This document shows positions 1 to 64,000 of a DNA stretch of 64,000 nt, piece by piece. Positions within the stretch are counted from its first letter, which is position 1. Every line of letters starts with the position of its first letter. The stretch is from Acidimicrobiia bacterium (GTDB lineage: Bacteria > Actinomycetota > Acidimicrobiia > Spongiisociales > UBA5794). The stretch is from contig JASJDZ010000004.1 of the NCBI GenBank assembly GCA_030065575.1, positions 1 through 64,000 on the forward strand. Reading direction: 5' to 3'. The position numbers and the translations under genes are program-made. Under the pieces are notes generated by a model that was not told the origin of the DNA, did not search any database, and was given only the letters and a program-made list of their open reading frames with translations.

Positions 1-25
1 GCCGAAGGAGACGGAAGGGACGACC

Positions 26-1516
26 ATGCCGAACGGTAAGCCGAACATCCTGGTCCTCTGGGGGGATGACATCGGGATCACCAACCTGAGCTGCTACAGC
101 GATGGGCTGATGGGATACCGCACGCCAAACATCGACCGGATCGCAGACGAGGGAGTCCGCTTCACCGACTACTACGGCGAGCAGAGCTGCACTGCCGGCC
201 GGGCTGCTTTCATTACCGGTCAGAATCCCTACCGGACCGGGCTCACCAAGATCGGCCTGCCTGGCGCAGACCTGGGTCTGCGCGACGAAGACCCCACCAT
301 CGCCACCGCTCTGAAGAACCTCGGCTACACCACCGGCCAGTTCGGCAAGAACCACTTCGGCGATCGTGACGAGTTCCTCCCAACTAATCACGGCTTCGAC
401 GAGTTCTTCGGGAACCTTTATCACCTCAACGCCGAGGAGGAGCCGGAGAACGCCGACTACCCGGATCCGGACGACTTCCCCAACTTCCGGGCGCGCTTTG
501 GACCCCGTGGGGTGATCCACAGCTATGCCGATGGTCGTATCGAGGACACAGGGCCGCTCACCAAGAAGCGCATGGAGACGGTCGACGACGAGATCATCCC
601 CGAGGCGCAACGCTTCATCAAGGATGCGGTCGACAGCGACACTCCATTCTTCGTGTGGTTCAACACAACCGGGATGCACTTCCGCACCCACATCGCTGAC
701 GAGATCCGCGGCCAAGCGGGCCGCTGGCAGTCGGAGTACCACGACGCGATGGTCGAGCACGACAAACGGATCGGGCAGATGCTCGACCAATTGGACGAAC
801 TGGGCATCGCCGATGACACCATCGTGCTCTACAGCACGGACAACGGTGTGCACATGAACACCTGGCCCGATGCGGGAATGACCCCGTTCCGGAATGAGAA
901 GAACTCGTGTTGGGAGGGCGCCTTCCGGGTGCCGTCCCTCGCCAGATGGCCGGGTCACTTCGAACCGGGCACTGTGCTCAACGGGATCGTCAGTCACAAC
1001 GACTGGTTCGTCACACTGCTGGCGGCGGCTGGCGAGCCCGACATCGCTGACAGACTGAAGGCCGGTTACGCGATGAACGGCACGACCTACAAAGTTCACC
1101 TCGACGGGTTCAACCAGCTCCCATATCTGACAGGGGAAGAGGAAGAAAGCCCACGTGACTACTTCTTCTATGTGTCCGACGATGGTGATCTGATGGCGCT
1201 GCGTTTCTACGCCTGGAAGGTCGTGTTCCTCGAGCAGCGGGCCCAAGGGACACTCCAGATCTGGGCGGAGCCGTTCACCGAGCTGCGTGTTCCCAAGCTC
1301 TTCAACCTCCGCACCGACCCATACGAACGGGCGGATGTGACGTCGAACACCTACTACGACTGGTTGATCGACCGCGCCTACCTGTTCATCCCCGCCCAGG
1401 CCTTCGTGGCTCAGATGGCGCAGTCGCTGATGGAGTTCCCACCGCGACAGGAGTCGGCGAGCTTCACGGTGGGGGCGATGCTCGAGAAACTCAAGGCGGG
1501 TCTGCCGAGTTCGTAG
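26..1516 (+). CDS. Sulfatase family protein (Cys-type arylsulfatase)
   Basis: N-terminal LVLWGDDIG metal site; SCTAGRAAF matches the C-x-[PA]-x-R formylglycine motif; STDNGVH; full ORF with upstream GGAG-like RBS. Confidence 0.93.
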   Translation: MPNGKPNILVLWGDDIGITNLSCYSDGLMGYRTPNIDRIADEGVRFTDYYGEQSCTAGRAAFITGQNPYRTGLTKIGLPGADLGLRDEDPTIATALKNLGYTTGQFGKNHFGDRDEFLPTNHGFDEFFGNLYHLNAEEEPENADYPDPDDFPNFRARFGPRGVIHSYADGRIEDTGPLTKKRMETVDDEIIPEAQRFIKDAVDSDTPFFVWFNTTGMHFRTHIADEIRGQAGRWQSEYHDAMVEHDKRIGQMLDQLDELGIADDTIVLYSTDNGVHMNTWPDAGMTPFRNEKNSCWEGAFRVPSLARWPGHFEPGTVLNGIVSHNDWFVTLLAAAGEPDIADRLKAGYAMNGTTYKVHLDGFNQLPYLTGEEEESPRDYFFYVSDDGDLMALRFYAWKVVFLEQRAQGTLQIWAEPFTELRVPKLFNLRTDPYERADVTSNTYYDWLIDRAYLFIPAQAFVAQMAQSLMEFPPRQESASFTVGAMLEKLKAGLPSS

Positions 1517-1533
1517 CAGGGTTCACATCTAAC

Positions 1534-1567
1534 AAGAAGGGGCGCCACCTGGCGCCCCTTCTCTTTG
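1534..1567 (+). terminator. Rho-independent-like terminator after sulfatase
   Basis: aaggggcgcc acct ggcgcccctt followed by ctcttt. Confidence 0.8.
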
Positions 1568-1609
1568 TGTGACCGGTTCGTTTCTAGGCCGCGGAGTCTC
1601 AATACGCGG

Positions 1610-1635
1610 GCAACCGGCGCCGCGGCGCCGGTTGC
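1610..1635. repeat. 26-bp perfect palindrome gcaaccggcgccgcggcgccggttgc
   Basis: Sequence equals its own reverse complement; lies just downstream of the minus-strand SHOCT gene. Confidence 0.85.
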
Positions 1636-1653
1636 GCAAAGAGGTTCTGGTTG

Positions 1654-1932
1654 TCAGCCGAGGATCTTGGCTTTCTGAGCGGCAAATTCCTCATCGGTGA
1701 GGATGCCCTGAGCGTGTAGCTCGCCGAGCTTCTTCAGCTCCTCGTACGGGTCCATCGCTGGAGCGGGTGCCGGCTCGGGTGCGGGTGGCGGGGCGGCCTG
1801 CGGTGCAGGTGCGGGAGCGGGTGGCGGAGCCGCGGCTGCGGCCATCATGTCCTGGCGCCGGTCGTGGCGCCGTGCGGTGCGGCGTGAGGTACGCCGGGCG
1901 GTACGTCGCATCGATCGTCTCGCTGGAGGCAT
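1654..1932 (-). CDS. SHOCT-domain small protein with Arg-rich N-terminus and Pro/Ala linker
   Basis: C-terminal DPYEELKKLGELHAQGILTDEEFAAQKAKILG is SHOCT-like; RRTARRTSRRTARR N-terminus. Confidence 0.8.
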   Translation of the reverse strand: MPPARRSMRRTARRTSRRTARRHDRRQDMMAAAAAPPPAPAPAPQAAPPPAPEPAPAPAMDPYEELKKLGELHAQGILTDEEFAAQKAKILG

Positions 1933-2066
1933 CGGTAGACCCTTTCTCGGTGACTGAGGGTGGTCAGCATAGAGGAAGCAAGCCCGGTCCGTTGCGGTTT
2001 CTTAATACACGGTTCGGGTCGATCCGAACGGTACGATCCGGGCAATACCGGTGCCCGGAGGCTGTG

Positions 2067-2933
2067 ATGCAGGCTCAATCCCAGAGTGAATTGGAGCAGA
2101 TCGCCGATTCGCTCGAACCGATCAATCTCGACTGGCTATCGCTCGCAATTGCGGCTGCGGTCTTCCTTGCCTCGATAGTCCTGGCGAGGTTTGCCCGGCG
2201 AGGCCTGCGGCAACTCGCAGCAAGAGTCGACATCGGGTCGCCTGCACTATGGGCGGCAAGCGCCCGCATCAGCTCATGGCTGATCATCTTCTTCGGCATG
2301 GTTGGGTCCCTGCGGGTCCTCGGGATCGACTTCATCCCGCTGATGGCCGGCCTTGGTGTCGCCGCCGTGGTCGTGGCCGTGGCGTTGCGACCGTTCTTGG
2401 AGAACTTCGCCGCGGGGTTGACCCTCCAGCTGCAACGCCCGATCGAGGTCGGCGACCAGATCGCCGTACGGCAGATAGAGGGTGAGGTGAAGGAGCTCAA
2501 CGCCCGCACCGTCGTCATCAGGACTATGGACGGCCGCACCGTCCACATCCCCAACAGCTCCGTGCTCGAGTCTCCGATCACCAATTTCACCGACGGCCCC
2601 CAGCGACGCAGCGTCATCGATGTCGGCCTGGCCTACGACACGAACCTGGCCGAAGCGGTCGAGGTCATGATCGATGCCGTCGCCGCAGCGCCGGGCGTGA
2701 TCCAGGAACCGCCCCCCGAAGCCTTCATCCACGAGTTCGGCGACTCAACGATCAACGCCCGGGTGCGGTTCTGGCACGAACCACAGATCAGGGCAGGATG
2801 GACCATCCGCCACGAAGTAGCAGTTGTCATCAAACGGGCGCTCGATGAGCGCGACATCGAGATCGCCTTCCCGCAGCGCGTGCTTTGGCAGGGCGAGACC
2901 GGCGCCGAGCCGGCGATTCCCGAGCTGGGCTAG
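2067..2933 (+). CDS. Mechanosensitive ion channel, MscS family
   Basis: TM helices then MAGLGVAAVVVAVALRPFLENFAAGLTLQLQRPIEVGDQI, typical MscS pore and beta domain; ATG at 2067 with GGAGG RBS (ORF track start 1767 is too far upstream). Confidence 0.93.
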   Translation: MQAQSQSELEQIADSLEPINLDWLSLAIAAAVFLASIVLARFARRGLRQLAARVDIGSPALWAASARISSWLIIFFGMVGSLRVLGIDFIPLMAGLGVAAVVVAVALRPFLENFAAGLTLQLQRPIEVGDQIAVRQIEGEVKELNARTVVIRTMDGRTVHIPNSSVLESPITNFTDGPQRRSVIDVGLAYDTNLAEAVEVMIDAVAAAPGVIQEPPPEAFIHEFGDSTINARVRFWHEPQIRAGWTIRHEVAVVIKRALDERDIEIAFPQRVLWQGETGAEPAIPELG

Positions 2934-3436
2934 TCCTCTAGAGCAATCTCGGCGCCAAATGCGATGAGGGTTTCCGGGTTGAGGAAGTCCTGGGCAATGA
3001 CGATGCCGCCCTGGGCTCGCATTGCGTCGCGCATCGGGATCATCCACTGGTGTTCCACCACCAGCATGAGGCCCGCTCCACCAGGCGGAATGTCCTCGGC
3101 GATCGTAGCCAGCGCCTCTTCATCGAGCCCGTACTCGTACTCGTCCATGGCACTCACCGCACCGACAACGGCACCCATCTCAGCGCCCGCCTCGCCGCCG
3201 GCGCCCAACCCGATGAGAGCGCCGACCCAGGCACCGTAGGAGATGGCTTCGTCCTCAGTGAGCTCGCTCATCTCAGCGGCCAGGATCTCACCATCTTCGT
3301 CCTTGTAGACGCCGAGCAGGTCAACGATCCGGATCAAGCCGGCATTGCTGGCATCTTCCAGCGCTTCCAGAACGCTGCCGTCGAGCTGCGGATCCGTGAA
3401 ACCGATCACGAAGAGCTGTAGCGGGCCAAACTCCAT
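2930..3436 (-). CDS. DUF1269/DUF6325-like protein
   Basis: MEFGPLQLFVIGF... with Gly/Ala-rich central hydrophobic segment; resembles the paralog at 16070; start chosen at 3436. Confidence 0.65.
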   Translation of the reverse strand: MEFGPLQLFVIGFTDPQLDGSVLEALEDASNAGLIRIVDLLGVYKDEDGEILAAEMSELTEDEAISYGAWVGALIGLGAGGEAGAEMGAVVGAVSAMDEYEYGLDEEALATIAEDIPPGGAGLMLVVEHQWMIPMRDAMRAQGGIVIAQDFLNPETLIAFGAEIALED

Positions 3437-3538
3437 GGCGTCTCCTTGGTAGAAATCGACTGAGGTCGAGATTAGCCGAAAGTCGACCGCGAGCCTGGCT
3501 GGTGTATCTTTATGCAATCGTCGAGCGGAGACCGGGAG

Positions 3539-5173
3539 ATGACTGAGGAAGCACAACAGGATCAGGTCGATTTCAGCACTGCGCAAACAGACGTCGGGAG
3601 GTTGCGGGACGAGCTCCAGGGCGGTGTTGCCGTCGAAACCTCCGTTACCTCTATCAACGGCCAGACCTTCGAATTCGTTACCTCGCTCGAGGTGCCGGTG
3701 CCGCTAGGCGGCTTTGTCGTGATCGATACTCAGGATGGCCGCAGCTACATGGGCCAGGTAACCGACCGCTCGGCCGACCTTCGCCGCGGAGCCCGGGTAA
3801 TGATCGACGTGCCCCAGGTGGAAGTGGGTTCGGCCCGGGTGTCGCAGGCCGAGATCCAGCTCGAGCAACGCACCGTGGTCGGTGGCGGAACTCTGCTGGC
3901 ACGGATCTCGGACGGCGAGCTCGGCGGGACCCATCACGACGATGTCTTCGACCGTGCCGATATGGCCATAGCCCCGGTCGAGTTGGTCGAGCAGTTCATG
4001 GAATCGGCGGGGAGAGGCGCCGCCGGTCTCGATATTGGCTGGTCACCGTTTGCCTCCCCCGAGGTGCGTACCACTCTCCGCCCTGGTGGCTTCAACCGAC
4101 ACACGTTCCTGTGCGGCCAATCAGGGTCGGGGAAGACCTTCTCGCTCGGTGTTGTTCTTGAACGATTGCTCCTCGACACTTCGCTGCCGATGATCATCAT
4201 CGACCCCAACTCGGACTTCGTGAAGCTCGGCCAGGTGCGGGGCAAGCAGGGTTTCGATCGGACGCTGGCGGGGCCGACGAGCGATGACGCATACTCGGAA
4301 CTGGAGCGCCGGTACAACTCGGCGACGGCAGGGCTGCGGGTTTTGCGACCCGGTGATGCGGAGACTCCGCTGCAGATCCGCTTCAGCGAACTGACCCCCC
4401 ATGAGCAGGCGGCCGTCTTGCGGCTCGATCCGCTGGAGGATCGGGAGGAGTTCAGTGCGTACTGGCGGATTGCGGAGACTCTCGGAGATGGGCGCTACAC
4501 CCTTGGGGATGTGCGCCGGGCCGCTCTCGACACGCTCGATGAGGACGCCCGCCAGATCGGGCTGCGGCTGGACAACCTCGGTGTCGCCGGCTGGGACGTG
4601 TGGGCCGAAGGTGAAGCAAGCGCCCTCGGCGACCGTCTCGCCGACGACTGGCGCGGCCTGATCCTCGATGTCGGGGGTCTCGGGTCCTCGGCAGAGCAGA
4701 GCGTCGTGGCCATGAGCCTCCTGGGTCGGCTGTGGCGCAAGCGAGAGGAGCGAAAGCCCGTCCTGGTGGTCATCGACGAAGCCCACAACGTGTGCCCCGC
4801 CGAACCTGTCAATGACCTACAGGCGCTGGCGACAGACCACGTGGTGCGGATTGCCGGCGAGGGCCGCAAGTTCGGCATCTACTTGCTGCTGTCGACGCAG
4901 CGTCCCCAGAAGCTGCATCCCAACGTGCTGTCACAGTGCGACAACCTGATCCTGATGCGGATGAACTCGCTGGCCGATGTCGCTCATCTCAGCGATACAT
5001 TCTCGTTCGTTCCGCCGCGATTGTTGGAGCAGTCCACCGGGTTCACACTCGGCAGGGCGTTGCTGGCCGGCAAGATCTCACCAACTCCAACGTTGACCAA
5101 GTTCGAGGGCAGGCTCAGCCTCGAAGGAGGGGGCGATGTCGCTTCCACCTGGGCAAAGGAGCGGCAGGCTTGA
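3539..5173 (+). CDS. HerA-like (DUF87) ATPase / helicase-family ATP-binding protein
   Basis: Walker A GQSGSGKTFSLG; Walker B VLVVIDEAHNVCP; STQRPQKLHPNVLSQCDNLILMRM. Confidence 0.85.
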   Translation: MTEEAQQDQVDFSTAQTDVGRLRDELQGGVAVETSVTSINGQTFEFVTSLEVPVPLGGFVVIDTQDGRSYMGQVTDRSADLRRGARVMIDVPQVEVGSARVSQAEIQLEQRTVVGGGTLLARISDGELGGTHHDDVFDRADMAIAPVELVEQFMESAGRGAAGLDIGWSPFASPEVRTTLRPGGFNRHTFLCGQSGSGKTFSLGVVLERLLLDTSLPMIIIDPNSDFVKLGQVRGKQGFDRTLAGPTSDDAYSELERRYNSATAGLRVLRPGDAETPLQIRFSELTPHEQAAVLRLDPLEDREEFSAYWRIAETLGDGRYTLGDVRRAALDTLDEDARQIGLRLDNLGVAGWDVWAEGEASALGDRLADDWRGLILDVGGLGSSAEQSVVAMSLLGRLWRKREERKPVLVVIDEAHNVCPAEPVNDLQALATDHVVRIAGEGRKFGIYLLLSTQRPQKLHPNVLSQCDNLILMRMNSLADVAHLSDTFSFVPPRLLEQSTGFTLGRALLAGKISPTPTLTKFEGRLSLEGGGDVASTWAKERQA

Positions 5174-6516
5174 CGGCGGAGTCCGCCCAACGGGACGCTC
5201 GGATGAGGCGAACCAGGTCGGTGGCAACCACCATCCTGGTGATTCTCGCCTCGCTTGGCGTTGTCCTGTCGCTTGTCGGAGCCTGGGTGAAGACCACGCT
5301 GTTCGACACCGACTCTTTCGTTCAGGTCGTTGACTCGTCACTCACGAGTGAAGAGATCGTTACGGTCATCAGCGATGTCGTTTCCGAGCAGGCGATCCTG
5401 GCGCTCGACATCGAGGGTCGTCTCGAAACACGATTGGGAGCGATCGACACCTATCTCTCCGATTCGCTGGCGGACGCGCTCGACCTTGGTCCGGCGCAGC
5501 GGGCGTTACTGAGCAGGATTGATCTACCCCAATTCGCCAGCCTGGCGGGGCCAATAGCTGAACCAATCGAACGGCGCATCGAGGAGTCGGTGGACGGTCT
5601 GGTTGCATCCGATGGGTTCCAGGAGGTGCTGCCGGAGGCAATTGCGTTCGCCCACCGTGGTGCGGTTGCGCTAATCAGGGACGACATCGATGCCCTGGAG
5701 AATGTGTCGATCGTCGCCGGCGAGGTGCAGTGGAACATCCTGCCCCTGGTAGAGCGAGCAATCGGGCACGTGTTCAGCGAAGGCATCCTCGATTCGGTGG
5801 TCGATTCACTCAATCTCTCCGTGGCGACGTACGTGGGAGTGCGGGAAGACGCTCTCGCCAAGCTCGGCGAGGCGCTTGGCACGGTGCTTCCCGACGACTT
5901 CGGTCAGGTCACCGTGATGAGCGAGGAACGCCTGGAGACCTGGCAGGGACTAGCGCGCACTCTCGATCGTATTGCGATGCTGGCCATCATTCTGACCGTC
6001 GCACTGTTAGTTGCTGCGCTGGTCGTGTCGCACAACAAGCGACGCACCCTGGTTCAGTTTGCAGCCGGCAGCGTGATTGCGTTGGTGGTGGCTGCCATCG
6101 TGCAACGCAATGTGCTGGAAGCGCTGAACGAGGCTATCCCGGGACCACCTGAGCAAGCCGCCGCCACAGTCCTCTTCGATGCGCTGTTCACCAACTTGCG
6201 GACCGTTGCGTGGGTGTTCGTCATATTCGCTGCGCTCGTTGGTGTGTCGGCCTATCTCGCCGGTCGACCGGCGTGGCTCGAGGGCCTGCGAAGCGAAGCT
6301 CCCGGCGCCGGGATCGTGACCAAGGTCACTCCCCTGGTTCGGGCCAACCAAGATGCGTTCAGCGCCGGTGGCATCGCCGTGGCCCTCCTCATCTGGTGGA
6401 TTGTCGGCCTCAGCACTGTGAGCTTCTTCCTCGTGGGCTTCCTACTGGGCGGGTACCTGTGGTGGGTGGCCAAGCTGGCGCACCCGGACGCGGTCCCGGC
6501 AGTAGATCAATCCTGA
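5170..6516 (+). CDS. Actinobacterial-type integral membrane protein of unknown function
   Basis: TTG start overlapping upstream stop (TTGA) with AAGGAG RBS; N-terminal TM then soluble domain then several TM segments. Confidence 0.7.
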   Translation: MTAESAQRDARMRRTRSVATTILVILASLGVVLSLVGAWVKTTLFDTDSFVQVVDSSLTSEEIVTVISDVVSEQAILALDIEGRLETRLGAIDTYLSDSLADALDLGPAQRALLSRIDLPQFASLAGPIAEPIERRIEESVDGLVASDGFQEVLPEAIAFAHRGAVALIRDDIDALENVSIVAGEVQWNILPLVERAIGHVFSEGILDSVVDSLNLSVATYVGVREDALAKLGEALGTVLPDDFGQVTVMSEERLETWQGLARTLDRIAMLAIILTVALLVAALVVSHNKRRTLVQFAAGSVIALVVAAIVQRNVLEALNEAIPGPPEQAAATVLFDALFTNLRTVAWVFVIFAALVGVSAYLAGRPAWLEGLRSEAPGAGIVTKVTPLVRANQDAFSAGGIAVALLIWWIVGLSTVSFFLVGFLLGGYLWWVAKLAHPDAVPAVDQS

Positions 6517-6606
6517 CGTGGTTGCGTTGCCGGCAGCGGAATTGAGGTACGCCGCAACGGTCGAGGTCCTCTATTCTCGAGGGCAATCGCCCGGTGGAAG
6601 GACTAC

Positions 6607-8658
6607 TTGAACATGTCACCCAGATCAGCATCTCCACAGCGGATAGGGAGAGTCCTTCTCGAATCCGACACATCGCAGCGGGTCGCCAGGTGGCTCAATC
6701 CCCTGTTCGGCAGCCCCTCGTCACCTCTGGAAACGCGGGCGTTCTTGGATTCCTTCGGACCCTCGCTGATGCCGCGCACTTCGACGCTGCAAGGGGTCGT
6801 GGCAGGAATGAACGTGCTGGCCGCCAGGGCTGTGACCAGTGTTGTTGAAGGCAGGCTCAATCGGGTCGTTCCACCGTCCGCCTCGCTCCCGGTCCGGCTC
6901 GGGGCCCGGGCAGTTACGGCCGGGGTCGGAATAGCGTTGGGACAGACCCCCGAAAGCGACGATGAGACCCTCTACCGGGCCGGAGCCCGATCTGCCGGAG
7001 GCATCCTGCGGGTAGCGGCCACGGGTGGCGCCATCTACGACCTCGGCAAGTACGCCCAGAAGCGCTTCCCAGCGCAGAAGGCAACACGGCCGGCCGCAAT
7101 CAGCGCACTCGCGCTGGCGGGTGTCGGCTACTGGGCCGCGCAGCGGATCGCACAGCGCAAGAGAGAAATCGAACGCTGGCCGGTCCCCCAGAAGGAAGCC
7201 CTTCCTGGTGCAGTAGGCGTGGCGGCGGTCGTCACGGTCGCCGGCACCGGTGCCGCACGCGGCTACATCGGCACGAGGAACGCGATGATCCGCTGGATGG
7301 GCCCGGGAGTCGTGAAGAACGTGATGGGACGGGTCGCCAATGCAGGCTTGTGGTCCCTTGGGCTTTCCACCCTGTACAACGCCGGAGTCGGCTACATCGG
7401 ACGGGCCAACGAAAAGGTGGATCCGGGATACGCCACTCCTCCACCGAGCCCGATGATGTCGGGACATGCTGAGAGCCTCGTCGAATTCGAGGATCTCGGT
7501 CAACAGGGCCGCCGCTACGTCAACGACGTGGCGACACCTGAGCTCATCGAAGAAGTAATGGGGGAGCCGGCGGCCGCACAGCCGATTCGGGTCTACATCG
7601 GATACAACACGGAACCCGTATATCCGACCGGTCGTGCCGAACTGGCTCTCGCCGAACTGGACCGCACCGGCGCTTTCTACCGGAAGTACCTCCTGCTGGT
7701 GGCACCGACGGGTACCGGATGGGTCGACCACACGATGATCGAGGCAGCGGAGCTGCTCAGCCGCGGAGACATCGCAACCTGCTGTATCCAGTACGGGCGT
7801 TTCCCGTCCTTCCTGTCCATTCAGAAGGTAGCCACCGGACGCTCCCAGTTCCGGCTTCTGCTGTGGGGCGTGAAGCAACGCCTGCAGGCAATGCCACCGG
7901 AGCAACGACCCAAGGTCCTCATCTTCGGCGAGAGCCTCGGCGCTTGGGCTTCTTCGGACGTTGTCATGTACCAGGGAATCGGCGGCTTCGACCACTACGG
8001 GATCGACAAGGCACTGTGGTTCGGTCTCCCCGGGTTGGCGAAGTGGTCGCGGAACGGAATGGCGCGAGGCTCCAGCGATCTGGTGCCGGCGGGCACCGTC
8101 GGTGTCTTCGACCGGCCCGAGCAGCTGGCCGCGCTCGGAGAGGAGGTGCGATCCCAGCTACGGGCCATCATCCTCTCCCACGACAACGACCCGATCGCCC
8201 AGTTGGTCCCCGACATCGCCGTACAACGTCCTTCGTGGCTCGCCAAGGACGGAGAACGAGGTCGCGGCGTCGCTGAGAGCATGGACTGGATCCCCATCGT
8301 CACCTTCTGGCAGACCGCGATCGACGCCGCCAACGCCATGGTGACCGTACCCGGCGAGTTCCTGTCGTTCGGTCACGACTATCGGGCGGACACAGCCCAG
8401 TTCGTTCACATGGCATACGAGTTCCCGCCTGTCACAGACGAGCAGATGGAACGGGTCGAGGATCTGTTGCGCAGGCTGGAGGTGGAGCGGACGGAACGCC
8501 GTAAAGCAACGACTGCCGATGAGGCCCCGCCGCCACCAGCACAGCAGGCCATCCCGGCAACGATGGCCGGTGGCGTCCCGCTCCAGCAGGCCCGTACCCG
8601 CGGCGCCAGGTGGCAGACGGTGCTGAACCGGCCCAAGCGCGGCAGCGAAGAAAGCTGA
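6607..8658 (+). CDS. Alpha/beta-hydrolase family membrane protein (Abhydrolase_9 / DUF2319-like)
   Basis: FGESLGAWASSDVVMYQGIGGFDHYGIDKALWFGLPGLAKW nucleophile-elbow region, C-terminal YEFPPVTDEQMERVEDLL. Confidence 0.85.
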   Translation: MNMSPRSASPQRIGRVLLESDTSQRVARWLNPLFGSPSSPLETRAFLDSFGPSLMPRTSTLQGVVAGMNVLAARAVTSVVEGRLNRVVPPSASLPVRLGARAVTAGVGIALGQTPESDDETLYRAGARSAGGILRVAATGGAIYDLGKYAQKRFPAQKATRPAAISALALAGVGYWAAQRIAQRKREIERWPVPQKEALPGAVGVAAVVTVAGTGAARGYIGTRNAMIRWMGPGVVKNVMGRVANAGLWSLGLSTLYNAGVGYIGRANEKVDPGYATPPPSPMMSGHAESLVEFEDLGQQGRRYVNDVATPELIEEVMGEPAAAQPIRVYIGYNTEPVYPTGRAELALAELDRTGAFYRKYLLLVAPTGTGWVDHTMIEAAELLSRGDIATCCIQYGRFPSFLSIQKVATGRSQFRLLLWGVKQRLQAMPPEQRPKVLIFGESLGAWASSDVVMYQGIGGFDHYGIDKALWFGLPGLAKWSRNGMARGSSDLVPAGTVGVFDRPEQLAALGEEVRSQLRAIILSHDNDPIAQLVPDIAVQRPSWLAKDGERGRGVAESMDWIPIVTFWQTAIDAANAMVTVPGEFLSFGHDYRADTAQFVHMAYEFPPVTDEQMERVEDLLRRLEVERTERRKATTADEAPPPPAQQAIPATMAGGVPLQQARTRGARWQTVLNRPKRGSEES

Positions 8659-8659
8659 T

Positions 8660-9418
8660 GTGACCAACCTGTCGCGACGTGGCTGGCTAGATCCTGCCTG
8701 GTTCGAGGCGCCGGACCATCCGCAACGCGCACCCGGCTACGAGCTTGCCGTGATTGCGGTCATGTTCCTGTGGAACGTGATCGCCAACCTCGTCGTACCC
8801 GACGCCGCAGCGTCCGTTGTTGTGGCAACGGGCGCCATCCTCCTGCTGGTCATCGCCCGTCGCTCCGGCTCTACCTGGGACCAGCTGGGCCTTGGGCATT
8901 CATCGATGGGGGCCGGCGTGCGTCTTGGGGTCGCAGCCGTGGGAGTGGTCACCGCCGCCATCGTTGTGGCCTCTGTTGTGCCCGCATCACGGGGCCTGCT
9001 CGCCGATGACAGGTTTGTCGGGGTCGCTGCCGGCGAAATGTTGCGCGAGGTCTTCCTCAGGATCCCGCTCGTCACCGCGGTCGGTGAGGAGGTTGCCTTC
9101 CGGGGTGTGCTGCTTGGTCTGCTGTTGACCCGGTACTCCCCGTTTCGAGCTGCTGTTTTGACATCAGCGCTCTTCGGCCTGTGGCACGTCCTTCCCGGAG
9201 TTGATGCGCTGGAGACAACTGCGGCGGAGTTCTCGGCTGGTCTCATGGGCGTAGTAGCGGTCAGCGGGCAGGTGCTGGTTACCGGATTTGCCGGCATGGC
9301 CTTCGCCTGGCTCCGGCTTCGTAGCGGGAGTCTGGCCGCACCCGTCCTGGTCCATTGGGGATTGAACGGTGCGGCCTATCTTGCAGGATGGCTGGTTGTG
9401 GAGAATTCATGGGCGTAG
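8660..9418 (+). CDS. CPBP family intramembrane metalloprotease
   Basis: EEVAFRGVLLGLLL and LFGLWHVLPG motifs; GTG start. Confidence 0.88.
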   Translation: MTNLSRRGWLDPAWFEAPDHPQRAPGYELAVIAVMFLWNVIANLVVPDAAASVVVATGAILLLVIARRSGSTWDQLGLGHSSMGAGVRLGVAAVGVVTAAIVVASVVPASRGLLADDRFVGVAAGEMLREVFLRIPLVTAVGEEVAFRGVLLGLLLTRYSPFRAAVLTSALFGLWHVLPGVDALETTAAEFSAGLMGVVAVSGQVLVTGFAGMAFAWLRLRSGSLAAPVLVHWGLNGAAYLAGWLVVENSWA

Positions 9419-10494
9419 CGGGACAGCCGGAGCCGGGCAAAGCAACGCGCAACATCTGGCGCGATGTAGCCGTTCGTCTCGGCGGCCTAGCGGGCGTCGC
9501 CATTGTGCTCTGGCTGCTGTTCACCCGATTGGTGTCGTGGAGCGATGTCGCCGACGCAATCGCAGGTCTGGACAACGGCGATTGGGCGCTGCTGATCATC
9601 ATCTCTGTGATCCGGGTAGCGATCGAGCCACTCCTGCTCATGGCTTCGACCCCCAAGCTGCGCTGGCCCAAGGCGCTGCCGGGCTTCCTCGCTCCTGCCG
9701 CGGCGGCGAGTGTCGTGCCGGGCCCGTCGGATCTGGCCGCTCGCTACGCCATGTTCCGCAGCTGGGGGTACTCGGGGGCGCAGACAAGTGCCTCGGTGAT
9801 ATTGGTCTTTCTCTACACGACCTTCGCCAAGGTCGCTCTCCCGGTCGTCGCCGCCGTGGTGTTCGTTGCATTCGGCAGATCCAACGCTCAGCTCGAGACG
9901 CTGGCGGTCATTGCCGGTGGGATCCTGGTCGGCGGCGTCTTCCTCGTCTTCCTGTTGCTGCGCTCGGAGGGGACCGCACGGAGGTTGGGTAATGCTGCCG
10001 GGGTCGCCGCCAGGAGAGTTGCCTCCTGGTTTCGGATCACCACACCGGAGACACTTGCTGCCGACCTGGCCGACCGGGCCGCTCACTTCCGCGACCGCAC
10101 CGGGGACGTGGTGCGCACTCGCACCCACCTTGCGGCCGGTGCCGCTGCGTTGGGTCAGGCAGCCCTCTTCGCCATATTGCTGGTATCGGTGCGGGTGGTC
10201 GATATCCGATCCGATGAGCTCGACTGGGTTTCGGTGTTTGCCGCCTTCGCTCTAGTCCAGTTGCTGACGTCCGTCCCGATCACGCCTTCCGGGCTGGGTG
10301 TTGCCGAGGCCGCTTACGTTGCCATACTCACCGCCGAGAGCAACGCAGGTCTCGCCGGGCAGATTGCCGCCGCCGCAATCATCTATCGGCTCTTCAGCTG
10401 GGTCTTGCTGGTCCCGCTCGGTGCCCTCTCCTGGTTATGGTGGAGCCGCACGCGACGCAACTCCACCGAAGACAGCCCCGAGGCCATGCCGTGA
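9409..10494 (+). CDS. Lysylphosphatidylglycerol synthase TM-region / YbhN-like flippase family protein
   Basis: AAASVVPGPSDLAARYAMFRSWG... TSVPITPSGLGVAEAAYVAIL signature. Confidence 0.82.
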   Translation: MGVAGQPEPGKATRNIWRDVAVRLGGLAGVAIVLWLLFTRLVSWSDVADAIAGLDNGDWALLIIISVIRVAIEPLLLMASTPKLRWPKALPGFLAPAAAASVVPGPSDLAARYAMFRSWGYSGAQTSASVILVFLYTTFAKVALPVVAAVVFVAFGRSNAQLETLAVIAGGILVGGVFLVFLLLRSEGTARRLGNAAGVAARRVASWFRITTPETLAADLADRAAHFRDRTGDVVRTRTHLAAGAAALGQAALFAILLVSVRVVDIRSDELDWVSVFAAFALVQLLTSVPITPSGLGVAEAAYVAILTAESNAGLAGQIAAAAIIYRLFSWVLLVPLGALSWLWWSRTRRNSTEDSPEAMP

Positions 10495-12863
10495 ACGACG
10501 ACGTCAAGCAGATCGCCGACGCTGCCAGTTCCGGCTACTTCCTCGACACTCAGGACGAACCCCGAGTACGCCGCGCCCGCGACGCCGTCCAACTGGGCAT
10601 CGGGCTGCTGCTACTGCTGGTGGCCGCCTCCGACGTTGTCCGGCTCAGCTCACTCCAGGAATCCATCAACGGAGTGTCGGCGGCACTTCCGGGCTGGGCC
10701 GGCCTGATCTTCTGGTCGTCCTACGCGCTGGCCGCCCTCTATGCGCTGGGCATCATTGCAGTCAGTCTCGTCCGGGCGCGACGGAACCCGAAGACGGCGC
10801 GTGACATCGTGGCGGCAGGAGCTGCCGCCATCTTCATGACCTTCATGATCATGCAGTGGAAGGAGGGAATCTGGCCAAGGCTTCTCCCTGAGCTGGGTGC
10901 CGAAACCCCCGAGCCGCACTTCCCCGTCCTGAGAGTTGCGGTCGTCGCTGCCGTGGTGCTGGCGTCTTCTCCGCACACCACACGCGCTTTGCGTCGCTTT
11001 GGTCTGATCATGATCGCACTGACCGTTGTGGCCAGCTTCGGCCTCAACTTCGGGTATCCATCGGACGCGATCGGCGCCTTGGGCATCGGCATGATCGCGG
11101 CGGGTGCGGTACTGCTCGGCTTTGGCTCACCGGGCGGTTTCCCGGAACCGGCGGTTGTTGCCGGCGCGCTCGGGCAACTCGGAATCGTGGTTCACGACCT
11201 GCTCCCGGCAGCAGATCAGTCATGGGGTACCCGCCGGCTCGTTGGACATGATGGCCAGGGAGCCGAGATCGAAGTAAAGGCCTATGGGCGGGATGCCGCC
11301 GACACACAGTGGGCGGCCAAGGTGTGGCGAGCACTGTGGTACCGGGACTCCGGTCCGCCGATGGCGTCGCGAATGCAGGCAGTCGAGCATGAGGCCCTGA
11401 TGTCCCTGTTTGCCGATCGGGCCGGGATGAGTGTCGCCGAGCCGCTGACTGCAGGTCTGGCGGGCGATGACGTGGCGATCCTTGCCGTTCACCGCCCGGG
11501 ACCGGCACTCGCCTCTGTCGACCCCGAGGAAGTCAGCGACACATTCCTCACAAGCGTGTGGCAGGACCTGGTCCGTCTTCACTCTGCCGACATGGCTCAC
11601 GGCTCGCCCCGCACTGAGGCAATCATGGTTACGTCGGACGGGCACGTATTCGACGACTTCGTCATGGGGTCCCTGGGGGCCGGAGATCGCATCAATCTGG
11701 ACGTGGTCAATCTCTTGTTCTCGCTTGCAGCATGGGCCGATGTCGACCGGGCGGTGGCGACTGCGCGGGCGGGCCTGGGCGACGAGCGGCTGGCTGCCGC
11801 TCTCCCGTACCTCCAGCTACCGGCGCTCGACCGCCGGGTCCGACGGGCGACGCCGAAGCCGAAGAACCTGATGAAGGACCTGGGCGCTGCGGTTGCCGCA
11901 GCTACCGAAACCGAGCCGCCCGAAGAGGTGAAGCTGCGCCGGGTGTCGGTCGGCAGCGTCCTCATGGCGCTCCTCATTCTCATTGCGGCGAATGCGCTCA
12001 TCACCCAGCTGGCCGGGATCGATTTTGCCGCGGTATGGGATGTTGTTCGCGATGCCGCTCCGCTCGGGATCCTCCTCGCCTACTTCGTTGCTCACCTCAG
12101 CTTTGTGCCTGAGGCAACGGGGATGATTGCCGCAGTGGGGCGGCCCTTGCCTCTGCAACCTGTTGTGATCCTGCAACTGTCGGCGCGATTCATCGGGCTT
12201 GCGGTTCCCAGTGCGGCCGGAAGGGTCGCTATGAACAGCGCCTTCCTCATGAAGTTTGGGGTCGGGCCGACCGCCGCAGTGGTGCAAGGGGCTATCGACG
12301 GCATCTCCGGGTTCATCGTCGAGGCCTTCATCCTCGTGATCGGCCTCATGTTCATCGAGGGCAGCTTCGACCTCGGTGGAGACGTCGACTGGCAGGCGAT
12401 TCTGTTGATAGCGCTCGCCGTGGTGGTCGTCGGGGTGACGATCCTGTTCCTGGTCGAACGACTACGCAAACTGGTGCTGCCGGTCCTCAAGGATGCCCTG
12501 GGATCCGTGACCTCGGTGCTCAAGGACCCGCGCCGTGCGATCACGTTGCTCACGAGCAACTTCCTGGCCCGCCTCGCACTGGCAGTAGCGTTGTGGTTGA
12601 TCCTGCGTTCGATCGGCATCGAGCTGTCGGTCGCCCTTGTGCTGGTGGTGACGGTGGCGACCAACCTCCTAGCGGGTTTGGTGCCGATTCCGGGCGGGAT
12701 CGGGATCGCCGAAGCGGTACTGACGTCGTGGCTGGTATTGGTGGGGGTGCCCGAAACGTCGGCGTTTGCGGCCACAGTCGTCTACCGCATGTGGACCTTC
12801 TACCTACCTGCCGTCGAGGGGTTCTTTGCGATGCGCTGGTTGGAGCGTCGCGACTACCTGTAG
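10491..12863 (+). CDS. YbhN-like LPG-synthase TM domain protein with N-terminal pseudokinase-like domain
   Basis: GTG overlapping upstream stop; kinase-like central region (HGSPRTEAIMV..DGHVFDDF) then C-terminal PSAAGRVAMNSAFLMKFG and PIPGGIGIAEAVLTSWLV. Confidence 0.82.
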   Translation: MNDDVKQIADAASSGYFLDTQDEPRVRRARDAVQLGIGLLLLLVAASDVVRLSSLQESINGVSAALPGWAGLIFWSSYALAALYALGIIAVSLVRARRNPKTARDIVAAGAAAIFMTFMIMQWKEGIWPRLLPELGAETPEPHFPVLRVAVVAAVVLASSPHTTRALRRFGLIMIALTVVASFGLNFGYPSDAIGALGIGMIAAGAVLLGFGSPGGFPEPAVVAGALGQLGIVVHDLLPAADQSWGTRRLVGHDGQGAEIEVKAYGRDAADTQWAAKVWRALWYRDSGPPMASRMQAVEHEALMSLFADRAGMSVAEPLTAGLAGDDVAILAVHRPGPALASVDPEEVSDTFLTSVWQDLVRLHSADMAHGSPRTEAIMVTSDGHVFDDFVMGSLGAGDRINLDVVNLLFSLAAWADVDRAVATARAGLGDERLAAALPYLQLPALDRRVRRATPKPKNLMKDLGAAVAAATETEPPEEVKLRRVSVGSVLMALLILIAANALITQLAGIDFAAVWDVVRDAAPLGILLAYFVAHLSFVPEATGMIAAVGRPLPLQPVVILQLSARFIGLAVPSAAGRVAMNSAFLMKFGVGPTAAVVQGAIDGISGFIVEAFILVIGLMFIEGSFDLGGDVDWQAILLIALAVVVVGVTILFLVERLRKLVLPVLKDALGSVTSVLKDPRRAITLLTSNFLARLALAVALWLILRSIGIELSVALVLVVTVATNLLAGLVPIPGGIGIAEAVLTSWLVLVGVPETSAFAATVVYRMWTFYLPAVEGFFAMRWLERRDYL

Positions 12864-12940
12864 GGCGAATCCGTATGTGACCGGGCAACCACGCAGAGTG
12901 CTACGCTGCCCGGCCGCAAACCCTTATTGAGGATTCAACC

Positions 12941-13804
12941 GTGAAACAGTTCCTGGTGTTCGTCCTACTCGCCCTGTTTGCCGCAGGATGCGGCGGATCC
13001 GACGACCCATTTGCCGATCTCGACCCGGTGAGGGCTATCGAGCAGCTCGACGAACAGGGCCGACCCTACCTGTCTCCCTGGGACGTGGACCCGGCCGTGG
13101 CAGATCTGCAGCAGAGGGCTGTTGATGCCGGCCTCCCGGTCGAAGTAACCGGCGTCTATGACGACGAAACCCTGGCCGTAGTCCTTGCGTTCCAGTACAG
13201 CCAGGACCTGGTTCCAGACGGCATCATCGGCCCCAACACGTGGGATGCCCTCGACAACCCGCAGGAGTTGCCCGAGAACATCGAGGCGTTGACTCTGGTC
13301 GAGATCGCCGAGGTCGCCATCGAGTCGCCGTCGGATGCCCAGCAGATGCTCACCGATCTCGGGCTTCCGCCGCCTGTGTCGCCTTCCGGGACTTCGGCTG
13401 GGAGCGCTCCACCGAGCGGCGATACGTCCTCTCCGGCTGTGACTGCGGTTGTCTATCTGGGTGAGCAACAGATGGAGTTGATCGACGCCGGCGGTAACGT
13501 GACCCACCGTTTCCCGGTCTCGTCGGGACGTGATGGGCTCACACCGATCGGCAACTTCAAGGTTCAGAGCAAGTCGGAGCTGGCCTACTCCGCCACCGAC
13601 TATCCGAACATCACAATGAAGTGGATGACCCGCTTCAACGGCGGAATCGGCTTTCACGGCATCCCGGTTGAAAACGGAGAGCAGCTTGATACGCCCCTCG
13701 GACAAGCACCGGTCAGCGCAGGATGCATACGCATGGATGACGCCGATGCCAAGGTTGTCTACGACCTGCTACCCGTAGGTGCGAATGTGATAGTCCAGGC
13801 CTAG
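12941..13804 (+). CDS. Lipoprotein L,D-transpeptidase with peptidoglycan-binding domain
   Basis: Lipobox LFAAGC; PG_binding_1 motif; YkuD catalytic HGIP...SAGCIRMDDADA. Confidence 0.92.
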   Translation: MKQFLVFVLLALFAAGCGGSDDPFADLDPVRAIEQLDEQGRPYLSPWDVDPAVADLQQRAVDAGLPVEVTGVYDDETLAVVLAFQYSQDLVPDGIIGPNTWDALDNPQELPENIEALTLVEIAEVAIESPSDAQQMLTDLGLPPPVSPSGTSAGSAPPSGDTSSPAVTAVVYLGEQQMELIDAGGNVTHRFPVSSGRDGLTPIGNFKVQSKSELAYSATDYPNITMKWMTRFNGGIGFHGIPVENGEQLDTPLGQAPVSAGCIRMDDADAKVVYDLLPVGANVIVQA

Positions 13805-14973
13805 GCCTCGAAATCCCGTTCGGCAAGAGGCTCAGCTACCTCTCGCTCGGAGTTGTATACAACTTCGTGGCTTGCTGCGTAGTTGGAGATCACCGATGAG
13901 ATCAATGCTGCGACCGGAAGCGCGGTAAACGCACCCATAGGGCCTGCAATCGCACCCCCAGCTAGTGCCGCACCAAAGGCAACTCCGCCGTTGAGGCTCA
14001 TGGTCTCGGCGCTGATCTTCGGACTCAGCCAGTAGTTCTCGAGTTGCTGATACAACAGCACGTAGCCGAGGACGATGATCCCTGCGGTCAAACCCTGCAG
14101 CGCCAGCGTCAGCAGAATCGGAATCGCTCCCCCGATGTAGGTTCCGATCGCCGGAATGAACACCGAAACGAACGCACCGAACACCGCCAGCGAAATCGCC
14201 AGGGTGGTTGGGACGCCGACGAGAACCATTGTGAAGAAGAATCCAAACCCGTTGATCGCCATCAGAATCATGCGCGAGTAGAAGTAGCCGCCGGTCTGGA
14301 CAATTGCCTGGTCCCAGGTCCAACCGACACGTTCCTGGGTTTTGGCACTGAACAGCCGCAACACCGCCCGCTGCACCTGCGGCGCCGCCGCAGTGAGATA
14401 GAAAGTGAACATCGCGATCGTGGCCAGGCTGAAGATCAGCCCAATGCCGGCCGAGGCAATACCCAGGACGGCCCCAAAGGCCTCGTCGGCCCATTCCCCC
14501 AAGACCTGGTCGGTGCTGGAGGCGATATCTCCAGCGGTGCCTGCACCAAATACCTCGACTCCAAACCAGTCCTCGAGCCGCGCATCGATGTTGTTGAGCC
14601 ACTGCTGACCGTTCTCGCCGATCGCCCGGGCCAGTTCAGCTATTGCCGGAATCAGCACCGCAATCATGAATGTGGCAAACAAGAACCCGGCTACATAGAT
14701 GACCCCGACCGCAGAACCACGGCGCCAGCCGTACCGGCCGGTGAGCGAGCGTACGGCGGGATCCAGCGCCAGGCTGAAGAAGAACGAGATCAGCACCATC
14801 GAGACAACACCCCAGGCCGCGTTGACAACCCAGAGCAGGCCGAGCGTTAGCAGGATCGCACCGATGACCTGCCAGATAGTCTTGCCCGAGATCCGCACCT
14901 CGACGACTCCGGGGGGCAACGTGGAGCCTGCGATCTCCTCTTGGTCCTTTGGAGCAGAATCCTGCGTCTCCAT
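13801..14973 (-). CDS. AI-2E family transporter (UPF0118 permease)
   Basis: Multi-TM protein; VPTTLAISLAVFGAFVSVFIPAIGTYIGGAIPILLTL and YQQLENYWLSPKI signature. Confidence 0.93.
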   Translation of the reverse strand: METQDSAPKDQEEIAGSTLPPGVVEVRISGKTIWQVIGAILLTLGLLWVVNAAWGVVSMVLISFFFSLALDPAVRSLTGRYGWRRGSAVGVIYVAGFLFATFMIAVLIPAIAELARAIGENGQQWLNNIDARLEDWFGVEVFGAGTAGDIASSTDQVLGEWADEAFGAVLGIASAGIGLIFSLATIAMFTFYLTAAAPQVQRAVLRLFSAKTQERVGWTWDQAIVQTGGYFYSRMILMAINGFGFFFTMVLVGVPTTLAISLAVFGAFVSVFIPAIGTYIGGAIPILLTLALQGLTAGIIVLGYVLLYQQLENYWLSPKISAETMSLNGGVAFGAALAGGAIAGPMGAFTALPVAALISSVISNYAASHEVVYNSEREVAEPLAERDFEA

Positions 14974-15119
14974 CGAGTGCCTCCTGCGCGGCGGTGGGCC
15001 TGACCATACCGCCTCAGCGACCCCTGCGCCCGGATTGAGCAGCAGCCCGGATGCGCCGGACCCCGCCTAGGGACCGGTGAGTTCCATCGATGCGGCCGGC
15101 GAGGACTTCTGCGATGCGG

Positions 15120-15401
15120 CTAGTAGCCGCGGCCGGCGTACCGGCTCCGGTAGCCGCCGCCACCGTGCGACGCGAGGTCAATGATCAAGGCAAGGCCAAG
15201 CCAGACCCAGTCGGAACCGGCGATGGCCCCGGCAGGGGCCACTACGACAAACATCAAGGTCGTCCACGGGAGGAAGACAAAGCCCAGGAAGGGAACGATG
15301 AAGGTGTCGTAAGCCGCTTCCCACCTATCGGAGCCCAGAAGCCACCAGACCACGATGGCCACCCGCGGACCACCGAGCATCAGGCTGAGCAATAGGCACA
15401 C
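15120..15401 (-). CDS. Small membrane protein, unknown function
   Basis: GAGGAG RBS 7 nt before GTG start; hydrophobic segments; GGGGYRSRYAGRGY tail. Confidence 0.5.
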   Translation of the reverse strand: MCLLLSLMLGGPRVAIVVWWLLGSDRWEAAYDTFIVPFLGFVFLPWTTLMFVVVAPAGAIAGSDWVWLGLALIIDLASHGGGGYRSRYAGRGY

Positions 15402-15577
15402 GACGTCACTCCTCGGCGAAGCTGGAGAAAACACTAGCAACGAGCTCTCGTCGGCCGCCGGCAGGGGCAGACGCGCTCGAGCTTTTTGCGGATTCTGGTC
15501 GAGGTACGGAGACGCAGAGCGACATTGGTGGCTGCTAAGGTCTGCGGACAGTTGACTATTCCGCAGGAGGCCAATTA

Positions 15578-15952
15578 ATGCCAGTACTCGACGTCATCTT
15601 CTCAATGCTCGTCTTCTTCCTATTCATCGCATGGATCTGGGTATTGATCTCAGTGATTGGAGACATCTTCCGCAGTGACATGGGCGGAGCTGCCAAGGCT
15701 ATTTGGGTGCTCTTCGTGATGTTGCTGCCGTGGCTAGGTGTACTCATCTACCTGATTTCCAACGGCGATGCCATGGCCGACCGCACTGTGAAGCAGGCAG
15801 TCGCCATGGAGGAGGCGCAGCGCGCCTACATCCGGGATGCGGCTGGAACCGCATCGCCGGCCGATGAGCTCGCCAAGCTCTCCGGCCTGAAGGACTCGGG
15901 TGCCATCACTGATGAGGAGTACCAGAAGCTTCGAGCCCAAGTCATCGGCTAG
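15578..15952 (+). CDS. PLDc_N + SHOCT domain membrane protein
   Basis: WVLFVMLLPWLGVLIYLI PLDc_N signature and C-terminal DELAKLSGLKDSGAITDEEYQKLRAQVIG. Confidence 0.88.
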   Translation: MPVLDVIFSMLVFFLFIAWIWVLISVIGDIFRSDMGGAAKAIWVLFVMLLPWLGVLIYLISNGDAMADRTVKQAVAMEEAQRAYIRDAAGTASPADELAKLSGLKDSGAITDEEYQKLRAQVIG

Positions 15953-15974
15953 AGAAACGCATATTCGGTAGAGA

Positions 15975-16000
15975 AATGGCCGCCCTTCGGGGCGGTCATT
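15975..16000 (+). terminator. Hairpin terminator
   Basis: aatggccgcccttcggggcggtcatt, 3' T-rich. Confidence 0.6.
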
Positions 16001-16069
16001 TGTATGTCCCGACGGGTTGTGACTGGCTATCGTGTGGCCGTCTCTTCGTCTATTCCCCGGGAGCCGCCA

Positions 16070-16561
16070 ATGTCAGACGACAACATCCAGATGGAAATCG
16101 TCGCCGCCGTCTATCCCAACCTCTACGACGCGCAGGCCACGTTCAACGACCTGGTTAAGCTGCACAAATCTGGCGCAATCGAGCTAATCGATGCTGCAGT
16201 CATGGTGCGAGAACGTTCCGGCAACCTCACCATCACCGAAAGCGCCGAGTTGACGCCGGCCAAAGGAGCCAAGCGCGGCGCATTGATTGGGGCAGTTCTG
16301 GGTGTCGTCTTTCCACCGTCACTGCTGGCAAGCGCTGCTCTTGGGGCCGCCGCCGGTGCGGTTACGGGGAAGGCGACCGACCAAGGCTTCGAGAACGAGA
16401 TGCTCGAGGAACTGGCTCAGGACCTGGAGCCCGGGAAGTCGGCAATCCTTGCCGTTATCGAGCACACGCTCTACGAGAAGATGCTCGCCGCCGTCGAGGG
16501 CTACGAGCGAGTGCTGAATCGCACCTACTGGGCGGACGAAGCCGGGAGCATCGAGCTCTAG
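16070..16561 (+). CDS. DUF1269/DUF6325-like protein
   Basis: KRGALIGAVLGVVFPPSLLASAALGAAAGAVTGKATDQGF; start at ATG 16070. Confidence 0.8.
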   Translation: MSDDNIQMEIVAAVYPNLYDAQATFNDLVKLHKSGAIELIDAAVMVRERSGNLTITESAELTPAKGAKRGALIGAVLGVVFPPSLLASAALGAAAGAVTGKATDQGFENEMLEELAQDLEPGKSAILAVIEHTLYEKMLAAVEGYERVLNRTYWADEAGSIEL

Positions 16562-16592
16562 CGACAGTCAGGAAGGTTGAAGGAGGAAGCTG

Positions 16593-16772
16593 ATGGTACG
16601 TGGTCTTTTTGTCGCCTTGGTCGTGTTTCTCGCCGCGACCTTCCCTGCGACATGGCTGCTGATGCTGTTCCTGGGCAATGTCGGGATGGAGTTGTCCTAT
16701 TGGGCGACCCTGCCACTAGGAATACTCGTCTCGGCCCTACTCGCCGGCTCATCTTCCGGAGCCGGGCAATAA
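16593..16772 (+). CDS. Small 59-aa two-helix membrane protein
   Basis: Manual translation MVRGLFVALVVFLAATFPATWLLMLFLGNVGMELSYWATLPLGILVSALLAGSSSGAGQ*; AAGGAGGA RBS; absent from supplied ORF track because of length cut-off. Confidence 0.65.
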   Translation: MVRGLFVALVVFLAATFPATWLLMLFLGNVGMELSYWATLPLGILVSALLAGSSSGAGQ

Positions 16773-16897
16773 ATCGAAACTCCCCTGCGGACGGACCCGG
16801 GACAGCAACACATCCCGGCCGATTGAGCGGTGGCGTGGCAGCATGCGCGAACTCGGCATCTCGGGCAGAGGCTGGCTGGAAGGCTCGATTCCGGTAG

Positions 16898-17434
16898 CTA
16901 GCTCAGACTCGGCTCGTCGCTCTCGGTGACCGACTTCCTCGCCAGATAGGCCGAGATCGGCACCGGCAGCTCGGCGGTGCGCGGACCCCAGTCGTAGATG
17001 ACTGCCGATCCGGCAACCACGTCGTGCAGCGCTCTCCGCTCTCGACCGAAGATGATGCCCAGGAAGCCGAAGCCAAACAGCAGGTAGCTGAACGGCAGCG
17101 AAATCGCCCGTAGCGCGCTGCGAAATGACGACAGGATCTCGCCCTCCCGGCTTACCACCCGTAGCCCGAGAACTGCCTTTCCAATCGTCTTGCCGGCCAC
17201 TGCAATGGATACCCACCAGTAGAGAAACAGCCAGACTGAAGCAGCGGTCGCAGACCAAACTTCGGGATTGTCGGTTACCGCATCCACACCCGCGATCGTC
17301 TGCAAGACATAGTCGAGCGCGACCAGACCGATGACAAACAGCAAACCGGCAACAGCGAGATCCACCCAGTGCGCCAGCAGTCGGGTGACGGCCCCTGCGT
17401 AGTTGCCAGACACATCCTGGCGACTCGACCTCAT
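16898..17434 (-). CDS. RDD family membrane protein
   Basis: RLLAHWVDLAVAGLLFVIGLVAL ... GKTIGKAVLGLRVV ... RALRAISLPFSYLLFGFGFLGIIFGRERRALHDVVAGSAVIY. Confidence 0.92.
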   Translation of the reverse strand: MRSSRQDVSGNYAGAVTRLLAHWVDLAVAGLLFVIGLVALDYVLQTIAGVDAVTDNPEVWSATAASVWLFLYWWVSIAVAGKTIGKAVLGLRVVSREGEILSSFRSALRAISLPFSYLLFGFGFLGIIFGRERRALHDVVAGSAVIYDWGPRTAELPVPISAYLARKSVTESDEPSLS

Positions 17435-18069
17435 CCGCTGTCCTCCATAGCTAATAGACGGGGCCGCTGGGGAAGATCGGCAGCTTGTCTTCTGAGAATC
17501 CGTTGTGCGAGCCCGTAGACGACCAGATCCAGGCCAACTGCAATACGGCGCAAGGCGTCGATGAAGGAGGCGGCCATATGGCTGGTGCTCTCTTGCACGA
17601 TCTCCGGAATCCCGGCCCGCTGCGCCAACTCGTCGACGGGCACCCGATCGAGCACTGCATCGAGATCAACCCGGGCGATCAGAGCGTTGACATCGATCCG
17701 GTTGAGGAGTCGCTCCACATCGACCCGATCCAGGAGCGTGTTGACATCGACCCTGGTGAGAAGCGCGTCGACTTCGACGCGGTCGAGCAATGCGTTGACA
17801 TCGACCCGCTCGAGCAAAGCGTTGGCGTCGACTCTGGCGATCACCCGGTCAACATCGACGGAGTCGAGCACAGCATCCATGTCGGCTTGCTGCAGGATCG
17901 CATCGATATCGGACTGATCCATGATCTCGAGGATGTCGATCTGATCGACGATCGCGGCGACATCGATCTCGGACACCAGCTGCGGCAGATCGAGCGTCTG
18001 CACAACGCGAGCTGCGATTGCGTTGGCGAGTTTGCCGAGCCGGCCCTGCAGTGGATCTTGAGAAGTCAC
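17431..18069 (-). CDS. Nonapeptide-repeat protein (~14 x 9 aa, consensus VDVNALLDR)
   Basis: Direct reading of 14 consecutive 9-aa units; 4-nt overlap with the RDD gene. Confidence 0.85.
   Translation of the reverse strand: MTSQDPLQGRLGKLANAIAARVVQTLDLPQLVSEIDVAAIVDQIDILEIMDQSDIDAILQQADMDAVLDSVDVDRVIARVDANALLERVDVNALLDRVEVDALLTRVDVNTLLDRVDVERLLNRIDVNALIARVDLDAVLDRVPVDELAQRAGIPEIVQESTSHMAASFIDALRRIAVGLDLVVYGLAQRILRRQAADLPQRPRLLAMEDSG
17590..17967 (-). repeat. In-frame 27-bp tandem repeat array (14 degenerate units)
   Basis: IDVAAIVDQ/IDILEIMDQ/SDIDAILQQ/ADMDAVLDS/VDVDRVIAR/VDANALLER/VDVNALLDR/VEVDALLTR/VDVNTLLDR/VDVERLLNR/IDVNALIAR/VDLDAVLDR/VPVDELAQR/AGIPEIVQE. Confidence 0.9.
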
Positions 18070-18123
18070 CTGGGAACGCTCTCGTCCAGCCGGAAGCGGT
18101 GGGATTGCATCACGCGTGATTCC

Positions 18124-18921
18124 TCATTCGCGCGACCGACTCAACGCTATGAGCCTCAGTACCTCTAGATACAGCCATACCAGGGTGAGGATAACCCCAA
18201 ACGCTGCCTGCCACTCATAGACCTTGGGCGCTCCGGCGGAGGAGTACCGCTCGATCGCCTCGAAGTCGAGCACGAAGTTGAGAGCCGCCAGCCCAACAAT
18301 CACTAGCGACCAGAAGATCCCGGCAGATGTCGGCTTGGCCCAGAAGACCATGTCTATCCCGAAAAGGGCCATCACCCAGGCGAAGAGGTAGAGGAGCGCA
18401 ACCCCGACGGTACCGATGACCACCATCTTCACAAACCGCGGAGTGGCTCGCAGAACACCGAGTAGATACAGCACGAGAACCGACAGCATGATGCCGATGG
18501 TGACGATGGTCGCTTGGAGCACGATGCCGTTCCAGACCACGTCGTAGATGGCGGATATCGAACCGAGGACAACACCCTGCAGCAGCGCATAGAGTGTCCC
18601 GGTCACCGCAGCTTGTCCGGGGTTGCGGAGGGTGACCATCGCAACCACAAAAGCCCCCAGGCTCAACCACCAGGTCCACCAGGGCCAGACCACCGCACCC
18701 GTTGGATCCGTCTCGACCAGAGACCAACCAACAACTGCTCCTGCCACCATCAGCACGGTGAAGTAGAGGGCTTTGATAGCGGTCCCGGCAACGGTCATGG
18801 TTGCCTGACCTGTCGGGGCCGCGGTGTATACGGATGCTTTGAACGCCGGGTTGCCGGTTTGCCTGGTATCGACGGGTGCCTGGGCCCCACCGGCAGACGC
18901 TGTGGCGCCACCTCTCGCCAT
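18124..18921 (-). CDS. Bax inhibitor-1 / YccA family membrane protein
   Basis: ALLQGVVLGSISAIYD ... LNFVLDFEAIERYSSAGAPKVYEWQAAFGVILTLVWLYLEVLRLIALSRSRE. Confidence 0.9.
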   Translation of the reverse strand: MARGGATASAGGAQAPVDTRQTGNPAFKASVYTAAPTGQATMTVAGTAIKALYFTVLMVAGAVVGWSLVETDPTGAVVWPWWTWWLSLGAFVVAMVTLRNPGQAAVTGTLYALLQGVVLGSISAIYDVVWNGIVLQATIVTIGIMLSVLVLYLLGVLRATPRFVKMVVIGTVGVALLYLFAWVMALFGIDMVFWAKPTSAGIFWSLVIVGLAALNFVLDFEAIERYSSAGAPKVYEWQAAFGVILTLVWLYLEVLRLIALSRSRE

Positions 18922-19101
18922 GAACTGCTCCTCTCCCCGATGCGTCTGGGTTTGCAGCCCAGTTGGTCGTGCCCGGAGAATACAGCAGTCACCCAGGCGC
19001 ACCTCACCCCGCATTCACCCGGGAGTGTTGCCTCGTGGACGGCCCCTACGGAATAGCGCCCTTCGTCTTGCGCCGGGCCCGCCACGCCCTAGTCTGCCGC
19101 A

Positions 19102-20568
19102 ATGACCGAAGCCTCCACGCCGCTTCCCATGCCAACCACTCGTACGAGTGATCACCTGGAACGCGCGTGGTCGCCGGATGCCGTCCACATCCTGGGAAAG
19201 CCCACCGGGGCAATCTGCAATCTCGGGTGCAGCTACTGCTTCTTCCTCGACAAGGAGCAGCTCTACGAAGGCGACCGGTTCCGCATGTCGGACGAGATGC
19301 TCGACACGTATATCCGGTCCCTGATTGAGATGCACCGTGTGCCGCAGGTCACCGTCGCCTGGCAAGGAGGCGAGCCGACCCTGATGGGCCTTGACTTCTA
19401 CCGCAGGTCGATCGAGCTCGAGGAGAAGTACCGCAAGCCGGGCATGTCGTTCCTCAACACCATGCAGACCAACGGCACGTTGCTCAACGATGAGTGGTGC
19501 GAGTTCTTCGCAGAGAACGACTTCCTGATCGGGATCAGCATCGACGGGCCCCGGGAGCTCCACGACGCCTACCGGGTCAACAAGCGAGGTGAGGGCACCT
19601 TCGACAAGGTCATGGAGGGACTGCGGCTCCTACAGAAGCACGAGGTCGAGTACAACATCCTCACCACCGTCAATCACATCAACGGCGACTACCCACTCGA
19701 GGTGTACCGATTCCTTCGCGACGACGCAGGCACCGACTGGATGCAGTTCATCCCCGTCGTTGAGAGGGTCGATGAGCACGGCAACCCTGCCGACTTGCGT
19801 GGATTCCACGCATCAGAGCGCTCGGTTGGCGCGGAGCAGTTCGGCTCGTTCCTCATCACAGTGTTCGATGAGTGGGTTCGCCACGACGTGGGGTCTGTCT
19901 TCGTGCAGACGTTTGAGGCCGCCGCCCGCAACTGGGCCGGGATGGACCAATCCGGGATGTGCGTGTTCAACGAGACCTGTGGTCTCGGTCTGGCCCTGGA
20001 ACACAACGGCGATCTCTATTCCTGTGACCACTTTGTTGATCCCGAGTTCCTCATCGGCAACATCAATGAAGCCTCGATCGACGCTCTGGTGTCCGGCAAG
20101 CAGCAGTACGACTTCGGCCAGGACAAGCGTGCCAGCCTTCCCCAGTACTGCCTCGACTGCGACGTTCGGTTCGCCTGCCACGGCGAATGCCCGAAGAACC
20201 GATTCATCACGACTCCGGACGGCGAGCCAGGGCTCAACTACCTGTGCGCCGGATTCAAGGATTTCTTCCATCACATCGACAGGCCGATGAAGACGATGAT
20301 CGACCTCATGCGCCGCGGTCAGCCCGCTGCCGGGGTGATGGATATGTTTGCTGCGGAGGAGCAGCGCTTCCGGGACTCTCTCCAGGAGGCGGGCCGCAAC
20401 GGGCCTTGCCCCTGTGGGAGCGGGCGAAAGGTCAAGCTGTGTCACGGAGCGCCGCAGAGCCACCCGGGTGGGCCACCACTCCCCGACGAGCTCGGCCTGC
20501 CCCGGCCCCCGGTCACCGACCGCGGGAAGAGGGCGGCCGAACGCCGCACCGTGTCACCTCCGGGATAA
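19102..20568 (+). CDS. Anaerobic sulfatase maturase (radical SAM/SPASM) with C-terminal SEC-C motif
   Basis: CNLGCSYCFFLDKEQLY radical SAM cluster; SPASM Cys set CVFNETCGLG...CLDCDVRFACHGECPKNRF; C-terminal GPCPCGSGRKVKLCHG. Confidence 0.93.
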   Translation: MTEASTPLPMPTTRTSDHLERAWSPDAVHILGKPTGAICNLGCSYCFFLDKEQLYEGDRFRMSDEMLDTYIRSLIEMHRVPQVTVAWQGGEPTLMGLDFYRRSIELEEKYRKPGMSFLNTMQTNGTLLNDEWCEFFAENDFLIGISIDGPRELHDAYRVNKRGEGTFDKVMEGLRLLQKHEVEYNILTTVNHINGDYPLEVYRFLRDDAGTDWMQFIPVVERVDEHGNPADLRGFHASERSVGAEQFGSFLITVFDEWVRHDVGSVFVQTFEAAARNWAGMDQSGMCVFNETCGLGLALEHNGDLYSCDHFVDPEFLIGNINEASIDALVSGKQQYDFGQDKRASLPQYCLDCDVRFACHGECPKNRFITTPDGEPGLNYLCAGFKDFFHHIDRPMKTMIDLMRRGQPAAGVMDMFAAEEQRFRDSLQEAGRNGPCPCGSGRKVKLCHGAPQSHPGGPPLPDELGLPRPPVTDRGKRAAERRTVSPPG

Positions 20569-20603
20569 TTCCCTAAGCTGGCTGCCCGAAAGGAGAAGTC
20601 GTT

Positions 20604-20972
20604 ATGCCGATGGTTGATCTGCTCTGGGTGATGCTGCTCTGGTTCCTGTTCTTTGCCTGGATCGTGGTGATCGCCGGCGTTGTGACTGATGTCTTTCGCA
20701 GCCATGACCTCAGCGGCGTGAGCAAAGCTGCCTGGGTGTTGTTTCTGATCGTGATCCCCTGGCTTGGCGTGATCGTCTATCTCGTTGCTCGAGGCGACTC
20801 CTTGACCTACCGCTACCTCGAAGCGTTGGGGAAGCGGGAAACCCGACGCATCGGGGATCCGCGAGCGGGCCGTGCACTGGGTGTCAGCTGGCAGAGCACC
20901 TCTAACTACCGCCAGACCGGCATGGCTGGAGCCATGGACTTCGACACGCAGTCGGCCCGAATCATGCTGTGA
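20604..20972 (+). CDS. PLDc_N domain membrane protein
   Basis: Paralog of 15578 gene: WVLFLIVIPWLGVIVYLVARGDSLTYR. Confidence 0.8.
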   Translation: MPMVDLLWVMLLWFLFFAWIVVIAGVVTDVFRSHDLSGVSKAAWVLFLIVIPWLGVIVYLVARGDSLTYRYLEALGKRETRRIGDPRAGRALGVSWQSTSNYRQTGMAGAMDFDTQSARIML

Positions 20973-20997
20973 GGCGCCGAGCCGCCGTAACCGGATC

Positions 20998-21693
20998 ATG
21001 ACGGATCGCAGCCCCGACAGGAGAGAAATCCCCTCCTCCGGTTGGCGCAACGCGCTGCGCTCCATCGAAGCGGCGGCAGTCGCCGGCATCGTTGCCGCCG
21101 TCGGCTGGGTCTACGCGCTCCTGCGTCTTCTCGATGGCCCCGGCGTGGATGCGTCGGAAGCCGAGATAGCCCAGTACTTCTCCGACCCGGACACCGGGTG
21201 GGACACGCTGATTGTTCTCCAGGTGCTGGTGTTTGCGACCATCGGGTTCCTCTGGTTCATCGGGGTCATCCGCAACCGCATCGGAACACCCACACCGAAG
21301 CTGTTCGACACGGTCTTCTTTGGCGGGGCGATACTCTTCGCCGGGCTGGTCTTCGTCGGGGCGGCGGCCCTTGCCGCACCCTTCATCCTCGCCGACAGAG
21401 GAGTGGCCGTAGACCCCGGCGGCGCAGGATTGATCCGTAGCTATGCGCTGGTTGTCCTCGCCGTGTTTGCACCGCGGGTTGCCGCCCTCGTCGTGTTCTC
21501 CTCCTCGACTCTCGGTCTGCACACCAGAATCCTGCCCCGGTGGATGGTCTTTGGCGGGTACCTCATGGGTGTGGCCATGCTGCTGAATGTCACCTTCTAC
21601 TCGCCGAGTGTGTACCTATTCCCGGCCTGGATTGTGCTCATTAGCCTCGTCTTGCTGTTCCGCCGCCACCCCCGGCACCCCAACCCCACCTGA
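20998..21693 (+). CDS. Multi-TM membrane protein, unknown function
   Basis: Several hydrophobic segments; start ATG 20998. Confidence 0.6.
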   Translation: MTDRSPDRREIPSSGWRNALRSIEAAAVAGIVAAVGWVYALLRLLDGPGVDASEAEIAQYFSDPDTGWDTLIVLQVLVFATIGFLWFIGVIRNRIGTPTPKLFDTVFFGGAILFAGLVFVGAAALAAPFILADRGVAVDPGGAGLIRSYALVVLAVFAPRVAALVVFSSSTLGLHTRILPRWMVFGGYLMGVAMLLNVTFYSPSVYLFPAWIVLISLVLLFRRHPRHPNPT

Positions 21694-21701
21694 TCATCCT
21701 G

Positions 21702-21748
21702 TTCTTGCGTAGATCTGTCGGACATAGCCCGACCTTTCTACGCAAGAA
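21702..21748. repeat. Two-stem intergenic inverted-repeat element, copy A
   Basis: TTCTTGCGTAG ... CTACGCAAGAA (11-bp outer stem) with inner GTCGG/CCGAC stem. Confidence 0.85.
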
Positions 21749-21822
21749 GTATGACATTCGACCCTGCCCGCAACCCTTTGACAGTTTGTAAGATTCGACA
21801 ATCGGGTTCTAGGAGGGTTGCT

Positions 21823-22707
21823 TTGGTCATTGCCAAAGAGTTCGACTACCAACGTCCGACGACGCTCGAGGAGGCTACCCAGATCCTTGCGGGCCACCCC
21901 GGCTCGGCTCGGGTGCTCGCCGGTGGAACAGACCTCGTCGCCTGGTTGCGCGACGACGCCGTCGCTCCCGACCTCGTTGTCGACATCAAGGCGATCCCCG
22001 ATCTCCACGACATCAAGATCGATGGCGACACGCTGCATCTCGGATCGCTCGTCACGTTCTCCGATCTGATCAACTCCCCCATTGTCAGCGAGCACGCCCC
22101 GCTGCTCGCTGAGATGGCAGAGACCGTCGCTTCCACGGGCATCCGAAACCGGGCGACGCTGGTCGGCAATATCTGCTCGGCCGTCCCGTCCTGTGATGCC
22201 GGGCCCGTTCTCCTCGGGTACGACACCACCGTCCACATGATCGGGCCCGATGGCACACGCAGCATCGACATCAACGACTGGTTCGTCGGCCTCCGGGAAA
22301 CGGCGTGTGCCGGCGACGAGATCGTCAGCCACCTCACGATGAAGGTGCCAGTCCACGGCGGCGTCTATGTCAAGCTGATGCGCTATGCCGGCGAAGACCT
22401 AGCCCAGGCTGCCGTCGGCATCGTCGCCTATCCCGGGGACGAGTATCGGGTGGCCTTTGGCGCCGTTGCGCCCACCCCGATCCGCTCAACCCGGATCGAG
22501 GACGCACTTCGGAGCAAGCCGCTCGACGAGAAACTCATCGCCGAGGTCGTCGCCATGGTGGCGGACGAGATCAGCCCGATCGACGACATTCGGGCCACTG
22601 CCGCCTACCGCACCCGGATCTGCGAGGTGATGCTGGAACGGGGGCTCCCGGCGGCGAGAGAAAGGCTCGATGGGACTGGGCCGGCATACGGAACGAGGTT
22701 GATCTAA
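21823..22707 (+). CDS. Molybdenum hydroxylase FAD-binding subunit (CoxM/XdhB-like)
   Basis: AGGAGG RBS and TTG start; VLAGGTDLVAWLR; TGIRNRATLVGNICSAVPSCDAGPVLLGYD. Confidence 0.92.
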   Translation: MVIAKEFDYQRPTTLEEATQILAGHPGSARVLAGGTDLVAWLRDDAVAPDLVVDIKAIPDLHDIKIDGDTLHLGSLVTFSDLINSPIVSEHAPLLAEMAETVASTGIRNRATLVGNICSAVPSCDAGPVLLGYDTTVHMIGPDGTRSIDINDWFVGLRETACAGDEIVSHLTMKVPVHGGVYVKLMRYAGEDLAQAAVGIVAYPGDEYRVAFGAVAPTPIRSTRIEDALRSKPLDEKLIAEVVAMVADEISPIDDIRATAAYRTRICEVMLERGLPAARERLDGTGPAYGTRLI

Positions 22708-23168
22708 TGGAGTTCACTGTCAAGGTCAACGGAGAGCGCTGGGACATCGATGCCGCCCCTGCCGACGTGCTGCTGGACGTGCTCCGGGAGAAGATCGGGG
22801 TGAAGAGCCCAAAGATCGGCTGTGAGCGCGGTGACTGTGGCTCCTGCACCATCCTTCTCGACGGCAAAACGGTGCGCAGCTGCCTCGTCCTTGCCGTAGA
22901 AGTCGACGGTCAGGAAATCACCACCGTAGAAGGCATCGGCTACGAAGGGCTCAGCCAGCTGCAAGACCTCTTCATCAGCAACAACGCGTTCCAATGCGGG
23001 TTCTGCGCTCCGGCGATCGTGCTGTCGGCGACAGAGCTACTGGACAGCAACCCCAACCCAACCCGGCACGACGTACAGGAAGCACTGGCCGGGAACCTGT
23101 GTCGGTGCACCGGCTACGAGCCGATCATCGAAGCGGTTCTTGCCGCGGCAGAAGGGGGTGCGAAGTGA
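22707..23168 (+). CDS. Molybdenum hydroxylase (2Fe-2S) subunit (CoxS/XdhC-like)
   Basis: GCERGDCGSCTILLDGKTVRSC and QCGFCAPAIVLSATELL...GNLCRCTGYEPI; ATG overlaps upstream TAA. Confidence 0.95.
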   Translation: MEFTVKVNGERWDIDAAPADVLLDVLREKIGVKSPKIGCERGDCGSCTILLDGKTVRSCLVLAVEVDGQEITTVEGIGYEGLSQLQDLFISNNAFQCGFCAPAIVLSATELLDSNPNPTRHDVQEALAGNLCRCTGYEPIIEAVLAAAEGGAK

Positions 23169-25546
23169 CCACCACATTCCCGTTCGAAGCCGAAACGGAC
23201 AGCGATCAGCTGAAGACAGTTGGCACCGGTGCAGTCCGCATCGACGGTGTCGACAAGATCAGTGGCGCGGCCGAGTTCGTCGACGACATTGACTTCGGCC
23301 CGGGGCTGCTCCACGCCGCCATCGTCGAAAGCCCCCATGCGTACGCCCGCATTGTCTCGATCGACACGACAGAAGCCGAGGAGGCCAAGGGCGTGGTCCG
23401 GGTCGTCACCGGCGAGGACTTCCCGTACAAGTTCGGCATGTACATGGAGGACCGCTACATATTCGCTCAGGATCACGTTCGGTTCGTGGGCGAGCAGGTG
23501 GCTGGGGTCATCGCAAGGTCCCATCGTCAAGCGGTGCAGGCCGCCAAGCTGATCAAGGTCGAGTACGAGGTACTCGAACCACTGCTCGACCCGAAATCGG
23601 CTGTGGCCGAAGACGCCAACCTTATTCATCCGGATCTGGACGACTACGCCCACGTGCCCTGGTTCTTCCCGAAGGCCGACACCAACATCGCCCACTGGCG
23701 CAAGATCCGCAAAGGTGACACCGAGAAGGCGTTTGCCGAGGCCGACTTCGTACTCGAGGACACCTACACGGTGCCTCGCTACGCCCACTGCGCGATCGAG
23801 CCACACGTGACCGTGAGCAGGCTCGACCACGCCGACCGGCTGACCGTGTGGACCGCCTCCCAGTCTCCGCACACGCAGCGCCATCTATTCGCCGAAGCGC
23901 TGGCACCGCTCGGCTTCACCCACAAGGACGTCCGGGTGATTACCCCGTACGTCGGTGGCGGCTTCGGCGGTAAAGCCGGCGTCTCGATGGAAATCCTCGG
24001 CGCGGCGATGGCAACTCTCGTCAAAGGCCGCCCGGTCAAGCTTCGCTTCACCAGGGAGCAGGAGTTCTACAACACGTACCAGCGGCAGGGCGTCGTCGCC
24101 GAACTGAAGGTCGGCGTGATGAACGACGGCACCATCACCGCCGTTGACCACAAGCTCTTCTGGGATGCCGGCGCCTACGTCGAGTACGGCGCCAACGTCG
24201 TCAATGCGGCGGGATTGTCCGCCACCGGCCCGTACCGGGTGCCCAACATCAGCAACGACTCCTTGTGCATCTACACGAACCTCCCGCCGGGTGGGCCCTA
24301 CCGCGGCTTTGGCTACTCAGAGTTCCACTTCGGCCTCGAGTCGCACATGGACCGTATTGCGGAGGCGATCGGCATGGACCCTGTCGATTTCCGCCGCAAG
24401 AACGCCATCCAGGAAGGCGACGAACTGTCGTACGGGGCACATATGAATCCGTCCGGGATGATCGAGGCGATCGACAAGGTCGCCGCGGCAATCGAGTGGG
24501 GCGTGGAAGAGGAAACCGACAACCCGAACACCGTCATGAGCAAAGGCATCGCGTGCTTCTGGAAGGCACCGGCAATGCCGCCCAATGCCTCTTCGGCTTC
24601 CTTCCTCAAGTTCAACGAGGACGGCAGTCTCAATATCACCGTGTCCGGGATGGAATTGGGGCAGGGCTACCTGACGGTGATGGCGCAGATCGCCAGCGAG
24701 ATCCTCACCGTTCCGGTGGAGAAGATCCGGGTCGAGACCCCCGACACCGACCGCAACCCCTACGAGTGGCAGACGGTGGCGTCGCACGTCACGTGGAGCT
24801 CGGGCCTAGCGGTGGAGAAGGCTGCCATCGAGGCGCGGGCCAAGATCTTCGACGTCATCCATCAGGTGTACGGCTTCGAAGATGAGTCGCTGTACCTCGA
24901 GAACGAGGCTGTGCGCTGTTCGACAGACCCCGAGTTCGTCAAACCACTGCGGGACTTTGTCATCGACGGAATCCAAACCGAGGAAGGCACCTGGCGGGGT
25001 GGGCCGATCATCGCCAGCGGCAAGTTCATGCCGGAGTTCACCAACGCCAACAGTGACCCGGAGACCGGCCAGGGCGGCCACCCCAACGTCCACTACACGG
25101 TCGGCTGTACTGGTGTTGTCACTGAGATCGACAGGGATACCGGGCGGGTGTGGGTGCGCAAGGCTGCCCTTGCCGTCGATGCCGGCCGCGCCATCAACCC
25201 GGACCTCGTCAAGGGACAGATCGTCGGCGGCCTGGTTCAGGGATTGGCCACCGTCCTCTACGAAGACATGCGGTTCGACGAGGATGGCAAGCTGCTCAAT
25301 CCGAACTTCACCGACTACAAGATCCCAACCGCGTTCGACATACCGGACGAGGTCGTTCCGATCATCGTTGAAGTACCCCAACCCGACGGCCCGTTTGGGG
25401 CTCGCGGAGTCGGTGAGCACACGATGATCGCCGCGGCACCGGTGATCGCCAACGCCGTCTACAACGCGTTTGGAACCCGGATCAAGTCGATGCCGGTAAC
25501 CCAGGAGAAGATCGCAATGGCTCTACTCGAGAAGGGGAGTGGATAG
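23165..25546 (+). CDS. Molybdenum hydroxylase molybdopterin-binding catalytic subunit (xanthine-dehydrogenase-like)
   Basis: GGGFGGKAG; GGPYRGFGYSEFHFGLESHMDRIA; GARGVGEHTMIAAAPVIANAVYNA active-site Glu region. Confidence 0.94.
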   Translation: MTTTFPFEAETDSDQLKTVGTGAVRIDGVDKISGAAEFVDDIDFGPGLLHAAIVESPHAYARIVSIDTTEAEEAKGVVRVVTGEDFPYKFGMYMEDRYIFAQDHVRFVGEQVAGVIARSHRQAVQAAKLIKVEYEVLEPLLDPKSAVAEDANLIHPDLDDYAHVPWFFPKADTNIAHWRKIRKGDTEKAFAEADFVLEDTYTVPRYAHCAIEPHVTVSRLDHADRLTVWTASQSPHTQRHLFAEALAPLGFTHKDVRVITPYVGGGFGGKAGVSMEILGAAMATLVKGRPVKLRFTREQEFYNTYQRQGVVAELKVGVMNDGTITAVDHKLFWDAGAYVEYGANVVNAAGLSATGPYRVPNISNDSLCIYTNLPPGGPYRGFGYSEFHFGLESHMDRIAEAIGMDPVDFRRKNAIQEGDELSYGAHMNPSGMIEAIDKVAAAIEWGVEEETDNPNTVMSKGIACFWKAPAMPPNASSASFLKFNEDGSLNITVSGMELGQGYLTVMAQIASEILTVPVEKIRVETPDTDRNPYEWQTVASHVTWSSGLAVEKAAIEARAKIFDVIHQVYGFEDESLYLENEAVRCSTDPEFVKPLRDFVIDGIQTEEGTWRGGPIIASGKFMPEFTNANSDPETGQGGHPNVHYTVGCTGVVTEIDRDTGRVWVRKAALAVDAGRAINPDLVKGQIVGGLVQGLATVLYEDMRFDEDGKLLNPNFTDYKIPTAFDIPDEVVPIIVEVPQPDGPFGARGVGEHTMIAAAPVIANAVYNAFGTRIKSMPVTQEKIAMALLEKGSG

Positions 25547-25549
25547 CGA

Positions 25550-26308
25550 ATGTCCGTTGATCTAGAGAAGATCCTACGGCCCATAGATCATGACCTGGCT
25601 CCGTACGAGCCGAAGTACATGATGCTGGCCAGCGGGGAGGCGGTGGTCGTCCGCCAGGTGTTCCGGGATGAGATTCCCGACCTGCTGAAGCACGTCGAGC
25701 CGCTGATCCATGTTGAGCGGGATTTCTACGACGTGGTGGCGGCCCGGGTATATGCCGAGCTGCTGGGCTACTACAAGCATCGGTTCCAGGATCAGTACGT
25801 TTTGGCGCTGCAGGTGGACGGCGAACTGGCGGCAATCGTCAACGGCCGCGAGGTCAAGCCCGGTCTCGGTCTATCTCTTCACACTCTTGCGCTTCGCCGC
25901 GGGCTCCGGATCGGGGCTCACGGATTCGCCGCCAAGATGGAGTACCACATCGACACACTCGGCCACGATGAGGTGCTGATCGTCGCCGAGTCTCCTATCG
26001 GGTTCCGGCGGTGGATGATCGAGTACAAGCTGGAGAAGCGGTTCGATATCCCACACGAGCTGGGTGGTGTGCCCTCCTGGGCATTGACCAGGGAACTGTT
26101 CGACCGGGCTCGCTCCAAGCTGGTCGTCGGCAGACGGCCGGTGCCTCCGGCGCTCTTGGAGAAGGCGATGGAGAAGATCCTGCCTCCATCGGATCCGCCG
26201 ACCCCACCACTCGACCCGCTGGCGGCGACCCGGGCACTGTACGACCCGACCGCCACCGCGTTGGTTCAACAGCGTTGGGAGATGGAGAAGGGGGCCGGCA
26301 ATGCGTGA
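25550..26308 (+). CDS. Conserved-looking protein of unknown function in Mo-hydroxylase/thiolase operon (possible GNAT-like fold)
   Basis: Starts 3 nt after upstream stop and overlaps downstream thiolase gene; no clear family motif. Confidence 0.6.
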   Translation: MSVDLEKILRPIDHDLAPYEPKYMMLASGEAVVVRQVFRDEIPDLLKHVEPLIHVERDFYDVVAARVYAELLGYYKHRFQDQYVLALQVDGELAAIVNGREVKPGLGLSLHTLALRRGLRIGAHGFAAKMEYHIDTLGHDEVLIVAESPIGFRRWMIEYKLEKRFDIPHELGGVPSWALTRELFDRARSKLVVGRRPVPPALLEKAMEKILPPSDPPTPPLDPLAATRALYDPTATALVQQRWEMEKGAGNA

Positions 26309-27476
26309 TGTGTACGTAGCCGGCATCGGGATCACGACCTTCACCCGGCTCGAGTACCCGCTGGTCGAGATTGCCTCCTATGCGTCGATGATGGCACTCA
26401 AGGATGCCGGGATCACCGAGGTCGACCAGGTGTACGTTGCCAACATGGGTGCGGCTCGGCTGAACCACCAGACCGCACTGGCCAGCGCAGTAACCGACAG
26501 CCTCAGCCTGCTGCCGGCCGGAGCGGCGGCTATCGAAAACGGACCGGCCTCTGGCGCCGCAGCGATCAAGGCCGGGTTCCAGGCAGTTGCGTCCGGGATG
26601 GATGATGTGGTGCTGGTGGCCGGAGTGGAGCGGATGCGCGAGGTGAACAACCTCGAAGCCACCGACTTCGTTGCCACACTGACCCACCCGCTAGCCGAGT
26701 ACATCTACGGTGTTACGTTGCCGGCGCTTGCAGCGATGTTCGCCAGGCTGTACATGGACAAGTACGGCGTCACCGAGCGGCACCTGGCCATGGTTGGGGT
26801 CAAGAACCAGAACGCAGCCCTCAACAACGAGTGGGCTCATCTGCAGCAGGCAATCACTCTTGAGGGCATCCTCGACTCGCCAGAAGCGATGACCAACAAC
26901 CCGTACGTCGCCGATCCGTTGCGATTCTTCGATGCTTGCCCGGTGTCCGACGGCGGCGCCGCCATCATCCTCGTGTCCAAGGAGAAGGCACAGGAGCTGG
27001 GACGCCCGATGATCCGGCTCAGTGGGATCGGGCAGGCTACCGATACCCATGCGGTGTTCGAGCGTGAGGAGCCGACGGATCTGCTGGCCGTGCGCAAAGC
27101 AGCGCACGACGCCTATCAGATGTCCGGCCTCAGCCCCGAGGAGATCGACGTGGCAGAGCTCCACGACGCTTTCACGATTCTGGAGATCGCACAGAGTGAG
27201 GAAGTTGGGTTCTTCCCTAAGGGTGAAGGCCACATCGCCCTCGAGAAGGGCGAAACCGCACTAGGCGGCAAGATCCCGATCAACGTCGGAGGCGGCTTGA
27301 AGGGCCGCGGCCACCCGGTCGGAGCAACCGGCGTCGCCCAAGCCTGGGAGATCGTCACCCAGCTGCGCGGGGACGGCGGGAAACGCCAGGTGGAGGGAGC
27401 CCGGACCGGCCTCACCCTCAACTTCGGCGGCTTCGGCAACAACGTTGTCTGTCTCACCTTTGTGAGGGAGGACTAA
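26301..27476 (+). CDS. Thiolase-fold (SCP2-type) protein lacking canonical nucleophilic Cys
   Basis: VAELHDAFT, DACPVSDGGAAI, GHPVGATGVAQ motifs present; nucleophile region reads AIENGPASGAAAIKAG. Confidence 0.88.
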   Translation: MRDVYVAGIGITTFTRLEYPLVEIASYASMMALKDAGITEVDQVYVANMGAARLNHQTALASAVTDSLSLLPAGAAAIENGPASGAAAIKAGFQAVASGMDDVVLVAGVERMREVNNLEATDFVATLTHPLAEYIYGVTLPALAAMFARLYMDKYGVTERHLAMVGVKNQNAALNNEWAHLQQAITLEGILDSPEAMTNNPYVADPLRFFDACPVSDGGAAIILVSKEKAQELGRPMIRLSGIGQATDTHAVFEREEPTDLLAVRKAAHDAYQMSGLSPEEIDVAELHDAFTILEIAQSEEVGFFPKGEGHIALEKGETALGGKIPINVGGGLKGRGHPVGATGVAQAWEIVTQLRGDGGKRQVEGARTGLTLNFGGFGNNVVCLTFVRED

Positions 27477-27823
27477 TGGCACGCGAGATCTACGCATACA
27501 AGTCCCGCGTCGATGGGACCCTGCATTACCCGATGAAGATGATCAGCAGGGGCAACAGGGACCACGACTTCTTCGAGTTCGACCCCGTGCCGCTACCCAA
27601 GACGGGCAAATTGCTGACCTTCACCACGGTCTACAACCTGCCCGCCCAGTATGAGGTAGCTACTCTTGGCCTCGGCATCGTCGAGCTAGAGAACGGGATG
27701 CGGATGCTGGGACAGATCGAGATCGATGACCCCCAGATCGGCATGGCCGTCAAAGGCACCGTCAAGGTGGTCCGCAGAGAGACCTACGACGACTACTACG
27801 GGATGGTGTTCACCGCCGCATGA
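27476..27823 (+). CDS. DUF35 OB-fold protein lacking the N-terminal zinc ribbon
   Basis: GKLLTFTTVYNLPAQYE...LGIVELENGMRMLGQIE typical of DUF35 OB domain; no Cys residues; overlaps thiolase stop. Confidence 0.82.
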   Translation: MAREIYAYKSRVDGTLHYPMKMISRGNRDHDFFEFDPVPLPKTGKLLTFTTVYNLPAQYEVATLGLGIVELENGMRMLGQIEIDDPQIGMAVKGTVKVVRRETYDDYYGMVFTAA

Positions 27824-27978
27824 GGCAAGGACAGGCCATAGGCAGGCAACCGGCAAGGGTCGCGAGACGGGGTGGGACCGAGGGTTCCTCCCATGGGTGG
27901 AATCCCCCCTTTCTCCAAGTGGGCCGGCCTTGGCAGTCAATCAACAGTTGGGTCGTTGACTCAACGAGTGAAAGCAAG

Positions 27979-28008
27979 GAGCCACTCCCCATGGAGTGGC
28001 TCTCTTTC
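27979..28008 (+). terminator. Hairpin terminator / putative attenuator immediately upstream of permease
   Basis: GAGCCACTCC ccat GGAGTGGCTC followed by tctttct, ending ~20 nt before ATG 28030. Confidence 0.8.
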
Positions 28009-28029
28009 TATGTGGGAGAGGAAGGGTAA

Positions 28030-29274
28030 ATGGAGCTAACCATGCAGAAGAAGGTCGTCCTCGGCCTTCAACATACGATCGCCATGTTTGGCGCTACGGT
28101 TCTCGTACCGCTGATCACTGGGCTGAATCCGTCGGTTGCGCTGGTCGCAGCAGGCGTTGGAACACTTCTGTTCCACCTGGTCACGAAACAAATGGTCCCG
28201 GTATTCCTGGGATCATCGTTTGCGTTCATCCCACCAATCCTGATTGGTGTCGAGCGCGGCTATTCCTGGGCGGGTATCGGTGCCGGCATTGTCGGCGCGG
28301 CGGTGATCTACATTGCGATGTCGATCCTCGTCACCTTTGTGGGCAGCGACATCATCCGGCGGGTGTTCCCGCCGATTGTGACGGGCCCGGTCATCACGGT
28401 GATCGGTATCACCTTGGCCCCAGTCGCCATCAGCCAAGCAGAGGGTGCTTGGTGGCTCGCCATCGTGACGTTGGGGGCAACGATCATCGCAGCGATCTTC
28501 TTCCGGGGTCTGTTCCAGATGCTCCCCATCCTGACGGGCGCACTAGTGGGCTACGCCGCGGGCATCCTGTTCTACTCGGACTTCACCTTCGATCCAGTCC
28601 GGGAAGCGAGTTGGCTCGGCTGGCCCGAGTTCACCTGGGGCCTCGGCGACCTCAGTTGGGCGCCGATTGCGCTGATCGCACCAATTGCGTTCGTGACGAT
28701 GATCGAGCACGTCGGTGACATCCTGGCCAACGGTCGGGTTGTGGGACGGGACTTCTTCAAGGAGCCCGGCCTGAACCGGACGCTGCTCGGTGACGGTATC
28801 GCAACGTTGTTTGCCGGCCTCGTCGGTGGTCCACCGAACACCACGTACTCGGAGAACACGGGAGTGCTGGCCGTCACGAAGGTGTACGACCCGTTCATCA
28901 TCCGGATCGGAGCGGTCTTCGCCATCTTCCTGGGTCTCATCCCGAAGCTGGCTGCGGTCCTGCGCACCGTGCCGGTGCCGGTGCTCGGCGGTCTGTCGGT
29001 CGTGCTGTTCGGCATGATCGCATCCGTCGGCCTGCGCACACTGGTCGAAGGACAGGTCGACTTCAAGAAGGGTCGCAACATGATCGTTGTCGGCCTCATC
29101 CTGGTCTTCGGCCTTGGTGTGAGCGGGCTTTCTTCGCCGCTTGCCATCGGTGATGTGGAGATCTCCGGTCTGGCTCTCGCCGCCGTCATCGGCGTCGTCG
29201 CCAACCTGATCCTCCCGATGGATACCGAAGAGGTCGAAGTCGCAATGCCTACGGAGAAGATGTCCAGCGAATAG
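28030..29274 (+). CDS. Uracil-xanthine permease family (NCS2/SLC23)
   Basis: GLQHTIAMFGATVLVPLITGLNPSVAL; PNTTYSENTGVLAVTKVYDP. Confidence 0.94.
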   Translation: MELTMQKKVVLGLQHTIAMFGATVLVPLITGLNPSVALVAAGVGTLLFHLVTKQMVPVFLGSSFAFIPPILIGVERGYSWAGIGAGIVGAAVIYIAMSILVTFVGSDIIRRVFPPIVTGPVITVIGITLAPVAISQAEGAWWLAIVTLGATIIAAIFFRGLFQMLPILTGALVGYAAGILFYSDFTFDPVREASWLGWPEFTWGLGDLSWAPIALIAPIAFVTMIEHVGDILANGRVVGRDFFKEPGLNRTLLGDGIATLFAGLVGGPPNTTYSENTGVLAVTKVYDPFIIRIGAVFAIFLGLIPKLAAVLRTVPVPVLGGLSVVLFGMIASVGLRTLVEGQVDFKKGRNMIVVGLILVFGLGVSGLSSPLAIGDVEISGLALAAVIGVVANLILPMDTEEVEVAMPTEKMSSE

Positions 29275-29314
29275 GACAATCTCTCCAGGACCGCCCATCC
29301 AACTGGGCAATGAA

Positions 29315-29351
29315 GGGAGCCGGCGCAACCGCCGGCTCCCTCTCCTTTTTC
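29315..29351 (+). terminator. Rho-independent terminator of permease
   Basis: gggagccggcg caac cgccggctccc followed by tctccttttt. Confidence 0.88.
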
Positions 29352-29355
29352 TTCA

Positions 29356-29403
29356 GTTTTGGCGTAGATACGTACCGAATACGGCACACAGATACGCCAA
29401 AAC
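29356..29403. repeat. Two-stem intergenic inverted-repeat element, copy B
   Basis: GTTTTGGCGTA ... TACGCCAAAAC; 40/48 identical to reverse-oriented copy D by manual alignment. Confidence 0.9.
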
Positions 29404-29416
29404 CGTATGGGGAACG

Positions 29417-30367
29417 TCAGAGTTTGCGTTCGTACATGACCCAGTCGGGCCGAGGTACAAAGCCGAGGCCGAGGTTGATGCGATACATCGGGTTGTTCTC
29501 CTCGTTCGCAGTGTCGATACGCACGATGCCCCGGTCCTTGAGGATCGATAGGAGTTCGACCTTGAGTGCGGTGGCGATGCCTCGCCTGCGGTAGTTGCGG
29601 TCAACCCCGGTGAGGCCGAAGTAGGCCAGCGTCGGCGTAGCCGAATTGGCTGCGGCCTGGCTGAGCCCCACAATGTCTTCCCCATCTCGGGCGACCACCC
29701 AGAGGGAGCTTTCGAAGTCGGGGGAGCCGATGACTCCTTCGAGCCACTCGGCGAGGGTGTCCAGCCGGGGTGGATCGGGGGCGGGCTGATCCGCCACCAG
29801 GCGCTGGTACACAGGATGAAGCCGCTCCGGCCAGTCGCCTTCGTCAAGATCGGCCAACGTCGATAAGGCTATGCCTTGGGCCTCGACTCGGGCTACCGCA
29901 GTCCCGAAATCCTGAGGAACGAAGTCGGTCACCTGCAGCCGAGAGATGTGCTCGCGATGGATTTCGACGAAACCCTGATCGAGAAGGAATCGAACGTGGG
30001 CTTCGTAGCTCTCCACCATCCCGCTGAGCACGGCCGAGGGATGTCGCCGCGCCAGCGAATCGAGAGCGAATTGCAGGTACGCGTCGCGGACGGCGATACC
30101 TTCCCGATCCCTTGGCACCAGGATCTGGAACCAGTACCGGTCGGGGTCATCGATCCAGTCGCTGTGGCCAAAGCACCCGCAAGCCACGGGCCCGCCGGTC
30201 ACCTCGACAACATGACGTCGGAAGAAGAGGCCCGGATCGCGCGTCGCATCGTCGTGCTTCCACAGCTCCGGAGGGCGCAGGTCGTCGTCATACGCGGCCG
30301 CGTCATACGCGGCCAGTAGCGGATAGTCACTCTCCTCGAAATCCCGGATGGTGAAACCGAAGTTCAT
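29417..30367 (-). CDS. GNAT family N-acetyltransferase (probable tandem GNAT)
   Basis: C-terminal LTGVDRNYRRRGIATALKVELLSILKDRG and N-NPMYRINLGLGFV. Confidence 0.88.
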   Translation of the reverse strand: MNFGFTIRDFEESDYPLLAAYDAAAYDDDLRPPELWKHDDATRDPGLFFRRHVVEVTGGPVACGCFGHSDWIDDPDRYWFQILVPRDREGIAVRDAYLQFALDSLARRHPSAVLSGMVESYEAHVRFLLDQGFVEIHREHISRLQVTDFVPQDFGTAVARVEAQGIALSTLADLDEGDWPERLHPVYQRLVADQPAPDPPRLDTLAEWLEGVIGSPDFESSLWVVARDGEDIVGLSQAAANSATPTLAYFGLTGVDRNYRRRGIATALKVELLSILKDRGIVRIDTANEENNPMYRINLGLGFVPRPDWVMYERKL

Positions 30368-30390
30368 AGGCCAAACACTATCGCCCCCGT

Positions 30391-30437
30391 TTCCTGCGTA
30401 GATTCATCGCTCATAGCGCTACGGATCTACGCAAGTT
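30391..30437. repeat. Two-stem intergenic inverted-repeat element, copy C
   Basis: TGCGTAGAT ... ATCTACGCA with inner CGCT cat AGCG. Confidence 0.8.
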
Positions 30438-30449
30438 CGATGAGGGCGG

Positions 30450-31283
30450 CTAGCCCCCCGCAACTAGGCCGACCGCCACTAGGGCGAGTACCAGGCCGAG
30501 TTGGCGTTGGCGAGTGAGCCTCTCCCCGAGCACTAGCCAGGCGAGAATCACGGTGGCGGCCGGGAACATCGCAGCCAGCACGGAGACAACCGCCAACGAG
30601 CCCTCCGTGGTAGCGATGATGAACAGGCCATTCCCCAGCGTCACCAACACACCGGCACCGATCGCAGCAGGTAGGGCCTCCCGGCTCGGCATCAGCCTTC
30701 CCGTCGCCCGGACTGCAATGGCAAGCATCACGATCGAACCGGCGATACGGGCCGGTAGCAGACCCCAGATACCCGAGTCGGTAGCGCCCAGGCTCAGGAA
30801 GATCAGCAACCCGCCAAACCCAAGGCCGGCAAGAATCCCGTACCTGACCCCAACTGCCACGTTGTCCTCAGCCGTGATGTGCCCGCCACTGCTGATCGTC
30901 CAAATGGCGATGAGGCCGACCACGAGACCCAGCAGGACCACGGCATTCGGTAGGTCCCTGCGGACGATCTGCCATACCACCGGCCATACCCCGGCACCAA
31001 CCGCGGCTATCGGTGAAACAACGGCGATGCTGCTGTGCGCAAAGCCGCTGTAGAGAGCGATCACCGCCATCGCCCCGCTCAGCCCGGCAAGCCCGCCCCA
31101 CAGCATCGTTGGGCCATCGAGGCTGCCACCAAAAAGCGGCCCGAGGAGGAGCACCGTGGCAAAGCCGGCGAGATGATTGACCAGCACAACCGCCATGACG
31201 CGGTCGCGTCGGCTTCCTAGCCCGCCGAGGAAGTCACCCGATCCCGACAGCGCAGCGGCAGCAAGGGCGAGAGCTATGGCCAT
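30450..31283 (-). CDS. EamA/DMT superfamily transporter
   Basis: GSGDFLGGLGSRRDRVMAVVLVNHLAGF; repeated 5-TM organisation; LAWLVLGERLTRQRQLG. Confidence 0.88.
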   Translation of the reverse strand: MAIALALAAAALSGSGDFLGGLGSRRDRVMAVVLVNHLAGFATVLLLGPLFGGSLDGPTMLWGGLAGLSGAMAVIALYSGFAHSSIAVVSPIAAVGAGVWPVVWQIVRRDLPNAVVLLGLVVGLIAIWTISSGGHITAEDNVAVGVRYGILAGLGFGGLLIFLSLGATDSGIWGLLPARIAGSIVMLAIAVRATGRLMPSREALPAAIGAGVLVTLGNGLFIIATTEGSLAVVSVLAAMFPAATVILAWLVLGERLTRQRQLGLVLALVAVGLVAGG

Positions 31284-31286
31284 CGG

Positions 31287-33764
31287 CTAGTGCTCGTGAT
31301 TGTTGGAATTGAGAAGTGTCTCCACCTCTGCCCGGGCACTATCGAGCTTCGCCTGCGTCTTGAGGATTCGGCGGCCGACGGTGCGCAGACGTTGCTCGGC
31401 GGCGGAGACATCGTCTGCCTCCCATCCTGAGCCGTCGATCCGCAGCTCGACCTCAGCTTCGAGACGTTCCCACTGGCGTTGCAGCGTGCGCAACCGGTTC
31501 TCGGCAACCTGGACGATCTCTTCGGCGGCGCGCAGCTTGATGCTCTCCTCCGTCTCCGGCCCTGCGGTGAGATCCACGGCGGTACCGGCAATGAAGACCG
31601 CCGTCGTGGGAAGCGAGTTGAGCAGCACCGACGTGTCCATCTCGAAGGGACCGACGAACCTGCCCTGGCGCAGCGCGGAAGGAACCATCACAAAGCTGGC
31701 CAGCGCCGAAGTGGTGGCAACCTCGCCGATTGTCGGGTTGGCCAGGCACACCACCTCGGCGGAGATGCGGGCCGCATCCAGCATTGATCCCAAGGCGTCG
31801 GTCTCGGCAGCGATGTCGGCGTCTGCGGGTAGTGGCGCCAGCAATCGGATCCGGGCGCGAGACCACTCCCGCGTCCGGGTGAAGAGGTAGGCACTGAGTA
31901 GTGCCAGCCGGCTGGAATCGTCGTCCTGCCACCACACATCGATGAACCGCTCGTTGCGAGCCAACTGCTCGAGAGTCGACCAACGACGCTCATCACTCAG
32001 CATGCTCACCACGTTGACGCCCACCCGGTGGATTTCACGTACCGCCTGGGCATATCCGGCGAGGTGGTGCTCATCGCTCTCCTCGGGCCATCCGAACAGC
32101 ACGGTGTTGGCGCGGAGCGGTCCCAAACCGAACGATTGCACGATGACCGGAAGGGCCTCCATGGCGTCGGGAGCGAGGACCGCCCGGCCGTGCACATCCA
32201 GCCCGAGAGCGTCGATCTCCGACCGCAGAGCCAGCTCAGTCGCGTTGCGCTCCCTCCGCTTCAGCGCCCCCTCCCCGACAACTATCTGAACCGCCGCCGT
32301 CAGCCCGCTCTCCCCCTCCAGCCATGAGCCAAATCGGAGCAGCCGAGCCCGGCGCCGGGGGTCGGCGGAGAAGGCCAGAACCTGAGGTCGCCAACTACGC
32401 GGGTTCTCCGCTTCTGCCTTCATGGCCCGGATGCCCTCTTTGACCCGCTGGAAGTAGAACGATCGGCTGGCATCGGCCCAGCGTTGCGGACGGTCGATGC
32501 GCCGGAGGTACTGGTAGATGCCGGCCAGGATGACGATGGCTCCTATGCCGGCCGGGATGTTCACGGCAACCATGGCCACTGCACAAGCGATGGCGCCCGC
32601 CAGACTCACCCTGCGGTGAAAGAACCGGAAGCGGGGCCGGAATGACGGGCTCGCAGCTCTCGCCTCGTAGTAGGTGGCGTAGTTGAGCAGCCCATATGAG
32701 ATGAGGAAGAACATCGAGACGACGGGAGCAATTGCGTTCAGATTGCCGATGGCGACTGTGGCGAGGGCGATCCCAAGCGACAGGACCACGGCACGTCGCG
32801 GATTGGATGTCTTCCCATGACCCTTGGCGAAGTAGTTGAGGATGGGGAACACTCGATCCGAGGCCAGGGACTGAAGGATGCGAGGTGCGCCGAGGAAGGA
32901 GGCCATCGCCGAGGACAACGTGGCGGCGATAACACCGGCGTCGATGAGCGGGCCAAAGACCGCAATTGAGTTGAGGATCCCGGTGTCCTCGATGAGCTCA
33001 CTCGAGGAAGCGTTCCCGGCAATCAGGATTGCCACCGACACGTAGACGATCGTCGACAACCCGACCGCGGCGAACGTACCGCGGGGCAGGCTGCGCCCGG
33101 CGTCACGTAGATCGCCGGACATGCTCACACCCTGGGTGAACCCGGTCACCGCCGGGAAGAAGATTGCAAAGACCACCCAGAATCCCAGCGACTCCTCCGG
33201 CCTCGACCAGCCGTCCCCGGCCACACCTGCCTCGAAACCCGGGATAGCTCCGGCGTAGAAGGAAATGAGGGCGGCGACCAGCAGGGTCATGACTACGAAC
33301 TGGAACCTGCTGGCGATGTCGGCGCCAAGCCAGGCCAGTCCGAAGAGCAGCAGAACGGCAACGGCGGCAATCATCTGAGCTGCCCAATCAGCTTCGAGGC
33401 CGAAGATGGCCGTCACCGCTTCACCGAAGCCCACCGCATAGAAGGCGATCGACACCGATTGCGCCAGGAAAAGGACAACACCAATTGCGCCGCCGAACTC
33501 GACCCCGAGGGTGCGCGAGATCATGTAGTAATCGCCGCCGCCCTTGACATCGATATTGGTAGCGATCGCGGCAAGCGAGATACTGGTGAGCACGGACACA
33601 CCGGTGGCGATCCCGATGATGATGAGGGCGTTGCGCAGCCCGCCGTTACCCACGACGTAGCCCAGCCGGAGGAACAGAATGATCCCGAGGATGGTGAGGA
33701 TCGATGGCGTGAACACACCGGCAAACGTGCCGAGAGTCCCTCTTCTTGGCTGCTCAGTGGTCAA
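31287..33764 (-). CDS. APC-superfamily cation-chloride-cotransporter-like (SLC12-like) permease with cytosolic C-terminus
   Basis: GTFAGVFTPSILTILGIILFLRLGYVVGNGG; VKGGGDYYMISRTLGVEFGGAIGVVLFLAQ; long soluble C-terminal domain. Confidence 0.88.
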   Translation of the reverse strand: MTTEQPRRGTLGTFAGVFTPSILTILGIILFLRLGYVVGNGGLRNALIIIGIATGVSVLTSISLAAIATNIDVKGGGDYYMISRTLGVEFGGAIGVVLFLAQSVSIAFYAVGFGEAVTAIFGLEADWAAQMIAAVAVLLLFGLAWLGADIASRFQFVVMTLLVAALISFYAGAIPGFEAGVAGDGWSRPEESLGFWVVFAIFFPAVTGFTQGVSMSGDLRDAGRSLPRGTFAAVGLSTIVYVSVAILIAGNASSSELIEDTGILNSIAVFGPLIDAGVIAATLSSAMASFLGAPRILQSLASDRVFPILNYFAKGHGKTSNPRRAVVLSLGIALATVAIGNLNAIAPVVSMFFLISYGLLNYATYYEARAASPSFRPRFRFFHRRVSLAGAIACAVAMVAVNIPAGIGAIVILAGIYQYLRRIDRPQRWADASRSFYFQRVKEGIRAMKAEAENPRSWRPQVLAFSADPRRRARLLRFGSWLEGESGLTAAVQIVVGEGALKRRERNATELALRSEIDALGLDVHGRAVLAPDAMEALPVIVQSFGLGPLRANTVLFGWPEESDEHHLAGYAQAVREIHRVGVNVVSMLSDERRWSTLEQLARNERFIDVWWQDDDSSRLALLSAYLFTRTREWSRARIRLLAPLPADADIAAETDALGSMLDAARISAEVVCLANPTIGEVATTSALASFVMVPSALRQGRFVGPFEMDTSVLLNSLPTTAVFIAGTAVDLTAGPETEESIKLRAAEEIVQVAENRLRTLQRQWERLEAEVELRIDGSGWEADDVSAAEQRLRTVGRRILKTQAKLDSARAEVETLLNSNNHEH

Positions 33765-33873
33765 TGAAGGATCCGCTAGATCGGCTGATCAAGGCATCGT
33801 AGGCGTCGCCAACCGATCTGAGGTTGCAGCAGTCCCCCGACCAGATCGGAAGAGGGGCAGATAGCCTTGAAGT

Positions 33874-34662
33874 GTGAGCGGAAACACAGATCACGAGGGA
33901 CGCATCATCGACTTCGGTCGGATGGCTGCCGACTACGAGCAGTACCGACCCGGGTTCCCCGACGACTTCTTCGCCAGGCTCACGAACATCGGCTGGTGTA
34001 AGCCCGGGGACCGTGCACTCGATCTCGGCACCGGAACCGGCACCGTTGCACTCGGGCTCGCCGCACAGGGCCTCGAGGTGGTCGGACTCGACATCGCTCC
34101 GGAGCTGCTGGACGCGGCCCGCCAGGCTGCGATCGCTCGTGGCCTCGAAGTCACATTCGTAGAAGGCCGCGCTGAAGATACCGGTTTCGATGATGAGTCA
34201 TTCGATCTCGTTTGCGCCGGGCAGGCGTGGTGGTGGTTCGACAGCGACGCGGCGGCTGCAGAGTCGCGTCGAATCCTGGCCCCGGGCGGCCGGCTGCTCA
34301 TCTGTGCCTTTAGCTACATGCCGCTGCCCGGCAATGCCGCCCACCTCACTGAGGAGTTGATCCTGGAGCACAATCCAGGATGGCCGCGGGCCGGATGGCG
34401 GGGGGTACATCCTGAGCAAGTGAAAGCCCTCGACTATGCCGGGTTCATCGAAGTGGAGAGCTTCAGCTACGTCATGGACATCGAGTTCACCCACGAGGCC
34501 TGGCGAGGACGCATGAGAACCTGCAACGGTGTCGGCGCAGCTCTCGATCCGGAATCGGTCGAACGGTTCGACGCGGACCTGGCGATTCTGCTGGCGGGCG
34601 AATTCGATGATCCGATATCGATTCCCCACCGTGTGTTCGCCACCAGCGGGCTGCGCCCATAA
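33874..34662 (+). CDS. Class I SAM-dependent methyltransferase
   Basis: ALDLGTGTGTVALGLAAQGLEVVGLDIAPELL; FDLVCAGQAWWWFD. Confidence 0.92.
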   Translation: MSGNTDHEGRIIDFGRMAADYEQYRPGFPDDFFARLTNIGWCKPGDRALDLGTGTGTVALGLAAQGLEVVGLDIAPELLDAARQAAIARGLEVTFVEGRAEDTGFDDESFDLVCAGQAWWWFDSDAAAAESRRILAPGGRLLICAFSYMPLPGNAAHLTEELILEHNPGWPRAGWRGVHPEQVKALDYAGFIEVESFSYVMDIEFTHEAWRGRMRTCNGVGAALDPESVERFDADLAILLAGEFDDPISIPHRVFATSGLRP

Positions 34663-34666
34663 CTCC

Positions 34667-35452
34667 CTAGCCCGCCACCCTGTGCTGCGCCATCCAGGAA
34701 GCCCCGAAGTCGACCAGAGCGGGCAAGCTGACCAGGCGCGATTCAGCTGCGCCAACCCTGCCCGATCTGACCTGATCCGGATGGGCATCAGTGAAGTCGG
34801 CTCCGATCCTGGTGAAGTCGCCATCGTCTACTGCCGGCTCAGAGAACGACACCCAGCGCCTGGCCCCACCAACTCGAATCGGAGCGCCGTTGGCGACTCG
34901 AGAAATGGCCAGCCCGCTTCGGCTCTCGGCGAGGTGGAGAGCCGTGCATTTGTCGAAGCCGACCCCGAGGAAGAGGATCATTGCACTGAGCTCATAGAGG
35001 GCACGAAGCGGTGAGCCCTCCCCCACCGGGTCGTCGAGCTCGTGATGCGCCACAACCTGCTCCGCAGCTGGTCCCCAGGCGGCAAAGGAGCGATGGGGAT
35101 GAGAGCTCCGGACCGCCTCCGGGTGGGTACGTACGGCCTCGGCGATCAGCCCCATCGATCGGGTCGGCGTCCATCGTGGGTCATAGGCCGGAAGCTCTGC
35201 TCGGACCTGGTCCCAATGCTCAGGGGGCTCGATTCGCAGATAGGCAGGATCACACAGCTGCCACGACTGTGCGGGGACAACGATGGTTCCCTCAGGGCCG
35301 ATCACGTCACGAATCGCCATCACGACAGCTTGCTCGCCTCCGGGAACTCTCCCGAGTGCGGAGAGAGAACCGTGCACGAGTAGAACATCCCCGGTCGCTA
35401 TTCCCAGAGCCACAAGGTCCGCAACGAGCCCGCTGCGGGGAATGACGGTCAT
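34667..35452 (-). CDS. AAC(3) family aminoglycoside N-acetyltransferase-like protein
   Basis: GDVLLVHGSLSALGRVPGGEQAVVMAIRDVIGPEGTIVVPAQSW; RSSHPHRSFAAWG. Confidence 0.88.
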   Translation of the reverse strand: MTVIPRSGLVADLVALGIATGDVLLVHGSLSALGRVPGGEQAVVMAIRDVIGPEGTIVVPAQSWQLCDPAYLRIEPPEHWDQVRAELPAYDPRWTPTRSMGLIAEAVRTHPEAVRSSHPHRSFAAWGPAAEQVVAHHELDDPVGEGSPLRALYELSAMILFLGVGFDKCTALHLAESRSGLAISRVANGAPIRVGGARRWVSFSEPAVDDGDFTRIGADFTDAHPDQVRSGRVGAAESRLVSLPALVDFGASWMAQHRVAG

Positions 35453-36051
35453 TCGGTCAGCAGACAACCGGCATCAGCCATCTCAGCCAGAGCCTGGTCA
35501 CCATCGCCCGACTCGAGATTCACAGCACGAATTGCATCGGTGAGAACGGTGACGTCATAGCCGGCGGTAGCTCCGTCGAGGGCCGTTGCCTTGACGCAAT
35601 AGTCGGTGGCCAGACCGCAGACAACAATTGCCTTGATCCCCCAACGATCCAACTGTGACGCAAGACCCGTTGGGGATACCTCTCCCGTCTCGGGGTCGCG
35701 CACGCTGAACCCCGAATAGCCGTCCTCGCCGGCAGTGCCCTTGCGCACAACGGGGCCATCGACAATCAGGTTGGGATGAAAGGCCGCACCCCAGGAATCG
35801 CCGACGCAATGCACCGGCCAAATCCCACCGTCCCTGGCGAAGTGGGGGGTCGTCTCCGGGTGCCAGTCGGCCGTGTAGACCACATATGCACCGGCGTTAC
35901 GAGCGCGCGCGATCTCCGTATTCACAACCCTGACCACATCCTCGCCGCCATCGACATAGAGACTGCCGTTCGGGTCGGCGAAATCGTTCTGGACGTCGAC
36001 AACAACCAGCGCTGTCGTGCGGTTGTAGTCGACCGTGGTGTGAGAAGTCAT
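35449..36051 (-). CDS. pncA: Nicotinamidase / isochorismatase-family hydrolase
   Basis: VVVDVQNDFADPNGSLYV; DWHPETTPHF; IWPVHCV; VCGLATDYCVKATALDG. Confidence 0.92.
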   Translation of the reverse strand: MTSHTTVDYNRTTALVVVDVQNDFADPNGSLYVDGGEDVVRVVNTEIARARNAGAYVVYTADWHPETTPHFARDGGIWPVHCVGDSWGAAFHPNLIVDGPVVRKGTAGEDGYSGFSVRDPETGEVSPTGLASQLDRWGIKAIVVCGLATDYCVKATALDGATAGYDVTVLTDAIRAVNLESGDGDQALAEMADAGCLLTE

Positions 36052-36172
36052 GCTCGGATGATACCGACTGCCGCCTCAGGGGCCTCAGGGTACGACCAGG
36101 GTCAGTCCCGATGGAACCGGGACCTCGGCTGAGGGATGCTGAAGGAGAACAAACAACCGAAATGAGGCAGAA

Positions 36173-36529
36173 ATGACTACCCAAACCAATCAGCCGGTGA
36201 CCTCCGAGGTACGCAATTGGGCGACCCTCAGCCACCTATCGGGCTTCGTCGTATTCCTGGGGATTCCCCCGGTACTCGGGCCCCTGGCAATGTGGCTGCT
36301 GCGCCGGGACGTTCCATACGCCGAGTACCACGCCAAGGAAGCACTCAACTTCAACATCTCGTTCATGATCTGGTCGGCCATTGCCGCGCTGAGCATCCTC
36401 GCCGTAGTTGGTCTGCTCCTGCTGCCGGCAGTGCTCGTTACCTGGCTGGTCCTCACCATTCGCGGCGCACTGCGAGCATCCGCCGGCGAGTATTACCGCT
36501 ACCCGCTGACCCTACGCTTCGTCCGCTAG
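36173..36529 (+). CDS. DUF4870 domain membrane protein
   Basis: WATLSHLSGFVVFLGIPPVLGPLAMWLLRRDVPYAEYHAKEALNFNIS. Confidence 0.88.
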   Translation: MTTQTNQPVTSEVRNWATLSHLSGFVVFLGIPPVLGPLAMWLLRRDVPYAEYHAKEALNFNISFMIWSAIAALSILAVVGLLLLPAVLVTWLVLTIRGALRASAGEYYRYPLTLRFVR

Positions 36530-36548
36530 GGCATTTCCACGCTCGAAC

Positions 36549-36577
36549 CGGAGCCCCCGGCATTGCCGGGGGCTCCG
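36549..36577. terminator. Strong 13-bp hairpin
   Basis: cggagcccccggc att gccgggggctccg. Confidence 0.7.
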
Positions 36578-36689
36578 CTGTGCCCCAGACCAACGGTCAC
36601 CGATGAGCTAGCTCAGCATGGACCAGGGAAAAAAGGCGCTCAGGTACTCCGACCCGGTGACCGATTGAACCCCGAGAGGAGGAACGAAA

Positions 36690-37376
36690 TTGGCTCTCGA
36701 CCCGCTCGCGCTTGACGAAGAACTGCAGCAGGAGCTCACCGATGTCCGGCTGCAAACCGAGAATGGCCGGATTGTGATGCCGGTCGTACCGGTTGACATG
36801 GGCATCATCGTCTCCGACGTCTTCGGTATCCACGATGAGGATCAAGCCTTCGACGTAGTCGTCGCGGAGCTGGGGATGAAGCCGCTGGTGACCCTCATCT
36901 GGGACGAGGACGGCGCCCCCGTGTTCGACAATTCTCTTCAGGTGCTCCATCTCGGCGAGCGGGCCTACATATCGATCTCCCCCGATGTAGCCGTTGCCCA
37001 GCACTGGGAAGCAATCGCCATGTGCGAGCCGGCGTCGCCAGAGATGCTGGAAGCATTCTTCCTCGACCTGTCCCGTGACAACGGGGCGACCTACAGCGTG
37101 GATCTGTACAGCGCCCTGCCGACCAGGGTGTCATCCGACTACCTGAGCGTCGATTCCATCGGTGCGAGCTTTGCTGCCTATCTCGATTGGGATGAGCAGC
37201 GTTCTCCGGGGGCCTGGGCCTATCAGGTCGAGTATCTGCCCCGGTCCGTCGAGAAGACCTCGGATCTGGTCATCGGGTCGATGGCGCTGCGCAAGGAAGA
37301 CAATGAGTTCTCGCGGCGCCGCTACATCAACGCCTATGCCCACGCTGTCTACGAGACGAGCGCCGAAGCCATCTGA
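36690..37376 (+). CDS. Hypothetical protein
   Basis: TTG start with GAGGAGG RBS, complete ORF, no recognised motif. Confidence 0.6.
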   Translation: MALDPLALDEELQQELTDVRLQTENGRIVMPVVPVDMGIIVSDVFGIHDEDQAFDVVVAELGMKPLVTLIWDEDGAPVFDNSLQVLHLGERAYISISPDVAVAQHWEAIAMCEPASPEMLEAFFLDLSRDNGATYSVDLYSALPTRVSSDYLSVDSIGASFAAYLDWDEQRSPGAWAYQVEYLPRSVEKTSDLVIGSMALRKEDNEFSRRRYINAYAHAVYETSAEAI

Positions 37377-37417
37377 GCTCCTGATCCGGCTGCGCTGCGG
37401 CGGATTATCGTGGCGGC

Positions 37418-37891
37418 ATGAGACCTTCCTGGGATGACTACTTCCTCGACCTGGTTGACCAAGTTGCCTCCCGGGCGACCTGCGATCGAGGTAAGAGCGG
37501 CTGCGTCGTAGTCCGCGATAAGCGGATCATCTGCACCGGCTACGTCGGCTCCCCATCCGGGATGCCTCATTGCGACGATGTCGGCCACGACTTCAAGCAG
37601 GTAATCGACGACGACGGCACAACCCGCCAGCACTGCGTTCGTACGGTGCATGCCGAACAGAACGCCATCGTCCAGGCCGCTCGCTACGGCCTCCAACTCG
37701 AGGGCACAACCATCTACTGCTCGATGGAGCCGTGTCGCGTGTGCGCAATGCTCATCGCCAGCAGCGGCGTAAGCAGGGTCGTAGCCCGTCGCCGCTATCA
37801 CGCCGGTGGCGACACCCCGGTGATCCTTTCCTCGGCGGGAGTCGAGCTGGTGATCGTTGAGGAGGTCGTCGAGAGCTACGAGGGCCAGTAG
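37418..37891 (+). CDS. Deoxycytidylate (dCMP) deaminase family
   Basis: RTVHAEQNAIVQAARYG and CSMEPCRVCAMLIAS zinc motifs. Confidence 0.92.
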   Translation: MRPSWDDYFLDLVDQVASRATCDRGKSGCVVVRDKRIICTGYVGSPSGMPHCDDVGHDFKQVIDDDGTTRQHCVRTVHAEQNAIVQAARYGLQLEGTTIYCSMEPCRVCAMLIASSGVSRVVARRRYHAGGDTPVILSSAGVELVIVEEVVESYEGQ

Positions 37892-37928
37892 CTAATGGCC
37901 GACCTGGCACGGAGGGAGATGAGCTCGC

Positions 37929-38648
37929 TTAGGCCATTGCCGCGGCGACCGCATCGGCGATTGGACCTCGCCAGGGTTCCCCGTGGCCCGGGAGCAGGAG
38001 ATCCACTGGTAACGACGAGAGGGTCTCTGCCGACGCCCGGGCCGCCGCGGGATCGGCATGGAAGAGGTCGGCCATGATTTGCGGGCCGAGGCGAGGGCTT
38101 ATCAGCCCTTCGGTAACCAAGGCATCGCCGGAACAGAGAACTCGAGCGTCTTCCAGCAGGTAGCTGGCGTGGCCTGCAGTGTGACCCGGCGTCGCAACTA
38201 CCCGAGGCCTGCCGGGGACGTCGAGTTGCTCGCCGTCGGTGACCGTCTCGAAGTCCTCGAGCCGGTAATCCCGGTGGGCTCCGGCCCGGACCATCTCGAT
38301 CATGAAGACAATCGCCTTCGGCTTCCAGAACGGCACTTCGGTCGGACGCACCTGCGTCCCGGCGGCCGCGTCCCTGAGGAATGGGGCTTCGTCCTCATGT
38401 ACCTTCACCGCCACCCCGAAATCGGCGGCTCGACGAGCGAAGCCGATGTGGTCGGTATGGCCGTGAGTAATCAGCAGCGCCTCGACATCATCAAGGGAGA
38501 GCCCGCTAGCGGCCAGCGCAGCCTCGAGAAGAGGAAGCTCCCTGCTACCTCCGGCATCGATGACCGTTGCCCGGCCCTTATCTACGACGAGATAGAAGTT
38601 GTGGAATCTGCGCCCGAGGCGAAAGATGTCGTCGCCGACCCGCTGCAT
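37929..38648 (-). CDS. MBL-fold metallo-hydrolase
   Basis: LLITHGHTDHIGFARRA; ATPGHTAGHASYLL; SGDALV. Confidence 0.92.
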   Translation of the reverse strand: MQRVGDDIFRLGRRFHNFYLVVDKGRATVIDAGGSRELPLLEAALAASGLSLDDVEALLITHGHTDHIGFARRAADFGVAVKVHEDEAPFLRDAAAGTQVRPTEVPFWKPKAIVFMIEMVRAGAHRDYRLEDFETVTDGEQLDVPGRPRVVATPGHTAGHASYLLEDARVLCSGDALVTEGLISPRLGPQIMADLFHADPAAARASAETLSSLPVDLLLPGHGEPWRGPIADAVAAAMA

Positions 38649-38667
38649 ACCGCCACCCTATCGAGTC

Positions 38668-39162
38668 TCATAGGTCGACGACCAACTTCTCAACCACTAG
38701 GTCGGAGCCAGCCCGCAACGGTTCTGTCTCTCCGGTGGGGACGAACCCCGCCTGCTCATAAAGTCGCTGTGCGGCGGTGTTGTCCTTGCCAACCCAGAGC
38801 TCCGCTCGCACCGCTCCGACACTCACTCCCCACTCAACCGCATTGGCAAGCAGCCTGCGACCGATGCCGTTGCGCCGGACTTCGGGTTCCACCCACATCG
38901 AGCCAACATCGAGCAACTCACCCTCGTTGACCCGGCCAAACAGCATCCCGACGGCATCACCGGCCGCTTCAGCTACGAGCAACACGTCGTAGGGGTGATC
39001 GGCTGTCTTCTTGATCAGCTCTATCCACCAGTCGTCCGCTTCGGCCGACTCCTGGCCAAGAGTGCTGCGGAATGCGTCCGGAGCCTCCTCCACCGCTCGC
39101 ATTCGTAGCGAGCGCCACAGCCGCCACTCGTCGCCATCGATTGCCCTGATTCGCACGTCCAT
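38668..39162 (-). CDS. GNAT family N-acetyltransferase
   Basis: VGSMWVEPEVRRNGIGRRLLANAVEWG; NTAAQRLYEQAGFVPTG. Confidence 0.92.
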   Translation of the reverse strand: MDVRIRAIDGDEWRLWRSLRMRAVEEAPDAFRSTLGQESAEADDWWIELIKKTADHPYDVLLVAEAAGDAVGMLFGRVNEGELLDVGSMWVEPEVRRNGIGRRLLANAVEWGVSVGAVRAELWVGKDNTAAQRLYEQAGFVPTGETEPLRAGSDLVVEKLVVDL

Positions 39163-39207
39163 GGCGCGCAGTTTCGCACAGACCGACGGATCAGCGGTGG
39201 ATTGGAG

Positions 39208-39642
39208 CTAACTGGAAATCATGTCTTCCAGGGCCGCTATGTACAGCTCAGCATCGAGTGAGTGCCGGAAGCACACAGGTGCACGATGAACCTCGCCGCC
39301 CACTGTCACCAACTCGAGATGTGGCCCGAGTGCAATCAGGATCGTCCACAGACCCAGGATCAGCGGCGGAACGGACAGCCACCAGGGGAGGAGGAACCAC
39401 GGGGCGACTGCCAGGCCCACCCCCATCAGAATCCGAATTGGATGCGGCACCACACGTCGCATCTGCACCGAGGCAACTTCGGCGACCGGCACTTCGATGA
39501 ACCGCGATCCCGCCGGGATCATCCCGAGAATGGTCCGAGGAACCTCCCACCTCACCAGCCCATCATCCACCTCGATCCTGGTCCGGATGTATCGCGTTGA
39601 GCCGTGTACCGGCAGCGTTGTGAGTGGGACGGAATCGGCCAT
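39208..39642 (-). CDS. Small membrane-anchored hypothetical protein
   Basis: Complete ORF with central hydrophobic hairpin ILMGVGLAVAPWFLLPWWLSVPPLILGLWTILIAL. Confidence 0.55.
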   Translation of the reverse strand: MADSVPLTTLPVHGSTRYIRTRIEVDDGLVRWEVPRTILGMIPAGSRFIEVPVAEVASVQMRRVVPHPIRILMGVGLAVAPWFLLPWWLSVPPLILGLWTILIALGPHLELVTVGGEVHRAPVCFRHSLDAELYIAALEDMISS

Positions 39643-39720
39643 GACCTGCTCCCGAGTCGCTCAGTCAATTGCACACCGCGGCACACTCGAGTTCAAGGGC
39701 CGGATGTCACCGCCTCCCAA

Positions 39721-39770
39721 CGTTTTGGCGTATCTGTGTTTCACATGCGGCACACATCTACGCCAAAACG
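39721..39770. repeat. Two-stem intergenic inverted-repeat element, copy D
   Basis: CGTTTTGGCGTA ... TACGCCAAAACG (12 bp) plus inner TGTGT/ACACA. Confidence 0.92.
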
Positions 39771-39789
39771 GGAGTGTGAACTCCCCGCT

Positions 39790-39823
39790 TGAAGAACACC
39801 CGCCTTTCGGCGGGTGTTCTTCC
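39790..39823 (-). terminator. Hairpin downstream of ppdK
   Basis: gaagaacacccgcctttcggcgggtgttcttc; second adjacent hairpin cgtaacttccttcggaagttacg overlaps the stop region. Confidence 0.7.
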
Positions 39824-39843
39824 GACGTAACTTCCTTCGGAAG

Positions 39844-42522
39844 TTACGCGTCGTTAATGGCAGCGTGGGCTGCGGCCAGACGGGCGACGGGCACCCGGAA
39901 CGGCGAGCAGCTCACGTAGTCGAGACCGAGCTCGTGGCAAATAGCCACCGAGTCCGGGTCGCCACCGTGCTCACCGCAGATACCGATCTCCATGCCGGGA
40001 CGCTGCTTGCGCCCACCCTCGACGGCGATCTTGATCAGACCACCGACGCCGAGACGGTCGAGCGTCTGGAACGGGTTGACCGGCAGAATGCCCTGCTCCA
40101 CGTACTGGATCAGGAAGCTCTTCTCGGCATCGTCACGGCTGATCGCAAACGTCGTCTGCGTCAGGTCGTTGGTGCCGAAGGAGAAGAACTCCGCTTCCCG
40201 GGCCAGCGGACCGGCAGTCATGGCCGCCCGTGGCGTCTCCACCATCGTGCCGACCTGGTACTCGACCCGGACACCGCGCTGCTCCATGATCTCTTCCGCT
40301 GCCTCGACCACGATGGCCTTGACCCGCTCCAGCTCCTTCACGTGGATCGAGAGCGGGATCATGATCTCGGGCTTGGGATCGAAGCCAGCTTCCTTGGCGT
40401 CGCAGGCCGCGGCAATGATGGCCCGAGCCTGCATGCGGGGAATCTCCGGCATCAGCAGCGCCAGGCGGACACCGCGGAAACCAAGCATCGGGTTCTCTTC
40501 CTTCAGGTCCTCGACCCGGTCGATGACCCGCTCGACCTCGGCGACAGCGGCGTCGTGCCACACCGAGCGATCCTTCTCCAGATCCTCGAGCTCATGCTCC
40601 AACTCCTCGTGAGCCGGCAAGAACTCATGGAGCGGCGGATCGATCATCCGGATGATGACCGGCATACCGGACATCGCCTCGAACAGGCCGCGGAAGTCCT
40701 CACGCTGCATCGGTCGGAGGATGTCGAGCTGCTCCTGACGGTCCTCGGCATTCTCGGCCAGGATCATCTTCTGCACGATCGGAAGACGCTCGGCCTCGAA
40801 GAACATGTGCTCGGTACGGCAGAGGCCGATGCCCTGAGCACCGTACTCCTTGGCACGGTTTGCGTCGGTCGGATAGTCGGCGTTCGCCAGGACCCGGAGA
40901 CGACGGTACTCATCAGCCCAGCCGAGCAGCGTCGACAGCCAACGGTCCTTGATATCCGGCACAACGGTCGGCAGCTCTCCGAGGAACACTTCACCGCTGG
41001 TTCCCTCGATGGAGATGTAGTCGCCCTCGTTGACGACGGTCTCGCCCACCGACATCTTGCGATCGGTGAGATCAATCTCGAGCTCAGCGATACCGACAAC
41101 GGCCGGCTTGCCAAACTGACGAGCGACCAGCGCAGCGTGGCTGGTGCGACCACCCCGGCTGGTGACGATGCCCTGTGCGGCAAGCATGCCGTGCACGTCG
41201 TCGGGCTTGGTCTCGGGTCGAACCAGCATGACCTTCTTGCCGTCGTCGGCCCAGGCCACGGCGGTGTCGGCGTCGAACGCGACGCGACCAACCGCGGCTC
41301 CCGGAGAAACGTTGAGACCCTCAGCAAGCAGGCTGCCCGACTCCTTCGCAGCCTTGCGGTCCTTGCTCGTGAACTGCGGATGCAGGAAGAAGTCGATCTG
41401 ATCGGGAGTGACCCGCATCACAGCCTCTTCCTTGGAGATCAGCCCTTCTTCCGCCATCTCGACGGCAATTCGGACGGAGGCCTGCGCGGTGCGCTTGCCA
41501 TCACGGGTCTGCAGCAGCCAGAGCTTGCTGTTCTCAACCGTGAACTCCATGTCCTGCATGTCGCGGTAGTGCTCTTCGAGACGATTGGAGATCGACAGCA
41601 GCTCGTCGTAGGCGTGCGGCATGTCCTCTGCCATCTGCTCGAGATGGAGCGTGGCCCGGATGCCGGCGACAACGTCCTCGCCCTGGGCGTTGAACAGGTA
41701 GTCACCTTCGATGTGGTTTTCGCCGGTGGCCCCGTTGCGCGACATGGCGACGCCCGTCAGGCAGTCCTCGCCCAGGTTGCCGAAGACCATCGTCTGTACG
41801 TTGACGGCCGTACCCAGATCGTGCGGGATGTTCGAGGCATTGCGGTAATCGACGGCCCGCTTACCAGTCCACGACTTGAACACTGCTTCGATAGCCAGCT
41901 TGAGTTGCTCATCAGGGTCGGAGGGGAATCGGGGGGTGATGGTGAGGAAGCGCTCGACGATTTCCTTGAGAGCGTCTGTCGACAGCTCGGCATCGGTGGC
42001 TACCCCGGTCTTCTCCCGGAACTCCTCGAGGATCTCCTCGTATGGCTCATCCGGATTGCCGAGAACGACGGAGCCGAACATCTGGATGAGACGCCGATAC
42101 GAGTCGTAAGCGAAGTGCGGATCGCCACTGCTGACGCCGAGCTCCTCCGCGACCTCGTGGTTGAGCCCGATGTCCAGAACTGTGTCCATCATGCCGGGCA
42201 TCGAGAACTTCGCGCCAGAGCGGCAGGAAAGGAGAAGCGGATTCTTCGGATCGCCGAACTTCTTGCCGGTCTCTTCCTCGACATGGTCGAGTGCGATGCG
42301 TACCTGGTCCCACATGCCGTCTGGCACAACTCCGCCGGCATCGGTGTAAGCGTTGCAGGCAACAGTCGTGATCGTGAACCCCGGGGGAACGGGAACTCCG
42401 AGACGGGTCATATCGGCAAGGTTTGCGCCTTTACCACCCAGCAGACCGCGAACGTTGTCCCAATCGCCAACCAGAGCCTCGGCCTCGGAGACCTCGTCAA
42501 AGGTATATACCCACTTTGTCAT
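39844..42522 (-). CDS. ppdK: Pyruvate, phosphate dikinase
   Basis: GGKGANLADMTRLGVPVPPGFTIT; GGRTSHAALVARQFGKPAVVG; C-terminal GICGEHGGDPDSVAICHELGLDYVSCSPFRVPVARLAAAHA. Confidence 0.97.
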   Translation of the reverse strand: MTKWVYTFDEVSEAEALVGDWDNVRGLLGGKGANLADMTRLGVPVPPGFTITTVACNAYTDAGGVVPDGMWDQVRIALDHVEEETGKKFGDPKNPLLLSCRSGAKFSMPGMMDTVLDIGLNHEVAEELGVSSGDPHFAYDSYRRLIQMFGSVVLGNPDEPYEEILEEFREKTGVATDAELSTDALKEIVERFLTITPRFPSDPDEQLKLAIEAVFKSWTGKRAVDYRNASNIPHDLGTAVNVQTMVFGNLGEDCLTGVAMSRNGATGENHIEGDYLFNAQGEDVVAGIRATLHLEQMAEDMPHAYDELLSISNRLEEHYRDMQDMEFTVENSKLWLLQTRDGKRTAQASVRIAVEMAEEGLISKEEAVMRVTPDQIDFFLHPQFTSKDRKAAKESGSLLAEGLNVSPGAAVGRVAFDADTAVAWADDGKKVMLVRPETKPDDVHGMLAAQGIVTSRGGRTSHAALVARQFGKPAVVGIAELEIDLTDRKMSVGETVVNEGDYISIEGTSGEVFLGELPTVVPDIKDRWLSTLLGWADEYRRLRVLANADYPTDANRAKEYGAQGIGLCRTEHMFFEAERLPIVQKMILAENAEDRQEQLDILRPMQREDFRGLFEAMSGMPVIIRMIDPPLHEFLPAHEELEHELEDLEKDRSVWHDAAVAEVERVIDRVEDLKEENPMLGFRGVRLALLMPEIPRMQARAIIAAACDAKEAGFDPKPEIMIPLSIHVKELERVKAIVVEAAEEIMEQRGVRVEYQVGTMVETPRAAMTAGPLAREAEFFSFGTNDLTQTTFAISRDDAEKSFLIQYVEQGILPVNPFQTLDRLGVGGLIKIAVEGGRKQRPGMEIGICGEHGGDPDSVAICHELGLDYVSCSPFRVPVARLAAAHAAINDA

Positions 42523-42708
42523 GTTTCCACCTATCGATAGGGAGATGGTTCTCGGAACGCCCGCGCCGTCTCGCAGGATCGGCTTTAGCGAAGCAGGAAC
42601 CCTTCAAAAACACAAGGGTCAAGCTGCACTGAAGATGGGCCAATCGGCCCATTAACGCTTGATGTGCGGACCCTACCGTGAGCAGCGTTACCGAGAGGAG
42701 ATTCGACT

Positions 42709-43863
42709 GTGAGCGAGATGTACGTCTCGGGCCAGTCGGGTATCGGCCGTTTGATCGAAGCGTTGGCCGAAAGGGGCCATCGCGTAATCGGGCCGGTAGT
42801 CCGCAATCAGGCCCTCGTCTACGACGAGATCGAAGGGGTCGAGGATCTTCCGAAAGGGTGGACGGATCTGCAGGAGCCGGGCAAATACCGCCTCGAGCGC
42901 CGCGGTGACGAGAAGCTCTTCGGTTATGTAGTCGGCCCCTCGAGTTGGAAGCAGTACCTCAACCCCCCGGAGGAAGTTCTCTGGTCCGGCACGATCGGGC
43001 CGGACGGATTCCAGACCGACCCACCCCCGGAGCCACCGTTGTACGCATTCTTCGGTGTCCGTCCGTGTGAGCTGGCAGCTCTGGCCATTCTCGACAACGT
43101 CTACACGACAACCGACGGGGTACCCACATTCGGCGGGTATACCGCAACTCGCGAGAAGGCCTTCATCGTTGCGGTGAACTGCTCAGATCCAGGTGGCAAC
43201 TGCTTCTGCGTCTCGATGGACACGGGCCCGACGGCCAAGGCGGGATACGACATCTCGATAACCGAGGTCGCCCACAGCGGCAACATGCGCTACTTGCTGA
43301 GTAGCGGCAGCGCAGCCGGTGCCGAAGTACTGGCCGGCCTTGGTGGATTGGACGAGGCCAGCTCTGATGAGATCGAGGCCGGTGACGCCGTCCTCGCCAG
43401 GGCAGCCGAGATGATGGGGAGGGAGCTCGACACGAACGACCTGCCCGACCTCTTGAAGGGCAACGTTCTCAACCCACGGTGGGCGAGCGTTGGCGATCGC
43501 TGTCTGGCTTGCGCCAACTGCACGATGGTGTGCCCTACCTGTTTCTGCAATACCGTTGACGACAACCTTTCTCTCGACGGTACTCATGCCACTCGTACCC
43601 GCAAGTGGGACTCGTGCTTCACCCTCGGCTTCTCGTACATGCACGGACAGCCGATGCGCGAAGCGGTCAGCTCCCGCTACAGGCAGTGGATCACCCACAA
43701 GCTGTCCAGTTGGGTGGACCAGTTCGGCGAGATGGGCTGCGTTGGTTGTGGCCGCTGCATCACCTGGTGCCCGGTCGGGATCGACATCACCCACGAGGCC
43801 GGGGCGATCCGTCGTGGCGACCTGCGCGACACCCATATCACGGTGGGAGGTCACTCATCATGA
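42709..43863 (+). CDS. [NiFe]-hydrogenase beta subunit, 4Fe-4S dicluster protein (HyhB/HydB, sulfite-reductase-A-like)
   Basis: [49 protein letters not shown]; first gene of hydrogenase operon. Confidence 0.92.
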
Positions 43864-44327
43864 CCGAAAACAACCTGGTCAAAGCCCTGGCCGAGCACGA
43901 GTTCTTCGCCGATCTGAGCGCGGAAAGCCTGACTGCCCTGGCATCAATCGCCGAGGTGATCGAGGTCGAGCCGCACACGATGATCTTCGAAGAGGGTGGT
44001 CACGCTGATGCCGCGTATGCGATTGTCGATGGCTCCGTAGCTCTCGAGATGAACATGGCCCACCGGGCCCATCACATTGTCCAGACTCTGCATCGCGGAG
44101 AGATGCTCGGTTGGGGGTGGTTATTCCCACCACATCGCTGGGCGTTCAGCGCCCTCGTTCTCGACACGACCCAGCTGATCCGCTTTGACGGCGAGAAGAT
44201 GCGGTCGCTCTGGGATGAGGATCGTGAGTTTGGCTACGAGATGATGAAGCGGTTCGCTCACGTGATGACCGACCGCCTGGCGGCAACTCGACTCCAGTTG
44301 GTGGATTTTTATGCAGACCGTTACTAA
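43860..44327 (+). CDS. Cyclic-nucleotide-binding-domain protein (no HTH) within hydrogenase operon
   Basis: EEGGHADAAYAIVDGSVAL ... GEMLGWGWLFPPHRWAFSALV; ATGA overlap with upstream gene. Confidence 0.85.
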   Translation: MTENNLVKALAEHEFFADLSAESLTALASIAEVIEVEPHTMIFEEGGHADAAYAIVDGSVALEMNMAHRAHHIVQTLHRGEMLGWGWLFPPHRWAFSALVLDTTQLIRFDGEKMRSLWDEDREFGYEMMKRFAHVMTDRLAATRLQLVDFYADRY

Positions 44328-45159
44328 CCCCGCAGTCATCGATCAGATGACACCGGTACCGTTCCGCGTGCGGAGCGTGCGGGAGGAACTCTCGCACACG
44401 TTCACACTCGAGCTCGAACCCCCCAATGGCGCTTTTGAGTTCCTTCCCGGGCAGTTCACGATGGTGTATGCGTTCGGGATCGGCGAGGTGCCCATCTCGA
44501 TCAGCAGCAGCTCTTCGAACCAGGGAACGATCCTGCAGACCATCCGCCGCACCGGCGCGGTCACCCATGCCCTCGGTCACCTCAAGTCGGGTGACTATGT
44601 CGGGATCCGGGGACCGTATGGCGTGCCGTGGCCGATGGATGAGATCAAGGGGCGCGACTTGCTGATCATCGGCGGCGGGATTGGTCTCGCTCCACTTCGG
44701 CCGGCGATCTATCACGCCCTGGAGAATCGTGACGACTACGAGCGGGTCGTGGTTCTATACGGAACCCGCACCCCCAACGAGATCCTCTTCGAGGAGGAGC
44801 TGGGCAAGTGGGGTGCTCGCACTGACTGCACCACGATGGTCACCGTCGACGCCGCCGACCGCGGCTGGAACGGCGCCGTCGGCGTGGTAACTCGCCTGAT
44901 CGGGCGGGTTGGTTTCGATGCGGCCAACACAACGGCCCTCGTCTGTGGCCCCGAGATCATGATGACGGTTACTGCAGAGCGACTCATGGAAGTCCACAGC
45001 ATGGCCCCCGAGAACATCTACATAACCATGGAGCGCAACATGAAGTGTGCGATCGGGGTATGTGGCCACTGCCAGTTTGGCGCCAAGTTCATCTGCACCG
45101 ATGGGGCGGTGTTCCCGTACCCAGAAGTCGAAGAGCTGTTCGATGTGAAGGGAGTGTGA
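44311..45159 (+). CDS. [NiFe]-hydrogenase gamma subunit, FAD/NAD(P)-binding, 2Fe-2S (HyhG/HydG)
   Basis: [66 protein letters not shown]. Confidence 0.93.
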
Positions 45160-45160
45160 G

Positions 45161-45952
45161 ATGGCCCTACCGAAACTTGCGGTATACAAATTCGCATCAT
45201 GTGACGGATGCCAGCTCAGCATTCTCGACGTCGAGGACCTGCTCCTGGACATCGCGAGCGTCGTCCACATCGCCAACTTCCCGGAGGCCTCGCGTGAGGT
45301 GGTCGAGGGACCGTACGACCTGACTCTGGTCGAGGGATCGATATCGACACCGCACGATGCCGAGCGGATCCATGAGATCAGGCGCCAGTCGAAGTACCTG
45401 GTGACGATCGGAGCCTGTGCCACAGCTGGTGGCATCCAGGCCCTGAAGAACTGGAAGGACACCGACCTGTTCATGTCGACGGTGTACGCCCATCCGGAGT
45501 ACCTGGAGACGCTGGAAACGTCGACCCCGATCAAGAACCATGTCGAAGTCAACTTCGAGTTGCGGGGATGCCCCGTAGACAAGATGGCGCTGGTCGAGGT
45601 GGTCGCTGCGTTCGTGCAGGGACGTCGTCCCAACATCCCCGAGTACAGCGTTTGCGTCGAGTGCAAGCGCAAAGGCACACCGTGCGTCATGGTTAGCCAC
45701 GGCACACCGTGTCTCGGCCCGGTCACTCAGGCCGGCTGCGGCGCTCTCTGTCCGTCATACAACCGTGGCTGCTACGGCTGCTTCGGCCCGATGGAGAGCC
45801 CGAACACCGAGATGCTGGCGGCTGCCTGGCAGCGGTTAGGCGCCTCGCATCGGGACCTGGTTGATGCCTTCCGAGGCTTCAACGCATACGCAGAGCCTTT
45901 CCGCATCACGAGCGATCACCATGAAGCGCTCGCCGTGGCGAAGGGAGAGTGA
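45161..45952 (+). CDS. [NiFe]-hydrogenase small subunit (group 3b type, HyhS)
   Basis: [61 protein letters not shown]. Confidence 0.94.
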
Positions 45953-45954
45953 TC

Positions 45955-47256
45955 ATGACTGATGTCAGAAAGATCGATGTCGACTACATCGCCCGAGTCG
46001 AGGGCGAAGGCGAGATGCACGTCAAAGTCGTTGACGGTGTCATCGAGGATGTGTGGTTCGGCATCTTCGAGCCTCCCCGGTTCTACGAGGCATTCATGGT
46101 GGGCCGCCCCTACGCGGAGGCCCCCGACATAACCGCCCGCATCTGCGGCATCTGCCCGGTGGCGTATCAGATGAGCTCCGTCCATGCGATGGAGTACGCA
46201 TTTGGCGCCTCGGTCACGGGTCAGCTGCGAGCGCTGCGGCGGCTGCTCTACTGCGGTGAGTGGATCGAGAGCCACATCCTCCACATGTTCCTGCTGCACG
46301 CACCCGATTTCCTCGGGTACGAGAGCGCAGTGCACATGGCGGCCGATCACAAGGACATAGTTGAGCTCGGCCTGCGGATGAAGAAGGCCGGCAACGCCAT
46401 CGTCACCGTGGTTGGTGGTCGGGAGATCCATCCGATCAATGTGAAGGTCGGCGGCTTCTACCGGGCACCTACGAAGAAGGAGCTCGAAGCGCTGGTCCCC
46501 GAGCTGGAGTGGTCAAGGGACGCTTGCATCGAAACGATCAAGCTCGTCTCCGGGTTCACGTTCCCGAACGTGGAGCAGGATTTCGAGTTCGTCTCCATGA
46601 GCCATCCGCTCGAGTACCCGTTCAACGAAGGCCGCATCGTGTCCAACAAGGGGCTCGACATCGCGGTTTCGGAGTGGAACGACTACTTCATCGAGGACCA
46701 CGTCGAACGGTCGAATGCGTTGCATTCGACGATCCGGGAACGCGGCGCATATCACGTCGGCCCACTGGCGCGCTATGCGCTCAACTACGAAAAGCTCACC
46801 CCGGCTTGCCGGGACATCGCTTCGGAGGTGGGTCTCGGCCCGATCGAGCTCAATCCGTTCAAGAGCATCATCGTGCGCGGTGTGGAGACGCTGTATGCCA
46901 TCGAGGAGGCGCTACGGCTGATCGACCAGTACGAAGAGCCGGCCAAGCCGAGTGTGGAGCTGAACGTTCACGCCGGTGTCGGTCACGGGGCGTCGGAGGC
47001 TCCACGTGGCTTGCTCTATCACCGGTACGAGCTGGACAGCAACGGTCGCATCCTGAAAGCGCAGATCGTGCCGCCGACGGCACAGAACCAGCTGACCATC
47101 GAGGACGACCTTCGTGTGGTCCTAGAGCGATCGCTGGATATGCCCGACGATGAGCTGACCTGGCTGCTCGAACAGTCGATCCGCAACTACGACCCGTGCA
47201 TTTCGTGTGCGACCCACTTCCTCAAGCTCAAAATCGAGCGGATCAGCACGAAGTAG
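45955..47256 (+). CDS. [NiFe]-hydrogenase large subunit (group 3b type, HyhL)
   Basis: L1 region [15 protein letters not shown] and L2 region [11 protein letters not shown] with short C-terminal extension. Confidence 0.95.
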
Positions 47257-47260
47257 CGGG

Positions 47261-47713
47261 ATGGTGACGGAAGCTGTCGTCATCGGCGTCGGCAATCGCT
47301 GGCGCCGGGACGACGCAGCAGGACTGGAGGTCGTCGATGCGCTGCGGGGGCGCGTCGACGACTCGGTCGTCTTGGTAGAGAGCGACGGGGAGCCAACCCG
47401 GCTGCTCGATGCATTTGAGCTGGCCCCTCGAGTGATCATGATCGATGCCGTCGTCACTGGGGGAGAGCCGGGCACCGTGCATCGATTCACCGATGAGCAG
47501 CTGCCCGACGGCATGGGGATCGGCCAGTCGAGCCATCTCGTCCAGCTGTACGAGACGATCGCTCTCGGCAAGCTGCTCGACAGACTTCCCAACGGCCTGG
47601 TACTCATCGGGATCGAGGCGATCGACTTCGACAACGGCGAGGGCATGACCGACGCCGTTGCAACCGGCGTGGCCGATGCGGTGGAGGATGTGCTCGCAGA
47701 GTTGGCTCCGTAG
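47261..47713 (+). CDS. Hydrogenase maturation protease
   Basis: VVIGVGNRWRRDDAAGLEVVDAL; IDAVVTGGEPGTVHRF. Confidence 0.92.
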   Translation: MVTEAVVIGVGNRWRRDDAAGLEVVDALRGRVDDSVVLVESDGEPTRLLDAFELAPRVIMIDAVVTGGEPGTVHRFTDEQLPDGMGIGQSSHLVQLYETIALGKLLDRLPNGLVLIGIEAIDFDNGEGMTDAVATGVADAVEDVLAELAP

Positions 47714-47749
47714 GGCCGTTCGGTGTTGCCGGTGACAGCCCTTCCCTCT

Positions 47750-47800
47750 CGGTTCTGGCGGATCTGAGGCCCATATATGGGCCTGGTGTACGTCAAAACG
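47750..47800. repeat. Two-stem inverted-repeat element, copy E
   Basis: CGGTTCTGGCGGATCTG + AGGCCCATATATGGGCCT palindrome + GGTGTACGTCAAAACG. Confidence 0.82.
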
Positions 47801-47820
47801 AGGCAGTGTGCATCAGCTTT

Positions 47821-47870
47821 CGTTCTTGCGGATCTGAGGCCCATATATGGGCCTGGTGTACGCCAAAACG
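47821..47870. repeat. Two-stem inverted-repeat element, copy F (tandem of E, 70-bp period)
   Basis: CGTTCTTGCGGATCTG + AGGCCCATATATGGGCCT + GGTGTACGCCAAAACG. Confidence 0.85.
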
Positions 47871-47882
47871 GAGAGGGCCTCC

Positions 47883-48680
47883 CTAACCCTTGGGGGGCTC
47901 GACGCCGTTCTGCCGGGTAGGGATGACGGCCAGCTGTTCGTCGATCCATACGATGTTGACCGTGGCGTCGTAGTGCACCCGGATCGTCTCCTCGGTGAGC
48001 ACCTGCTGCGGAGGGCCGCTTGCCACCAGCTCACCCTCCGAGAGCAGCGCCAGCCGGTCACAGAACTGGGCAGCCAATGTGAGGTCGTGAATCGCCGCCA
48101 CCACCGTCAGCCCACGAAGCGAGCGCATCCCGTCGATCACCTCCAGCACCTGCTGCTGGTTGCCCACATCCAGCGCGGACGTAGGCTCGTCGAGCAATAG
48201 GATCTCCGGCTCCTGAGCCAGCGCCCGGGCCAGCACCACCCGCTGCAGCTCGCCACCCGAGAGCGTCGACATGTCACGATGGCTCAACTCGGCCACGCCC
48301 ATCTCGTCCAGCGTACGGATGGCAATCTCGACATCGTGCTTGCCTTCGGACGCGAAGTAGCTCAAGTGTGGGGTTCGACCCAGCAGCACGTAGGTGAACG
48401 CATCCATGCCCGGCGGGATGATCGGACGCTGGGGAACCAACGCCACCCGCCGCGCCCGCTCCCCCGCCGAGAGGCCGCCGAGATCATCCCCATCGACACG
48501 AACACTTCCGAACGAGTCAACGAGCCCGACCACGGCCCGCAACAGGGTGGTCTTGCCTGCACCATTGGGCCCGATCAGCCCCAGCCACTCCCCCGGGTCG
48601 ACGGTCAGGTCGACACCGGTGAGCAATACGGAGCGATCGATCTCTACACCGAGGCTGTGAACGGAGAGTCGTGTCGTCAC
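47883..48680 (-). CDS. btuD: Cobalamin/iron-type ABC transporter ATP-binding protein
   Basis: GPNGAGKTTLLRAV; LSGGELQRVVLARALAQEPEILLLDEPTSALD; cobalamin riboswitch upstream of operon. Confidence 0.9.
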   Translation of the reverse strand: MTTRLSVHSLGVEIDRSVLLTGVDLTVDPGEWLGLIGPNGAGKTTLLRAVVGLVDSFGSVRVDGDDLGGLSAGERARRVALVPQRPIIPPGMDAFTYVLLGRTPHLSYFASEGKHDVEIAIRTLDEMGVAELSHRDMSTLSGGELQRVVLARALAQEPEILLLDEPTSALDVGNQQQVLEVIDGMRSLRGLTVVAAIHDLTLAAQFCDRLALLSEGELVASGPPQQVLTEETIRVHYDATVNIVWIDEQLAVIPTRQNGVEPPKG

Positions 48681-49729
48681 ATCACCCTCCGCGAGGTCCG
48701 CAGCACCAGGACAAAGAACGGTGCGCCCAGGAAGGCCGTCACGACACCGATCGGAACCTCAGCCGGAGCGAGGACCGACCGGGCCACGATGTCGGCCAGC
48801 ACCAGAAAGGCGCCGCCGAGCAAGGCCGACAGAGGCAATACCCGCCGATACGACGTACCGGCTACGAGTCGCACCGCATGAGGCACGATGATCCCGACAA
48901 AACCAATCAGCCCGGCAACTGCCACCGCCGCGGCTGCACCGAGGGTGGCCGAACCGACCACGATCAGGCGGGTCCGACCCACCTGCAGCCCGAGCGACGA
49001 AGCCTCTTCATCGCCAACCGACATCACGTCAAGGGCCCTGCGATGCGCGAAGATGCCGACTGCGCTGATGAGCACGTAGGGCAGGATGAGCTCGAATTCG
49101 GACCAGCCGGTGGTGACCAACCGGCCGAGGATCCAGTCGTAGACTTCGCGCAGGGTCTCAGCATTGCGTTGTTGCACAAACGTCTGGATTGCGGTGAGGA
49201 AGGCGGCGACGGCAACACCGGCGAGAATCAGCGATGTCACCGTTCGAGCCCCGCCGACGGTCCGCCCCAGGCCGTAGCTCAGCAGTACCCCCAAGATCGC
49301 GCCGACGAAAGCCGCCGCCGGGATGATCGGCACGATGCTGTCTGCGCCGGCACCGGCGTAGACAATCGCCAAGGTCGCGCCAAGCCCGGCCCCTGCAGCC
49401 ACGCCCAGGAGATACGGGTCTGCCAGCGGGTTGCGAAAAACGCCCTGATAGGCGGCACCGCTCAGCGAGAGGGCAGCACCAACCAGCACGGCCAGGAAGA
49501 CCCGAGGGAAGCGGACAACCTCGAGGATGCCCAGCTCCAGCTCGGACAGATCCGTCGCCAGTTCGATGCCCGGCAACAGGCTCACCAGCACCTTGGTTGC
49601 ATCAACGAACCCGATGCTGGCGGGGCCAACCATGGCCCCGATGAGGATCGCACCGAACAGGATGGCGAACGCACCGAGCCACCACTTCCAGCCGACGGCG
49701 GGAGCAGCGAGCTCGGTGCGAGCGGCCAT
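48677..49729 (-). CDS. btuC: FecCD/BtuC family ABC transporter permease
   Basis: RFPRVFLAVLVGAALSLSGAAYQGVFRNPLADPYLLGVAAGAGLGA; GFVGIIVPHAVRLVAG. Confidence 0.93.
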   Translation of the reverse strand: MAARTELAAPAVGWKWWLGAFAILFGAILIGAMVGPASIGFVDATKVLVSLLPGIELATDLSELELGILEVVRFPRVFLAVLVGAALSLSGAAYQGVFRNPLADPYLLGVAAGAGLGATLAIVYAGAGADSIVPIIPAAAFVGAILGVLLSYGLGRTVGGARTVTSLILAGVAVAAFLTAIQTFVQQRNAETLREVYDWILGRLVTTGWSEFELILPYVLISAVGIFAHRRALDVMSVGDEEASSLGLQVGRTRLIVVGSATLGAAAAVAVAGLIGFVGIIVPHAVRLVAGTSYRRVLPLSALLGGAFLVLADIVARSVLAPAEVPIGVVTAFLGAPFFVLVLRTSRRVM

Positions 49730-50751
49730 CAGGCGTCGACCTCTAGCTCGATAATGGCGTCGGCTACAGCCTGCATGAGCTCGACCACCCGGGGGCCCCA
49801 GCGAGAGGCGACGTCATCGTTGAGCTCGACTACGGAGCCTCGCCCAACTGCCGTCAATGCCTCCCATCCCGGCCGTTCGGCCAGGGTCTCCGTCGACATG
49901 CCGCAGCAGATCGTGTCGGCGAGGAGGATCAGATCGGGGTCCTGTTCGAGGATGTACTCCTCGGCCAGCTGCGGATACCCAAAAGAGCCCTCTCCCACCT
50001 CATCGGCGATGTTGACCAAACCCATCGACGCATAGACCTGGCCGATGAATGTCTCGCTGGTCACCGAGTAGAAGGTGTTGTCGAGCTCGTGATAGAAGGT
50101 GACACCTTCCTCCGTGTCGGGCAGCGATTCGAGAACTGCCGTCACGTCGGCTTGCATGTTGGCGACGAGTTCGGCGGCATTGGCAATGTGCCCGGTGGCA
50201 GCGCCAAGCTGCTCAATCTGCGCATAGACGTCGTCGAACGACTGGGCGGCCGGCAGGATCAATACCGGGATACCCAGCTCGGTGAGGGCACCCATCGAGG
50301 TGCCGTCCCAATCGCCGTCGGTCACCACCAGGTCAGTCTCGAAGCCGACGATCGCCTCGACATTCGGGGCAAAGCCGGTGAGGTCGGTCACCGGGGCATC
50401 GGCTGGGTAATTGGAGAACGCATCGACGGCTACAACCTGGTCGCCGGCTCCGATCGCGTACAGCATCTCGGTGTGGGTTGCCGACATCGAGACAATCCTG
50501 GTCGGCATAGCTTCCAGCTCGATGTCGCCATTGGATGCGGCGATAGTCACCGGGAACGCCGATGGAGCTTCCGTAGCAGTTGGTGCTGCCGTGGTGGTTG
50601 GTGCCGGGGCTGCTGTCGTGCTCGTAGCCGCTGCCTCCGTTGACGGCGGAGCGGGATTCTGCTCTGCGCTCGATGAGTCACCACAAGCTGCGACGAGCAG
50701 CGCAACAGCCGTGACGGCCAGTGCGAATCGGGTCCTATACAAAAGAATCAT
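49729..50751 (-). CDS. btuF: ABC transporter substrate-binding lipoprotein (BtuF-like)
   Basis: Lipobox LLVAAC; MPTRIVSMSATHTEMLYAIGAGDQVVAVDAFSNYP; EYILEQDPDLILLAD. Confidence 0.9.
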   Translation of the reverse strand: MILLYRTRFALAVTAVALLVAACGDSSSAEQNPAPPSTEAAATSTTAAPAPTTTAAPTATEAPSAFPVTIAASNGDIELEAMPTRIVSMSATHTEMLYAIGAGDQVVAVDAFSNYPADAPVTDLTGFAPNVEAIVGFETDLVVTDGDWDGTSMGALTELGIPVLILPAAQSFDDVYAQIEQLGAATGHIANAAELVANMQADVTAVLESLPDTEEGVTFYHELDNTFYSVTSETFIGQVYASMGLVNIADEVGEGSFGYPQLAEEYILEQDPDLILLADTICCGMSTETLAERPGWEALTAVGRGSVVELNDDVASRWGPRVVELMQAVADAIIELEVDA

Positions 50752-50766
50752 CCTCCGTCTCGGAGG
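50752..50766 (-). promoter_or_regulatory. RBS-sequestering hairpin (expression platform) before btuF
   Basis: Minus strand CCTCCG aga CGGAGG ATG: SD GGAGG is in the 3' arm directly before the start codon. Confidence 0.65.
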
Positions 50767-50945
50767 ATGAAGGTGCGGGGTCGGCCCGTGCCAACGACGT
50801 CTACCTTCATCCGAGGTTCGATCGTCACCTCAACGACAGGCGGCCTGGCTTACCCCGAGGGGATCACAGTTGCGGGACAGCACCGGACTCTCACCGGATT
50901 TCGCTGCTGAAGAAGCTTCGTTCTATGTCCGGGGGAATCTAGCAG
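50765..50945 (-). promoter_or_regulatory. Cobalamin (AdoCbl-type) riboswitch upstream of btuFCD
   Basis: Minus strand reads gaaatccggtgagagtccggtgctgtcccgcaactgtgatcccctcggggtaagccaggccgcc, matching the conserved cobalamin riboswitch core. Confidence 0.92.
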
Positions 50946-50992
50946 ACAGCCCTACCGGCCCGCCTGGGCCCTCAGGTTGCGATACTGAGCCC

Positions 50993-51382
50993 ATGGAGAT
51001 GAACGTATTGGGCACCGAACTCCTCGAATGCAGCACCGATCCGCTCACCGGGTGGTTCCGTGATGGGTCGTGCCGGAGCGATTCAGGCGACCGGGGAAGC
51101 CACACGATCTGTGCGGTCATGACGGAGGAGTTCCTCGATCACCAGCGCAGCATCGGCAATGACCTGACGACGGCGATGCCCCAATACCGGTTTCCGGGGT
51201 TGCAGCCCGGCGATCGCTGGTGTGTGACCGCACCCAATTGGGCCCTTGCTCATCAGGCGGGAGCGGCAGCTCCCGTAGTCCTCGAGGCCACCAACGCGAG
51301 TGTGCTGTCCATTGTGCCTCTGGAGGTGCTCGAGCAGCATGCGGTCGACGTCCCACCCGATCCCCGAGTCCTTCTCGAGTAG
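50993..51382 (+). CDS. DUF2237 family protein
   Basis: DPLTGWFRDGSC; HTICAVMTEEFLDHQRSIGNDLTTAMPQYRFPGLQPGDRWCVTAPNW; PVVLEATN. Confidence 0.92.
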   Translation: MEMNVLGTELLECSTDPLTGWFRDGSCRSDSGDRGSHTICAVMTEEFLDHQRSIGNDLTTAMPQYRFPGLQPGDRWCVTAPNWALAHQAGAAAPVVLEATNASVLSIVPLEVLEQHAVDVPPDPRVLLE

Positions 51383-51491
51383 GTGCTCCGCGCCAACCTC
51401 GTCCCGCGCCGAACTTGTGTGCCGCTTTTTCCGACGCGAGACATCGGGCACTGATATCTTCCGATAGGAGGAGTCGCAGATCAACGAACTC

Positions 51492-51520
51492 TTGACAGAG
51501 TCCAAAGTTTGATTGAGTAT
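51492..51520 (+). promoter_or_regulatory. Candidate promoter of furA (TTGACA-17-GAGTAT)
   Basis: Perfect -35 TTGACA at 51492; weak -10 GAGTAT at 51515; ATG at 51527. Confidence 0.45.
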
Positions 51521-51526
51521 GGCCCG

Positions 51527-54203
<2,677 letters not shown>

Positions 54204-54219
54204 TACGAGGAACCTGACT

Positions 54220-54249
54220 CGGTCGGGGGAGTAACCCCTCCCCCGACCG
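54220..54249. terminator. 12-bp-stem hairpin between convergent genes
   Basis: cggtcgggggag taaccc ctcccccgaccg. Confidence 0.8.
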
Positions 54250-54260
54250 GCACCCTCCAG

Positions 54261-54638
54261 CTAGCCACCGGGAACAAGCTGCTGCCCGGTCTGCTCGTCG
54301 ATCACAACGCGATCACCCAGCGGCTCGTCGAGCACAATCGTGTACTCATCCGCACAGTCGTCGTCGCCACCCGACCCGATGAACGATCCTCTCTCCTGAA
54401 CGAGGATCATCACAGCCTCGTCGTCCACGCTGTAGTCAACAGTCACGTTGGCATTGCAGGCCGACAGCGACAGTTTCAGCACCGTTCCGTCTACGGAAAC
54501 ACCGACCCCGAGGATGGTGACCGGGGACGAGCACGCAGACAGAAGCACCGTCAGGGCAAGTGCCGGCAGCAGAGCCTTGATGAAGATGCGCAGCTTCACA
54601 CCCTGATGGTAGGAGCCGGTGACGACATAGCCGATCAA
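54261..54638 (-). CDS. Putative lipoprotein, unknown function
   Basis: Signal peptide with lipobox LLSAC. Confidence 0.65.
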   Translation of the reverse strand: MIGYVVTGSYHQGVKLRIFIKALLPALALTVLLSACSSPVTILGVGVSVDGTVLKLSLSACNANVTVDYSVDDEAVMILVQERGSFIGSGGDDDCADEYTIVLDEPLGDRVVIDEQTGQQLVPGG

Positions 54639-55654
54639 CCGCCCGCCATCAGCACGAGCTTGCCTGCGTATCCGCCCTCGGCCATCCGCTCGTGGGCTCG
54701 GCGTGCCTCAGCGAGGGGAAACCTCCCCGCAACAAGAGGAGTCATCTGGCCGCTTGCGGCGTGATCGAGCAGATCGGCAATCGTGTCCCGGTACCAACCC
54801 ATATCGGCTGTGGCTACCTTGTCGAGCGAGGGCATCCCCGGCGAACGTTTGCCGTTGGGAAGCAGGTTCATCATGGCCACCACCAGAAGACTGGCGGGGA
54901 TCACCCCCCTGCCGCTTCTGTTTGCCGACGCCATGCCGAGCAAGACAAGCCGGCCGCCCTTGCGCAGACAGCGGGAGGATCGCCACAGTTGCCTGCCGCC
55001 ACCAATGAGGTCGAACACCACATCGACGCCATCTCCCGTGAGCTCACCGACGCGAGCAACAAAGTCCTCGTTGCGGTAGTCGATTGGCGTTACCCCAAGC
55101 TCTCGCACAAGGTCGTGGTTGTGAGCCGAAGCGGTCCCGTACATCTCCAGGCCGGCTCGGGATCCCAGCTGAGCAAGGGCGGAGCCGACCCCTCCAGCAA
55201 CACCGTGGATCAGAGCACGTTCTCCCTCGGCGACGGCGGCCGCTTTGTGCATCGCCGCCTCTGCCGTCAGGTAGTTGACAACCAGCGCCACCGCCGTGGC
55301 GGCGTCCAGCCCGGCGGGAACTGGAACAGTGCGCTCTGCCGAAACTGTGACGTACTCGGCATAGCAGCCGGCATCGCCGAAGGTCCAGGCTGCGACACGG
55401 TCACCGAGCGACGGGGCGGTCACCCCATCACCTACCGCGTCAACGAAGCCGACAACGTCCTCCCCGGGCGTGTAGGGAGGCTTCGGCGCCCCGGGAAACG
55501 AGTACCGGCGCAGCATCGCGTCGTAAGACGAGATACCACATGCCTCGCTGCGAATCCTGACTTCCCCCGGCCCCGGCTCTACGAGGTCAACAGGCAGGTA
55601 CTCCAGTACCTCGGGCCCGCCGCGCCTTGCCACTATCACGCTGTGGCTGTTCAC
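54635..55654 (-). CDS. Zinc-type alcohol dehydrogenase / NADPH:quinone oxidoreductase family
   Basis: PGPGEVRIRSEACGISSYDAMLR; PYTPGEDVVGFVDAVGDGV; ALIHGVAGGVGSALAQLG. Confidence 0.9.
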   Translation of the reverse strand: MNSHSVIVARRGGPEVLEYLPVDLVEPGPGEVRIRSEACGISSYDAMLRRYSFPGAPKPPYTPGEDVVGFVDAVGDGVTAPSLGDRVAAWTFGDAGCYAEYVTVSAERTVPVPAGLDAATAVALVVNYLTAEAAMHKAAAVAEGERALIHGVAGGVGSALAQLGSRAGLEMYGTASAHNHDLVRELGVTPIDYRNEDFVARVGELTGDGVDVVFDLIGGGRQLWRSSRCLRKGGRLVLLGMASANRSGRGVIPASLLVVAMMNLLPNGKRSPGMPSLDKVATADMGWYRDTIADLLDHAASGQMTPLVAGRFPLAEARRAHERMAEGGYAGKLVLMAGG

Positions 55655-55746
55655 GGGCTTCTCCTCAATAAGACTGCTCCGGATTGTCGCACTGCAGTGG
55701 AAGGACAAGAAGGGTCGGAAGTCCTCATGCCAGATGATGTCCGCGA

Positions 55747-55782
55747 GAAGCGGCCCCCGAGCTTGTCGCTCGGGGCCGCTTC
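55747..55782 (-). terminator. Hairpin terminator after yceI
   Basis: gaagcggcccccgagc ttgtc gctcggggccgcttc. Confidence 0.65.
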
Positions 55783-55797
55783 GCCTGGGAGCTCGGG

Positions 55798-56340
55798 CTA
55801 GGCCTTGGCGGCCTGGACCTCGATCTCGATCTGAACTTCCTTGCCGACCAGCCAGCCGCCTGCCTCGAGCGGGGCGTTCCAGGTGAGACCGAAGTCTTCA
55901 CGGTTGATGCTGGTGTTGGCCGAGAAGATTGCCTTCTCGTTCCCCCACGGGTCGGCCATGACCCCGGCGTACTCCATGTGCAGAGTCACCGGCTGGGAAA
56001 CGCCACGAATCGTCAGGTTTCCGTCGACCTCGTAGCCACCGGCAACGGGACGCACCGCGCTCGAGACGAACTCGAGGGAGTCGTAGCTCGCTACGTCGAG
56101 GAAGTCCGGCGAGCGGAGATGCTTGTCTCTGTCCTCGACACCGGTATCGATCGACCCCGCGTCAATGGAGACCTTCACAGACGACGACTCGGGTGACTCG
56201 GAGATATTGATGGAACCCGAGAAGGTCTTGAATGAGCCCCGCACCTTGGCGGCCATCAGATGGCGAGCGCTGAAAGAGACCACCGTATGGGTTGGATCGA
56301 TGGTCCAGGTACCGGTTGCGGGCAGCGTGAGAGTCGACAT
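55798..56340 (-). CDS. YceI family protein
   Basis: GTWTIDPTHTVVSFSARHLMAAKVRGSFKTFSGSI; SPDFLDVASYDSLEFVSS; WNAPLEAGGWLVGKEVQIEIEVQA. Confidence 0.95.
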   Translation of the reverse strand: MSTLTLPATGTWTIDPTHTVVSFSARHLMAAKVRGSFKTFSGSINISESPESSSVKVSIDAGSIDTGVEDRDKHLRSPDFLDVASYDSLEFVSSAVRPVAGGYEVDGNLTIRGVSQPVTLHMEYAGVMADPWGNEKAIFSANTSINREDFGLTWNAPLEAGGWLVGKEVQIEIEVQAAKA

Positions 56341-56360
56341 GGAAGAGCCTTTCTTGGGAA

Positions 56361-56382
56361 ATTGTCTGACTGATCAGATAAT
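56361..56382. promoter_or_regulatory. Imperfect palindrome, candidate MarR operator
   Basis: ATTgTCTGActgaTCAGAtAAT between divergent yceI and marR. Confidence 0.55.
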
Positions 56383-56432
56383 GATACCTAGAATCTCTGA
56401 CACGTCAACTATTTCCTAGTAAGATAAATACC

Positions 56433-56882
56433 ATGAATGCAGTCAACCTCCTCGCCGACAACCGCATCACCGAGTTCGGTCTCCTCGTCGAAGCGACTCG
56501 AAGGGTGACGCGTGTCATCGAGGCATCGTTGCGAGAGCACCACGACCTCGGGATGGCGGAATTCGAGGCGATGGTGCGGCTCGGGAGGTCTACCGATACC
56601 CAGATGTCCATGTCGGACCTGGCAGGGCAGATGGTGCTCACTTCCGGTGGCGTAACCCGCTTGATCGACCGATTGAATGCCCGCGGCTACGTGGAGCGGG
56701 TGTACTGCCCAAGCGACCGTCGGGTGCACTGGGCTCAACTCACCGATGCCGGCGTCGCCAAGATCTCCCTCGCTCTCGAGACTCATCTTGCCGACCTGGA
56801 TGATCACTTCTTCGCCGTCATGTCGCCCGAGGATCGCGAAGTTGCCGTGGCTATCTTCGAAAGACTGCGCTCCGCCGGCTAG
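56433..56882 (+). CDS. MarR family transcriptional regulator
   Basis: MSDLAGQMVLTSGGVTRLIDRLNARGYVERVYCPSDRRVHWAQLTDAG wHTH. Confidence 0.92.
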   Translation: MNAVNLLADNRITEFGLLVEATRRVTRVIEASLREHHDLGMAEFEAMVRLGRSTDTQMSMSDLAGQMVLTSGGVTRLIDRLNARGYVERVYCPSDRRVHWAQLTDAGVAKISLALETHLADLDDHFFAVMSPEDREVAVAIFERLRSAG

Positions 56883-58360
56883 ACGGGTAGGGAAACCTCG
56901 AACACCGCACCGCCCTCGGGTCGGTTCGCCGCCGTGATCGTGCCGCCGTGGGCGAGCACTAGCGCACGGGCAATGGCCAGCCCCAGCCCCCTGCCCGATT
57001 CACCCGGCGTGCGCGCCTCGTCGCCGCGCCGCAGCCGGTCGAACACCGATCCGACCAGATCCTCGGGGATGCCGGGTCCGTTGTCGCTCACAACGATGCC
57101 AACCTCGGCGGAGGCAGCCAGGACGTTGACGTTCACCACACCTCCCTCCCCCACTGCGTCGAGCGCGTTGTCAAGGAGATTGCCGACAACCTGTTCGATG
57201 CGGAGGGCATCAACCGAGGCAGATGCCGTCGGGGCGTCGCACAGGATTTCGACCGAGCGATCTGCGGCTGTGACCCGTCGGGCTTCGACTGCCCGGGTAA
57301 CGATCGACGCAACGTTTTGTTCCTCGCGGAACAGTCTGATCCCTCCCTCATCCGCCTCGGTCAGTTGTCCGAGATCCTCAATCAAGCCGTGCAGTCGCTG
57401 CGCCTCGGCCGAGACGACGGAGAGGTGCTCCGGGGTCGGCTCGGCGACGCCGTCCTCAACGGCGTCGAGGTGCCCGATGATGTTGGTTACCGGCGACCTG
57501 AGCTCGTGAGCAACATCCGATGTCAGCTGCTTGCGGCGCTTGTCTGCCGCCTCTAGTGACCCGGCCATTTCATTGAATGAGCCGGCGAGTGCCGCCAACT
57601 CGTCGGAACCCTTGGCGGCGACCCGGACACTCAGATCTCCCGCTCGAATGGCATCGGCCGCCTCGGTCAGTTTCCGGACCGGCCCTGCAATGACACCGGC
57701 GGCGACCGCTGCGGCCAGCAGTGCCAGACCCAGCACAACACCGCCTACGATCGCAAGTTGCTCCCAAGGGATCGGGGGATCAACCGAGTAATCCACGTAC
57801 AGGTACACGGGCCCGACGACATCATCGACCGCAAGCTCTGCGAGATCGCCGAGCGCCAGGGCGTAGCACTCATCTACTGCGGCAAGGTCCTTCCCGTCGA
57901 GCGGGAATACCCCGAACTCGTCTACGGCGTGCGGAATGGCCAGGGCACTGAGGCAATCAGAAACCAGCTCGTGCAGCTCATCCTCCGAGTACTTCGGAAA
58001 CGCCTCTAGCTCTAGCTCGTTGAGCGCATCGAGGGGATCGATCAGGTCGGTGATGCGATCGGGTAGGTCGCCCGATCCCGAGTCGACGATCGGTCGGCCG
58101 TCCAGGTCCGTGAGAGTGATCCGGGTCCCAAAATCCTCGGCCAGGCCGAGGACCTTGTCGGCGGCTTCGGACCACTCGTCAATCTCGAAAGCTAGGACTG
58201 TGAGTCTCTCAATGATCTGCTGCTCTGTTTCCTCCCGTTCCGCAAGACGGTCAATGATGGCGTCCTGGGTACGCGCTGCGATCGCCCAAGTCGTCAACGC
58301 AATTGCCAGGACGGCAATACCGGCGATCGAAACGACAAGGCGGGTGCGGAAGCTACGCAT
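56879..58360 (-). CDS. Sensor histidine kinase
   Basis: HAMP; SDVAHELRSPVTNIIGHLDAVEDG; NLLDNALDA; VSDNGPGIPEDLVGSVFDRL; GRGLGLAIARAL. Confidence 0.95.
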   Translation of the reverse strand: MRSFRTRLVVSIAGIAVLAIALTTWAIAARTQDAIIDRLAEREETEQQIIERLTVLAFEIDEWSEAADKVLGLAEDFGTRITLTDLDGRPIVDSGSGDLPDRITDLIDPLDALNELELEAFPKYSEDELHELVSDCLSALAIPHAVDEFGVFPLDGKDLAAVDECYALALGDLAELAVDDVVGPVYLYVDYSVDPPIPWEQLAIVGGVVLGLALLAAAVAAGVIAGPVRKLTEAADAIRAGDLSVRVAAKGSDELAALAGSFNEMAGSLEAADKRRKQLTSDVAHELRSPVTNIIGHLDAVEDGVAEPTPEHLSVVSAEAQRLHGLIEDLGQLTEADEGGIRLFREEQNVASIVTRAVEARRVTAADRSVEILCDAPTASASVDALRIEQVVGNLLDNALDAVGEGGVVNVNVLAASAEVGIVVSDNGPGIPEDLVGSVFDRLRRGDEARTPGESGRGLGLAIARALVLAHGGTITAANRPEGGAVFEVSLPV

Positions 58361-59042
58361 TGGTGGGCGCCTTGTACCCAACGCCGACCACCGTTGCGAT
58401 GTAGCGGGGATTCCGAGCGTCATCTCCGAGCTTGCGCCGGAGGTTCTTCACATGCGCATCGATCGTTCGTTCCATGCCCCGGTAGTCGAAGCCCATTACC
58501 GCCTCGAGTAGCTGCAGTCTGGTGAAGACGAGACCGGGCGAAGCAGCGAGCAGAATCAGTACGTCGAACTCGGCTGCCGTGAGCTCTACAAAGCGTCCGG
58601 CAACCGTGACCGACCGCCGTGCCCGGTCCAGTTCGAGGTCGGCGAACCTCACTATCTCGTCGGTCGTTTCGTTGTGGTTGCCGGCCCGGCGTAGGAGAGC
58701 ACGCACCCGAGCCATCAGTTCCCTCGGCCGATATGGCTTGGTCACGTAGTCATCGGCGCCCAGATCAAGGCCGATCAGGACGTCATCCTCGGTAGACCTG
58801 GCAGTGAGCAACAGGATCGGCACATCGGATTCGCGGCGCAAGATGCGACACACATCGTGGCCGTCGAGCTTGGGCATCATGACATCGAGAACCAGCAGGT
58901 CGGGTTCCCGTCGCCGCACTTCCTCGAGCGCGGCCAAACCGTTGTCGGCAACGACAACGGAATGACCCTCGCGTTCCAGGTAGAGCTTGACGATCTTGGC
59001 CTGGTTCGGATCGTCCTCAGCGAGAACAACGCGTCCCTTCAC
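58353..59042 (-). CDS. OmpR-family response regulator
   Basis: Receiver LVLDVMMPKLDGHDVCRIL and Trans_Reg_C MGFDYRGMERTIDAHVKNLRRKLGDDARNPRYIATVVGVGYK. Confidence 0.95.
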   Translation of the reverse strand: MKGRVVLAEDDPNQAKIVKLYLEREGHSVVVADNGLAALEEVRRREPDLLVLDVMMPKLDGHDVCRILRRESDVPILLLTARSTEDDVLIGLDLGADDYVTKPYRPRELMARVRALLRRAGNHNETTDEIVRFADLELDRARRSVTVAGRFVELTAAEFDVLILLAASPGLVFTRLQLLEAVMGFDYRGMERTIDAHVKNLRRKLGDDARNPRYIATVVGVGYKAPTNA

Positions 59043-59068
59043 AGCACCTTCCGGCGGTAGCTACAAAC

Positions 59069-59728
59069 TCACTCTTCTTCGGCGTCCTCGTAGACATCGC
59101 ATTCTGCAAACTCATCAAAGAACTCGCCGTCGGTTTCCCACAGCGCCTTCTCTAGCTCCTCGGTCCACACAATGTCATAGACCCCAGCACCAATCTCTTC
59201 GGTCTCCACCGTGATCCCATCGGCCTCGAGCTCAGCCACAAACTCGTCGATCTCAGCGTTCCACTCAGCCTTCTCGGCATCGGACCAACCGGCCACCTCA
59301 TCAGCAAACAGCTGCCTGTAGAAGTCATCAACCGCTTCGAACAACGCCTCGTCCGCAGCAGCCTCGCCTTCCTTGTCGAAGTCCACATACGTGATACCGA
59401 GTTCATCAGTCTCGACAGTCACCTCAAACCCAAGATCCTGCAGATACTCAACCAACGCATCGGTCTCAGCATTGATCTCAGCGATCTCCTCAACCGACAG
59501 CTCCCACTCCTCATCAAAGAGCTCATCATCCACAAAGAACTCGCCGTCGCAGTCTCCCGCGTCTGGCAGTTCGTCCGCCGTCACGTGGTCGGCCTTCATC
59601 ACAACGGGCCCCATGGTGATTTCGGTCCGCAACTCGTTCTCGGTATCGGCCGACGCAACACCTACCAGCGCACCAACCATCAGAGCTGTCGCTGCGGCGA
59701 TGGCCACGACCCTCAGTCTCGAAAGCAT
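59069..59728 (-). CDS. Highly acidic secreted protein with internal duplication, unknown function
   Basis: Signal peptide ...VGALVGVASADTE; Asp/Glu-dominated mature part; duplicated segment AEINAETDALVEYLQDLGFEVTVETDELGITYVDFD / AEWNAEIDEFVAELEADGITVETEEIGAGVYDIVW. Confidence 0.75.
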   Translation of the reverse strand: MLSRLRVVAIAAATALMVGALVGVASADTENELRTEITMGPVVMKADHVTADELPDAGDCDGEFFVDDELFDEEWELSVEEIAEINAETDALVEYLQDLGFEVTVETDELGITYVDFDKEGEAAADEALFEAVDDFYRQLFADEVAGWSDAEKAEWNAEIDEFVAELEADGITVETEEIGAGVYDIVWTEELEKALWETDGEFFDEFAECDVYEDAEEE

Positions 59729-59920
59729 GTCGCATGCTCCTTTCCTTGCTTCACGATAGGAGACATGACCGCTATGAAGATCGTGTGAATCAGGGAGGAA
59801 TCAGGCGGGGATTCGTCCGCACTTTCTCGACAGTTGGCCTACTTCCTGGGGACTTATGGGCCTACCGATTCCGGCCTCGCAGTCGCAATCATTGAAGCCA
59901 CCTCAAGCTGAGGAGCTGAA

Positions 59921-63471
<3,551 letters not shown>

Positions 63472-63475
<4 letters not shown>

Positions 63476-64000
63476 CCGTGGATATCACGACAAAGTATCT
63501 CGGGCTGGACCTGGCTAACCCCCTCGTCGCCTCAGCTTCGCCGCTCACCGGGAAGCTGGACACGCTCATCCAACTCGAGGAAGCCGGGGCGGCTGCAGTA
63601 GTGCTGCCGTCTCTGTTCGAGGAGCAGATTGAGCACGACTCATGGGCGGTCCACGATCTGTATGAGTACACGTCGGCGATCTCCCCGGAGGCCTTCGGTG
63701 CGTACGTCCCAGAGATGGACAGCTACAACACCGGACCGGATCACTATCTAGAGACCCTGGCCAAGGCAAAAGACAACCTGACCATCCCGGTCATCGCCAG
63801 CTTGAATGGCATGTCGCCGGGCGGGTGGACCAAGTACGCCAAAACGATGCAGGAAGCAGGGGCAGACGCCCTCGAGCTCAACGTGTATCGGGTTGCCACC
63901 GACATCAACATGATCGGCAGCGAGATCGAACAAACGTACATCGATCTGGTTAGCGACGTGAAGGCGTCGATCGATATCCCGCTTGCGGTGAAGATATCGC
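63472..64000 (+). CDS. Dihydroorotate dehydrogenase-like protein (partial, runs off window)
   Basis: [53 protein letters not shown]...ADALELNVY; ATG overlaps PFOR stop. Confidence 0.9.

Follow-up and report, generated by a model that had tools for sequence, protein, structure and literature searches.

A conserved, terminator-bearing leader before a uracil permease gene of Acidimicrobiia as a candidate translation-coupled attenuator

How RNA polymerase gains access to a uracil permease gene whose start codon lies just beyond a terminator-like hairpin is the question raised by this locus from an Acidimicrobiia bacterium (contig JASJDZ010000004.1). The window, meaning the whole stretch of DNA that was analysed, is 64,000 nucleotides long, and the elements considered here all lie on its forward strand:

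27476..27823, + strand: gene for an OB-fold (ChsH2_C-like) protein, 115 aa (PF01796, E 2.8e-10; same neighbours in 14 relatives)
27820..28029, + strand: candidate leader ORF, 69 codons (ATG overlapping the OB stop; comparative stop depletion; conserved GCA-TGA end of the OB gene)
27915..27933, + strand: hairpin in place of helix 1, CCAAG...CTTGG (sequence inspection)
27947..27965, + strand: helix 2, GTTGGGTC GTT GACTCAAC (covaries in relatives)
27978..28011, + strand: terminator-like hairpin (helix 3) with interrupted U-tract (sequence, covariation, fold energy)
28014..28025, + strand: Shine-Dalgarno region of the permease, GGGAGAGGAAGG (sequence; conserved in leader alignment A1)
28030..29274, + strand: UraA-like uracil permease (NCS2), 414 aa (PDB 8omz/3qe7; TIGR00801)

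The strong hairpin with a T-rich tail that an earlier note placed before the permease ATG is indeed present, as GAGCCACTCC-CCAT-GGAGTGGCTC at 27979-28002, followed by TCTTTCT. It has 11 pairs when 27978-28003 is counted (-20.1 kcal/mol) and lies 154 nt past the OB stop, with 27 nt between its end and the permease ATG (28030); its U-tract is broken up, with 5 T in 8. The same note held that no promoter separates hairpin and permease, and a scan of 27400-28100 likewise found no sigma-70-like promoter. Across 707 kb of the window's genome, a rough scan based on a crude gene model finds comparable hairpins 10-45 nt 5' of a start for about 3 of 594 gene models; matches lying about 7 nt or less from a start were discounted, such starts being taken as spurious. 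Taken as a whole, the leader has no exceptional fold energy (z -1.65).

Key evidence comes from relatives. Of 395 genomes of the class, 29 have an ortholog of the permease, and these all belong to a single order of Acidimicrobiia; 14 of them keep the thiolase and OB-fold genes found upstream in the window, together with the gene for a 252-aa protein of no known family wherever the locus is long enough; in the window, genes for XDH-like subunits lie upstream of these three. Thirteen of the 14 have a leader of 193-226 nt with the hairpin, the exception being G041, in which 50 nt without a hairpin precede the permease. Across four families of the order, all 22 hairpin-bearing leaders place the end of the hairpin 22-30 nt before the permease start (counted in G027 from the first in-frame ATG). 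Alignment of the leaders of orthologous permeases, a check proposed earlier, revealed three consecutive covarying helices, of which the terminator is the third, and the covariation is beyond chance: 35 cells are changed on both sides, versus 13.5±3.2 when shuffled and at most 12 in controls with slid partners. Double changes fall at 15 pairs across the leader helices, and 96.8% of the cells of the terminator helix are paired. Because both position and stem are kept, with compensatory changes, the window hairpin is more than a chance occurrence. The U-tracts are weak in the window's family, with 2 T of 8 in several g12 species and in G116, so termination there may be inefficient. Two other roles for the upstream helices were considered and set aside: helix 1 as a -35/-10 promoter was ruled out by its covariation as a stem, and an antiterminator pairing of helix 2 with the 5' arm of the terminator is possible in some species and is not conserved.

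A covariance model of the leader (R1), searched against 138 genomes, matches its 13 source leaders and one further genome, G030, at 77-123 bits (G030, 87 bits). In G030 the element again lies 3' of the OB gene, but it precedes a BMP-type (PnrA-like) ABC transporter operon (L161 421-5546), which includes a cytosine-deaminase-like gene (Pfam dCMP_cyt_deam_1) whose product presumably resembles yeast Fcy1. Other matches scored 18-35 bits; those inspected were mostly tRNA-like sequences or ordinary terminators, and only that in G030 is the same element.

What might such a leader sense? The earlier label of the permease as uracil/xanthine keeps its first half and is narrowed to uracil-type, since the best solved relatives are the uracil permeases 8omz and 3qe7 (E 2e-79 to 4e-78), the score is above the TIGR00801 cut-off, and the best NCBIfam equivalog is the uracil permease PRK10720, although below its cut-off, with xanthine permease lower. 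Given a UraA-like permease, a purine riboswitch is unlikely. The Rfam search that the earlier note had called for gave no credible match in the leader at gathering or loose thresholds, the purine, xanthine and PRPP families included; Rfam also misses the PyrR-like loops seen in pyrR leaders. The sole Rfam match in the window is a cobalamin riboswitch at 50844-50898 on the minus strand (33.1 bits against a gathering threshold of 31.5). That a PyrR loop is missing, as previously claimed, was confirmed for the window and its genus by motif search. More broadly, the PyrR loop core CCNGNGAGG is absent from the permease leaders of families f1, f3, f4 and f8 except for one motif match, at -214 in G116, while pyrR leaders and the permease leaders of f2 do contain it. 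No PyrR match over the cut-off was found in G027, G029, G063 and G058 (92-97% complete), all of which keep a terminator leader before the permease.

These observations bear on the idea that an aptamer or protein-binding site made up of helices 1 and 2 decides whether the terminator forms. The covariation of both helices would fit such a ligand- or protein-sensing attenuator, as would the retention of the leader in G030 after replacement of the permease by a nucleoside-type BMP ABC transporter and a cytosine-deaminase-like gene. It is nevertheless judged unlikely: no Rfam family is matched, the loops of helix 1 vary among relatives and the window's own helix-1 hairpin deviates from their covarying helix, a conserved antiterminator pairing is not seen, the clade has no PyrR loop near the start and the four genomes just named have no PyrR match over the cut-off, and the leaders of other families do without helices 1 and 2. 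The purine or pyrimidine riboswitch suggested earlier is not supported either: Rfam gives no match, the helix-1 loops vary, the leader frame is kept open for translation, and the roughly 40 nt between promoter-like box and terminator in the other families are too short for an aptamer.

That open frame points to the ribosome instead. The approximately 150 nt before the hairpin had been described as non-coding, which is now doubtful. In the window, an ORF starts at an ATG overlapping the OB stop (ATGA, 27820-27823), remains open across the hairpin and ends with a TAA abutting the permease ATG (TAA-ATG, 28027-28030). By itself this ORF would carry no significance, as a GC-rich genome such as this one has many long open frames (in one genome, 32% of gene ends are followed by open frames of at least 60 codons, using a crude gene model). 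The comparison among relatives is more telling. Of the 13 leaders, 12 have an ATG overlapping the OB stop, and one ORF from it, or two in relay, extends across the hairpin and finishes close to the permease start or on it; a second ATGA serves as relay in G025, G026 and G028 and also in G030, and in G116 a different start with a strong ribosome site serves the leader ORF. The frame common to the leaders, from which that of the window differs because of an indel, contains 3 stops in 13 leaders, versus 24 and 28 in the other two frames and 20.7±4.3 in shuffles. Neutral evolution simulated along the leader tree, starting from a root free of stops and with substitutions and no indels, predicts 20.6±6 stops, with P(<=3) below 1/2000 and P(at least 10 of 13 leaders fully open) of 0.0005, values to be multiplied by about three because the frame was chosen after the data had been seen. 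The ATGA overlap results from a terminal Ala codon GCA in the OB gene, which is used in 12 of 12 ATGA leaders against a background of 19% of Ala codons; in leaderless G041 this codon is GCC.

The leader is thus probably translated, to judge from these patterns. A conserved small protein was rejected, amino-acid conservation in the leader frame being weak (about 0.16 per codon pair, where the start of the permease scores 3.4; z is 2.6 for the full leader and 1.5 for its final 100 nt), as was a separate upstream ORF beginning at ATGGGYAAG after helix 2, whose ATG becomes ACG, ATA or ATC in several relatives. Since the frame is kept open while the peptide is hardly conserved, selection is suggested to act on uninterrupted translation itself and not on the peptide product.

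A similar layout recurs in permease leaders of other families. Those of f3, f4 and f8 have a -10-like box (read by eye), an ATG 7-9 nt downstream and an ORF that ends just before the terminator or crosses it. In f3, the ATG lies 9 nt after the family's own -10-like box and opens an 8-codon ORF (MGTTTCIG in most) whose stop falls 2-3 nt short of a classical terminator, except in G058, where the ORF has lost this stop and continues across the terminator. In f8 (G101, G063) a 29-codon ORF that starts 7 nt past TAGGTT spans the terminator and stops 7 nt beyond the start of the permease match, and in f4 a 22-codon ORF crosses the terminator in G072, while that of G052 ends before it. Among the candidates of the earlier note, the conditional terminator therefore gains support from conservation, covariation and promoter-like sequence just upstream in relatives, whereas the nucleobase riboswitch does not.

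The same leaders help to weigh two further readings of the hairpin. It might simply be the 3' terminator of the XDH-like/OB operon, the permease being expressed by leaky readthrough or from an unrecognised promoter. The clade's leader does stay behind the OB gene even where, as in G030, the downstream gene differs, and terminators squeezed before starts occur elsewhere. Yet the hairpin lies 154 nt beyond the OB stop, f3, f4 and f8 permeases that lack the OB operon are preceded by a terminator at an equal distance, f3 has an additional terminator-like hairpin farther upstream, and the open, ATGA-anchored frame is left unexplained; this reading is considered about as improbable as ligand sensing, or slightly more so. 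Alternatively, the hairpin might be no terminator at all, serving RNA stability, processing or insulation of the ribosome site in an operon leader. The g12 species and G116, in which the stem is well kept despite poor U-tracts, and the constant spacing to the Shine-Dalgarno region are compatible with such a stem-loop, and, given those U-tracts, some members of the clade might use the hairpin for something else. As an account of the leader in general this is quite improbable, for classical U-tracts occupy the same place in other families (TTTTTTTG in G072, T runs in f3).

The reading preferred here, with slightly better than even confidence, is that the leader is a translation-coupled transcription attenuator of the pyrBI/pyrE kind, new in these bacteria, in which ribosomes probably decide whether the uracil importer is made. 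It builds on the conserved position of the hairpin, the covariation, the open and anchored leader frame and the layout shared by independent leaders. For RNA polymerase coming from the OB gene, or in other families from a promoter just upstream, the way to the permease would lead across the hairpin. Having finished the OB gene, ribosomes would start again at ATGA and translate the leader ORF, traversing the hairpin as they go. If a ribosome followed the polymerase closely, it would mask the 5' arm, so that the hairpin could not form and the permease would be transcribed and then translated; if ribosomes lagged, or if leader translation were blocked, the hairpin would form and transcription would stop in vivo. 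Hairpins 1 and 2 may act by pausing the polymerase or slowing the ribosome. The signal would most naturally be the level of pyrimidine nucleotides, sensed through polymerase speed as in pyrBI and pyrE.

An intrinsic terminator, as judged from its sequence and with a weak U-tract in part of the clade, does precede the structural gene, and the leader ORF runs through it or to its edge, both as in attenuators of the pyrBI type. The chief doubt about the attenuator comes from the weak U-tracts of some relatives. Also against it, constant coupling from the OB gene would hold the terminator off, and the ORF ends just short of the hairpin in one f4 leader and most of those of f3. Inspection of f1 leaders revealed no evident U-rich pause site like that of pyrBI, the leader being 14.5% T.

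The proposed device resembles pyrimidine switches of Escherichia coli more than it does a metabolite-sensing riboswitch. In the rph-pyrE attenuator, a terminator just before a pyrimidine gene receives ribosomes from the preceding gene of the operon, much as the OB gene would supply them before the permease, except that here the gap is spanned by an additional coupled leader ORF, about 70 codons long. In E. coli, termination is suppressed by ribosomes that are close to a terminator or on top of it, also at terminators inside ORFs, including that of pyrBI, which sits inside the leader-peptide gene (PMC4824070). The present leader shares with the UTP-sensitive pyrBI attenuator a terminator within a candidate leader ORF before a pyrimidine gene, where ribosome proximity would prevent termination (PMC4824070), but it precedes a uracil permease in Acidimicrobiia, its ORF is ATGA-coupled to the upstream gene and it has no evident U-rich pause tract. 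Among actinobacteria, attenuators with upstream ORFs include ilvB1 of Mycobacterium tuberculosis (PMC13236596) and the polycysteine leaderless ORFs cited in that source. A short ORF upstream of a terminator and the leaderless-type starts of the f3, f4 and f8 leaders are common ground with these; unlike them, the leaders described here have no run of regulatory codons, and the ribosome is proposed to antiterminate directly without a competing antiterminator. A literature search of open-licence papers found no published description of the leader.

The order also employs PyrR. In f2, uracil permease leaders (L053, L062, L064, L065) have a PyrR-like core, CCAGAGAGG or CCGGAGAGG, 17 nt before the start, overlapping the Shine-Dalgarno sequence. 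Loops of the GGUCCNGUGAGGCC type occur in the pyrR leaders of the order, next to a short ORF whose stop usually falls on the pyrR start. In four of these leaders, from families f3 and f4 (G051, G065, G052 and G072; L208, L209, L210 and L211, respectively), a terminator-like hairpin is nested in the ORF behind the loop, a short distance before pyrR. Mycobacterial PyrR control was reportedly described by Fields and Switzer in 2007 as translational repression at the first ribosome-binding site. The pyrR leaders of the order conform to this in placing a PyrR loop next to a short pyrR-coupled ORF, and differ in that some add a nested terminator; the permease leaders of the window's clade differ in having no loop near the start. 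These four pyrR leaders are possibly hybrids of PyrR translational repression and attenuation, in which PyrR would block translation of the leader ORF and the nested terminator would then form. It can tentatively be proposed, at somewhat less than even confidence, that terminators nested in coupled leader ORFs are the order's standard pyrimidine switch, PyrR-gated before pyrR and PyrR-independent before uracil and nucleoside transporters.

If these proposals are correct, termination gated by ribosomes, for which the pyr genes of proteobacteria are the best-known case, either arose in or has persisted within a deep actinobacterial lineage that is mostly uncultured. There the ribosome would come from an upstream gene coupled through ATGA, and in pyrR leaders PyrR would act as the gate. 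Two textbook pyrimidine controls, PyrR and pyrBI-type coupling, would then be joined in one device. The locus also warns that terminator-bearing leaders taken to be non-coding can be under selection for translation without a conserved peptide.

The upstream genes deserve mention in their own right. From 21751 to 27823 the window contains, in conserved order, three genes for XDH-like subunits, the gene for the 252-aa protein, a thiolase-like gene and the OB-fold gene, which is the final gene of the cluster before the leader. Placed as it is before a uracil permease gene, this cluster possibly encodes a pathway for a nucleobase-like substrate.
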